This document shows, in pieces, positions 1-47,491 of a stretch of 47,491 nucleotides of DNA. The notes below the pieces were generated by a model. The model worked only from the letters and a program-made list of their open reading frames with translations. It made no database searches and was not told the origin of the DNA. The stretch covers positions 1 to 47,491 of the forward strand of contig JAHFQV010000019.1 of assembly GCA_023259175.1 (NCBI GenBank). Direction: 5' to 3'. Both the position numbers and the translations under genes were made by a program. Every line of letters begins with the position of its first letter. Position 1 is the stretch's first letter. This DNA comes from Oxalobacteraceae bacterium. GTDB lineage: Bacteria; Pseudomonadota; Gammaproteobacteria; Burkholderiales; Burkholderiaceae_D.

Positions 1-248
1 TCAATCGCTTATGTCCACCCGAACAGGTTTTGTCTGAGGCAAAAATGTATGCGCACAATCTCGCCCAAGGTCCTACTTTTGCGCATGCAATGACCAAAAA
101 AATGTTGCATCAGGAATGGGATATGGGCGTTGATGCCGCGATTGATGCAGAAGCACTTGCTCAAGCGGTGTGCATGAAAACGAATGACTTTCATCGTGCC
201 TATCACGCTTTTGTGGCAAAAGGAAAACCTGTATTTGAGGGCGACTGA
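1..248 (+). CDS. Enoyl-CoA hydratase/isomerase family protein, C-terminal fragment (truncated by window edge)
   Basis: The frame is open from the first bases of the window to the TGA at 246-248, so the true start lies upstream and about 80 C-terminal residues are visible. The fragment has the helical, alanine-rich C-terminus usual for crotonase-fold enoyl-CoA hydratases: a segment on removal of CoA-bound substrates ([10 protein letters not shown], then [16 protein letters not shown]), followed by [36 protein letters not shown]-like sequence that ends this family (shown here only in outline). It is followed 42 bp later by an acyl-CoA dehydrogenase on the same strand, which supports one operon for CoA-thioester degradation. 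The catalytic oxyanion-hole segments are outside the window, so the exact substrate class cannot be judged. Confidence 0.82.
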
Positions 249-290
249 GGGGGAACTGAGTGAGATTGGCAAACCGATTTAGGAATAAAG

Positions 291-1469
291 ATGTCAGATA
301 AAAATTATCTTCAATGGCCGTTTTTTGACGAACAACATCGTCAGCTTCAAGCGCAAGTGAATGCTTGGGCCAGCGAGCATATTGATCAAAGCCCCCACCT
401 AGACGTTGATGCAAGCTGCCGTCAATTGGTCAAACAATTGGCCGATGCAGGCTGGCTGCGCCATGCGATTGCCGGAGTGAGTTACGGTGCGAAAACTGAG
501 GTGATCGATACCCGCGCGATTTGTCTATTGCGCGAAACTTTGGCGCAGTATTCAGGATTGGCCGATTTTGCTTTTGCCATGCAAGGCTTGGGTACCGGTG
601 CGATTAGTTTGTTTGGTACGGTACAGCAAAAGCAAAGCTACTTACCCAAGGTCGCACAAGGCGAATTGATTGCAGCTTTTGCCTTGTCCGAGCCGGATGC
701 GGGTTCGGATGTCGCTGCGATGCAGTGTTCGGCCAGCTTGGTCAAGGATGTAGAGGGTGACTACTATGAAATTACTGGCGAAAAAACTTGGATTTCCAAT
801 GGCGGCATCGCTGATTTTTATGTGGTTTTCGTGCGCACCGGAGAAGCGCCAGGGGCGCGTGGCATTAGCGCGCTGATTGTCGATGCACAAACCGATGGTT
901 TAGAAATCGCCGAGCGTATCAAGGTGATTGCGCCGCATCCCTTGGCACGACTCCGATTTAATCGCTGTCGCGTTCCTGTCAGTCAGCGCATAGGCGAAGC
1001 AGGTCAAGGATTTAAAGTGGCGATGGCAACGCTGGATGTGTTTCGGACTTCGGTCGCCGCCGCAGCCCTAGGTTTTGCGCGCAGAGCGATGGACGAAGCT
1101 TTGCATCGCGCTACAACGCGAAAAATGTTTGGACAAACGCTGGCTGATTTCCAAATTACACAAAGTAAATTGGCCCAAATGGCCACGCAAATTGATAGTG
1201 CGGCCTTATTGGTCTATCGTGCTGCCTGGCTGCGCGATCAAGGTCAACGCGTCACCAAAGAAGCGGCGATGGCAAAGCTAACAGCGACCGAAAATGCGCA
1301 GCAAGTCATCGATGCTGCCTTACAAATGTTTGGTGGCATGGGCGTGATGAGCGAGGTTCCCGTTGAACGTTTATATCGCGAAATTCGCGCTTTGCGCATC
1401 TATGAAGGTGCAAGCGAAGTGCAACAATTGATTATCGCGCGTGAGTTGTTGAAGGATTTTGTGCAATGA
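291..1469 (+). CDS. Acyl-CoA dehydrogenase (FAD-dependent)
   Basis: The 392-residue product has the usual length and order of the family: helical N-terminal domain, central beta domain with [15 protein letters not shown] and [15 protein letters not shown], and helical C-terminal domain ending in [18 protein letters not shown]. Glu372 in the YEGAS motif is at the position of the catalytic base of medium-chain-type enzymes. The family oxidises acyl-CoA to 2-enoyl-CoA with FAD and passes electrons to ETF. The ATG at 291 follows a purine-rich stretch (GGAATAAAG). It lies between enoyl-CoA hydratase and thioesterase genes. In such clusters the enzyme may act on cyclic or aromatic-derived acyl-CoA rather than fatty acids; that part is inference. 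Confidence 0.93.
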
Positions 1470-1475
1470 GTTTCG

Positions 1476-1892
1476 ATGATGATTTTTAGCACAGCCATCA
1501 AAATCCGTTTTGCGCATTGCGATCCGGCGGGCATCGTTTTTTATCCGCGTTATTTTGAACTGATCAATAGCGTGGTGGAAGACTGGTGCGAACAAGTTTT
1601 GGGTGTCAGTTTTCACGAAATGCATTTAGTGCAGGGCGTGGGATTGCCGACCGTCAAAATCGAAGCCGAGTTCTTAAAAACCAGCACACTGGGCGATGAA
1701 TTAGTCGCAGAATTATCCGTGCTGAAACTAGGGCGTGCTTCCTTGACCGTACAAGTGATCATGAAGGGACAAGAAGATGATTTACGACTGCGGGCGCAAT
1801 TGGTTCTCGTCATGGCGCAAGTGAACGAAAGGCGAGCAATCGCGCTGCCAGAAAATCTGCGCGCGCAGATGCAAAGATATTTGGCCAATTAG
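1476..1892 (+). CDS. Acyl-CoA thioesterase, 4-hydroxybenzoyl-CoA thioesterase family
   Basis: A 138-residue hotdog-fold protein. The N-terminal motif HCDPAGIVFYPRYFELIN is diagnostic of the 4-hydroxybenzoyl-CoA thioesterase/YbgC group, and Asp16 matches the catalytic Asp of the Pseudomonas 4HBT type. The long helix continuing into VVEDWCEQVLG follows as expected. It starts 6 bp after the dehydrogenase stop, so translation is probably coupled; the second ATG at 1479 is an equally possible start because neither has a clear ribosome-binding site. In an aromatic acyl-CoA operon such an enzyme would rescue CoA from dead-end thioesters (inference). Confidence 0.88.
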   Translation: MMIFSTAIKIRFAHCDPAGIVFYPRYFELINSVVEDWCEQVLGVSFHEMHLVQGVGLPTVKIEAEFLKTSTLGDELVAELSVLKLGRASLTVQVIMKGQEDDLRLRAQLVLVMAQVNERRAIALPENLRAQMQRYLAN

Positions 1893-1918
1893 GGCTATAA
1901 GCATTGATAAGGAATAAT

Positions 1919-2317
1919 ATGAAATTTCTTCAACCCGAAGGCTGGGTCAAACCGCGTGGCTATTCAAATGGAATCGCGGCAACCGGACGCACAGTCTGTG
2001 TGAGTGGCATGATAGGCTGGGATGCGCAGGGTCAATTTTACAGCGATGATTTTGCGGAGCAAACGCGGCAAGCTTTAGAAAATATCGTCGCAGTATTAGC
2101 CGAAGCCGATGCCAAGCCAGAGCACATCGTGCGCATGACTTGGTATGTACTCGATAAACACGAGTATGTCGCAGCCTACAAAGAAATCGGTATCGCCTAC
2201 CGCGAAACTATCGGACGACACTTCCCGACCATGACCGCGGTACAAGTAGCTGGTTTAATCGAAGCTCGTGCCCGACTGGAAATCGAGGTGACTGCGATCG
2301 TGCCTTTGCCCAGTTGA
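1919..2317 (+). CDS. RidA family reactive-imine deaminase
   Basis: The product is about 132 residues with the RidA/YjgF fold signature: GYSNGIAATGRTVCVSGMIG near the N-terminus, a central segment EQTRQALENIVAVLAEADAKPEHIVRMTWYV, and a C-terminal EARARLEIEVTAIV containing the conserved Arg and Glu of the active-site cleft. I prefer the ATG at 1919 over the TTG at 1904, because AAGGA at 1909-1913 is correctly spaced for it and would lie inside the gene otherwise. RidA proteins hydrolyse enamine/imine intermediates. Placement after a CoA-dependent catabolic set fits removal of an imine or enamine made by an aminobenzoyl-CoA pathway. Its 3' end overlaps the convergent gene at 2255-2671 by 63 bp. 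Confidence 0.9.
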   Translation: MKFLQPEGWVKPRGYSNGIAATGRTVCVSGMIGWDAQGQFYSDDFAEQTRQALENIVAVLAEADAKPEHIVRMTWYVLDKHEYVAAYKEIGIAYRETIGRHFPTMTAVQVAGLIEARARLEIEVTAIVPLPS

Positions 2318-2671
2318 ATTCAATTCGAATTCTGGCAAGTCACGCAAAATCGCCCAGAGCGAATAGGCACCGAGTACGGTTCCAACCGGGAAAACGAGCA
2401 GCGATAAAGCATTGCTGATGACGAGCCATACTTTGGCGACAGGCGAGCCGCGCAGATAAAATGCGCCGGCCAAAATGTCGGCGATGGAAAAAATCGAGAA
2501 AAAGCCTAAGAGCGCACCACCAATCGCGGCAAAAAATTGTAAGGCTTCGCCATTGTCTTGCATGAAATGGCTGACACCACCGAATATCAGCACAAAAAAC
2601 AAAGCCAGCAACAAACGTAAAGCGCCAAAACCGATACTCATCCATGCAGCTATTTGACGATGTATGTCCAT
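2255..2671 (-). CDS. Small four-helix membrane protein, function unknown
   Basis: Taken from the ATG at 2669-2671, which has a near-ideal AGGAG eight bases upstream; the longer frame from 2701 would bury that site. The roughly 138 residues contain three to four hydrophobic helices (MSIGFGALRLLLALFFVLIFG; LQFFAAIGGALLGFFSIFSIADILAGAFYL; VWLVISNALSLLVFPVGTVLGAYSLWAIL). The pattern resembles small hypothetical inner-membrane proteins often annotated only by topology. The last 20 or so residues are hydrophilic and are encoded antisense to the end of the ridA gene. No functional motif was recognised. Confidence 0.75.
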   Translation of the reverse strand: MDIHRQIAAWMSIGFGALRLLLALFFVLIFGGVSHFMQDNGEALQFFAAIGGALLGFFSIFSIADILAGAFYLRGSPVAKVWLVISNALSLLVFPVGTVLGAYSLWAILRDLPEFELNSTGQRHDRSHLDFQSGTSFD

Positions 2672-2720
2672 TGAATTCTCCTTTGAAAAATGTGCGCTCA
2701 TCTTACACCAAACTTGTGCG

Positions 2721-3626
2721 CTATTTGAAAAACATTAAAACTAACACGCCGAGTAAAATGCAGCTCACGCCGACTAATTCAGTGCGTGTGGTTTTTTCTT
2801 TGAAAATAAAAAACGAAGCGAGGAAGGCAAACACCAATTCGACTTGCCCGAGTGCGCGTACATGGGCCGCATTCTCCAGCGTCATCGCAGCGAACCAACA
2901 GGTAGAAGCGCACATGCCCGCTAAACCTACCAGCCAAGAAATGCGCCAGTTTTTGACGACCGCGCTGATTTGCCCAGGCTCACGCAGCCCAAGATAGATA
3001 AACACAAGGCAGGTTTGAAAAATCAAAACGCAAGCTAAAGTAAATGCCGAACGCATCGCAAAATGTCCTGACAAAGACAAACTCGCACCGCGATAACAGA
3101 CCGCCGAAATAGCAAAAAATAAGCCCGATGAAACACCGATAACGGCAGCCGGTGTCGTCAAAGAGCGCAGCATTTCTTTGGCCGTAAAACGGTTTTTGGT
3201 ACTGGAAATAATCAAAACGCCGACAAGCCCAATCGCAATGCCCAGCAAGCCGCCAAAATTTAAGCTGTCTGCCAGCACAAAAAAGCCAATGATGGCGGTC
3301 AATAGCGATTCTGTTTTAGAGTAGCTAGTGCCGATAAAAAAATTGCGATAAGAAAAAAGCCGCACCAATAATTCTGTCGCATAAATTTGCGCTAAACCAC
3401 CCAAACCCGAATACAGCAAAAACCGTAGCGACAAATTCGGTAAGCGCTCCCCCAAATAAACTTGCACTCCCCAAAGATAGAGCAAGGCAAATGGCAATGC
3501 ATAAAAAAAGCGAACCTGCGTCGCCCCTGCAGTACTAAGCGTCCCGGTCAAACGTTTTTGTAAAGCAGTACGCACATTCTGACTAAACGCCGCAGCAATG
3601 GTAATAGGTATCCAGATATCCGACAA
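2721..3626 (-). CDS. EamA/DMT-superfamily transporter
   Basis: The 301-residue protein is almost entirely hydrophobic with ten predictable membrane helices in two repeats, the arrangement of the drug/metabolite transporter superfamily. The second repeat contains GLFFAISAVCYRGASL and ends with LGQVELVFAFLASFFIFKEK followed by TELVGVSCILLGVLVLMFF, typical EamA endings. The start is a TTG at 3624-3626 with GGA seven bases upstream; no in-frame ATG exists near the first helix. Such exporters move amino acids, nucleotides or other small metabolites across the inner membrane; the substrate cannot be told from sequence. Confidence 0.88.
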   Translation of the reverse strand: MSDIWIPITIAAAFSQNVRTALQKRLTGTLSTAGATQVRFFYALPFALLYLWGVQVYLGERLPNLSLRFLLYSGLGGLAQIYATELLVRLFSYRNFFIGTSYSKTESLLTAIIGFFVLADSLNFGGLLGIAIGLVGVLIISSTKNRFTAKEMLRSLTTPAAVIGVSSGLFFAISAVCYRGASLSLSGHFAMRSAFTLACVLIFQTCLVFIYLGLREPGQISAVVKNWRISWLVGLAGMCASTCWFAAMTLENAAHVRALGQVELVFAFLASFFIFKEKTTRTELVGVSCILLGVLVLMFFK

Positions 3627-3668
3627 AATTTTTCCGATTCAAAATGTAATTCCGCAAACCCGAAGTAA

Positions 3669-3734
3669 CGTAGGGCGGATTGCAATCCGCCGTCCAGCAA
3701 AAGCGGTGCAATTGATAAAAATTTTCCTAAAAAA
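3669..3734 (+). repeat. 66-bp direct repeat, copy 1 (contains GTAGGG palindrome)
   Basis: These 66 bases recur without change at 4626-4691 in the same orientation. The left end is CGTAGGG followed by the perfect palindrome GGCGGATTGCAATCCGCC, then a short unique-looking stretch that ends in CCTAAAAAA. The two copies lie about 0.96 kb apart. No transposase is near. Confidence 0.95.
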
Positions 3735-3810
3735 TGCAATGGATGCCGGCTAATGCTTTCAAAATAATCTCGGCTACGATGGTTCTCAGAAAATAGACAA
3801 AGTATCCGTT

Positions 3811-4260
3811 TTATTCTCGTCGCCGAATAATATAAATAATTTCATCATCATAGTTAAGCATACCAACTTGATGTGAGGTACTCAGGAGAGCCATTATCCA
3901 ATTTGGAACAGGGTAATCCCAAATCACCCCCTGAAAATCATGCGGGTAGTCGTTGCCATTGGGATTTTTTGAGTGTGCGTACACTGCGTTGTCCATGGTG
4001 TTGCTACAAATGGTTGCCCAAAGTTGGATAGGTTCTGGGCGATTTTTTGCACGTAATTCTAGATGTTGTAGAAGACGAATTCCAGTAGAAATAACGGCTT
4101 GAATATTCTCTGGATGTGCTTTGCATCGGCCACGCCAATCTATATGTGTGTGCCAGTAATCAAACCAACTCATTATGTCGAGACGATCAATTTTACGGTG
4201 TTCGCGTGCTTCCACTCGTGCCCAGTAGGCTTGCATTCTTTTTCGATAGCGATGATCCAT
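3811..4260 (-). CDS. Hypothetical protein bracketed by direct repeats
   Basis: A 149-residue ORF with no family that I recognise. It is rich in charged and aromatic residues and looks cytosolic and globular: a basic N-terminus (RYRKRMQAYWARVEAREHRK), then DIMSWFDYWHTHIDWRGRCK, a helical middle (IQAVISTGIRLLQHLELRAK) and a compact C-terminus (WDYPVPNWIMALLSTSHQVG). No signal peptide or membrane segment is seen. The ATG at 4258-4260 lacks a convincing ribosome-binding site. Composition is ordinary enough to suggest a real gene. It lies alone between two identical 66-bp repeats, a setting expected of an acquired or mobile cargo gene; this is inference. Confidence 0.6.
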   Translation of the reverse strand: MDHRYRKRMQAYWARVEAREHRKIDRLDIMSWFDYWHTHIDWRGRCKAHPENIQAVISTGIRLLQHLELRAKNRPEPIQLWATICSNTMDNAVYAHSKNPNGNDYPHDFQGVIWDYPVPNWIMALLSTSHQVGMLNYDDEIIYIIRRRE

Positions 4261-4344
4261 AGCGTAAGTCTATTTTATTGTGGAGTGCTTAGTCGAGTAT
4301 TTAGTGTTTGGTTTGACTTGACTCATCAGTACTGAAGTAACAAG

Positions 4345-4668
4345 TCAATTCTTCGATTCCACATAAGCACAGAAGCGGACAAGGATACACTGCCAATCTT
4401 GCCTTTGCATTTTCGGGTTATTCGAATTTTCTGTTTTGAAGGATTCTGCGACTTTGATAACGTGGGCTGCCTCGGCAAAGTGAATAGAGACGCACCGATC
4501 AATTCCCGGAACATACTCCATCAACACCCCGTAAAACACGCTGGTGTATGTCCCTTCAAAATTTAATCCTAAGCCCCCTCTGTTGCGTCCACGCGATACG
4601 AAAACTTCCCTCCTAGGCGAAGTGCCGTAGGGCGGATTGCAATCCGCCGTCCAGCAAAAGCGGTGCAA
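4345..4668 (-). pseudogene. Truncated hypothetical ORF whose 5' end is replaced by a repeat
   Basis: The 107-codon frame has about 14 N-terminal codons lying inside the 66-bp repeat at 4626-4691, so that part is a translation of repeat DNA rather than ancestral protein. The remaining portion (EVFVSRGRNRGGLGLNFEG, then VLMEYVPGIDRCVSIHFAEA and a C-terminal WQCILVRFCAY) is not recognised. No well-placed start codon follows the AGGAGG-like sequence near the repeat border. The simplest reading is a gene fragment cut by the repeat. A short real gene beginning at the internal ATG (MEYVPG) cannot be excluded. Confidence 0.45.
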
Positions 4669-4691
4669 TTGATAAAAATTTTCCTAAAAAA
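4626..4691 (+). repeat. 66-bp direct repeat, copy 2
   Basis: Identical over 66 bases to 3669-3734, including the CGTAGGG flank and the palindrome GGCGGATTGCAATCCGCC. After the shared part the copies differ (one extra A, then unrelated sequence). This copy interrupts the start of the minus-strand ORF at 4345-4668. Confidence 0.95.
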
Positions 4692-4894
4692 ATGAAACGA
4701 ACATCACCCAATTTTTTCAAAAAAATGCGATACGACGAGCCAAATCGAACAAACAAGTAAAACTTTGCGAGGAAGCGCGTAAAGGGTGAGAAGCGAGAAA
4801 TTTGGCGACTAATACCGAAATTTTAAACTGCAATTCTACCGCAAGCACTTTGCCTGTGAAGCGTATCTGTAATTGATCGAAAATAGCGCCTCCA

Positions 4895-5509
4895 TCATTT
4901 GCCACCCGGGTAGATCGCCTTATATTTTTCCGGTACTTCAACTGGCTTCAGGCTACCTGCGAGCGATAGCACGATAAGCAAGGCGATCACACTGCCGAGT
5001 AGTATGGGAAGTGTGATCGCGAGCTTGCGTGCGACATTGGACTTGGCCTGCCAATAGAGCGCGCAGCCCAGGTGGGTGAAGAGCGCGAGGACTGCGAAAA
5101 AATAGTAAGGCGCGAAGAAGAACTGGTAGGGATGTACATGGAAACCGGCGGCGGCAAAATAGAAATTGGTGTCTAGATTGAACACTGTCCGACCGAATAA
5201 AATAGCACTGACATGGGCGAGCAAAAAGAAGCCTAGGTAAGCGCCCGCAATCGCTTGTAACCAAGCTATTCGTCCCCGTCGCTGCGTCCAAGCGCTAACA
5301 ACTAAGCGCAAGCCGCTGACGACTTGGATGGCGACACAAAAAAGAAGTAGGACCTCGATAGCAGGCTGGCGGTAGATGCCACGCGCGACTTCCATGAAGG
5401 TAATGTGCGATGCAACACTGGACAAGGATGCTAGGTGATTAGCGAGATGAACGATGGCAAACGCGGTAATGAGAATGGCTGATGTACGATGTAGCGTGCG
5501 GAGTGTCAT
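4895..5509 (-). CDS. Membrane protein resembling the succinate dehydrogenase/fumarate reductase cytochrome b anchor
   Basis: The 204-residue product from the ATG at 5507-5509 begins with LHRTSAILITAFAIVHLANH and has five hydrophobic helices (also AIEVLLLFCVAIQVVSGLRLVV, WLQAIAGAYLGFFLLAHVSAILF, FAPYYFFAVLALFTHLGCALYW, and a C-terminal helix). Histidines lie inside the first, third and fourth helices, as in haem-b membrane anchors. A longer frame to 5623 is open, but its first codon sits almost on top of its only Shine-Dalgarno-like sequence. It follows the DUF4153 gene on the same strand. No dehydrogenase subunit is nearby, so the fold similarity need not mean succinate oxidation. Confidence 0.7.
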   Translation of the reverse strand: MTLRTLHRTSAILITAFAIVHLANHLASLSSVASHITFMEVARGIYRQPAIEVLLLFCVAIQVVSGLRLVVSAWTQRRGRIAWLQAIAGAYLGFFLLAHVSAILFGRTVFNLDTNFYFAAAGFHVHPYQFFFAPYYFFAVLALFTHLGCALYWQAKSNVARKLAITLPILLGSVIALLIVLSLAGSLKPVEVPEKYKAIYPGGK

Positions 5510-5641
5510 ATAGAAAATCTCGGTTGAATCTTCATTTTCATTGGGTGAAACTGCGGTGCTTGGTGAGCGTTCGCGTATCCGGTGTTTTTCTTCAATCAAT
5601 ATGAAGATTCTCGTCGCCCTCATTCTCCTCGGACATCGCGT

Positions 5642-7519
5642 TTAGCGTTGAGCAGGCGGACAATTGCCTTGATTACGATTCGTTTTCCCTAGCATATTCA
5701 CCTGATAGGCTAAGTACTGATTTACCGAGATTTGTTGTTCGCCGATTTGAATATCATCGACGTAAGTTCTGGTTGCATGAAAGTGACCCGCTTGTAATTG
5801 TTTGCGTAGCGTTTCACATCCGGCGATATCGTTGGGGAGGTTGGCGAGTAAGGTCCAAATGCCTTGGGGGTCTTCTATATACACCGCGCTGCCAGATTTG
5901 GGTTCTCGTCCTATTAGGATGATTTCGGGTTTTGAATCGTGGGTGAGATCGAGCAAATACGCATCGCAAATCGCGTTTTTATGATCCAAGCATTGCACGC
6001 TTTCCCAAGCATCATGCTCCTTGCTAATCTGCTGCAAAAATGCAGGCGGAATAAGCGCGCTGTTGGGCCAAATTTGGATATTGGCTTTTATATCTGCTTC
6101 GGCCAACACGGGTATCGCTTGTGCCCAACGATTTTTCGACTGGAGTGCCACGCTTGCTTTGCTGCGTATGATGGCAGCATCTTTGCCTTCTGTACGATTT
6201 TGCAGTTGTTGTAAGGCCTCCTTGCCATAGCGTCCGCCCTCGAAACGAAGGTAGGTATAGTCAAACTGATCTGCACTGACCTGACCCGAGTTGAGGCGGT
6301 TTAATTGGTTGGAGACGGCTATTCTGGCAGGGTCAGCGATTGGTGAAAAGAGTGCGATCAGTACGCCCAAAATGAGAAAAGCGGTCCAGACGTTGACCTT
6401 AGCAATGCCCGGCATCCACTGCCGACTTGAAATAGCGGCCCAGCCATAACCAAGGGTATAAAAAATCGCCACACATAAACAGGCTGCGGCTATCACTCTA
6501 TCGCTGCTCCAGCCATATTCTCGCACCCGTAAAACCAAAGCGATCACCGCAATCGTGCTGATTGGTAACAACAAACAAGCAGCGATTCGCGCGCTGAGTC
6601 GCAAGAGCCAGGCAATGCTTGTGCTGACCTCACCATTTTGAAAAGCCGCATTAATCAGAACGATCAATACCCCGGCGCTACTCAATAAAACAGCGGTCGC
6701 ATGTCGGGTGGCCCACAAGGGCTGCAAACCTGTTCCGATCAAACTAAGCAAGAATCCACCGACGATCAAGACGGCTACTGGCAAAATCCAAGACATCAAA
6801 ACTAATAATAATCCTCGGATTCCCCGCACAATCGCAGGGCGCACGTCGGTGATATGCATGGCGCATGAAAACGAAAATGCCGATACAGGAATCAGGAACC
6901 ATGATTCATCAAGAAGATCGTTGAGAAAATTAAGTTTGACGAGCATAAATAAGGCTGCCCCCAACCGAAGAACCAAGAACAGTGCAATCACAAACAGCGC
7001 AGAAAACTTCATCTGTATCAGTAGTTTCCAAGCGAGTTCAAAATGGGTGGGATAGCTGGCGATGCGACGTTGATCCTGCGCCGATGCAAGCAAAAAACTG
7101 TGCGCAATAAAGCAGCCCGCAATGCTGAAAAAAATTAATAGGGCAGACGGAAAGATCGTCTTTTCAAGTTCCTTGGGTGATCCACTCCATGAATTTTCCA
7201 AGCCGTTTCCGCGCCACACATCATGCATGGATAGACCCGCGATGACGATGACATATAAGACCATCCACGGCCATAAATGGCTAGGCTTTAGGTGACCTAG
7301 GGCGGTGATTAGTAAGACCGGTAGCAGCACGAATACTAATAACATGGGCGCAAAAAGCAAGGGCTCGTTGGCGGGCCATTGATGGCTTTTGCTGGTCTCA
7401 TACAGGAAATATAGAACAGCTCCTTGCACTAGTCCGATCAACATTCTGCTCATGCCGATTTTATGATTAACTTCTGATTGCGGCATGAGGTTTTGTTCGC
7501 TTTGTTCTTGCGATTGCAT
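5642..7519 (-). CDS. DUF4153-type polytopic membrane protein
   Basis: A 625-residue protein with about twelve hydrophobic helices in the first ~400 residues, followed by a soluble C-terminal part of about 220 residues. The membrane portion matches my memory of DUF4153 proteins: long alternating hydrophobic segments, the loop SMHDVWRGNGLENSWSGS, and a conserved VRPAIVRGIRGLLLVLMSWILPVA region. The C-terminal part contains DQFDYTYLRFEGGRYGKEAL, also typical. The ATG at 7517-7519 is preceded by GGGAG at good distance. The family's function is unknown. The downstream anchor-like gene starts within 150 bp on the same strand, so they may be cotranscribed. Confidence 0.8.
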   Translation of the reverse strand: MQSQEQSEQNLMPQSEVNHKIGMSRMLIGLVQGAVLYFLYETSKSHQWPANEPLLFAPMLLVFVLLPVLLITALGHLKPSHLWPWMVLYVIVIAGLSMHDVWRGNGLENSWSGSPKELEKTIFPSALLIFFSIAGCFIAHSFLLASAQDQRRIASYPTHFELAWKLLIQMKFSALFVIALFLVLRLGAALFMLVKLNFLNDLLDESWFLIPVSAFSFSCAMHITDVRPAIVRGIRGLLLVLMSWILPVAVLIVGGFLLSLIGTGLQPLWATRHATAVLLSSAGVLIVLINAAFQNGEVSTSIAWLLRLSARIAACLLLPISTIAVIALVLRVREYGWSSDRVIAAACLCVAIFYTLGYGWAAISSRQWMPGIAKVNVWTAFLILGVLIALFSPIADPARIAVSNQLNRLNSGQVSADQFDYTYLRFEGGRYGKEALQQLQNRTEGKDAAIIRSKASVALQSKNRWAQAIPVLAEADIKANIQIWPNSALIPPAFLQQISKEHDAWESVQCLDHKNAICDAYLLDLTHDSKPEIILIGREPKSGSAVYIEDPQGIWTLLANLPNDIAGCETLRKQLQAGHFHATRTYVDDIQIGEQQISVNQYLAYQVNMLGKTNRNQGNCPPAQR

Positions 7520-7612
7520 CGTCGCTCCCTAAGACAAAAATAATTTCTAAACTCGTGGCGAAAAAATCCCAGTTTAAATGACTTCACTTGTATTGCGTCT
7601 TTTCTCGTAATT

Positions 7613-9073
7613 TTACTTCGCCTTCATTTCCAACGCCAATTTCGCACCGACATCGCTAACAACATCGAGTAAGTAATCGATGGATTGCTCGGTTTTTCGA
7701 TGATTGATGACGCAAGCGCGTAGTACGAATTGACCGTTTAAACGGGTTCCCATGATGAAGACTCTGCCGTCTTTTTCCAAGGCGGGCACCATGTCTTGGT
7801 TGAGTTGATCGATTTGTGCCTCGGTCAGATTTTGACCGCGATAGCGGAAGCAGGCGATGGCTAGGTGGCTTTGTGATTTGAGCTCGAGCTCTGGGCGCTT
7901 GAGGATGCCTTGTTCTAGATAGCGCGTGAGGGCGATGTCTTTTTCCATCATGGCTTGTATGCGGGTGAAACCATAGGCTTTGAGTGACATCCAAACTTTG
8001 AAGGCTTTGGCGTTGCGCGAGAGTTGGAAATAGTGTTCGTTGAATTCAAAACGGTCCGTTTTTTGCGGGAGTGAGCCGCCCAGATAATCGGCCGCTTTGA
8101 AATAAGTTTCGCGCATGTGGCTCCAGTCCCGTACCAAGATGCAGGCGACTTCGAAGGGTTGGTACAGCCATTTGTGAAAATCGATGGCGATGGAGTCGGC
8201 CAGTTCTAGACCCGCATAGTGCTGGCGCAAACTGGGTAGTGAGGCGGCTAAGCCACCATAGGCGCCATCGACGTGAAACCAGAGTTGGTAGCGCTCTGCG
8301 ATGGCGGCAATACCCTTGAGGTCATCGATTGCACCTGTGTTGACGGTTCCGGCGTTTCCGACGATACAAAAAGGCCGGAAGCCTTGTTCGATATCGTTTT
8401 GGATTTGTTGTTCGAGGAGGTCTAGACGTAGCGTGAAATCGGGATGCGTGGAAATTTTGCGCAGGTGATTGCTGCCGATGCCGAGTAGGGACAAACTTTT
8501 GTCGGTGCAGTTGTGAGTCTCAGTCGAACAGTAAACGGTAAATGGTTTTTGTCCGAATAAGCCTTCCTGCCCAATCTTGAGATCGCGAAAGAATACATTG
8601 CGCGCAACCGTTAAACCTGCCAGATTCGCTTCCGAGCCGCCGCTCACCAAAGCACCGCCTGCATCCGGTGTGTAAGAGAGCATTTCGCTACCCCATTTTA
8701 CAACGCGCTTTTCGATTTCTGTCATGGATGGCGCTAGGTGCCATTTGGTGACGTTTTGGTTGATGGTGGAGGCTAGAAAATCGGCGATGGTGGACACTTG
8801 ATTTCCACCCGACATGACATAAGCGTACATGTTGGGGCCCGCGTTTCCGGTGGCCGGTGCGAGTACGCGGCTGCGCACTAGCTCTAGCAGATTTTCTCTA
8901 TCCATGCCCGCTAGTGGCAGTGGTTCGTCAAACCATGCGCGTACTTCGGTGGGTGTATGGGGATGAAAGCCCGCTTGCTGGTCTAGATTTTGGTAGTGTT
9001 GGGTGATTAAATCGACTGCGCTTTCGGCGAATTGGGTAAATTCTTCGGGACTCAAATCAAGGCTGGAATGCAT
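7613..9073 (-). CDS. Pyridoxal-phosphate-dependent decarboxylase, group II (aromatic-L-amino-acid decarboxylase-like)
   Basis: The 486-residue protein shows the group II amino-acid decarboxylase layout: an N-terminal swap segment, substrate/PLP motif TSGGSEANLAGL-like (ALVSGGSEANLAGLTVARN), HVDGAYGG with the Asp that contacts the PLP pyridine nitrogen, and DFHKWLYQPF with the PLP-binding Lys301. Length and motif spacing are normal. Family members decarboxylate aromatic amino acids, diaminobutyrate, glutamate or aspartate; which one applies here is not clear. It is monocistronic in appearance, divergent from the large gene at 9346. Confidence 0.9.
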   Translation of the reverse strand: MHSSLDLSPEEFTQFAESAVDLITQHYQNLDQQAGFHPHTPTEVRAWFDEPLPLAGMDRENLLELVRSRVLAPATGNAGPNMYAYVMSGGNQVSTIADFLASTINQNVTKWHLAPSMTEIEKRVVKWGSEMLSYTPDAGGALVSGGSEANLAGLTVARNVFFRDLKIGQEGLFGQKPFTVYCSTETHNCTDKSLSLLGIGSNHLRKISTHPDFTLRLDLLEQQIQNDIEQGFRPFCIVGNAGTVNTGAIDDLKGIAAIAERYQLWFHVDGAYGGLAASLPSLRQHYAGLELADSIAIDFHKWLYQPFEVACILVRDWSHMRETYFKAADYLGGSLPQKTDRFEFNEHYFQLSRNAKAFKVWMSLKAYGFTRIQAMMEKDIALTRYLEQGILKRPELELKSQSHLAIACFRYRGQNLTEAQIDQLNQDMVPALEKDGRVFIMGTRLNGQFVLRACVINHRKTEQSIDYLLDVVSDVGAKLALEMKAK

Positions 9074-9277
9074 GGCGTTGTCCTAGCAAAATAGTTAAAC
9101 AGAGTTCTGATTCGTAATCATGTTTGGGCAAGTATATGTTCATTCCTAGATTGCTGCCGAGGTGAGCTGATTTCTTAGCGCATGATTGCTTGGCTGTGGG
9201 TGTCCTGTTCACAAAAGACAAAAAAACTGGCGCTGAAAATTCAGGTCAAAGCCGAAATTTTTCTTTCGTTTTTCAGT

Positions 9278-9306
9278 TTGCAAAAAAATAAATTAGCTAC
9301 TACACT
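9278..9306 (+). promoter_or_regulatory. Sigma-70-type promoter for the 9346 gene
   Basis: TTGCAA (9278-9283) and TACACT (9301-9306) are separated by exactly 17 bp, 40 bp before the ATG at 9346, in the divergent intergenic region. The ribosome-binding site AAGGGAT follows close to the start. Predicted by eye only. Confidence 0.6.
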
Positions 9307-9345
9307 GAGCGCGCCACATTGATCGGTTTACGCTAAGGGATAACT

Positions 9346-12300
9346 ATGTTGCGATATTGCTTGAGTTTCTTATGTTTGATCGTGTTACAAAGCAGTGCAT
9401 GGGCGACCACGCCGTTTTCGCGCACGTCGATACCAGACCCTTTGAAATCTTGGGTGCCTTGGGTATTGGATGGGCAAATCAATCCCGATTGCCCGCATTT
9501 CTTTGATTCTTTTGATCAGCGCCATTGTGCCTGGCCCGGGGTCTTGGAATTAAAGGTCAATCCGCACGGTGCGGAATTTGCGCAAACATGGCAAGTTTAT
9601 GCTGATACTTGGATTAGTTTACCGGGGGGCGCAAAGCATTGGCCACAGCATGTTTTAGTCGATGGGAAAGCTTGGCCGGTGGTGGAGCATGAGGAGATGC
9701 CTTCGATCAAGCTTGATAAAGGAAACTATCGTATTAGCGGCAGTTTTCTCTGGGATGCGATACCGGAATCTTTAGAACTTGCAGCGAATTTGGCTTTGCT
9801 ACGTTTGGAATTAAATGGGCAATTGGTCGCCAATCCTGTCCGCGACGAATCCAATCAACTTTGGTTACAACGTAAGGCGCAAGGCAAGGAGAGTGATGAG
9901 GCGCGCTTGCAAGTTTTTCGAAAAATAAGTGATGAAGTGCCGCTTTTGATGGAGTCACGTTTTCATCTCGACGTTTCGGGTAAAGGGCGGGAGATTAAGA
10001 TTGGGCGGGCTTTACTCCCTGAATTTGTCGCGCAAGGTTTAGATTCTCCCTTGCCTGTTCGTTTGGGCTTGGATGGTGAGTTATGGGTGCAAGTGCGGGC
10101 AGGTTCTTGGGATATTCGCTTGACAGCGCGGCATAGTAAGCCGATCAAAACAATCGTATTGCCGCAGTCCGATGGGATGGTGGCCGAAGATGAGATCTGG
10201 GTTTTTGCTGCAGCGCCCTTGTTACGGACAACGATGATAGAAGACGCGCAAACGATCGATACCCAACAAACTTCTTTGCCTAGTGATTGGCGTGGTTTGC
10301 CGGCTTATTTGATGCGTGCCGATAGTCAGCATCAGCGCTTGACGATGAAGGAAATTCGTCGTGGCGATAGTGATCCTGGTCCGGACAAATTAAATGTCGA
10401 AAGACGTTTATGGATGAGTTTTGACGGTAGCAGTATGAGTTTGAGCGACCAAATTTCAGGGCAAATAAATCGCGCAGGACGCTTAGCGATGACATCTGAA
10501 GTGGCGCTCGGGCGGCTTGCGATTGACGGACAAAATCAACAAATTACCGTGGGTAGCGATCATTTGGCAGGGATAGAACTCAGTCGTGGTCCGATTAAAT
10601 TAGCGGCCGATGGTGTGATGCCTAAAGCGCCCCGTAGTTTTGCGGCGAATGCGTGGATGAAAGATGTGGATCATTTGGGGATAGAACTCATTTTGCCCGC
10701 GGGCTGGCGTTTGCTGCATGTGAGTGGTGTTGATCATGCCGAAGGTGCTTGGCTTTCACGATGGAATTTGCTGGATTTTTTTATCGTCTTAATGATCGCT
10801 TTAGGTACTGCGCGTTTATGGGGACGCTATTGGGGTGGTGTGGCTTTGTTGGCACTGGGTTTGTCCTATCAAGAAGTGGGTGCACCGCAGTGGGCGTGGA
10901 TTGCGGTTTTACTGGCGATTGCTTTGCTTAGAGTGTTGCCAGATGGAAGGCTAAAACGCTTGGTTGCGGCCTATCACAAAATAGCGGCCTTGCTACTGGT
11001 TTTATTGTGTTTGGGTTTTGCAACGGCGCAGATTCGGGCAGCGATTTATCCTGTCTTAGAACACGGTGGTTTTGTGGAGTTTCAGCATCCTGTGCGTCAA
11101 TTCGAACTACGTGCGGATGTAAAAGATACGGAGGCTCGACCCATGAGTCCGCCGGAGAATGCAGAAAATGCGCCTGTGATGGCCGTCGAATCAAATGTTC
11201 CCGCCTTTATTCCACCGCCTGAAATTAGCCTAAATAGTGCGCGACATAAAAGTTCTTCTACGATGGCTTACCGCGCTCCAATCGATGCCGCGCCCGCGCC
11301 ATCCCAGTATCGCACCATCGACACCGACGCACAGGTGCAAACTGGGGCGGGCTTACCCACTTGGAACTGGCAAGCACATCATCTGAGTTTTGATGGCCCG
11401 GTGTCGAAAGATCAGCAGGTGCATTTGTGGTTATTGTCTCCTTGGATGGTGAAGAGTTTGACGGTCTTGCGTTTAATGTTGATCGCGGCATTACTACTGT
11501 GCTTGCTGGGGAAGCAGGGTGGCTCAGGCGACGTAGAAAAGGGTGGCGCAGCAGGGCTTTTTAGGCGCTTGATAAAGAAATTTGCGGTGCGTTCTCCGAC
11601 TTCAGTGCCGGGTGTTGCCCTGCTGATCTTGATGGGCTTTGTTTTGCAAGGTCTATCACCCAGTCAGGTGGCCCAAGCGCAGACCCCGAGCTCCGAACAA
11701 CTGCAGCAATTGCAGGAGAAATTATTGCGCCCGGCCGATTGTTTGCCCCAATGTGCGGAAGTGAGCTCGCTTTCGGTGCAGGTGAGCGGACAGACAGCGC
11801 GTTTGATATTGGACGTTGATGCCAGCATTGCGAGTGCGCTACCTTTACCCGGCGGCGCGAAATATTGGCAGCCTTATTTCGCGCAATGGGATGGAAAAAG
11901 CGCGTATGTGCTACGTGCTGAGGATGGACAGGCATGGGTATTGGCACCGGTAGGAAGGCATCGTTTGGAGCTCATCGGCGACCTGATGCAAAAGGATACT
12001 TTGCAACTTGCTTTGCCGCGTAAGCCAAGACATGTCGAGGTGCATGCCGAGGGCTGGGATGTGGTCGGTTTGTCCGATGAAAATGGGGTTGCGGATAGTC
12101 TGCAATTAAGTCGTCAAATTAAACAAGCCGGTAACAAGGTGGATGAGGCTGCAAACCTACCCGCATTTTTGAACGTAACGCGGCATATTCATTTCGATAA
12201 AGAATGGACGGTCAGTACTACGGTGACGCGGGTCAATGCTTCGACCGCACCCGCTTTGTCCAATATTCCTCTTCTGCTAGGCGAATCGGTGACGAGTACC

Positions 12301-13599
12301 GATATTCATGTGAAGGAGGGTGCGGTTGAAGTGAATCTCGGGCCGCAGTCAAACAGTGTGACTTGGAATTCCACGCTTAAACAAAATATGCAAATGAAAT
12401 TGGGTAGTCGGCTTGATGCGACATGGTTTGAAACTTGGATTTTGGATGTGAGTAGTCAGTGGCATCTCAATATCGAAGGCTTGCCACCGATTGCGTCAGC
12501 CAATAATGTTGAGACTGCTTTGGAATTTCGTCCATGGCCCGGTGAGACTTTAGTGCTCAACATCGAACGACCTAAAGTGTTGGCAGGGCAAACCGTCACC
12601 ATCGATCAGTCGCATTTAAAGCTGATACCGGGTGCGCATTCCAGCGATTACGAATTGCGTTTGCAAGTACGCAGCAGTCGTGGCAGCGATCAGGTCTTGA
12701 GTTTGCCGCAAGGTGCGCAATTGCTCAGTGTGGTGATTAATGGACAGGCACGGCCTTTACGTGCGCAGGGCGAAAAATTGACGATTCCTTTGGTGCCGGG
12801 CGTGCAGGAAATTGTGGTGGTTTGGCGTGTCAATCAAGGTATGCAGCGTTCTTTTAATAGTTTGTCGGTGAACTTGGGTGCGACCAGTGTCAACAGCGAA
12901 GTCGAAGTCATGATGCCGCAAGACCGTTGGCTGTTGTTGGTGTCGGGTCAGGGCTTGGGGCCTGCGATATTATTTTGGGGGCAGTTGATTGTGTTGCTGC
13001 TTGTTGCAATGGGTATCGCAAAATGGCAGGCATTGCATTTGCGTGCGAGGGATTGGATTCTTCTCGCATTGGGCTTAACGCAGGTTCCATGGTGGGCGGC
13101 TGTCGTCGTATTTACTTGGTTCTTCGCGGTTCATTTCAGAGCGCGTGGCTATGCGCTGGCGCAAAAACGATGGGAAGTTAATCTGCGACAGGTTTTGTTG
13201 GCATTGCATACGCTTGCCACGGCGATGATTTTATTTTTTGCGGTTCAGCATGGTTTATTGGGATTGCCCGATATGCAGGTCGCAGGGAACCATTCTACTT
13301 ATTTCGACCTCAATTGGTATCTCGATCGCGCTGCACCCGACTTACAAAGCGTTTGGATATTAAGCCTGCCTATGCTGGTCTATCGCCTCTTAATGTTATT
13401 GTGGGCATTGTGGTTGGCATGGTCGATTTTAGCTTGGATTAAATGGGGATGGGCGGCGTATAGTTTGGGCGAGTTATGGCGGTCTAAGCCAGTGCTGGTC
13501 GTGCCTGTGAAAACGGAAATCACGATGATGAGTGAGGATAAAGAGAGCAATGAAAACACGAAAAATCAAGGAGAAGAGGGTGCAACAACTGAACCATAA
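9346..13599 (+). CDS. Giant membrane protein with duplicated periplasmic module, function unknown
   Basis: A 1417-residue protein. Residues 1-20 form a signal peptide (LSFLCLIVLQSSAWA). A large beta-rich region follows, then helices at about 475-575 (LLDFFIVLMIALGTARLW; WAWIAVLLAIALLRVL; IAALLLVLLCLGFATAQI), further helices near 705-725 and 758-780, a second soluble region of about 420 residues, and a C-terminal membrane domain from ~1200 to ~1380. The two soluble regions are related: each has Cys-containing LxLxV strands, then LPGGAKHW (92-99) or LPGGAKYW (834-841), then a DGK strand. The C-terminal tail is acidic and cytosolic. I recall similar unnamed proteins in Proteobacteria but no assigned role. 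The next gene overlaps its 3' end. Confidence 0.85.
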   Translation: MLRYCLSFLCLIVLQSSAWATTPFSRTSIPDPLKSWVPWVLDGQINPDCPHFFDSFDQRHCAWPGVLELKVNPHGAEFAQTWQVYADTWISLPGGAKHWPQHVLVDGKAWPVVEHEEMPSIKLDKGNYRISGSFLWDAIPESLELAANLALLRLELNGQLVANPVRDESNQLWLQRKAQGKESDEARLQVFRKISDEVPLLMESRFHLDVSGKGREIKIGRALLPEFVAQGLDSPLPVRLGLDGELWVQVRAGSWDIRLTARHSKPIKTIVLPQSDGMVAEDEIWVFAAAPLLRTTMIEDAQTIDTQQTSLPSDWRGLPAYLMRADSQHQRLTMKEIRRGDSDPGPDKLNVERRLWMSFDGSSMSLSDQISGQINRAGRLAMTSEVALGRLAIDGQNQQITVGSDHLAGIELSRGPIKLAADGVMPKAPRSFAANAWMKDVDHLGIELILPAGWRLLHVSGVDHAEGAWLSRWNLLDFFIVLMIALGTARLWGRYWGGVALLALGLSYQEVGAPQWAWIAVLLAIALLRVLPDGRLKRLVAAYHKIAALLLVLLCLGFATAQIRAAIYPVLEHGGFVEFQHPVRQFELRADVKDTEARPMSPPENAENAPVMAVESNVPAFIPPPEISLNSARHKSSSTMAYRAPIDAAPAPSQYRTIDTDAQVQTGAGLPTWNWQAHHLSFDGPVSKDQQVHLWLLSPWMVKSLTVLRLMLIAALLLCLLGKQGGSGDVEKGGAAGLFRRLIKKFAVRSPTSVPGVALLILMGFVLQGLSPSQVAQAQTPSSEQLQQLQEKLLRPADCLPQCAEVSSLSVQVSGQTARLILDVDASIASALPLPGGAKYWQPYFAQWDGKSAYVLRAEDGQAWVLAPVGRHRLELIGDLMQKDTLQLALPRKPRHVEVHAEGWDVVGLSDENGVADSLQLSRQIKQAGNKVDEAANLPAFLNVTRHIHFDKEWTVSTTVTRVNASTAPALSNIPLLLGESVTSTDIHVKEGAVEVNLGPQSNSVTWNSTLKQNMQMKLGSRLDATWFETWILDVSSQWHLNIEGLPPIASANNVETALEFRPWPGETLVLNIERPKVLAGQTVTIDQSHLKLIPGAHSSDYELRLQVRSSRGSDQVLSLPQGAQLLSVVINGQARPLRAQGEKLTIPLVPGVQEIVVVWRVNQGMQRSFNSLSVNLGATSVNSEVEVMMPQDRWLLLVSGQGLGPAILFWGQLIVLLLVAMGIAKWQALHLRARDWILLALGLTQVPWWAAVVVFTWFFAVHFRARGYALAQKRWEVNLRQVLLALHTLATAMILFFAVQHGLLGLPDMQVAGNHSTYFDLNWYLDRAAPDLQSVWILSLPMLVYRLLMLLWALWLAWSILAWIKWGWAAYSLGELWRSKPVLVVPVKTEITMMSEDKESNENTKNQGEEGATTEP

Positions 13600-14527
13600 A
13601 ATAGTGCGCTTGGCGGTCATGATGACTATCGCTAGTCTAGGCTGCGGATCATACGATGCCTACGCCGCAAGCGAGGCGAAAAAGCCGCAGGTGAAGGCGA
13701 ATCAAGCGCTCAGCATGGCGGAGCTTATTAAGCAATCAAAAGCCCAAGACTGGCGCGCACTCGATCCAGAAAATACCTTGGTGATGGAGCTGGAAAAGGG
13801 GCAGGTGGTGATTGAACTAGCCCCCCACTTTGCGCCGCAGAGTATTGCCAATATTAAGGCGCTGGTGCATGAAAATTATTTCGACGGTTTGGCGATGATA
13901 CGTTCTCATGACAACTATGTTGCGCAGTGGGGTGATGCCGATGAAAAGCGTGCGATTAAAAATGCGCGTGACAAACTGCCTGCTGAATTTTCTGTGCATG
14001 CTGATAAAGCCGATGTGTTTACGCGTTTGCCAGATGCCGACGGGTACGCGCCACAAGTGGGGCATGTCAATGGCTTTGCAGTGGGGCGTGATCCGAAAAC
14101 CCAGCAAACCTGGCTGACCCATTGCTACGGCGCAGTCGGCGTGGCGCGTGGCAATGAAATCGATAGCGGCAATGGCACATCTTTGTATGCCATCATCGGT
14201 CATGCGCCACGTCATTTGGATCGTAATGTGACGGTGGTGGGACGTGTCATGCAAGGCATAGCGCTTCTGTCGAGCTTGCCGCGGGGTACTGGGGCGATGG
14301 GTTTCTACGAAAAAGCAGAGGAACGCGGTGCGATTAAATCCGTGCGCCTAGCTAGCGATATGCCCGAGGCGGAAAGACCACGCTTGGAGGTGGTGCGCAC
14401 GGAATCTTTGCTTTTTAAAGACATCGTGGCAGCGCAAAGAAACCGAGGCGGTGAGTGGTATAAACATGCGGCCAATTACATTGAATTATGCAATGTGCCT
14501 ATCCCTGTGCGTGCACGCGAACCTTGA
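13550..14527 (+). CDS. Exported cyclophilin-type peptidylprolyl isomerase
   Basis: From the ATG at 13550 (GAGAG just upstream) the product is about 325 residues with a long basic N-region and hydrophobic core ending in YDAYA, a likely signal-peptidase I site. The Cys in SLGC is not in a standard lipobox. The cyclophilin domain starts at LVMELEKGQVVIELAPHFAPQSIANIKAL and includes YFDGLAMIRSHDNYVAQWGD, where the Arg and Gln of the active site are kept but the flanking F-H-R-V/I pattern is altered. The family isomerises Xaa-Pro bonds, here in the periplasm. It overlaps the preceding giant membrane-protein gene by 50 bp, suggesting coupled translation and perhaps help with that protein's folding (inference). 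Confidence 0.85.
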   Translation: MKTRKIKEKRVQQLNHKIVRLAVMMTIASLGCGSYDAYAASEAKKPQVKANQALSMAELIKQSKAQDWRALDPENTLVMELEKGQVVIELAPHFAPQSIANIKALVHENYFDGLAMIRSHDNYVAQWGDADEKRAIKNARDKLPAEFSVHADKADVFTRLPDADGYAPQVGHVNGFAVGRDPKTQQTWLTHCYGAVGVARGNEIDSGNGTSLYAIIGHAPRHLDRNVTVVGRVMQGIALLSSLPRGTGAMGFYEKAEERGAIKSVRLASDMPEAERPRLEVVRTESLLFKDIVAAQRNRGGEWYKHAANYIELCNVPIPVRAREP

Positions 14528-14552
14528 GTCTTCTCGCTACACTTGCGCTCGA

Positions 14553-15596
14553 TTAGTCACGATGACGGATGGCCTTAGCACATTCGCGAATTAAAGCTGG
14601 GCCGCGATAGATGAGACCGGAATAGACTTGTATCAAGGATGCACCGGCTTGCATTTTGGCTTGTGCGTCGTCGCCGTTAAAGATACCGCCGACACCGATG
14701 ATGGGAATCGTGTCACCGAGTTCGGCTTTGAGTGCGCGCACCACGGTGTTGGACAACTCAAAGACGGGTTTGCCTGAGAGTCCACCGGTTTCGTGCCCAA
14801 AGCGCATGCCTTTGACAGCATCGCGACTCAAGGTCGTGTTGGTCGCGACGACCCCGTCTATTTTGTGGCGCAGCAAGGCGTCGGCAATATTTTTGATTTG
14901 TTCGCTATCGATGTCTGGGGCGATTTTGAGCGTGAGTGGGACATAGCGTTGGTGTTGATCGGCTAGGCGTTGTTGCGCATTTTTAAGTTGTGAAAGCAGA
15001 CTGTCTAATTCCGAAGCACCTTGTAATTGCCGTAGATTTTTCGTATTTGGCGAAGAAATATTGACCGTGACGTAGCTGGCGTAGGGATATACTTTTTCCA
15101 GACAATGCAGGTAATCTTCGGCGGCTTTTTCGATAGGCGTATCGGCATTTTTCCCGATGTTTAAACCGAGCACACCTTGTTTTTCTTGATAAAAACGAGA
15201 TGCCTGCACATTCGCTACAAAGGCATCGACCCCACCATTATTAAAGCCCATACGATTAATAATGCCTTGGGCTTCGGGGATACGAAACATGCGTGGTTTG
15301 GGGTTGCCGGGTTGGGCGCGCGGTGTGACCGTGCCGATTTCAATAAAGCCGAATCCCAATCCACCCAAGCCGTCGATATAGCGGCCGTCTTTGTCTAGCC
15401 CCGCTGCCAAACCGACAGGATTGGGGAAATGGATGCCCATGATCTTACGAGCATCAGGGGCGGGTTTTGGGATGAGGCGGGTAAGACCTAATTGATGTGC
15501 TTGCTTGAGCCCGGGTAAGGTGATTTCATGTGCGCTTTCTGCATCCATGAAAAACAGAAAAGGGCGTGCGAGTGCGTATAAAAATTGATCTGACAT
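14553..15596 (-). CDS. pyrD: Dihydroorotate dehydrogenase (quinone), class 2
   Basis: The 347-residue protein fits membrane-associated class 2 enzymes: an N-terminal quinone-site helix ([21 protein letters not shown]), then [44 protein letters not shown], and [16 protein letters not shown] with the catalytic Ser characteristic of class 2 (Cys in class 1). FMN-binding [32 protein letters not shown] closes the barrel. It oxidises dihydroorotate to orotate in pyrimidine synthesis and passes electrons to the quinone pool. It follows bpt on the same strand, with 15 bp between them, an order familiar from Burkholderiales. Confidence 0.97.
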
Positions 15597-15611
15597 AATG
15601 GGTGTGTTGGA

Positions 15612-16382
15612 TTAAATTTCGGTCCAAACGCTTTTGATGAGCGCTTGTATCGGTTTGAATTGGGTTTTGTAAGACATTTTACGGCTCGCCTCTATCCAGT
15701 ATCCGAGATAGAGATAGGGGAGATTTAAGGCAAGTGTTTGGGTGATTTGCCAGAGCACGTTATAGGTGCCATAAGCGGTCTTGGGATCGGATGAATCGTA
15801 AAAGGTGTAGACCGAAGACAAGCCGTCTTGCAAGACATCGATGATGCTGACCATGCGTAGTATATGATCAGGATCGCGAAACTCGACCATGCGGGTCTCA
15901 ACCCGACTTTGTAATAAAAATTGGGCGTATTGATCGTGATCATCTTGATCCATGCCGCCACCGGCGTGCCGTTGATTTTGATAGCCTTGATAAAGTTTGA
16001 AATGCTCGGCTGAAAATTCCAGTGGGACTTGCTGAGCGACTAAATTGCTATGCTGTTTGAGCGCGCGTCTTTGACTGCGATTGGGAACGAAATCGGCAAC
16101 GGCGGTGCGCACGGGAATGCAGGCCTGACATTGGTCGCAGTAGGGGCGGTACACGAACACGCCACTGCGCCGAAAACCACTTTGAACTAACTTTGAATAG
16201 CGTTCTGTATTAATGAGATTGGTCGGCGTCGCCACTTGCGAGCGGGCTTGCAAATTAGGTAGGTAGCTGCAGGCGTAAGTGGCTGTCGCATAAAACTGTA
16301 TGCTGACAAAATCATCCTGCGCGAGATCACTCTCTAGCGCGGCTTGATTCTTACTCTCAGATTCGGGTTGGCGCGATTGCAT
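15612..16382 (-). CDS. bpt: Aspartate/glutamate leucyltransferase (Bpt)
   Basis: The protein (about 256 residues from the ATG at 16380-16382) has the arginyl-transferase-like fold motifs: [32 protein letters not shown] with the conserved Cys cluster, and [20 protein letters not shown] near the C-terminus. A TTG at 16404-16406 is also open and would overlap the aat stop by 13 bp; the ATG is preferred. Bacterial Bpt transfers leucine from Leu-tRNA to proteins with N-terminal Asp or Glu, marking them for ClpS/ClpAP. It sits directly behind aat, so both bacterial N-end-rule transferases are together. Confidence 0.93.
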
Positions 16383-16393
16383 GGCTTCTCGAT

Positions 16394-17113
16394 TTAAACT
16401 GAACAATCAAAGGGTAAGACGCGCCAATTTTCAATCGGCTGTTCAGTAACGGCTTGTCTAAGGTGGGTCATTAGGGCTTTGCGTGATATAGGCTTGGCTC
16501 CGAGTGACGCTAAATGACGCGTTTCCTGCTGACAGTCTATCATTTTCACCTGATGCTGGCGTAAAAAAAAGATCAAATGGGCGAGCGCCAATTTCGAGGC
16601 ATTACTGACCCGCGCAAACATGGATTCACCATAAAACATGCTTCCAATCGCAATACCATAAGCACCACCCACCAGTTGCCCATCAAACCAGACTTCCGAT
16701 GAGTGCGCATAACCCAAGTGATGCAATTGCGTGTAGCTGGCGATCATTTCATCGGAAATCCAAGTGCCAGATTGCCCATCTCGCGGTTCGGCACAGGCCC
16801 GCATGACTTGCTCGAATGCGCTATCAAAGCGAAATGCCCAACGCTGATCTGTACGCGTTTTTTTGAGTAGTTTTAATAAGCTTTTCGACGGTGAAAAGTC
16901 CTGGGTCATGAGTACCATGCGTGGATCAGTTGACCACCACAGAATAGGCTGCGCTTCGCCAAACCAAGGAAAGATGCCTTGACGGTATGCCGAGAGTAAG
17001 CGTGCTGGCGATAAATCTGCACCGGCGGCAAGTAGGCCTGGTGCTTCGCTGGCGGCATCAAGTGCTTGTTCTACGTCGGGAAAAGGGGTGTCGATTTCTA
17101 ACCAAGGAATCAT
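16394..17113 (-). CDS. aat: Leucyl/phenylalanyl-tRNA--protein transferase
   Basis: The 239-residue product begins [47 protein letters not shown], the hallmark N-terminus of Aat, with [12 protein letters not shown] after it and [20 protein letters not shown] in the acceptor domain. It transfers Leu or Phe from charged tRNA to proteins with N-terminal Lys or Arg. The start ATG at 17111-17113 overlaps the NUDIX gene stop by 4 bp (ATGA), so translation is coupled. It lies 11 bp before the preferred bpt start. Confidence 0.96.
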
Positions 17114-17682
17114 AGAGGGGTTTGCAGCATGGGCTTAACTTCATGTTCGTGCAATTGAAAGTGGCCACCGTTTTTGAGTGAGGCAAAATCCTGAAAAAAA
17201 GCGCGTAAGGTGTGGCTGACGGTGGTAAAGGCGATCTCATCCCAGGGGATTTGCGCTTCGCTAAACAGATCGACGGCCAAGCTTTCGACCCCAGCCTGAT
17301 AGTCTTTATTGAGTAAGCTAGCACGATAAAACAAATGCACCTGATGAACATGCGGTACATTGATCACCGAAAAAAGTTCGTGTAATTGTATTGTTGCGCC
17401 TGCCTCTTCCGTGGTTTCACGTTCGGCAGCTTGTCGGGTGGTTTCTTTGTTTTCCATAAATCCCGCAGGCAAGGTCCAATAGCCATGACGCGGTTCGATC
17501 GCGCGTTTGCACAGCAAAATTTTGACTTCGCCATCGTCCATCCACACGGGAATAGAACCGACCACCATCTTCGGATTTTGATAGTGTATCGTGCCACAAG
17601 CAGTGCAAACATGGCGTGGCCTAGTATCGTCCGCGGGAACTTGCAAGCTGACCGGTGCAGCGCAATCGGGGCAAAATTTCAT
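17110..17682 (-). CDS. NUDIX hydrolase with N-terminal zinc ribbon
   Basis: The 190-residue protein starts with a zinc ribbon (Cys4, Cys7, Cys26, Cys29) and [14 protein letters not shown], then a complete Nudix box at residues 74-96 (G-x5-E-x7-RE-x2-EE-x-G). This layout is like NudC/YfcD-type pyrophosphatases but shorter than NudC (about 260 residues). Likely substrates are nucleoside-diphosphate derivatives such as NAD or ADP-ribose; the specificity is not visible. It is the first gene of a minus-strand run continuing into aat, bpt and pyrD. Confidence 0.9.
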
Positions 17683-17880
17683 AGTGAAGATAAGATGAAT
17701 GCGAGAATCTAAAGTGTATCATCACTGGGTTCTTTAGGGTTTCGTGCCTGAGCATCGATTTTTATTTTCGATGCGATTTTGTGCGCAAATTCGTGTTCAT
17801 GTGCCCGCTGTATGAAATGCCAAATCTCCGTTAAAGAAACTCGCCTCTTGGTCCAGCATTAGAATAAAAGCCGAAAGAAA

Positions 17881-17909
17881 TTGCGCAGAGCAGCAAAATC
17901 CTGTATAGT
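17881..17909 (+). promoter_or_regulatory. Promoter of tRNA-fMet
   Basis: TTGCGC (17881-17886), 17-bp spacer, TATAGT (17904-17909), about 14 bp before the mature tRNA 5' end. Spacing and hexamers fit a strong sigma-70 promoter for a stable RNA. Confidence 0.7.
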
Positions 17910-17922
17910 TCTACAAATCAGA

Positions 17923-17999
<77 letters not shown>

Positions 18000-18010
18000 G
18001 AATTACATAA

Positions 18011-18037
18011 AAGCCACGTATCATCGTGGCTTTTTGC
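18011..18037 (+). terminator. Intrinsic terminator of tRNA-fMet
   Basis: AAGCCACG (18011-18018), loop TATCAT, CGTGGCTT (18025-18032), then a T tract. It starts 12 bp after the tRNA CCA. Confidence 0.9.
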
Positions 18038-18321
18038 TTAAGTTGGCGATTAGTTTTGATTGTGTTTCGTTTCTGAACTACAATCTCGCAATCTGCTTAA
18101 TTAAACTGTTTGAGTTAAACCCAGATTCACACGCTGATCCAGTGGATGTGAAGGATGTGAAGCGGAGACTGCAAACGGACTCACCAGAACGCAAGCCGGT
18201 ATCCTGCGGCGTAATGTCAATTCAAGGCATCTGGTTAGGGCGCTAAGCGAAAGTGCTATTGCCCACAAGTTTCACAAAATACTTCTTAAGTTCAATAAAA
18301 CCTGTTCGTTAAAGAGTTTGC
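18038..18321. other. Intergenic region upstream of scpB
   Basis: About 280 bp between the tRNA terminator and scpB. A 70-codon frame at 18034-18246 begins within the terminator T tract and shows no family resemblance, so I do not call it. The scpB promoter must lie here but no clear hexamer pair was picked out. AAAGAG before the ATG at 18322 is the probable ribosome-binding site. Confidence 0.5.
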
Positions 18322-19164
18322 ATGAATACTGCAGATGCCAAGCGTGTCCTAGAAACCGCATTGCTGTGCGCACATGAACCATTGTCCATCAACACCATGA
18401 AGAAATTGTTTGTCGATGGTGCGGGCGGTGATGAGGTGGTGGGCGCGGATACTATTAAATTGATGTTGGAAGAGGTGCGGCAAGACTGGTCCGATAAAGG
18501 CATTATGCTAGTGTCGCTATCGTCGGGTTGGCGTTTTCAAAGTCGACCGGAAATGCGCATTTTTATTGATCGCTTAAATCCAGAAAAACCGCCTAAATAT
18601 TCGCGTGCGACCTTGGAGACCTTGGCGATTATCGCTTATCGTCAACCCGTGACCCGCGGCGATATTGAAGAAATTCGGGGCGTTGCGGTGGCTTCGCAAA
18701 TGATAAAAACTTTGGAAGATCGCGGTTGGATAGAGGCGATAGGTCATCGTGAAGTGCCAGGGCGACCCGCGCTGTTTGCGACGACTAAGCAATTTTTAGA
18801 TGATTTGGGCTTGTCTTCTTTGGCGCAACTGCCGCCATTGCAGCAAATCGGACAAGAGCAAGAAGACCAGGGAGTTGCCGTGACACCTGATTTGGATACG
18901 CCTGAATTGGCGATGTTCGATCAATTAGAGTCGCTGGAAAATAGAGTAGATGAGAGTGTGGATGCGAATGTAAATACAAGTGTAGATGCGAGCGCAGAAG
19001 TGTTAGTGCAAAACCTAGCAGAGCAAACCAACAACGAAGTGGCTGAAACAGTTTTCACAGAACGTGAAAGTGTGGCAGTCAAACCAGAAACCGAGGAAGA
19101 AGCGCACAGCGATACCGAAGCTGTACTTACTTTCACACCAGAATCCGATAATGAACGAAACTAA
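18322..19164 (+). CDS. scpB: Segregation and condensation protein B
   Basis: The 280-residue protein has the two winged-helix domains of Scp[28 protein letters not shown] at the start and [31 protein letters not shown], the best conserved block, then [29 protein letters not shown]. The C-terminal ~100 residues are acidic and low in complexity, a tail seen in betaproteobacterial forms. ScpB with ScpA and SMC forms the chromosome-condensing complex. scpA is not in this window. The last 14 bp overlap rluB. Confidence 0.95.
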
Positions 19165-20923
19165 TTCTGAAGAAATATCCCCGTCTGTGACTAAGGATAC
19201 TGAGCATAATTCATCCGAACCAGTGCGCAGCAAAAAGCCAGCCCGTGCGCCACGCGCGCGTAAAGAAAAACTGGCTGAGGCAAGTGAGGGAATTGCAGCA
19301 TCGTCGCCAGCGGACGCTGAGGCGAGTATTGCACCTAAGTCGCCTAGGCCGCCTAGGTCTCCTAGAGTAGCGCAAGAACGTAAGCGCCCTCAGCTTGAAA
19401 AAAATACAGAAGATAATGCCGCGCAAAATGCAGCGGTTTCAGAGACGGCGGACAGTGTAGCGTCGGTTTCCTCTGGTCATGGGAATGTTCCAAGCGAAGT
19501 GCGCACTGAACGCAGTAAGCCGCATGCGAATCATGCTGAACGCCGCTCTAAATTTGGCGATAAAAATAAAAGCCGTCAGGGTCAAGGTGAGCGGGCACGT
19601 TCGCCGCAAGGAAATCGACCTCAAGCGCAAACTGAAGGTGGTCGAACCAATCGTCCCAATGGTGCACCAACGACGGCCGCAAAAAATTATGCGGATGATG
19701 TATTTTCATTTGTAACTTCCGATGCCTACGATCGCGCAGATGAAGCAAAGGGAGCGCGCAACGAGAAGAATAAAAAGCCGAAGCGCGACCTGACCGCAGA
19801 TGACGATGCGCCAAAACTGCATAAAGTATTGGCAGAAGCGGGCTTGGGTTCGCGTCGCGATATGGAAGACTTGATTGTGGCCGGGCGAGTGTCGGTCAAT
19901 GGTGAGCCTGCGCATATCGGGCAGCGCATTTTGCCGACCGATCAAGTGCGCATCAACGGCAAACTCATACAGCGCAAAGTGAGTAAAAAGCCGCCACGGG
20001 TTTTGGTTTATCACAAACCTGCGGGTGAAATTGTGAGTACCAGCGATCCAGAAGGTCGTCAGTCGGTATTTGATAGTTTGCCGCAAATGAAAGTCGGTAA
20101 ATGGTTGGCGGTGGGGCGATTGGATTACAACACGGAAGGTTTGTTACTGTTTACCACTTCCGGTGATTTGGCGAATCGCTTGATGCATCCTCGTTATGGT
20201 ATTGAGCGCGAATATGCCGTGCGTACTCTGGGTGATTTGGAAGAAGGCATGCGCCAAAAATTATTAGCTGGCGTGGAGTTGGAAGACGGCTTGGCGCAAT
20301 TTTCCAAAATTTCTGACGGTGGCGGTGAAGGTGTCAACAAATGGTATCGTGTCATTATTGGCGAAGGTCGTAACCGCGAAGTGCGTCGTATGTTTGAGGC
20401 AGTTGGATTGACTGTGTCTCGCTTGATCCGTACCCGTTATGGCGTGATGACTTTACCTTCGGGTTTGAAGCGCGGCCGTTGGGAAGAGTTAGGTGAAGAT
20501 GCGGTACGTGGTTTGCTGAAAGTAAGTGGCTTAGAAAAAGCGGCGGGCGAAAAAACTGCGTATAAGTCGAATGGTAAAAACCCCAAAGTCAATGGCAATG
20601 CAGCGCCGGTTTCGGGTAATCGCATCTCGGGCAAGGGCGCGCGCAACGTCAATCCTTTTGATGCGCCGCAGCAAAGAAGTTTTGAGCCTACCGTGCGCGG
20701 TGGTTTTGCCAATCAGCAAAATACAAAATCGGGTAGTGCGGGTGGCTCTGGTGGCGCGGGTGGACGCGATGCGACTAAAAAACGCAGTCGACAACCGGAT
20801 CCTTTGCAAACAGCTTTGGGTTTTCCAACTCAGGAAAAAGCACGTCGTGGCCCGACCTCACGCGGTAGTGGGCAGGCAATTGGGCAAGGAATCGCTGCGC
20901 GCCGTCGTTCACGCGGGGCTTAG
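19151..20923 (+). CDS. rluB: 23S rRNA pseudouridine(2605) synthase with long charged extensions
   Basis: The start is taken at the ATG at 19151, inside the last codons of scpB (14-bp overlap), giving 590 residues; the open frame further upstream lacks family character. An N-terminal basic, low-complexity region of about 220 residues precedes an S4 RNA-binding domain ([21 protein letters not shown]) and the RsuA/RluB-type catalytic domain with [18 protein letters not shown]; Asp325 is the catalytic Asp. ARYG-type [21 protein letters not shown] follows. The last ~100 residues are Gly/Arg/Asn-rich. Family enzymes modify U2605 of 23S rRNA. The disordered extensions roughly double the E. coli size. 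Confidence 0.94.
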
Positions 20924-21053
20924 ATTTTGTCTAGCTGGGGGCGGCGCTGAGTGGCCCCAAGCGTGTTGTGGCTTGGCGGGGACAATTTTGCCTAGGTCGT
21001 GGCGGAAGCGATGTTTTTCGCTCGAATTTCCTGTGATTTTCATTGGTTTGTGA

Positions 21054-21082
21054 TTGCGATTGAGTAATTAATCGTTTATAAT
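21054..21082 (+). promoter_or_regulatory. Promoter of the rimP-nusA-infB operon
   Basis: TTGCGA (21054-21059), 17-bp spacer and a perfect TATAAT (21077-21082). The predicted start near 21090 gives a leader of about 120 nt before the preferred rimP start, containing the hairpin at 21153-21176. Confidence 0.75.
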
Positions 21083-21152
21083 CTTGGAGTTAGCAGATAT
21101 TTCCTTTTGTTCGTTGAATCATTTGATTTTGCGAAATGAGGCGCTAAAAATG

Positions 21153-21176
21153 ATGGGCTAGTGCCCATTTTTTTTT
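21153..21176 (+). terminator. Terminator-like hairpin in the rimP leader (candidate attenuator)
   Basis: ATGGGC, loop TAGT, GCCCAT, followed directly by a run of T residues. It lies between the promoter at 21054-21082 and the rimP coding region, so it should terminate part of the operon's transcription. Conserved leaders ahead of rimP are known in proteobacteria; membership of this one in such a family is inferred. Confidence 0.75.
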
Positions 21177-21212
21177 GTGCTGCGTTTTATCGGTGTTTTT
21201 CGGAGAATCGTC

Positions 21213-21707
21213 TTGCAGTTGTTGGAACTTATTGAAAAAACTGTCCAAGGGACGGGCTATGATCTGGTCGACTTTGAGCGAGCAGAGCGTGGTTTGTTGC
21301 GTGTGTATATTGACGTCTTACCGGAGCAACTTGCCAGTGACGAAGCTGCGCATGTGACAGTGGAAGACTGTGCCAAAGTGAGCCATCAATTGTCACATGT
21401 GCTGACGGTGGAAGAAGTCAATTATGAGCGTTTGGAAATTTCCTCGCCGGGTCTTGATCGGCCTTTAAAAAAGGTCGCTGATTTTCTGCGATTTGCAGGG
21501 GAAAAAGCCAATGTTAAATTGCGTTTGCCGATGCCAGGTATGGCCAATCGCAAGACATTCGAAGGCGTATTGCACGAGCCTGAAGGTGAAACCTTGAAGC
21601 TCGAATTTGAAGGAAAAGATGGCGCAGCGATGTTGGAGTTTACGCTCGCTGATTTAGATAAGGCACGCTTAGTGCCGCAAGTGGATTTTAGGAGTCGCAA
21701 AGCATGA
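21213..21707 (+). CDS. rimP: Ribosome maturation factor RimP
   Basis: RimP helps assemble the 30S subunit. I place the start at TTG 21213 (GGAGA seven bases upstream), giving [32 protein letters not shown] at the N-terminus as in other RimP proteins. The longer GTG-started frame at 21177 begins right in the terminator T tract and has a non-conserved leader. The centre has [37 protein letters not shown], the family's most conserved block. About 164 residues. The stop overlaps the nusA start (ATGA at 21704-21707). Confidence 0.94.
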
Positions 21708-23263
21708 GTCGCGAAGTTTTATTATTGGTTGATGTGCTGGCGCGTGAAAAAAACGTTGACGAAGACATCGTATTTGGAGCGTTGGAACATGCTTTGGCAA
21801 CGGCGACCAAAAAGCGCTACGAAGGCGAAGTCGATATTCGCGTAGAGATTGATCGCGATACCGGCGAATACCGTACCTTCCGTCGTTGGCACGTTGTTGC
21901 CGATGAAGCAGGCTTGCAATTGCCGGATCAAGAAATCCTGCATTTTGAAGCGGTCGAGCAATACGCTGACATCGAAGTCGATGAATACATCGAAGAGCCA
22001 GTGGAATCCGTGGAGCTGGGTCGTCGCTTCGCGCAAGATACGAAGCAAATCGTGTTGCAGCGTATTCGTGATGCTGAGCGCGAACAAATTTTGGCCGAGT
22101 TTTTAGAACGTGGTGATTCCCTAGTCATGGGTACCATTAAGCGTATGGAACGTGGCGAAGCGGTGGTTGAATCGGGTCGTATTGAAGCGCGTTTGCCGCG
22201 TGATCAAATGATTCCGAAAGAAAATCTCCGTGTTGGTGATCGTGTGCGTGCTTACATCTTGCGGATTGATCGTAATGCGCGTGGCCCGCAAGTGATTTTG
22301 TCGCGTACTGCGCCTGAATTCATCATGAAATTGTTTGAACTGGAAGTGCCAGAAATCGAACAAGGTTCTTTGATCATCAAATCTGCGGCCCGTGATCCAG
22401 GTGTGCGCGCCAAAATTGCGGTGCATACCGATGATAAGCGTATCGATCCTATCGGTACTTGTGTCGGGATGCGCGGCTCTCGCGTGCAAGCGGTAACCGG
22501 TGAACTGGGTGGCGAACGGGTGGATATCGTTTTGTGGTCAGAAGACCCAGCTCAATTTGTGATTGGTGCTTTGGCGCCCGCCAATGTTTCCTCCATCATG
22601 GTAGATGAAGAAAAGCATGGTATGGACGTGGTGGTTGACGATGAGAATTTAGCGATTGCGATTGGTCGCAGTGGTCAAAACGTGCGTCTTGCGGCGGAAT
22701 TGACTGGCTGGCAAATCAATATTATGACGGCTGAACAATCGGCCGATAAAGCTGAACAAGAAACCGCAGGTATTCGCACATTGTTCATGGAAAAACTCGA
22801 CGTCGATCAAGAAGTAGCTGATATTTTGGTGGATGAAGGTTTCTCTAGTTTGGAAGAAATCGCTTACGTACCAATTAGTGAAATGCTGGAAATCGAAGCC
22901 TTGGACGAAGATACCGTCAATGAATTACGTAATCGCGCTCGCGATGCCTTGGTGACGGAAGCGATTGCTTCGGAAGAAGGTGTTGAAGGCGTCGAAGATG
23001 CCCTGATCGGTTTAGAAGGTATGAGCCGTGTACTGGCCGGTAAGCTTGGCTTGGCGGGTGTGAAGAGCGTCGAAGCTTTCGCTGCATTAGCCTATGACGA
23101 ATTCGGTGCGATTTTAGCGCTTTCTACGGAACGAGCGCGTCAATTGATCGACACCGCATTTGAAGATGTGACTGATGATGAAATGAAGCTCATTGACGCT
23201 AAATATGATGAGCATGCGAAAGCCTTATTGGCGACCGCATGGAAACTCGTTGAAGCGAAGTAA
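21704..23263 (+). CDS. nusA: Transcription termination/antitermination protein NusA
   Basis: The 519-residue protein has the full proteobacterial domain set: N-terminal RNA-polymerase-binding domain ([28 protein letters not shown]), S1 domain ([35 protein letters not shown]), two KH domains ([29 protein letters not shown] and [23 protein letters not shown]), and two acidic C-terminal helix-hairpin-helix repeats. AGGAG at 21690 serves its start, which is coupled to rimP. NusA binds RNA polymerase and modulates pausing, termination and rRNA antitermination. Confidence 0.98.
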
Positions 23264-23331
23264 GACGAGATCATCAAACTATATTAGCGTTGCTCGATTA
23301 GCTTCGAGCGCAAACAGAAAAAGAGGACTGA

Positions 23332-26199
23332 ATGGCGAGTAATAACGTAGCTCAATTTGCCACCGAGCTGAAAATGCCAGCGGATTTGCTGCTAACACAA
23401 TTGCAGGCTGCTGGTGTAAGCAAAGCATCGGCGTCCGACAGTTTGTCGAAAGAAGATAAGGACAAACTACTGGATCATTTACGCCGTTCGCACGGCGTGG
23501 CTCCTGATGTCGAGAAAAAGAAAATCACCCTGACCCGGAAAGAAACGACCGAAATTAAGCAGGCAGATGCTACGGGTAAAACGCGGACTGTTCAAGTCGA
23601 AGTAAGAAAAAAACGCACCTTCGTCAAACGTGATGAGGCCAGCCCAGAAGTGCCAGTAAAAGCGCCGGAGCCGGAAGTCGATGCCGCCGAATTGGCAAGA
23701 CGTGAGGCCGAAGCGCAAGCTGCGGCGGAACTGATTGCTCGCCAAGAAGCTGAGCTTCAAGAGAAGCAGGCTTATCTAGCGAAGTTAGAAGCCGAAAAGG
23801 AAGCTCAAGCACAGGCTGCTCGCGAAAGTGAATTGGCGGCGAAGGCCAAAGCAGACGCAGACAAGCAAAAAGCCCAGGAAGAAAAACGCGCTAAAGCAGC
23901 CACGACTGGTCAAGCTGTGCAAACGCCTTCAGTGACTGACGAAGAAAAAAAACGTCAGGCCGATGAAGCGAAGAAAAAAGCTGCAGCCGAGGCCAAAGAA
24001 GCGGCCAAGGAAGCTGCGGTTCGTGCCGCTAGCGCGGAAAGTGCGCGCAAAAAAGTAGCTGATGAAGTTGCGCAAATCAAGGAAATGATGAGCGCTGCGC
24101 GCCGTCCTAAGCCAGTTGAAGCACCCGTGCCAGCGCCAGTAGTTTCTAAAGTCGCCGAAGGTACTTTGCATAAGCCTGCGGACAAGAAACCGGGCGAGAA
24201 AAAAGCGACGGGCGAGAAAAAAGAAGTGAAAACAGTGGCAGTCGCTGCTGATAAAAAATCGATTAAGTCGGCCAATGTTTCATCGACTTGGCAAGAGGAC
24301 GCAGCGAAAAAACGTGGCACTGGTATCAAGACGCGCGGCGCTGCCCCGGTTGGACGTGAAGGTTGGAAGAGCGGACCGAAAGGCCGTCGTAACAATCATC
24401 ATGACGACCGCGAATCGAATTTCCAAGTACCTGTTGAAGCGGTCGTTAAAGATGTTTTTGTTCCTGAAACTCTGACGGTTGCGGAATTAGCCCACAAGAT
24501 GTCGGTGAAAGCGTCGGAAGTCATCAAACACTTGATGAAGCTCGGACAGATGTGCACTATCAATCAAGTTTTGGATCAAGAAACGGCCATGATTTTGGTC
24601 GAAGAAATGGGACACAAAGCTTTTGCTGCTAAGCTTGACGATCCTGAAGCGATGTTGACTGATACTGCTGAACATGCGCAGTACGAATCCTTACCGCGCG
24701 CTCCGGTAGTGACCGTCATGGGTCACGTTGATCATGGTAAGACTTCTTTGCTCGACTATATTCGTCGCGCTAAAGTCGCGTCGGGTGAAGCGGGTGGAAT
24801 TACCCAACACATCGGTGCATACCACGTCGAAACACCACGCGGCATGATCACGTTCTTAGACACACCAGGTCACGAAGCATTTACGGCGATGCGTGCTCGT
24901 GGTGCGAAAGCGACTGATATTGTGATCTTGGTGGTTGCCGCTGACGATGGCGTGATGCCGCAAACCAAAGAAGCAATTGCCCATGCAAAAGCGGCAGGCG
25001 TGCCTTTGGTTGTTGCGATCAACAAGATTGACAAACCCGGTGCCAATGCAGATCGCGTTACCCAAGAATTGATTGCCGAGAGTGTCGTGCCTGAAGAATA
25101 CGGTGGCGATGCGCCTTTCGTACAGGTGTCGGCAAAAACAGGACAAGGCATAGACTCCTTGTTAGAAAACGTCTTGTTGCAAGCGGAAGTTTTGGAATTA
25201 AAAGCGCCTATCGACGCACCTGCTAAAGGCTTGGTGGTTGAATCGCGTTTGGATAAAGGACGCGGTACCGTCGCTACGATTTTGGTGCAGTCCGGTACTT
25301 TGAAGCGCGGTGATGTGGTGTTGGCTGGTTCATCTTACGGGCGTGTTCGTGCGATGCTCGATGAAAACGGTAAGAACATCAGCGAAGCCGGTCCATCTAT
25401 TCCAGTTGAGATTCAAGGTTTGACAGAAGTGCCTGCAGCCGGTGAAGAAGTGATGGTCATGGCGGATGAACGCAAAGCACGTGAAATTGCGCTTTTCCGT
25501 CAAGGTAAATTCCGCGATGTTAAGCTCGCTAAACAACAAGCAGCCAAACTCGAAAACATGTTTGAAAACATGGGCGAAGGCGAACTTAAGAACTTGCCTA
25601 TCATCGTCAAAACCGACGTACAAGGTTCGCAAGAAGCTTTGGTGCAATCTTTGGTCAAGCTTTCCAACAGCGAAGTGCGGGTACAAGTGGTGCATGCGGC
25701 GGTTGGCGGCATTTCCGAATCCGATGTCAATTTGGCGGTCGCTTCAAAAGCGGTCATTATTGGCTTTAATACCCGTGCTGATGCATCTGCGCGTAAATTG
25801 GCCGAATCGAACGGCGTGGATATTCGCTACTACAACATCATTTACGATGCAGTCGATGAAATTAAGGCCGCTTTGTCGGGCATGTTAGCGCCAGAAAAAC
25901 GCGAAACCGTGATCGGTATGGTCGAGATTCGTCAGGTCTTTACCGTCAGCAAAGTGGGCTCGATTGCGGGTTGCTTAGTGACCGAAGGTATGGTCAAACG
26001 TACTTCCTCAGTTCGCATCTTGCGTAATAACGTGGTGGCGTGGACGGGCGAGCTCGACTCACTGAAACGTTACAAAGATGATGCAAAAGAAGTGCGTGCA
26101 GGTATGGAGTGCGGCCTTTCACTGAAAGCCTTCAATGATATTCAGGTGGGTGATTTCCTCGAAGTCTTCGAAATTCAAGAAATTGCGCGTACCCTGTAA
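23332..26199 (+). CDS. infB: Translation initiation factor IF-2
   Basis: At 955 residues it is a long-form IF-2. The N-terminal IF2_N subdomain ([26 protein letters not shown]) is followed by a ~300-residue Ala/Glu/Lys-rich linker, a second IF2_N-like domain ([24 protein letters not shown]) and the GTPase core: G1 GHVDHGKT (464-471), [10 protein letters not shown] switch, DTPGHEAF and NKIDKPGAN. Domains II-IV end in [21 protein letters not shown] precedes the ATG. A hairpin terminator follows the stop. It positions fMet-tRNA on the 30S subunit; the initiator tRNA gene is about 5.4 kb upstream. Confidence 0.98.
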
Positions 26200-26207
26200 A
26201 AAAGCAA

Positions 26208-26240
26208 AAAGGGGAAGCGAAAGCTTCCTCTTTAATTTTG
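26208..26240 (+). terminator. Intrinsic terminator after infB
   Basis: An 11-bp stem (26208-26218 with 26223-26233, one G-T pair) closed by a GAAA tetraloop and followed by TTTAATTTT. It would reduce read-through from infB into rbfA. Confidence 0.75.
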
Positions 26241-26277
26241 TAAATAAGTTTTGAAGTAAAAAGGACGAAAAACTTTG

Positions 26278-26343
26278 AACCGCAGAGGCGCAGAGTACGC
26301 AGAGATAAATTGTATCCTTTGCGTACTCTGCGCCTCTGCGGTT
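26278..26343. repeat. Perfect 23-bp inverted repeat, 20-nt loop
   Basis: Arm 26278-26300 (begins AACCGCAGAGGCGCAGAG) and arm 26321-26343 are exact reverse complements, separated by 20 bases. The AACCGCAGAGGCGCAGAG motif recurs between genes in many unrelated bacterial genomes in my recollection, so this looks like a dispersed palindromic element rather than a simple terminator. It has no T tract on either side of normal length. Confidence 0.9.
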
Positions 26344-26386
26344 AGTGCTTTTTAGTTTTTTTTGGATTAGGTTTTGTTTTCATATT

Positions 26387-26782
26387 ATGGCTAAAAATAG
26401 TAAATCCATTCCAGCTCGCGGTCTTCGCGTGGCGGATCAAATTCAACGTGATTTATCAGAAATCATTTGGGCAGAATTAAAAGACCCCAGGGTCGGTATG
26501 GTTACGCTCACTGAGGTGCAACTGACACCCGACTACGCGCATGCCAAGGTTTATTTTACGACGCTGGCCGATGATGCAGCGGCGATCAAAAACACGCTGG
26601 AAGGATTGAATAAAGCGGCTGGATTTTTGCGTAATCAACTTGGTTTGCAATTGCGCATTCACACGCTACCGCAACTGCATTTCGTCCATGACACGTCCAC
26701 CATGCGTGGCATGGCGATGTCGAAATTGATCGACGAAGCCAATGCGACACGCGCTAAAGATGATGTTGCCAACGAAGATTAA
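26387..26782 (+). CDS. rbfA: 30S ribosome-binding factor A
   Basis: From ATG 26387 the product has 131 residues and starts [54 protein letters not shown] (shown partly as [13 protein letters not shown] and [20 protein letters not shown]), the KH-like fold motif of RbfA. Upstream in-frame codons from 26345 encode a hydrophobic stretch absent from the family and are rejected. RbfA assists late 30S maturation and cold adaptation. It belongs to the rimP-nusA-infB-rbfA-truB set, although a terminator and a 66-bp palindrome separate it from infB. Confidence 0.95.
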
Positions 26783-26802
26783 TCGTTGAAGGATTTATCC
26801 CG

Positions 26803-26921
26803 CCGTCCGGTGATCTTTAATCTACGAATAGATTGTTGGCCGAACGAATCGCGAATTTGATCAGTTCAAACGCCGCCCATTAATTTACCTGTGCCGGACG
26901 GTGGAATACATTCCACCCTAC
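26803..26921. repeat. GTAGGG-family palindromic element between rbfA and truB
   Basis: On the minus strand it reads GTAGGGTGG..., with the perfect palindrome GGTGGAATACATTCCACC at 26900-26917 and CTAC at 26918-26921. Next to it CCGGACGG (26894-26901) has an inverted partner CCGTCCGG at 26803-26810, as if the ~119-bp unit had terminal inverted repeats. The CCGTCC(A/G)GCA flank is shared with the repeat at 3669-3734. Confidence 0.75.
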
Positions 26922-26929
26922 AATTTTTC

Positions 26930-27886
26930 ATGATCCAATGCCCTCCCAAAATTCCACGCCTGCCTATTAACGGCGTGCTTTTACTCGATAAACCTGTGGG
27001 TTGGTCGAGCAATGATGCCTTGATTAAAGCCAAGCGTTTATTAAATGCACTCAAGGCGGGACATACCGGCACCCTCGATCCTTTCGCAACTGGCTTATTG
27101 CCCCTATGTTTTGGTGAAGCGACGAAATTTTCTGCTGACCTTTTGGAGGCAGATAAAACCTATCAAACAATCGTGCATTTGGGGGTGACGACCGAAACGG
27201 GTGACACCGAAGGGGCAGTTTTAGAAACCCGCCCAGTGGCTGTGAGTGAAGAAGAAATTCGGCAAGTTTTAACGCAATTTGTCGGCGATATTTTACAAGT
27301 TCCGCCCATGTATTCGGCCTTGAAGCGCGACGGAAAGCCGCTGTATGAGTACGCGCGCGCAGGTGTTACGCTTGAGCGCGAAGCGCGCCCTGTGAGCATC
27401 CATCTTTTGGAATTTGTCGCTTACGAAGCACCTTTTTTAACGCTCAATGTGTGCTGTAGTAAGGGGACCTATATACGTGTTTTGGGCGAAGATATTGGAC
27501 AAGCCTTAGCTTGCGGTGCGCATTTGAAGGCTCTACGACGCACGCAAGTTGGACATTTAATTTTGCAAAATACGATTACGCTCGCCGATTTGGCGGCGTT
27601 AGAATTGCAACAGCGTTTAGCCTTACTTGCGCCGGTAGATGCATTGCTGTCGAGTTTTCCCGAGATCGAATTGAATGCCGAATTGTCGCGTCGTTTTTTA
27701 AATGGACAGCGCCTATCTTTGGCAAAAGAAGCGGTCGCGCATCCAGAGACACTAGGACGCGTTCGGGTTTATCAAGAGGCTGACGTGCAAGCGCTGGGCG
27801 AGCGCCAACTTTTAGGTTCGGCCCAGCTACAAGCATTTTCGGTCTTGGCACCCGAGCGTTTGATTTCTACTGTGATTGAAGCGTAA
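26930..27886 (+). CDS. truB: tRNA pseudouridine(55) synthase
   Basis: The 318-residue product has LPINGVLLLDKPVGWSSNDAL, AGHTGTLDPFATGLLPLCFGEATKF with catalytic Asp50, and the segment QVPPMYSALKRDGKPLYEYARAG, then a thumb/PUA-like C-terminal region (LNAELSRRFLNGQRL). It makes pseudouridine 55 in the T loop of tRNAs. ATG 26930 is chosen over GTG 26891, because the latter would read through the palindromic element. No good ribosome-binding site precedes 26930; the element may have displaced the native leader. Confidence 0.93.
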   Translation: MIQCPPKIPRLPINGVLLLDKPVGWSSNDALIKAKRLLNALKAGHTGTLDPFATGLLPLCFGEATKFSADLLEADKTYQTIVHLGVTTETGDTEGAVLETRPVAVSEEEIRQVLTQFVGDILQVPPMYSALKRDGKPLYEYARAGVTLEREARPVSIHLLEFVAYEAPFLTLNVCCSKGTYIRVLGEDIGQALACGAHLKALRRTQVGHLILQNTITLADLAALELQQRLALLAPVDALLSSFPEIELNAELSRRFLNGQRLSLAKEAVAHPETLGRVRVYQEADVQALGERQLLGSAQLQAFSVLAPERLISTVIEA

Positions 27887-27986
27887 TTTCAAACAGCGTG
27901 AAAGCGTTACTTTTCGCGCTCGAAGCCCGTATTTCGTCGAAAATTGTAGCCATCCTCAGCTTAAAAATTAATTGAAAAATTCCAGT

Positions 27987-29360
27987 CTAATTCGCCTTGA
28001 TCACCATCCCGCTTGGGGTATCTTCCACTTCAAATCCCGCTGATTTAATTTCATCGCGTAGGCGATCTGATTCTGCCCAAAGTTTATTTTGTCGCGCAAC
28101 TTGGCGTTGAGCGACGAGCGCAGCGATGTGTTCAGGAATTTCAGCTTTTTTCGGTTCCCAAGACTGCAAATTCAATCCCAACATGCCGTCGAAGTAGTCG
28201 AGCGTGGCGCGTTTGTCTGATTCTGGAATTGCGGACTTGAGCATTTCCCACATCACGGCAATGGCTTTAGGGAGATTTAAATCGAGATTGATTTCGGTTT
28301 TAAATCTTTGCGCAAATTCCTCATTGATAACGCCGCCCCGCGCCAAACCAAAATAAGTTTCACGCAGGCGGTTTAATCCTGTTTGCGAGGCTTTTAAGGA
28401 TTCCCAACTAAAATTGAGTTGACTGCGATAGTGTGCCGATAAACATAGCCAACGATAGGCGAGTGGGTCGATGCCATCGTCGATTAGCGTTTGTAACCTT
28501 AAGAAATCACCGCTGGATTTTGACATTTTGCCCGCGTCGATTTGCAGGAAGTAGCCATGCATCCAGAAGTTGGCGAGGCGGGTTCCGTGGCAGGCCTGAT
28601 TTTGTGCGATTTCATTGCTGTGATGGATGGCGATATGATCTTCCCCGCCGCAATGGATGTCGAACCATGGTTCTAAGTATTTGGCGGACATAGCAGAGCA
28701 TTCTATATGCCAGCCCGGAAAGCCGCGTCCCCAAGGGCTATCCCATTCCATTTGACGCTGACTGTCTGCCGGACTTAATTTCCATAATGCGAAGTCGGTC
28801 GGGTTCTTTTTTTCGCCTATTTCAATTCGTTTTCCAGCTTCCAAGCCTTCGCGATTGAGGCGTGCGAGGTAGCCGTAATCGTCTTGTTTTGAAGTGTCGA
28901 AATAAACGCCATCCGAAGTAAGGTAGGTATAGCCTTTTTCCTCGATGATGCTGATGAAGTCAATTTGTTCGGCGATATGGTCGGTGGCTTTGCACCAAAT
29001 TTTAGGCGCTAAAATGTGCAATCGGGCGATATCTTCTTTGAACGCGACAGTATATTTTTCCGCGATTTCCCATGCGCTTTGACCCGTGCGGCGCGCACCT
29101 TTTTCCATTTTGTCTTCGCCATCGTCCGCATCCGAAACTAGATGCCCGACGTCAGTAATATTGACGACGTGCCTGACATTGTAGCCATTCAATTCGAGGG
29201 CGCGGCGCAGAATATCTTCAAACAGGTAGGTTCGAAGATTGCCGATGTGCGCGTAGTCATACACTGTTGGACCACAACAATAGAGGCCCACCCAGTCAGT
29301 ATGGATAGGCTTAAAGGTGCGTAAGGAGCGCTCCCAATTGTCGTAAAGTTGAATGTCCAT
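27987..29360 (-). CDS. cysS: Cysteinyl-tRNA synthetase
   Basis: The 457-residue enzyme shows class I features: [26 protein letters not shown] with the HIGH-type motif HIGN and zinc-binding Cys, [13 protein letters not shown] and the [18 protein letters not shown] metal site, and [11 protein letters not shown] (KMSKS). The C-terminal domain has the usual helical [29 protein letters not shown]. Size is typical. It charges tRNA-Cys. It converges with truB. A hairpin with T tract lies 40 bp upstream of its start. Confidence 0.98.
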
Positions 29361-29399
29361 GTGTTCAGAAAGTGACTAAATTCGGTAGTGCGTTAGACG

Positions 29400-29444
29400 A
29401 AAAAAACGCGCGTAATCCAGCATTATGCCGTAGCTGGGACGCGC
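29400..29444 (-). terminator. Terminator-like hairpin upstream of cysS (candidate attenuator)
   Basis: Read on the minus strand: GCGCGT (29444-29439), CCAGC (29437-29433), 11-nt loop, GCTGG (29421-29417), ACGCGC (29413-29408), then G and seven T (29406-29400). The stem is interrupted by a small asymmetric bulge. It points towards cysS and no minus-strand gene lies before it, so it is either a leader attenuator or an orphan terminator. Confidence 0.55.
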
Positions 29445-29617
29445 TGTCGATTTTGCTAACGTTGTTGGCGGCGATCAATTGTTGGACAATTTAGCATTGT
29501 GAGAACGATTTTGTTTGATTTGCGCTTTTTGGGGGCATAAACTAAGACTAGACGAATCAATTCCCTTAATTCACTTATTTCCCTTAATTCCCTTTTTTCC
29601 CACGATTCAGGAGTTCT

Positions 29618-30712
29618 ATGGAGCTTCAATACCCGAACGTAAGCGAAGCCGAATGCAGGCTTTTTTATCGTGAGCAAGATCATGCGCAGGGACGTAAAAT
29701 TTTGCGCGTTTTGATGTGGCTTTCTTTCCCGTTGATGTACATCGATTTTATGGTGTTCGGCGACAGCCGTTTGTTTCAAATTCTCTCGGGTTTGCGAATC
29801 GCCTTGTTTGCGTTTTCATTTTGGATGTTGCATGCAGTGGCGCGCGACCCTTCGACCGAAAAATTTGAGAAATTTCTTTATGGATGGGCGATATTGGCGC
29901 TGGTAGTTCAGCTCATGGCCAATGCCTTGTGTACACCACGTTTTCTCGGATACTTTTTCTTAGATGCGTGGCTGTGCTTGGTAGTGCCCGTGGTATTGCC
30001 ATTACGCCTTAGCCATATCCGACAAATTGTGATCGGTTTTTTTGTTTGTGCGGTGGCATTGGCGCTGTTTAAAACTGAGCCCCGTAGTGCTGAGCAATTG
30101 AGCCTAGTGGCGGTACTTTTGTTGAGCGTCTATGCTGGGCAATCGATCACGAGCTTCTTGTTTCGTTACCGCAGCCGCTTGCTGAGCGCCGAACTTGAAT
30201 TGCAACGCAAAGAAAACACCGATGCCGTGACAGGCGTGGCCAATCGCCGTGAATTTTTGCGGGTGGCTGATAATGAATTGCAGCGCCATACCCGATTAGG
30301 CAAGCCACTTTCATTAATGATTTTAGACCTTGATCAACTTAAGCAAATTAATTTGAGTTATGGCCCGGGCTCAGGGGATATGGTGTTGGTTGAGGTGAGT
30401 AAGCGGATTGCGCGGGCAACCCGTAACTATGATTGTTTGGCGCGTTATGGTACGGAAGCGTTTAGTGTGTTGTTACCAGAAGCACCGTTTGAGGTCGCCA
30501 AACAAATTGCAGCGAGAACCCGTTCTACGATAGTGGCGATGCCCGTCGCCGCCTCAGGTAAGCAGCTACGCGTTAGCGCAACGGTGGGTGTCATTACCAT
30601 GGTCGAAGGCGATACCTTAGAAAGTATGCTGCGACGCGCTGAGGACGCGCTTAACACCGCCAAGCACGCGGCGGAAGAAAGTCTGGAATTTTCCGAAACC
30701 ATTAATGGTTGA
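29618..30712 (+). CDS. Membrane-anchored GGDEF-domain protein with degenerate active site
   Basis: The 364-residue protein has five to six hydrophobic helices in residues ~30-190 (MWLSFPLMYIDFMVFG; ILSGLRIALFAFSFWML; AILALVVQLMANALC; FLDAWLCLVVPVVLPL; VIGFFVCAVALALF; VAVLLLSVYAGQSI), then a GGDEF domain starting DAVTGVANRREFLR. The signature loop is GTEAF (278-282) rather than GGDEF/GGEEF, and the substrate-binding segment reads DLDQLKQINLSYGPGSGD, without the usual IND Asp. Diguanylate cyclase activity is therefore doubtful; it may bind nucleotide or partner proteins. CAGGAG precedes the ATG. Upstream is a short TTCCCTTAATTC direct repeat. Confidence 0.85.
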   Translation: MELQYPNVSEAECRLFYREQDHAQGRKILRVLMWLSFPLMYIDFMVFGDSRLFQILSGLRIALFAFSFWMLHAVARDPSTEKFEKFLYGWAILALVVQLMANALCTPRFLGYFFLDAWLCLVVPVVLPLRLSHIRQIVIGFFVCAVALALFKTEPRSAEQLSLVAVLLLSVYAGQSITSFLFRYRSRLLSAELELQRKENTDAVTGVANRREFLRVADNELQRHTRLGKPLSLMILDLDQLKQINLSYGPGSGDMVLVEVSKRIARATRNYDCLARYGTEAFSVLLPEAPFEVAKQIAARTRSTIVAMPVAASGKQLRVSATVGVITMVEGDTLESMLRRAEDALNTAKHAAEESLEFSETING

Positions 30713-31011
30713 GCGTGTTTGTTAGTAGTTGATGCCTGATTTTTACGCATTTTAACAACACTGTGAAAGTCTTCGTTCGATCTCTTTGATTTTCATCTTT
30801 TGCGCCTTGAAGTGTCGCTAAGTCCCTGTTTTTTCGTCGATTTTTGCCTTTTTTTGCAAGCAATGCAGTCCCCTCAGTATTTCTAGATCGTTCTTGTTCA
30901 CCAGCCTGTTCTTGTGTTGGTAAAAAATGTAAGCAATACTTGCATACCGTTTTTGGATAACATTTTGTGCGGCATTGTTATGGGCTTCGAAAAATGAATA
31001 GGTGAAATGAA

Positions 31012-31548
31012 ATGTCCTGGGTTTTGAAATCAATTGTGTTTGTGAGCTGTATGAGCACGCTAGCGTTCGCTTCCGCACAAGCTTTGGTTGAAGTTGAAAA
31101 ATTTGTTTGGACTGACGGAGTTGATCGTGGAAATCTGCAGTTCCGGGGGGTTTTAAACAACCCCATGCACGGAAAAACGGTCTACCTCTGGATGCAGTTG
31201 AAAGGCTCGCCTGCGTTGTTGGCGGCCTTACGGAAACGACCGGCGGGCAGTATTCCAATTCGGCATGCATGGTATCGGTATACGAGCGATGCCGTGAATG
31301 CGGATGCGCCAGATGAGCTTGATCTCGCTGTCGATCTGCAAATCGGTAAGAAAGAAGTTTTAGGAAAATTGCAGTACGAAGTCGATGCGAAGGGCGCATT
31401 CCATTGGCGGGTCTGGAGCGGAAAAAAACAATTAACACCTGGCGTTTGGCGAGTCGATTTGACTTACGCCTCCGGCGTACCCGTGGTGTGTGCGAGTGAG
31501 GATGATGCAAATCAGCCCTGCAAATTTATCATAGAGGTAAAACGATGA
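31012..31548 (+). CDS. Exported protein, possibly DUF2914-like
   Basis: The 178-residue product has a clear signal peptide (LKSIVFVSCMSTLAFASAQA) and a small beta domain. The middle and end (VYLWMQLKGSP, HAWYRY, FHWRVWSGKKQLTPGVWRVDLTY) resemble the W-rich strands of DUF2914 domains, where a WRVYSSK...G.W.V pattern recurs. This is from memory and not certain. A Cys pair near the C-terminus (VVCASEDDANQPC) could form a disulfide in the periplasm. AGGTG precedes the ATG. Its stop overlaps the next start (ATGA at 31545-31548), so the two are translationally coupled. Confidence 0.7.
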   Translation: MSWVLKSIVFVSCMSTLAFASAQALVEVEKFVWTDGVDRGNLQFRGVLNNPMHGKTVYLWMQLKGSPALLAALRKRPAGSIPIRHAWYRYTSDAVNADAPDELDLAVDLQIGKKEVLGKLQYEVDAKGAFHWRVWSGKKQLTPGVWRVDLTYASGVPVVCASEDDANQPCKFIIEVKR

Positions 31549-32693
31549 GTGATGTTGTGATCGATCATGCACCCGAAGACAATACTAATGATTCGGTGAA
31601 TTTGAGTGCGCTAGGGCGGCGCAATAATTTGAGTCTTGCGACCTCGATACGTGATGCTGAAATTTTGATGGCCTATGCATCCCAATTCGGTCAGTCGGTC
31701 GAAGAAGAAATTATCAAGGTCGTGGTGGTGAGCAGTAGTCTGTATGCCAATGGCAAAATGGGGGATGCGGAAGAGACTCAATTTTGGCTCGCCTTTAATG
31801 CCTTGTCGAAAAAAGTTTCGCCTGTTTCCGTCATGAGCTTACAGTCAATACTCGAACCTGATAGCGTCGAGTCGCGCTCGATTTTTGGTATGCGTTTGCC
31901 GAAAAGGTCATTGGCTCGTCGTGCCGTTCAGTGGTATACCTTTCTTGCAATCGCTACTTTGTTTTTACTTTTATCGGTGCAAATTTACTGGCTTTTCGGA
32001 ACCAGTATTACCAATGATATTCAAAAAATTGCCGATAAGCGTACCGATGTTAGCGCGAAGTTGGGTGCGATGAAGGCGGTCAATGCGATATCGAATGGCG
32101 TGACTGCGAAAGATGAGGCGACCAATAAACTACTTGATAATTCTTCCTCAGACTTGAATATGAATGCGCTGATCGCGCAGGAAGATACCTTAGAATTACA
32201 TCTAGAATCAAGTTACGAGGCTTTGCGCGCTTGGAGTGAAATTTGGCCCAAAATTTTAGAAATCACGCGCTCAAAAAACGCCAGTGATCCTGATAAAAAA
32301 ATTCAATTCAATGCTGTGCTATTACAGTCTTCACTGCGAAAAATCGAAGTCTTGCAAAAATATTTTCTACCGCTTTTATACGGCTTGCTAGGAACCTGTG
32401 TTTATGTTTTGCGCAGCCTATCGACTGAGATTTCAGCTCGCACTTATTCCGAGGCTTCCAACATTGGTTTTCGAATTCGGCTTTATCTCGGTGCCTTAGG
32501 CGGTATGGTGATTGCGTGGTTTATTCAACCCGATACCGCTGACGGTATGTTTAAATCATTGTCACCGTTTGCGCTCGCATTTTTAGCGGGCTACAGTGTG
32601 GAGATTGTATTCTCAGCGATGGATAGATTTTTGGTCGCGTTTACTGATAAACAAGTGGATAAACAAGCGACCAACAGAAACGCCGCTACTTAG
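31545..32693 (+). CDS. Integral membrane protein of unknown function with coiled middle region
   Basis: A 382-residue protein. The N-terminal ~125 residues are cytosolic (LSLATSIRDAEILMAYASQFGQ; VVVVSSSLYANGKMG). A first helix (WYTFLAIATLFLLLSVQIYWLF) is followed by a hydrophilic, helix-rich segment with repeated K/D/E patterns, then three helices (YFLPLLYGLLGTCVYVL; LYLGALGGMVIAWF; LSPFALAFLAGYSVEIVFSAMDRFL). I recall proteins with the last block in several proteobacteria, without an assigned role. It is coupled to the exported protein upstream and ends directly against the convergent MocR gene (no gap). Confidence 0.75.
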   Translation: MSDVVIDHAPEDNTNDSVNLSALGRRNNLSLATSIRDAEILMAYASQFGQSVEEEIIKVVVVSSSLYANGKMGDAEETQFWLAFNALSKKVSPVSVMSLQSILEPDSVESRSIFGMRLPKRSLARRAVQWYTFLAIATLFLLLSVQIYWLFGTSITNDIQKIADKRTDVSAKLGAMKAVNAISNGVTAKDEATNKLLDNSSSDLNMNALIAQEDTLELHLESSYEALRAWSEIWPKILEITRSKNASDPDKKIQFNAVLLQSSLRKIEVLQKYFLPLLYGLLGTCVYVLRSLSTEISARTYSEASNIGFRIRLYLGALGGMVIAWFIQPDTADGMFKSLSPFALAFLAGYSVEIVFSAMDRFLVAFTDKQVDKQATNRNAAT

Positions 32694-34127
32694 CTACTTA
32701 ATCTCTTTCTGTAAAAAATCCCAAACACCCGCGTCGCTCATCGCAGCAACGTTTAAGCGCATGCGGGTGGAGGGGAGCTGATGCGGCGAAAACAAACTTC
32801 CCGGTGCAATTAAGATTCCTTTTTCCAGCGCTTTTTCGGTGAGCGCTATCGTGTCTGTCCCAGTCTCCACCCACAAAAACATCCCTGCAGGCGTGTGATA
32901 CTCGACCTGCATGCCCAATTTTTCGACACGTGCCGTGACCTCGTTGCGGGCGGTATCGAGCTTGCTGCGAATTCTATCGACATGCTTGCGGTAATGCCCT
33001 TCCGATAAAACTTTATGCACTACGCGTTCACAGATCTCGTTGGTGGTGAGGGTGGAGAGCATTTTCCGGTCAGATAAACGAATTGCAGTTTGATGCGAAG
33101 TTGCTATAAATCCTACCCTTAAATTGGCCGCGAGCGTTTTTGAAAATCCGCCCAGATAGATCACGCGATTGAGCTGGTCTAAAGATGCAATGCGGGTCGC
33201 CGCTTGCACTGCGGAACCCGGATGTATGTCGCAATAAATATCGTCTTCCACAATCATGAAGTCGTGTTGCTCCGCTGTTCTCAGCACTTGAAAAGCCTTT
33301 GCGGCCGAAAGCGAAGTGGAAGTGGGATTGTGTAAAACCGAGTGAATGATGTAGAGCTTGGGTTTGTGTAGTGCGGCTAGTTCGGCTAATTTGGCGACAT
33401 CGGGGCCATCGTGCAAACGTGGAATCCCAATCACTTTGGTACCCAATGTGGCGAAGGTCCCGAACATTAAAAACCACGCTGGGTCATCTACAAAAATAGT
33501 GTCACCGGGTTGGGTAAATTCGCGCGCAACCAAGTCGAGTGCTTGCGTCACACCATTAGTGGTAAGGATTTGTTCGGGTGCGGCGGCAATTTCCAATTCG
33601 GCGAGTTTAAGTTGTAATTGCTGACGGAGTGGTAGAAAGCCTTGCTGCGTGCCGTAGTGTAGTAAGAGATTTTGGTTTAAGCGACTAATCGATCGTAAGC
33701 CATTGGCGACCAATTCACCGTCCAGCCATTCGTGAGGGAGTAGACCCGATCCAGGCATTTTTTGCGGCGGCAATTGCCGGAACATATTGCGTATCAGCCA
33801 GACCACGTCTGGTTGCTGCGAGCTGGGTAAAACTTGGGCAATGGGTCCAGTATTGCCGAGCAAAGAGGCACGTTCACGGACGAAAAATCCCGAGCCGCGA
33901 CGTGATTCGAGATAGCCATTGGCGACCAAACGGTCGTAAGCCTCGACCACCGTGAAGCGCGAGACTTTTTGTTCATCGGCGAACTGGCGTATCGACGGCA
34001 TACGCGAACCGGTGCGCAATAGTTTGTCATCGATACGACAGGCGACCGAATGCACAATTTGTTCTACTAAAGAACCACCCGAATCGCGTGACACCATGGG
34101 GCTGGACAGCTGCGGTGTGGAACGCAT
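32694..34127 (-). CDS. MocR/PdxR-type transcriptional regulator (GntR HTH fused to aminotransferase fold)
   Basis: The 477-residue protein has a GntR winged helix at residues ~20-90 (SLVEQIVHSVACRIDD, GSRMPSIRQFADEQKVSRFTVVEAYDRLVANGYLESRRGSGFFV) joined to a full class I aminotransferase-like domain. The latter has FVDDPAWFLMFGTFATLG, IVEDDIYCDIHPG and GGFSKTLAANLRVGF with the PLP lysine. GGAG precedes the ATG. Such regulators sense PLP or amino compounds and usually control the divergent gene, here a RidA plus an aminotransferase. Three TGTATTGGT repeats lie directly upstream. Confidence 0.93.
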   Translation of the reverse strand: MRSTPQLSSPMVSRDSGGSLVEQIVHSVACRIDDKLLRTGSRMPSIRQFADEQKVSRFTVVEAYDRLVANGYLESRRGSGFFVRERASLLGNTGPIAQVLPSSQQPDVVWLIRNMFRQLPPQKMPGSGLLPHEWLDGELVANGLRSISRLNQNLLLHYGTQQGFLPLRQQLQLKLAELEIAAAPEQILTTNGVTQALDLVAREFTQPGDTIFVDDPAWFLMFGTFATLGTKVIGIPRLHDGPDVAKLAELAALHKPKLYIIHSVLHNPTSTSLSAAKAFQVLRTAEQHDFMIVEDDIYCDIHPGSAVQAATRIASLDQLNRVIYLGGFSKTLAANLRVGFIATSHQTAIRLSDRKMLSTLTTNEICERVVHKVLSEGHYRKHVDRIRSKLDTARNEVTARVEKLGMQVEYHTPAGMFLWVETGTDTIALTEKALEKGILIAPGSLFSPHQLPSTRMRLNVAAMSDAGVWDFLQKEIK

Positions 34128-34142
34128 TTGATCTCCAAGTTT

Positions 34143-34208
34143 TGTATTGGTGAAAACACCGTGACAGTGTGAAATCTATTTAATAAATTGTATTGGTACT
34201 GTATTGGT
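34143..34208. promoter_or_regulatory. Probable MocR operator: three TGTATTGGT direct repeats
   Basis: TGTATTGGT occurs at 34143-34151, 34189-34197 and 34200-34208. The last two start 11 bp apart, one helical turn, as expected of a dimer binding on one DNA face. They lie 16 to 81 bp upstream of the regulator start. Direct-repeat operators are known for GabR/PdxR-like proteins. The assignment to this regulator is inferred. Confidence 0.65.
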
Positions 34209-34438
34209 TTTTGCGGGTAGGATAGCACATATTCAAGACGTGAAAAGTGTTTGATGTGATTTAAATTTGTTCAAAAATCGTAATGCGAAAATATGATTTT
34301 TGAGGAGAATTGACATGAATTCTGAAATTTTTCCTTAAATTGAGGGGCGAGCCGCGGTATCGGGGGGTGTTATTCGGGGAAATGCCCCGTACAATGTAGC
34401 CTGTCCGTAACCCACCATGCCCTAAAAGGAAATGAGAA
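34209..34438 (+). promoter_or_regulatory. Divergent control region; weak promoter for ridA
   Basis: TACAAT (34390-34395) is a good -10 with a poor -35 (TGTTAT, 34368-34373, 16-bp spacer), which suits an activated promoter. A CGGGG/CCCCG stem overlaps the spacer. AAGGAAAT precedes the ridA ATG. Otherwise no structure was recognised. Confidence 0.4.
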
Positions 34439-34900
34439 ATGTCGATTTACGCGAAATTGAAAGAATTGCAAATTGAATTGCCCGCTGTTGCTGCACCCGC
34501 CGCCGCTTATGTGATGCATGCCCAAACTGGGAATCTGGTTTTTATTTCGGGTCATATTGCCAAAAAAGAGGGCAAAGTTTGGGTCGGTCAGTTAGGTAAA
34601 AATATGGAAACTGCAGAAGGAAAATTGGCTGCGCGTGCGATCGCAATTGATTTGATGGCGACTTTGCAGGATGCCTGCGGTGGCGATTTGACCCGTGTCA
34701 AACGCGTCGTCAAATTAATGAGTTTGGTCAATTCCACGCCTGAATATACTGAGCAGCATTTGGTAACGAATGGTGCGTCTGAATTGATTGGCGAAATTTT
34801 TGGTGAGCAAGGTAAGCATGCGCGCTCAGCTTTTGGTGTGGCGCAGATTCCACTCGGTGCCTGCGTAGAAATTGAAATGATCGTTGAGATCGAATCTTAA
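34439..34900 (+). CDS. RidA family protein (second copy)
   Basis: The 153-residue protein is of the longer RidA/YjgF-like class: KELQIELPAVAAPAAAYVMHAQTGNLVFISGHIAKKEGK, with a core LAARAIAIDLMATLQDACGGDLTRVKRVVKLMSLVNS and a C-terminus HARSAFGVAQIPLGACVEIEMIVEIE (fragments). The Arg of the cleft appears in HARSAFG, while the GARVEIE-type end reads GACVEIE. RidA proteins clear 2-aminoacrylate and similar imines formed by PLP enzymes, which fits its position 28 bp before an aminotransferase. Translated from ATG 34439. Confidence 0.9.
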   Translation: MSIYAKLKELQIELPAVAAPAAAYVMHAQTGNLVFISGHIAKKEGKVWVGQLGKNMETAEGKLAARAIAIDLMATLQDACGGDLTRVKRVVKLMSLVNSTPEYTEQHLVTNGASELIGEIFGEQGKHARSAFGVAQIPLGACVEIEMIVEIES

Positions 34901-34928
34901 AGTTTTATTTTTTGTGAAGTGAATAAAA

Positions 34929-36122
34929 ATGAGTCTGCCTAATTTGAACACCCTTACTTGGAAATTTTCTCAGCGCGCAGAGCAGTTGCAAAGCTCCGCG
35001 ATTCGTGAAATTTTGAAAATCACGATGCGTCCCGAAGTGATTTCTTTTGCCGGTGGTTTGCCATCGCCAGAGACGTTTCCAGTGGAACGTATGCGTGCCG
35101 CTTTCGATAAAGTTTTGTCGGAAAATGGTAAAGCCGCTTTGCAATATGGGCCTACCGATGGTTATGCACCTTTGCGTCAATTCATCGCCGATTCTTTGTC
35201 CACTGCCGATTGCAAAATCGTGCCTGAACAAATCATGATGACTTCAGGTTCGCAGCAAGGTCTTGATTTACTGGCCAAAGTATTGGTCGATGAGGGCAGT
35301 AAAATTTTGGTGGAAACACCGAGCTACCTAGGCGCATTGCAAGCATTTTCAGTCTACCAACCGGAGTTTGTATCGGTTGAAATGGATGATCATGGTGTCG
35401 TGCCTGCTTCCGTTGCAGCCAAGGGTGAGGGCGCTAAATTATTTTATGCGTTGCCGAATTTTCAAAATCCGACAGGCCGTACTTTGTCGATAGAGCGTCG
35501 TAAAGAATTGGTCGAAACCTGTGCTCGCATGGGAATTCCTTTGATCGAAGATAATCCCTATGGTGACTTGTGCTATAGCGGAGAACCCTTGCCTAAGCTC
35601 TTGAATATGAATCCAGATGGTGTGATTTATCTCGGTTCTTTCTCCAAGATTTTAACGCCTGGTATTCGCTTGGGTTATATTGTCGCGCCTATGCCTATCG
35701 TTCGCAAATTGGAGCAAGCTAAACAAGCCACCGATTTGCATACCGCGACGCTGACGCAAATGGCGGTCTATGAAGTGATTAAAGACGGCTTCTTAAAAGA
35801 ACATATTCCGAATATTCGTCGCTTGTACTCATCTCAATGCAATGTCATGCTCGAAGCGATGAGTAAGAATTTTCCAGCAGGCGTGAGCTGGACGCGTCCC
35901 GAAGGCGGCATGTTCATTTGGGTGACTTTGCCTAAACATATCGATAGCAAAGAATTGCTTGATGCAGCAATTGCGAATAATGTGGCCTTCGTTCCGGGTG
36001 GTCCTTTCTATGCAAATGAAGCCGAGACCAATACCTTCCGCTTAAGTTTCGTCACCGTGCCACCGGCGAAAATCAATGAAGGCATAGAGAAAATTGCCAA
36101 GCTTATCCAAGCTCGTATGTAG
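34929..36122 (+). CDS. PLP-dependent aminotransferase, class I/II (2-aminoadipate transaminase-like)
   Basis: The 397-residue fold type I enzyme starts with SSAIREILKITMRPEVISFAGGLPSPETFP, typical of LysN/2-aminoadipate and related aminotransferases. Further motifs are YGPTDGYAPLRQF, NFQNPTGRTLS, IEDNPYGDLCY, and YLGSFSKILTPGIRLGY with PLP Lys240, then FRLSFVTVPPAKINEGI carrying the substrate-carboxylate Arg. Preferred amino donor is unknown; leucine, aminoadipate or kynurenine-type substrates all occur in the family. It forms an operon with the RidA gene and is followed by a terminator. Confidence 0.92.
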   Translation: MSLPNLNTLTWKFSQRAEQLQSSAIREILKITMRPEVISFAGGLPSPETFPVERMRAAFDKVLSENGKAALQYGPTDGYAPLRQFIADSLSTADCKIVPEQIMMTSGSQQGLDLLAKVLVDEGSKILVETPSYLGALQAFSVYQPEFVSVEMDDHGVVPASVAAKGEGAKLFYALPNFQNPTGRTLSIERRKELVETCARMGIPLIEDNPYGDLCYSGEPLPKLLNMNPDGVIYLGSFSKILTPGIRLGYIVAPMPIVRKLEQAKQATDLHTATLTQMAVYEVIKDGFLKEHIPNIRRLYSSQCNVMLEAMSKNFPAGVSWTRPEGGMFIWVTLPKHIDSKELLDAAIANNVAFVPGGPFYANEAETNTFRLSFVTVPPAKINEGIEKIAKLIQARM

Positions 36123-36208
36123 GAATTGTGCGCGTAAGCCTGGTTTGTTGCCTTATTGATGAAGTGGATGTGAAAAACACTATCAGCACATACTATGGAA
36201 TCTTACTT

Positions 36209-36241
36209 AAACCCGTCAGTGATTTGCCTGACGGGTTTTTT
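36209..36241 (+). terminator. Intrinsic terminator after the aminotransferase gene
   Basis: Perfect 11-bp stem (36209-36219 with 36228-36238), 8-nt loop, six T at the end. It closes the ridA-aminotransferase operon. Confidence 0.92.
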
Positions 36242-36350
36242 GTATCTATGCTGTGCTCAATTCGTCATTGATCTGTCGACTGAGGTCAAGACATCGCCGG
36301 TGCCTTGGCTTATGCTTCCCGCAAAGATGAACAGCAAATGAAAAGGGTAA

Positions 36351-37559
36351 ATGATGACTTCAGCGATAGGTGGTTCTACAGCAGCAATCGAATTGGCAGG
36401 CATCGTTAAAGACCTGAAACATGTGACACCCATCGCAGCCAGTGAACGACAACAAAGGCGCGAAAAAGCAGCGCGACTGATGCAAGAGCAAGGCATTGCT
36501 GCCTTGGTGCTCACAGCTAGCACCAGCCTCTATTATTTTGCAGGTTTGTCTTGGTATCAAAGTGAACGCTTGGTCGGCGCGGTATTAACCCGTGAAGGCA
36601 AACTGATTTTCGTCAGTCCTGCATTTGAAGAATCAAAAGTACGTGAAACGGTAGGTGAGCAAGTTGCCGTGCGATTGTGGGAGGAAGACGAGAATCCCTA
36701 CGACTTAGTCGCGCAGATATTGCAAGATGAAGGTCTCTCTTCGGGTGCGATCGCGTTGGATGAGGTCGCCCCGTTTTTTATTGCAGAAGGTTTGCGACTT
36801 GCCTTCAAAGGCCGTGGTTTAATCAATGGCATGGCGGTGAGTGCGCCATGCCGCATGCACAAATCAGCCAATGAAATTGCTTTAATGCAGGCCGCGAAAA
36901 ATATCACGATTGATGTACAACAGCGTGCCGCCCGCATTTTGCGTGAAGGGATTTCCTCCTTTGAAGTCGCGGATTTCATCAATCAAGCACACCGCGCACA
37001 TGGCGGCAGTAGCTCGACATTTTGCATCGTTAGTTTTGGCGCGCCGACGGCCATACCGCATGGCCCCGATGGTGCGCAGTATTTGCGAGATGGCGATATG
37101 GTTTTGATTGATACCGGTTGCATGGTCGAACGCTACCACTCCGATATCACGCGTAGCTATGTATTTGGAAAACCAACACCGCGTCAAAGAACGATGTGGG
37201 ATTTGGAAAAGGCAGCACAAGCGGCGGCTTTTGAAACCGCCCAGTTGGGTGTGCCTTGTGAGCAGGTCGATGCTGCGGCGCGAAGGGTGATCGAAGCGGC
37301 CGGTTTAGGCCCCGGTTATAAAACCCCCGGCTTGCCGCACCGCACGGGTCACGGCATTGGACTTGATATTCACGAGTGGACTTATCTGGTTAAGGGCAAT
37401 CGCACGCCGCTGGCGACTGGTATGTGCTTTAGCAATGAACCGATGATCTGTATCGATGGTGAATTTGGAATACGCCTAGAGGATCATTTCTACATGACAG
37501 AGCATGGCCCGAAATGGTTTACAGGACCAAGTTTTGCGGTCGATGCACCATTTGCCTAG
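36351..37559 (+). CDS. M24-family metallopeptidase (Xaa-Pro aminopeptidase-like)
   Basis: A 402-residue pita-bread protein with an N-terminal creatinase-type domain (RREKAARLMQEQGIAALVLTASTSLYYFAGLSW) and a C-terminal catalytic domain. All five metal ligands are visible: Asp in VLIDTGC, Asp in HSDITRSYV, His in HRTGHGIGLDIHE, Glu in SNEPMICI, and Glu in RLEDHFYMT. Family members remove N-terminal residues before proline or act on dipeptides; creatinase activity is less likely. AAAAGGG precedes tandem ATG codons at 36351 and 36354. A strong hairpin follows. Confidence 0.92.
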   Translation: MMTSAIGGSTAAIELAGIVKDLKHVTPIAASERQQRREKAARLMQEQGIAALVLTASTSLYYFAGLSWYQSERLVGAVLTREGKLIFVSPAFEESKVRETVGEQVAVRLWEEDENPYDLVAQILQDEGLSSGAIALDEVAPFFIAEGLRLAFKGRGLINGMAVSAPCRMHKSANEIALMQAAKNITIDVQQRAARILREGISSFEVADFINQAHRAHGGSSSTFCIVSFGAPTAIPHGPDGAQYLRDGDMVLIDTGCMVERYHSDITRSYVFGKPTPRQRTMWDLEKAAQAAAFETAQLGVPCEQVDAAARRVIEAAGLGPGYKTPGLPHRTGHGIGLDIHEWTYLVKGNRTPLATGMCFSNEPMICIDGEFGIRLEDHFYMTEHGPKWFTGPSFAVDAPFA

Positions 37560-37566
37560 TTTGACC

Positions 37567-37599
37567 GACAATCGTCCCAAACCTAAAGGGACGATTGTC
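37567..37599. terminator. Hairpin between the convergent M24 and S41 peptidase genes
   Basis: A perfect 12-bp stem (37567-37578 with 37588-37599) with a 9-nt loop. T-rich sequence (TTACTTGTTT) follows on the plus strand, so it most likely ends the M24 transcript and may stop the opposite one too. Confidence 0.75.
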
Positions 37600-37624
37600 T
37601 TACTTGTTTGAGCAGCTTGAGCGT

Positions 37625-39637
37625 CTAGTTTGTTACCTTCACAATCCGTTTCGTATTCCACAGTTCGCGTGGCCCGCCGTCGGTGCCGACGATGGCGATT
37701 TGATAGCTATCGTTAACCGCTTTCGCTGGTAATTCTAAGGCAACGGTGCGTTTGGAATTATAGATGCCGACGTAGCTGCGTTTGTACAGCACGTTATTGA
37801 CATAGACGTTGACGTTTTCAGTGTCAGAAATTTCCAAACTCAAGCTGCGCGTCGTTTGTGGAATGCTCAGTACATTTCCTACGGGTGTTAGGAATCGATA
37901 GCCCGAAGTCGATGTTGGCATCGCTAATAGCTTTTTGGCGATTTGATTAAATTGTGTTTGGTCGCCATTGCTCAAATCGCTCACATCACGCGGAACCTGA
38001 ATATCAGCTAGGCAGCCGTGATCTTCAATCAGTGCATTGACGTTGTAGCCAGCCCGCACGGTTTGGCGCCAAGACACGCGCATGGAAACGCCATCGGGTA
38101 AGGGTTTGAAAATTTGCGGCGCGAAGTAAGCAAAAAAATCTTGTTCCAACACGTTTGCACCACCCGCACCAGTGCTTCGGTCTTCACCAAAAATTGTGGC
38201 TGCGGCATTGTCTTGCATCGAACAGGTAAATAAATCGGTCGCTGAAAAACTACGTGCATTGGCCAACACACCGATTGGTTTGTAGTACATTTGCCCCAAG
38301 CTATTGGCATCATCCGGTGAGGTAAAGATGCCGGTTTTGCTGTAGGTATTTTGGGTGCTATGGGCTTTTGTAATGAGGTCTACCCAGTTAGGCCAATACT
38401 GTTTGAAAATGTCTTGATTCAATACCTCGAAATTGGTGCCTGAATTTAAGAGTCGCGCAGTATTGGTGAGCGCCCGCCCAGGCATAAATAATTGTGGCAA
38501 TTTATCGGCATAGACAATACTGCCGCCACCGTTATTGCGTACATCAATGACTAACGCATCGGTGCTAGCGAGTTGGTTGCGCAGAAGCGTGGCGATAATG
38601 CTCAAGGCACCATTGTCGTTGACTTTGCTGGGGACGAAAGAACTGATGCTGATGTAGCCAACTTTTTTACTATCCTGATTGACGATGGCCCATTTGATGG
38701 AAGGCTCAGGAGTCGCCTGTTTGGCGATGGCACTATTATCTTCTACCAAATTTTGCTGGAGAAATTGATTGTAGCGTTCTTGGGTTTGCTCATTACTCAT
38801 CGCTACCGCATTGAGGTCGGGTGTGCTGGTGCGTGCTGATGCAGTCGACGTGCTTGGGCTTAGTTTGCTGTCGTCATATTGGCTTAACCAAGGAATGGTG
38901 ATGCTATAGATTTCGCCGTTGCTCGCTGCTTTCAGTTTCAAGGTAATGCTATCTTTGGTGGGCGGTAAAGACGAGGCTTGCGAGCTAAACGTCATGTACT
39001 GGATCGCGCGTGAAAAGCCGCCATACAAATTCGCACCATTGCCATTAATCGTCGCATTCGATACCGCTTGCTTGATCGGCAGGCCATCATATTCAAGCAC
39101 TAAATCGCCAATTTGTGGCTTGCGTTGCGTTGGGAAAAATACGTCAAAAAAGACCTTGTAGACATTGTTGATGCGGACTTCATTTGCATCGGCTGTCGAG
39201 GATGTGCGTGCAAAATTGAATGGCAAGAAGCTGATAAACGCCGCGTGTGGTAAGGGGAAATTGTAATTCAAATGAAGATCACGCTGACTTACAAAAATAT
39301 TGCTGAGATTGGCATGCAATTGCGCAGTGCTCAGGCGGTCGATGTTGTCCACGGTTTTTTGTACCGTCGCAGCCGGGTCTACGTGGCCGGAGAAATTAGG
39401 ATTGGTGCCGTAGAATTCATTTTTTTCATAACGATTTACGTATAAATCCCGCAGCAGGAATTGCGCCTGTTGCGCTAACAAGAGTTTGTCAGTTCGGGTG
39501 AGTTCATTAAATTTGATTAAGGGACGAACATTGGATAAGTAATTCGTCTTAATTTCAGCTTGGGCATTGCTAGCGGCTAAAGCGCCGATGAGTGCAGCGC
39601 TGCATAAGCTAAGTTGAAACAGGGGATTTACGTGCAT
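37625..39637 (-). CDS. Exported S41-family serine peptidase
   Basis: From the ATG at 39635-39637 (GGAGA upstream) the product has 670 residues with a signal peptide (FQLSLCSAALIGALAASNAQA). The S41 core is visible: WAIVNQDSKKVGYISISSF, then LVIDVRNNGGGSIVYADKLPQLF, and ANARSFSATDLFTCSMQDN in which Ser465 is the likely nucleophile. The following GEDRSTGAGGAN is the expected glycine-rich segment. A PDZ-like stretch (QIGDLVLEYDGLPI) precedes it. A small beta domain with IPQTTRSLSLEISDTENVNVYVNNVLYK ends the protein. Likely periplasmic or secreted. The Lys of the Ctp Ser/Lys dyad was not identified, so the subgroup is open. Confidence 0.88.
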   Translation of the reverse strand: MHVNPLFQLSLCSAALIGALAASNAQAEIKTNYLSNVRPLIKFNELTRTDKLLLAQQAQFLLRDLYVNRYEKNEFYGTNPNFSGHVDPAATVQKTVDNIDRLSTAQLHANLSNIFVSQRDLHLNYNFPLPHAAFISFLPFNFARTSSTADANEVRINNVYKVFFDVFFPTQRKPQIGDLVLEYDGLPIKQAVSNATINGNGANLYGGFSRAIQYMTFSSQASSLPPTKDSITLKLKAASNGEIYSITIPWLSQYDDSKLSPSTSTASARTSTPDLNAVAMSNEQTQERYNQFLQQNLVEDNSAIAKQATPEPSIKWAIVNQDSKKVGYISISSFVPSKVNDNGALSIIATLLRNQLASTDALVIDVRNNGGGSIVYADKLPQLFMPGRALTNTARLLNSGTNFEVLNQDIFKQYWPNWVDLITKAHSTQNTYSKTGIFTSPDDANSLGQMYYKPIGVLANARSFSATDLFTCSMQDNAAATIFGEDRSTGAGGANVLEQDFFAYFAPQIFKPLPDGVSMRVSWRQTVRAGYNVNALIEDHGCLADIQVPRDVSDLSNGDQTQFNQIAKKLLAMPTSTSGYRFLTPVGNVLSIPQTTRSLSLEISDTENVNVYVNNVLYKRSYVGIYNSKRTVALELPAKAVNDSYQIAIVGTDGGPRELWNTKRIVKVTN

Positions 39638-40400
39638 TTTGATTCTCCAGGCTTGTTGTAAGCTCGCATCCACGCTTTTTCGTGGTGCAGCTTATTTTTA
39701 AGAGATAGGGATGGAGTCCAGTGGTTTGGGCTCATGCAAAATCTCAATATTGTTAATTTTTACTACTGAAATGTAATTTCAGGATCGCAAGTATCGATGC
39801 GCAATTGGGGCACTGTCAATGACTTAATTTTTTTAAAAAAATAATAAAAATATTGTTTTGTTTAGACTGATTTTAGGGTAGTTAAAGTGGTATTAAATTC
39901 TTTGTGGTGAGCTTGTAAGCCACTTTTTGGGAAGGGTGGGAAATCGCCTTAAATTTCAGGGTTTTTTTTCGTGAGCGCTGATACCAGTGGGGAACTTGGT
40001 TTTGCTGAGTTTGCAGAAACTACGAAAAGATGATCATTTTGTTTATAGAACTGTCGCAAGGCAGTCGTGCTACTTGTTGTTTTATTGGGAAAATATCGAT
40101 TGGAAATCAATACGCGCATCACTTCGCTATCCGCGCTTTTTGAAGTCTTCGTCTGGCTAGGGACGCGTTCAAGCCGCGTATTTGTTGTTTTGTCGCATTT
40201 GTGTTTGATGAGTCTCTTGGAATGGTTATGCTGGACACTCTTAACTCACACAGGGTTTACCAAAAATAGCGCTGGCTAGAGTTTGTCCTCGAATGCTTGA
40301 GTCGGGGGGAGGTGCCCAAGACAGTACCGTAGTACGTCAAGGCGAACTCAATAAGGTCCGCGTCTGTTTTCCGAAAGCCCTATCACATTGAAGGCTTCCT
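39638..40400. other. Long AT-rich intergenic region between two divergent exported enzymes
   Basis: About 760 bp with no convincing gene. Present are a CTGAAAT/ATTTCAG hairpin (39766-39782), an A/T-rich stretch near 39820-39865, and a GTGGTGAGCTTGTAAGCCAC-like imperfect repeat near 39903. A 70-codon frame at 40067-40279 has weak hydrophobic character and no ribosome-binding site. Promoters for both flanking genes must be here. AAGG lies seven bases before the ATG at 40401. Confidence 0.5.
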
Positions 40401-42104
40401 ATGCGCCAGCTTAACCCCGTTTATATTGCCGTTCTCATGCTGCTGCAATCGCTTAGCAGCTACGCACAAACTGCACCCCTCATCGCGCAATCAAAGCAAG
40501 AAATCGCGCCTCAGAATTTGGCGCAGCAAATGGATCAAATGGCGGCTTCCTATTACAATAATACTGAGCCAGGCGCGACGGTGATAGTAAGCAAAGGAGG
40601 TCAAACGCTATTTCGCAAAGCCTATGGTATGGCCGACATGCACGCTAAACGCGCGATGCGGCCGGAGGATGTGATGCGCTTGGGTTCGATTACCAAACAG
40701 TTCACTGCAGTGAGTATTTTGATGTTGGTGGACGAGGGGAAATTGGCGCTGAGCGATACGGTGCAGAGTGTCTTTTCCGACTACCCAGAGAGCGGGAAAA
40801 AAATCACGATAGAACACTTGTTGACCCACACCTCGGGTATTCCCAGCTATACCAGCAAGCCGGGATTTTCTGCGATGGTAGCGAAGGATGTCAGTGTTGC
40901 GGAGATGGTCGCAAGCTTTAAAAACGACGCTTTGGAGTTTGAGCCTGGCAGCCGCTATCAATACAGTAATTCCGGCTATTTCCTTCTAGGTGCCATCATC
41001 GAAAAAATAAGTGGTGAGAGCTACGCAAAATTCATTGAGAAGCGTTTGTTTTTACCTCTAGGAATGAAACAGACTGCCTACGAAGGATATGAGCGTAGCG
41101 AGCAAACACAGGCGGTGGGGCATACCGCGAATGCGACTGGATTTGAAGCAAGCAAAGCCATTAGTATGAGTCTGCCTTACGCCGCAGGTTCTTTACGTTC
41201 GACCGTCGATGATCTGGTGAAGTGGGATGCCGCGATCAGTGCAGGAATGCTGTTAAAGCCAGCAACTTGGAAGCGGGCCTTTAGCGATTATGTGATGAGC
41301 AATGGGCAGGGCGCGCATTATGGCTATGGCTGGAGCTTGGGGCAATTAGAGGGTAGTCCGATGATCGCGCATGGTGGTGGTATTAATGGTTTCTCGACCT
41401 TTGCTTTACGTTTGCCCAATGAAAAAATCTATGTCGCTGTACTCACCAATTCGGATAGTGGAATCGCGCGTCCAGAGGTGTTGGCAAGCCGTTTAGCCGC
41501 TAGCGCAATAGGTAAAACGATTCCAGAATTTAGCCCGCTCAAGCTAGATGAAAAAGTACTCGATCAATTTGTCGGCGTATATAAAATCGATGGCGATAAT
41601 CGGCGCATGTTTGTTCGTGAGGGCGATAAATTGATCATGACACGCACCAATGGTCCGCGCACAGTGTTGCAGGCGTATGCGCCGAATGCGTTTTTTGTTG
41701 ATCGCCAGTCTTTATTGCGAGTTGAATTTAAGCGCAATGAAAAAGGGGAAGTGAGTGACGCGCTTGTGCATCAAAACGGAAGCTCGATTAGTCACCCGCG
41801 CACTACTGAGGCCTTACCTGCAGCACCTGTGACAGTCAAAATTTCGAACGAGCTGTTTGATCGCTATGTTGGGAAGTATCAAATCGCCCCCAATTTTATA
41901 TTAGAGCTTAGCCGCGATGGTGATCGTTTTCTGACACAGGCAACTGGTCAAGCCAGTGTGGAGATTGTCGCATTGTCCGAGACTACGTTTCTCGCGGCGA
42001 GCATCCCGGCTCAATTGCGTTTTGATCGAGATCTTGAAGGTAAAGTGACTCAAGTAGTTTTGCTGCAAGGCGGGCGTGAAGTACCCGCTAAACGGATACC
42101 CTAA
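40401..42104 (+). CDS. Exported serine hydrolase, beta-lactamase class C/esterase family
   Basis: The 567-residue protein has a signal peptide (VYIAVLMLLQSLSSYAQT) and a beta-lactamase-type domain with the three expected motifs: S96-ITK (nucleophile and general base), Y188-SN and H324-GGG in place of KTG. Such proteins are usually esterases, D-amino-acid peptidases or penicillin-binding-like enzymes rather than resistance enzymes. After about residue 380 come two related beta regions (LDQFVGVYKIDGDNRRMF; FDRYVGKYQIAPNFILEL), each beginning with the VGxY motif common to C-terminal DUF3471-like domains. Periplasmic location is inferred. Confidence 0.92.
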   Translation: MRQLNPVYIAVLMLLQSLSSYAQTAPLIAQSKQEIAPQNLAQQMDQMAASYYNNTEPGATVIVSKGGQTLFRKAYGMADMHAKRAMRPEDVMRLGSITKQFTAVSILMLVDEGKLALSDTVQSVFSDYPESGKKITIEHLLTHTSGIPSYTSKPGFSAMVAKDVSVAEMVASFKNDALEFEPGSRYQYSNSGYFLLGAIIEKISGESYAKFIEKRLFLPLGMKQTAYEGYERSEQTQAVGHTANATGFEASKAISMSLPYAAGSLRSTVDDLVKWDAAISAGMLLKPATWKRAFSDYVMSNGQGAHYGYGWSLGQLEGSPMIAHGGGINGFSTFALRLPNEKIYVAVLTNSDSGIARPEVLASRLAASAIGKTIPEFSPLKLDEKVLDQFVGVYKIDGDNRRMFVREGDKLIMTRTNGPRTVLQAYAPNAFFVDRQSLLRVEFKRNEKGEVSDALVHQNGSSISHPRTTEALPAAPVTVKISNELFDRYVGKYQIAPNFILELSRDGDRFLTQATGQASVEIVALSETTFLAASIPAQLRFDRDLEGKVTQVVLLQGGREVPAKRIP

Positions 42105-42281
42105 GTCGATATTTTTTTGTTAGAGGTGCTTCGAAACGCTGCCTTGCAAACTCATCTGCGCTTCCCAAATCAATCGCCGTTTCTAGGATGATTTCGCTGT
42201 GCGCTGGTGACACAAGTTGTGTATCCCGCTGATTGGGTGGGTGGATTGGATGAGACCTTGTCGTACAATGACTGACCATGC
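42105..42281. other. Intergenic, no feature seen
   Basis: Sequence between the serine hydrolase stop and the composite repeat at 42282. No gene or clear terminator was recognised. Confidence 0.4.
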
Positions 42282-42490
42282 GGCGCAATGCATTGCGCCC
42301 TACGCGCTAAAATTGGCGTAGGGCGGGTGCAACCCGCGTTGTAAATCAACTCTCAACGATTTATCGTTCAAACATGCTTTTGCCCATCAATTCACCACCT
42401 CGATCAATTTTAAATTCTGGCGGCGCGGGTTTCACCCGCCCTACTTGCTACTTGCTAGAGTAAGCCACGTAGGGCGCAATGCATTGCGCC
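42282..42490. repeat. Nested composite of four GTAGGG-family palindromes
   Basis: The outer pair is GGCGCAATGCATTGCGCC at 42282-42299 followed by CTAC, and CGTAGGGCGCAATG... with the same palindrome at 42473-42490, in opposite orientation. The inner pair is GCGGGT-GCA-ACCCGC at 42323-42337 after GTAGG, and GCGGGT-TTC-ACCCGC at 42425-42439 before CCTAC, also opposed. About 85 bp of AT-rich sequence sits in the centre. The layout resembles a miniature inverted-repeat element with another inside. Confidence 0.85.
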
Positions 42491-42581
42491 GAACGAATTG
42501 ATACACTCGCCCATCCTTAAACGACAACCTAAAAACAGCAATTGATTGCTCAATATCGTCTATAAGCGCCCACTTTTTCAG

Positions 42582-43703
42582 CTAGTACAGCAGAAAATAA
42601 ACACCGACACCGAGCGCAAGCAAATTAGTGCTAGGGATGAGGAATCGATCGCGCCACTGCGTTTTAAAAGACGCGTGAAAAAAGCCTGGTAAGTATCTTT
42701 GCGTTGCCATGTAAAAAAGGCTGAGCGAACTGAGAAAAAAGAGCTGTCCGATTTCTATGCCGGCATTAAATCCAAGCAAACTCCAAACTCGATACTGTGT
42801 ATTGAGACCGATGGCGCTCAGGCTAGCAGCGAATCCTAAGCCATGCAGTAGGCCGAAAGAAAATACGACGAACAGACGCCAGCGCGTCTTCTGTTTTCCT
42901 GGCCAGCGTTGGATCAATAAATTCAGGCAAGCCATGATGATGATGCTGATCGCAATCGCGCTTTCTATCCATCGTGGATTGAAGTGAACGAGTTCAAGTA
43001 AAGCCGCAATTAAGCTAAGGCTATGTGCCACGGTGAATGCACCCGTGAGTAATAGTCCTTGTCGCCAATTGTTGATGATGCAGAGTATCGTCAATAGGAA
43101 AGCCAAGTGATCCCAACCGCTCAGAATATGCTGCACACCAATGACGATGTAGTCCCCGAGTACTTGCCCGCTGCTGCGAAAGAAATGGTGTTGTGCATGC
43201 TGGGGTGTGAGCATGACGACTTCAGTTTCGTCTCCCCGTATCGCTTTCATGGTGAGCTGCATTTGATCAGGGCGGGTGCCGAAAAAAGTGCTGCGCAGAT
43301 GAAGTGCTTGCGGTTCTTTCGGGAAGGATATTTTAATTAGGGCGAGAAAACTCCATGTGCCCATATCCTCGCTATTTGCTATCTGTCCGCTATGGCTGGC
43401 ATCGCTCTCCGCATTAATCTGTATGAAATCAATATTGCCTTGCGTGTCTCCATCCCAGAGTTGGAGTCGTGCACTGACTTGTTCTGCGATGGCTTGTTGA
43501 TAAATTGAAGCTTCTTGGGTGGATAAACGGCCATCTCGATTTGCGTCGCCAATGGTCAGCCCAGAAGCGGGTAGGGCGACTGCCACAAAAGCCGATTTCC
43601 CCTGAATATTGATGCTGCCCTGTTGTGCTGGCATCAAATGCGCAAAGCAGAGCTGTGCGCAAGCTAAGCTGAGGACAAGGAATAGTGTGTGAAGTGGTTT
43701 CAT
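42582..43703 (-). CDS. HupE/UreJ-family membrane protein with exported N-terminal domain
   Basis: The 373-residue protein begins with a signal peptide (LFLVLSLACAQLCFA). The N-terminal soluble region of ~150 residues contains an EF-hand-like loop, D53-A-N-R-D-G-R-L-S-T-Q-E64. The membrane part carries the family motif IVIGVQHILSGWDHLAFLLTIL and later FGLLHGLGFAASL, with conserved His and Asp in helices. Six to seven helices follow. HupE/UreJ proteins are linked to nickel uptake for hydrogenase and urease, but the related long type with an N-terminal domain occurs without these enzymes, as here. The metal is unknown. No strong ribosome-binding site is seen. Confidence 0.85.
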   Translation of the reverse strand: MKPLHTLFLVLSLACAQLCFAHLMPAQQGSINIQGKSAFVAVALPASGLTIGDANRDGRLSTQEASIYQQAIAEQVSARLQLWDGDTQGNIDFIQINAESDASHSGQIANSEDMGTWSFLALIKISFPKEPQALHLRSTFFGTRPDQMQLTMKAIRGDETEVVMLTPQHAQHHFFRSSGQVLGDYIVIGVQHILSGWDHLAFLLTILCIINNWRQGLLLTGAFTVAHSLSLIAALLELVHFNPRWIESAIAISIIIMACLNLLIQRWPGKQKTRWRLFVVFSFGLLHGLGFAASLSAIGLNTQYRVWSLLGFNAGIEIGQLFFLSSLSLFYMATQRYLPGFFHASFKTQWRDRFLIPSTNLLALGVGVYFLLY

Positions 43704-44040
43704 AAAAAAGCTGTGAAAATTTTCTTGTTTTGCGAGTTAGGATGGGCTATACCAGTTCAAACGGGTCTGAAAATTTTGGCTAAAGCACGGCGCAACAATT
43801 GCAGCATCCGTTTTTGGAAGAACGATTCAGGCCTAGGATGCCAAAGCAATGTGTAGGAATAATGAATCGGATGCGTCAATTCAACCCATGATGTAAGCAA
43901 ATGTAAGTCTCTATTTTCTTCACATTTTCTTCATATTCAATCAGTAAAATTTATTGGAACAAAACTTGTGCTCTTTGCTCGTGGTGACGAGCTTGTGTAG
44001 TGCTTTTTCAATGATGAGAATGATGAAAATGAGGATTGAA
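43704..44040. other. Divergent intergenic region with a small hairpin
   Basis: About 340 bp. GCTCGT-GGTG-ACGAGC forms a perfect 6-bp stem at 43977-43992 in the expected leader of the lipoprotein gene, followed by a loose T tract (GTAGTGCTTTTT). An ORF could extend from 43954 into the lipoprotein, but the lipobox and AGGATT spacing favour the ATG at 44041. A candidate -10 TAAAAT at 43945 has no well-spaced -35. Confidence 0.4.
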
Positions 44041-47000
44041 ATGAAAAACAAGACACCTAATTTAGCATTCACTTTGCTCTGTTGCCTACCCCTATTATCT
44101 GGGTGTGGCGGCAGCACATCGTCGAATTTGCCGACCTTGTTAGCGGCAGCGCCAGCACCAGCACCCATTTCCAGCTCCGCCAGTTTTAAGTTTCCGCGCT
44201 CAAATTACAGTATCGTAAAAAATGCCAATCAGGTCACGGTGACCGATCTTGTGGGGAGTACCGGGACACAAAAATTCACCGATGCCAGTCAGCTCAATTT
44301 TAGTGATATGAGAATACACCTCGGGGTGGGTGATCTGGCGCAAAAAATTAGCGAGACTCAGCTGCAATCCATCATCGAGTTGTATATCGCCTTTTTTAAT
44401 CGCAGCCCGGATGCGGAAGGAATGGCTTATTGGATCGGTATGCTGTTAAACGGCACTAGCTTGGAAAAAATCGCGGAGAGTTTTTATGCGGCAGGCAAAC
44501 TCTATCCGCAACTTACCGGATATTCCGATGCCATGAGTGCGCAAGATTTTGTCCGCGTGATTTATAAAAATGTCTTAGGACGAACCGGTGCCAGCGCCCC
44601 CTCCGATAGCGAAGTGAACTATTGGGCGCAGGATTTGATATCGGGGCGCTCGACTAAAGCGTCGCTTATCAATGCTATGTTGGTTTCGGCTAGGACGTTT
44701 GCGAAAGACCCGACTTATGGCTGGGTGACAACGCTCTTGAATAATAAGCTCAATGTGGGGCGCTTTATCGCGGTGGAACAGGGTATTAGTTATTTGAGCG
44801 ATGATGAGAATATTACGAAATCGAGCGCCATTATGGCGGCGGTGAGTCAAACCGATACCAGTAAAGCCTTGTCATTAGTTGGCTGGGCTCAAGATGGATT
44901 TTCTTTGTTGGCCAGTCGAGCGGAACTCCCCACCGTGCTTGCATTGGGAAAAGGAGATGGGGTCTTGAGCATCGCGTTTCAAGCTGGACAAGTGCAAAGT
45001 GGCGCTAGTGGCGATATTGGTGTCATTGATGCCTATGTCGCCAACTGTAGCGGTGCCGGTAAGATGAGTACGGTTGCCGGTGCGGTAAGCCCTCTTTTGC
45101 TCTCAGGTCTGAGTAATGGTGTGCAGTACGTCTGCACCGTGAGCGCACGTAGCGGCGTGTTGATCGGCACTGCGTCGGCACCCGTTAGCGGAACGCCCTC
45201 AAGTTTCGCGCCGGTGAGCACTTTTGACGGCAGTATCGTGCTCGCTGCGCCTACCCAAGATGCGGTGACCGCCAATCTCTTATCAAACCAGGTCAAGCAA
45301 AACGTCGCCATTTCTTATGGACGCACTTCGGGTACCTACGAGAAAAAAACAGCAGTCAAAGAACTGCCGGCTGGCGTGCCGACTGAGATACTTATCGATG
45401 GGCTCGCAGCAGACGCAGCGTATTTTTATCGCTTACACTTTTTGAATAGCCAAAATGTGGAGCTCGCGACCAGTGCCGAATATCGTTTCCACACGGCGCG
45501 CGCGAGCGGTTCCAGTTTTAGCTTTACGATACAAGGCGACTCTCATCCTGAACGGGCGAATGAATTTAATAGCGCACTCTACCAGCGCACCTTGCAAACC
45601 GTGTCCGCCGATCAGGCCGATTTTCATATTAGTCTGGGGGATGATTTTAGCGTGGACATGTTAAATCCCGCGACCGTCACCCAGGCGCAAGTGATAGAAC
45701 GCTATAGCTTGCAGCGACCTTACTTGGGCTTGGTCGGACGCAACGCTGCGGTGTTTTTAGTCAATGGAAATCACGAGCAATCGGCCGGCTATTTATTAAA
45801 CGGAAGTGCGGATAATGTTGCGGTGTGGGCGCAAAATGCGCGCAATGCCTATTATTCTCAGCCCGAGCCCAATGCTTTTTACGGTGGTAATACGCAGAGC
45901 ATTCCGTATATTGGCCTACCACGCAATTACTATTCCTGGACTTGGGGTGATGCCTTATTTGTCGCCATCGATCCGTATTTACCTTCGCCGGTTCCACTTG
46001 CAACGATTTTTGGGAATGCCGCGCTCAACACTGACATCTGGGCAGTTACCCATGGTGATGCGCAGTACCAATGGTTAAAATCGACATTGGAACAGAGTAA
46101 GGCAAAATATAAATTCGTCTTTGCCCATCACGTCATGGGTGCGAACCGAGGCGGCGTCGAGATCGCCTCATTGGCAGAGTGGGGCGGCATGAATAAAAAT
46201 GGCGTGAATGAATTTAGCCAAAAGCGCGCTAACTGGAGTTTGCCAATACATCAGCTCATGGTGGCAAATAAAGTCACTGCTTTTTTTCAAGGGCATGATC
46301 ATGTGTGGGTGCGCCAACAGCTCGATGGCATTACCTATCAAACCCTATCAGAGCCGGCCAATCCGAATTACAACTACTCCGAATTTTCCTCTGCATTTTT
46401 ATCCGGCGATAAATTTCCCAACTCGGGCTATACGCGTGTCAATGTCTCAGCTACAAGCGTAAAAGTCGAGTATGTTCGCAGCTACCTAGCTGCCGATGAA
46501 GGGGTAGGAAAAGTGCACGGCAGCGTCGCTGCGAGTTACTTCCTAACGCCCACCAGTGCAGGGGGTGCGGTGAGTGGCACGAGCTCAACGCAAGGCGTGG
46601 GTTGCAACGTCAATTATTCTGGATTTAATAGTAGCGCCAAGGTGAACGCCAATAGCGTATATAGCTGGAGCTGCAACGACAGCAAACGCATCCTCACTGG
46701 TAACGGAATCCCCGATCATGCCGTGACCACTGGCAGCTTTGCCACCGCGATGTCTAGCCAATCGATCAATCAGAGCATGCCCATCGCCCCGGTGACATCG
46801 AGCAAAACAGCCACCACTATCATAGGCTATGCCACCAATAGCGTGAAGTTCGATCCTGCCACCGCCGGGTCTTGTACTTCGAGCGCGACCTCGACCATGA
46901 ATGGTGGTGGCTGTGTCATGGTGGGGGGGAGCGGCCCTTGGATATTAGAAGCCATAGGCGGCGCCTTTGTGTTTGGGACTGACGAGAGTAACGCCCATGT

Positions 47001-47397
47001 GCAGCCGAATGGACAATATCATTATCACGGCATGCCGGAAGGAATTTTAAGCAAACTCAACCAGGGCAAAGCGATGAGCTTGGTGGGTTTTGCCGTCGAT
47101 GGCTTCCCTATTTACGGGCGCTATGGCTACATCGATGCCAATAATAGCAATTCGGGAATCAAGGTATTAAGCTCGAGCTACCGAAAAAAAGCGAGCGCCG
47201 ATGCAGGGCGGCCAGCAACTAGCATTTTCCCCATGGGCACCTTTACGCCCGATTATGAATATGTGGCGGGCTTAGGTGATTTGGACGAATGCAATGGGCG
47301 CGTCGGTGTCACGCCAGAATTCCCAAAAGGGATTTACTACTACATGATCACCGATTCATTCCCCTACATACAGCGCTGTATTAAGGGAGTTAAATAG
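44041..47397 (+). CDS. Multidomain lipoprotein: DUF4214, FN3-like, metallophosphoesterase and YHYH segments
   Basis: From ATG 44041 (AGGA seven bases before) the product is 1118 residues. LLSGC is a good lipobox, so it is probably lipid-anchored. Residues ~108-230 carry a DUF4214-type helical domain (IIELYIAFFNRSPDAEGMAYWIGML; FVRVIYKNVLGRTG). An FN3-like segment (~295-390) and a purple-acid-phosphatase-like N domain (~402-480) follow. The metallophosphoesterase core has FTIQGDSHPER near 496, SLGDDFS, VNGNHEQS, FAHHVMG and QGHDHVWVRQ near 751, so all metal-ligand motifs are present. The C-terminal ~250 residues hold a YHYH domain (GQYHYHGMPEGIL near 992; GFAVDGFPIYGRYGY). The YHYH function is unknown. 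The combination is unusual; a cell-surface phosphatase is the best guess. Confidence 0.88.
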   Translation: MKNKTPNLAFTLLCCLPLLSGCGGSTSSNLPTLLAAAPAPAPISSSASFKFPRSNYSIVKNANQVTVTDLVGSTGTQKFTDASQLNFSDMRIHLGVGDLAQKISETQLQSIIELYIAFFNRSPDAEGMAYWIGMLLNGTSLEKIAESFYAAGKLYPQLTGYSDAMSAQDFVRVIYKNVLGRTGASAPSDSEVNYWAQDLISGRSTKASLINAMLVSARTFAKDPTYGWVTTLLNNKLNVGRFIAVEQGISYLSDDENITKSSAIMAAVSQTDTSKALSLVGWAQDGFSLLASRAELPTVLALGKGDGVLSIAFQAGQVQSGASGDIGVIDAYVANCSGAGKMSTVAGAVSPLLLSGLSNGVQYVCTVSARSGVLIGTASAPVSGTPSSFAPVSTFDGSIVLAAPTQDAVTANLLSNQVKQNVAISYGRTSGTYEKKTAVKELPAGVPTEILIDGLAADAAYFYRLHFLNSQNVELATSAEYRFHTARASGSSFSFTIQGDSHPERANEFNSALYQRTLQTVSADQADFHISLGDDFSVDMLNPATVTQAQVIERYSLQRPYLGLVGRNAAVFLVNGNHEQSAGYLLNGSADNVAVWAQNARNAYYSQPEPNAFYGGNTQSIPYIGLPRNYYSWTWGDALFVAIDPYLPSPVPLATIFGNAALNTDIWAVTHGDAQYQWLKSTLEQSKAKYKFVFAHHVMGANRGGVEIASLAEWGGMNKNGVNEFSQKRANWSLPIHQLMVANKVTAFFQGHDHVWVRQQLDGITYQTLSEPANPNYNYSEFSSAFLSGDKFPNSGYTRVNVSATSVKVEYVRSYLAADEGVGKVHGSVAASYFLTPTSAGGAVSGTSSTQGVGCNVNYSGFNSSAKVNANSVYSWSCNDSKRILTGNGIPDHAVTTGSFATAMSSQSINQSMPIAPVTSSKTATTIIGYATNSVKFDPATAGSCTSSATSTMNGGGCVMVGGSGPWILEAIGGAFVFGTDESNAHVQPNGQYHYHGMPEGILSKLNQGKAMSLVGFAVDGFPIYGRYGYIDANNSNSGIKVLSSSYRKKASADAGRPATSIFPMGTFTPDYEYVAGLGDLDECNGRVGVTPEFPKGIYYYMITDSFPYIQRCIKGVK

Positions 47398-47426
47398 TTA
47401 CGAAATACAGGGCAAGCGGGCAGTCC

Positions 47427-47449
47427 CGTAGGGCGCAATGCATTGCACC
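47427..47449. repeat. Single GTAGGG-family palindrome at the window end
   Basis: CGTAGG followed by GGCGCAATGCATTGCACC (47432-47449), the same stem as at 42282 with one mismatch. It lies 29 bp after the lipoprotein stop. Confidence 0.8.
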
Positions 47450-47491
47450 GTATGCATAGGCCGCACCAAGTGAGGCGATCATTCGCGATGC

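Follow-up and report, generated by a model that had tools for sequence, protein, structure and literature searches.

A lipoprotein gene joining DUF4214, metallophosphoesterase and YHYH domains beside a HupE-type gene in an Oxalobacteraceae bacterium

Near one end of the window (here the whole stretch of DNA analysed, 47,491 nucleotides of an Oxalobacteraceae bacterium) lies a gene that appears to join three protein domains, which raises the questions of whether the join is genuine, how widely it occurs and what its product might do. A first-pass annotation had read a DUF4214 module, a metallophosphoesterase (MPE) and a YHYH domain in one frame behind a lipobox, and had proposed a domain search, a structure prediction and a count of genomes with the same order, naming a frameshift as one possible refutation. 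The frame proved to be uninterrupted from 44041 to 47397 on the forward strand, encoding a product of 1118 amino acids with the domain order DUF4214-MPE-YHYH behind the predicted lipobox (Table 1); it is open throughout from a TTG at 43954 to the stop at 47397, and the ATG at 44041 has GAGGA five bases upstream. The domain search bore out all three names above the Pfam cut-offs, with matches for both YHYH and DUF4214, the two on which the annotation had let its reading stand or fall. YHYH scored 222 bits against PF14240 (cut-off 25; residues 913-1116, profile positions 4-193 of 193, motif GQYHYHG), DUF4214 scored 57 bits against PF13946 in two stretches (cut-off 23.2) and Metallophos PF00149 scored 27.3 bits (cut-off 21.5; residues 494-755), while fn3 (17.9 vs 25 bits) and PAP-N (15.7 vs 30 bits) fell under their Pfam cut-offs. 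The YHYH part thus matches its family over the full length of the profile, but differs in being fused behind DUF4214 and an MPE. In an AlphaFold model of the whole protein (52-row alignment, mean pLDDT 77, pTM 0.51), residues 1-44 are a disordered leader, DUF4214 is helical and two beta domains come next, followed by the MPE (493-835) and YHYH (857-1112). The second beta domain (residues ~382-484) resembles the N-terminal domain of purple acid phosphatases (PAPs). The product is probably exported and held as an outer-membrane lipoprotein.

Table 1. Coordinates of the fusion gene, its divergent neighbour and the region between them
Feature	Coordinates	Strand	Basis
HupE/UreJ_2 gene, divergent	42582..43703	-	Pfam PF13795 140 bits vs 24.5; alignment; next to fusion in 3/3 genomes
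Intergenic region common to hupE and fusion	43704..44040		Repeats TGTAAGCAAATGTAAG, TTCTTCACATTTTCTTCATA; blocks kept in three genomes (alignment)
Direct repeat YGTAA-N5-YGTAA	43892..43906	+	Candidate response-regulator site
Lipoprotein signal peptide, lipobox LSGC	44041..44103	+	Predicted by sequence; Cys22 at 44104-44106
DUF4214 helical module, residues ~95-280	44323..44880	+	Pfam PF13946 57 bits; model helices
Two fn3-like beta domains, residues ~298-371 and ~382-484	44932..45492	+	Sub-threshold Pfam fn3/PAP-N; model strands; Foldseek fn3 and PAP/PhoD
MPE catalytic domain, residues ~493-835	45517..46545	+	Pfam PF00149; invariant columns; Foldseek 2yeq PhoD
YHYH domain and short linker	46549..47394 (Pfam part 46777-47388)	+	Pfam PF14240; 38-row alignment; model

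That two genes were merely joined through a sequencing or assembly error is exceedingly improbable, the only point in its favour being that the window ends a draft contig. The same architecture was found as the one full-length match among 36 loci in U. nitidum (L025, 74% identity) and again, at full length, in genome G176 (L077), so that there is no sign of a frameshift or a sequencing join, and an assembly artefact was rejected. Pairwise identity of the three fused proteins is 69-75%, and they form one clade, with support of 100/99, both in a tree of MPEs and in a tree of YHYH domains. The fused MPEs have as their sister a DUF4214-MPE protein without YHYH (L082), encoded in genome G359 of the same genus; a further contig of that genome has a DUF4214-type-YHYH gene adjacent to HupE (L083). 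Since the halves exist apart within the genus and the fused proteins make a single clade in both trees, the halves were joined once. To judge from these relatives, the window probably belongs to the genus Undibacterium. The MPE was present in 7/385 genomes of the family, with the fusion in G000 and G176 only; at E <= 1e-60 it was found in only G000 and G475 among 399 genomes sampled from the order (the G475 MPE lies at a contig edge, with no YHYH within the 7.2 kb in view), and at E <= 1e-30 in only G000 among 369 sampled from the class. The count of genomes with the same order therefore yielded the fusion in the window, L025 and L077, and separate halves elsewhere. Together these comparisons of sequence support a fusion that is real, rare and the result of one event. 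From 35 kb on, the window has only the HupE gene and the fusion in common with L025 or L077, and these two loci have many flanking genes in common with each other; the two-gene unit is thus what is kept.

The metal motifs of the MPE, which the first-pass annotation had taken to be intact, are D500-S-H502, G-D534, N577-H578, H696 and H752-D-H754, and their columns are invariant in 25/25 aligned MPEs; D500, H502, D534, N577, H578, H696, H752 and H754 are accordingly the expected metal ligands. The annotation had also called the enzyme PAP-type with an FN3-like leader, a label that held for the fold and failed on the active site. PAPs are marked by a DxG first motif and by the tyrosine of GDxxY. 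All 25 aligned rows have DSH as the first motif, and the site of the PAP tyrosine reads GDDFS in 15 and GDTFM in 10, with Tyr in none, so that membership of the PAPs was rejected and the MPE is better described as PAP/PhoD-like. By Foldseek the middle of the protein matches PhoD and PAPs across about 500-630 columns (best 2yeq PhoD, E 1.4e-14), and the matches also include plant PAPs and a wheat purple acid phytase. PhoD and the plant PAPs and phytase release phosphate. With PhoD and PAPs of solved structure (2yeq, 6gj9, 1kbp) the fusion has in common an fn3-like leader and the MPE domain fold, but it differs in its DxH first motif, the lack of the PAP tyrosine, its extra domains and its score against PhoD PF09423, which at 15.4 bits lies below the Pfam cut-off of 27 although the fold matches 2yeq.

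YHYH occurs in bacteria, phages, giant viruses and diatoms. The passages of published work at hand on the domain give it no experimentally defined role, and it has been called enigmatic in print (PMC7824862); a passage of the same paper predicts a Zn site of a His triad plus Asp and a hydrolase role for YHYH in phage tails, and metal binding by YHYH is therefore no new idea. The invariant columns of a 38-row alignment include H893, H986, H994, H996, D981 and D1020, and the more distant subtype II is related to this subtype I (hhalign 98.4%, E 4.8e-15), with these six positions aligned with His/Asp. The model of the domain (pLDDT 83, pTM 0.84) had no match in the PDB by Foldseek (best E 1.7), nor was a solved structure found by sequence or by fold, so no mechanism can be read from the fold. 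Among viral models in BFVD 12 matches were obtained at E <= 0.001 (best 6.5e-13); cyanophage and giant-virus YHYH domains have the same fold there, but sit in viral proteins, several of them named structural. The view that YHYH normally occurs in separate small proteins was only partly right. Besides the stand-alone forms, L083 and L089 carry the domain downstream of an N-terminal part that is of DUF4214 type as judged by similarity to the window, and Pfam shows PEBP-YHYH fusions in L076, which has DUF4214 too, and in L080, which lacks it.

The first-pass annotation had overlooked the divergent HupE gene, the occurrence of the halves as separate genes and the clusters described below. The HupE protein has a predicted mature N-terminal His (AH), an EF-hand-like loop and an H-x5-DH membrane motif, and in 27/27 aligned rows AH stands at the presumed cleavage site, with His as the first residue past the predicted signal peptide. 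In a study of the HupE/UreJ-2 anglerases (PMC12537917), HupE domains of the N-terminal-His kind bound Cu and Ni, with a Cu Kd of 62-74 nM, and metallophosphatases were reported as frequent neighbours of Ang-2, the actinobacterial form; the main text of that study has no occurrence of YHYH. The gene here resembles Ang-1 and Ang-2 in its PF13795 match and predicted mature N-terminal His, and Ang-2 also in its metallophosphatase neighbour. Ang-1 is marked by a His left at the N-terminus by signal cleavage, by Cu/Ni binding and by an Ig-like fold. As a difference from the published forms, the periplasmic domain of this HupE carries an EF-hand-like loop; it gave no convincing match to a solved structure and none by sequence to a solved anglerase.

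A HupE-type gene was found directly beside YHYH (within about 250 bases) in 32/37 subtype-I loci from Gemmatimonadota, Myxococcota and Pseudomonadota, the window included, a count in which L053 and L054 have only a stand-alone HupE N-terminal domain, genes of L035 and L045 are cut by contig ends, L039 and L089 are taken as one gene and the near-identical L055 and L056 stand as two misses. The five loci with no HupE neighbour annotated or detected were L039 (= L089), L051 and L055-L057. PF13795 was confirmed in 9/9 YHYH neighbours scanned besides the window, and a Deinococcus plasmid carries the same pair. For more distant YHYH genes on five Rhodobacterales plasmids no HupE neighbour was annotated or detected; they lie beside PEBP in two Loktanella records and otherwise beside nothing obvious. 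A scan of the family found 20 YHYH genes in 17/392 genomes, and for the 19 whose neighbourhoods were covered (one G288 gene was left out) 17 have next door either HupE (7: the window, L077, L083, L084, L086, L087 and L088), p195 (6: L076, L078, L079, L080, L090 and L091), which is a small secreted protein bearing an N-terminal His, or SCO1/SenC (4: L085, L092, L093 and L095; PF02630 63-74 bits). SCO1 acts as a copper chaperone for cytochrome oxidase. Next to YHYH in L089 and L094 neither HupE nor p195 was found by search, nor SCO1 by eye. The His at the mature N-terminus of p195 is invariant in 8/8. It is all that p195 and HupE share; homology of p195 to the HupE periplasmic domain was rejected (hhalign probability 6%, an 81-column overlap starting at the signal peptide).

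MPEs of this kind also occur in nine tandem clusters (L026, L027, L028, L076, L078, L079, L080, L081 and L110, a Chloroflexota plasmid), in which the types by best score are A then B in seven, A/D then B in L110, and C and D in L081. An OmpR-type response regulator and/or a histidine kinase lies in or near the run in all but L080 (8/9); in L081 the distance to the two-component genes reaches 4.4 kb, and L027 shows a kinase only, at the edge of the stretch. A PEBP-YHYH gene is present in 7/9, cut by the contig end in L026. In the stretches read, L110 has PEBP but no YHYH and L081 has neither, its genome (G069) not being among the YHYH carriers of the family, so the MPE can stand without YHYH. 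Five regulator/kinase pairs were scanned, four from clusters (L026, L076, L078, L081) and one from L084, a YHYH-HupE locus; of the NCBIfam models, the heavy-metal ones (TIGR01387/TIGR01386) scored best for 5/5 regulators and 5/5 kinases, but at 198-250 bits against cut-offs of 279-293 all five pairs fall below the curated limits for membership, and for the regulators RppA, MtrA and PhoB follow closely (PhoB 10-42 bits lower among the matches listed). The L084 pair adjoins a subtype-I YHYH-HupE pair and so links the two settings. MPE and YHYH are thus linked twice, by neighbourhood in subtype II and by fusion in subtype I. YHYH is present in 6/7 MPE genomes compared with 17/392 overall (Fisher 1.9e-8, or 3.8e-7 without the window's genome), values that overstate independence, as the MPE genomes are mostly of one genus and the scans covered 392 and 385 genomes. 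Clusters L076 and L079 adjoin a Pit phosphate transporter (PHO4/Pit by Pfam in L076, an 87% identical gene in L079).

Between hupE and the fusion lies a direct repeat that may be a response-regulator site (Table 1). Ten-base direct repeats suit OmpR/PhoB-type regulators. The form YGTAAGCRAWYGTAA was found upstream of 3/3 fusions and of the two-component genes of L079, and nowhere else in 101 loci, some of which repeat one place; in the window, where one mismatch was permitted, it matched once, with 0.03 matches expected. The looser YGTAA-N5-YGTAA also precedes the two-component genes of L076, so that the repeat stands before such genes in 2/9 MPE clusters as well as before the three fusions. 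Across 21 loci, together 375,759 bases, 8 copies of this looser form were counted against 2.9 expected under a uniform model; 5/8 copies are in promoters of interest, the others lie elsewhere in L077, L079 and L081, and within the 21 loci none was found in the remaining MPE clusters. The cluster kinase has no clear ortholog in the window's genome (best 30%).

How, then, are the two halves and their neighbour to be read together? The first-pass annotation had suggested that YHYH might bind metal beside a metal-dependent enzyme, and this is made more likely by the gene neighbours, namely HupE, SCO1, the secreted p195 with its N-terminal His and two-component genes that score best against the heavy-metal models, though below cut-off. 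We tentatively favour, at somewhat less than an even chance, an exported, PhoD/PAP-like binuclear phosphatase tied to a transition-metal-handling YHYH domain that works with the HupE permease, a reading that starts from the domains, the intact motifs, the single fusion origin and the gene linkage. An A-type MPE, elsewhere part of two-component/MPE-A/MPE-B/PEBP-YHYH clusters, would have fused once with the YHYH of a YHYH-HupE pair. YHYH would bind a transition metal outside the inner membrane, most likely copper, with nickel or zinc next, and would serve the neighbouring permease, whose N-terminal-His domain would take the metal up. The MPE would cut phosphoesters at the same place, and either free metal from phosphorylated chelators or use metal supplied by YHYH.

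The main rival, which we consider rather doubtful, is that the exported phosphatase scavenges phosphorus, that YHYH and DUF4214 serve no purpose beyond binding of substrate, glycan or the cell surface, and that HupE is incidental. It can draw on an MPE fold closest to PhoD and the plant enzymes, on the Pit/PHO4 gene beside L076 and L079 and on a PhoB model that ranks not far behind the best one for the cluster regulators, as well as on a passage in PMC7029224 that lists YHYH of phage structural proteins among carbohydrate-binding and host-recognition domains, with phage structural and baseplate proteins among the named BFVD matches. However, an incidental HupE fits poorly with a gene that the fusion has kept in 3/3 genomes where no other window gene (from 35 kb) is common to L025 or L077, and that recurs in 32/37 subtype-I loci, and other YHYH genes are partnered by SCO1 and N-terminal-His proteins. 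The recurrence of partners that look like metal carriers, not wall enzymes, also counts against a bifunctional enzyme in which YHYH is itself a metal-dependent hydrolase and shares one phospho-glycan or envelope polymer with the MPE as its target. The invariant His and Asp residues, kept in subtype II, and the Zn site predicted in the passage of PMC7824862 would suit such an enzyme, but no known hydrolase fold was found for the domain (Foldseek, best PDB E 1.7), and we regard this reading as quite unlikely.

For the favoured link between phosphatase, YHYH and HupE, no published account of either a YHYH-HupE or a YHYH-MPE association was found in the open-access literature, nor did a YHYH-SCO1 link come up in these searches, which were not aimed at that pair. 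The unusual domain order is explained by the fusion of known families, in a gene setting suggestive of metals. A more specific and unlikely version is that YHYH is an exported capture domain for a transition metal, probably copper, used with HupE, SCO1 and small N-terminal-His proteins, and that the phosphatase of the fusion strips phosphate from metal-chelating organophosphates, the freed metal passing to YHYH and on to HupE; if true, this would be phosphatase-driven metal acquisition. The company kept by YHYH genes suggests transition metals, to which the fusion couples a phosphatase, and YHYH, a domain of unknown role, thereby gains a candidate role that can be tested directly.

Among the genes adjoining YHYH (PF14240) genes, SCO1/SenC was found directly 3' of a third YHYH subtype in all four of the loci read (L085, L092, L093 and L095). 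Of the HupE/UreJ_2 permease (HupE), the periplasmic domain contains an EF-hand-like loop of the form D-x-[DN]-x-D-G-x-[LF]-S-x-x-E, which is near-invariant in alignment A4 (window copy at 42582-43703), and a profile of this domain weakly matched calmodulins (E 0.002). Stand-alone copies of the N-terminal 'AHLM' domain of HupE, lacking the permease, occur in two loci, each directly 3' of a YHYH gene. In L058 (5761-7994) a single HupE gene is preceded by a tandem pair of different YHYH genes.

Relatives of a serine beta-lactamase-like gene in the window also occur in L057 and L090 in the vicinity of YHYH genes, but because such genes are common this proximity may be due to chance.

An uncharacterised exported family, 'MSDQAQLHTIAF...LAFLTG', was present in four of the clusters of tandem calcineurin-like metallophosphoesterases (MPE), its sole matches being to LTXXQ/Metal_resist and all sub-threshold. 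L080 was the only MPE cluster without a two-component system, having instead a putative ECF sigma factor and anti-sigma gene. A PEBP-YHYH fusion exists among the window's relatives. On two Loktanella plasmids (L114 and L116) PEBP and YHYH are separate, the annotation giving four adjacent genes in the order YHYH, PEBP, PEBP-like, YHYH.

Positions of genes and domains in the window and the compared loci
Feature	Locus	Positions	Basis
Serine beta-lactamase-like gene	window	40401-42104	by eye
Putative ECF sigma factor + anti-sigma gene	L080	4887-5773	by eye
Stand-alone HupE N-terminal 'AHLM' domain	L053	6915-7556	
Stand-alone HupE N-terminal 'AHLM' domain	L054	2033-2551	
Exported 'MSDQAQLHTIAF...LAFLTG' family	L110	7275-8861	
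Exported 'MSDQAQLHTIAF...LAFLTG' family	L081	13065-14351	
Exported 'MSDQAQLHTIAF...LAFLTG' family	L027	3769-5103	
Exported 'MSDQAQLHTIAF...LAFLTG' family	L026	1793-3466
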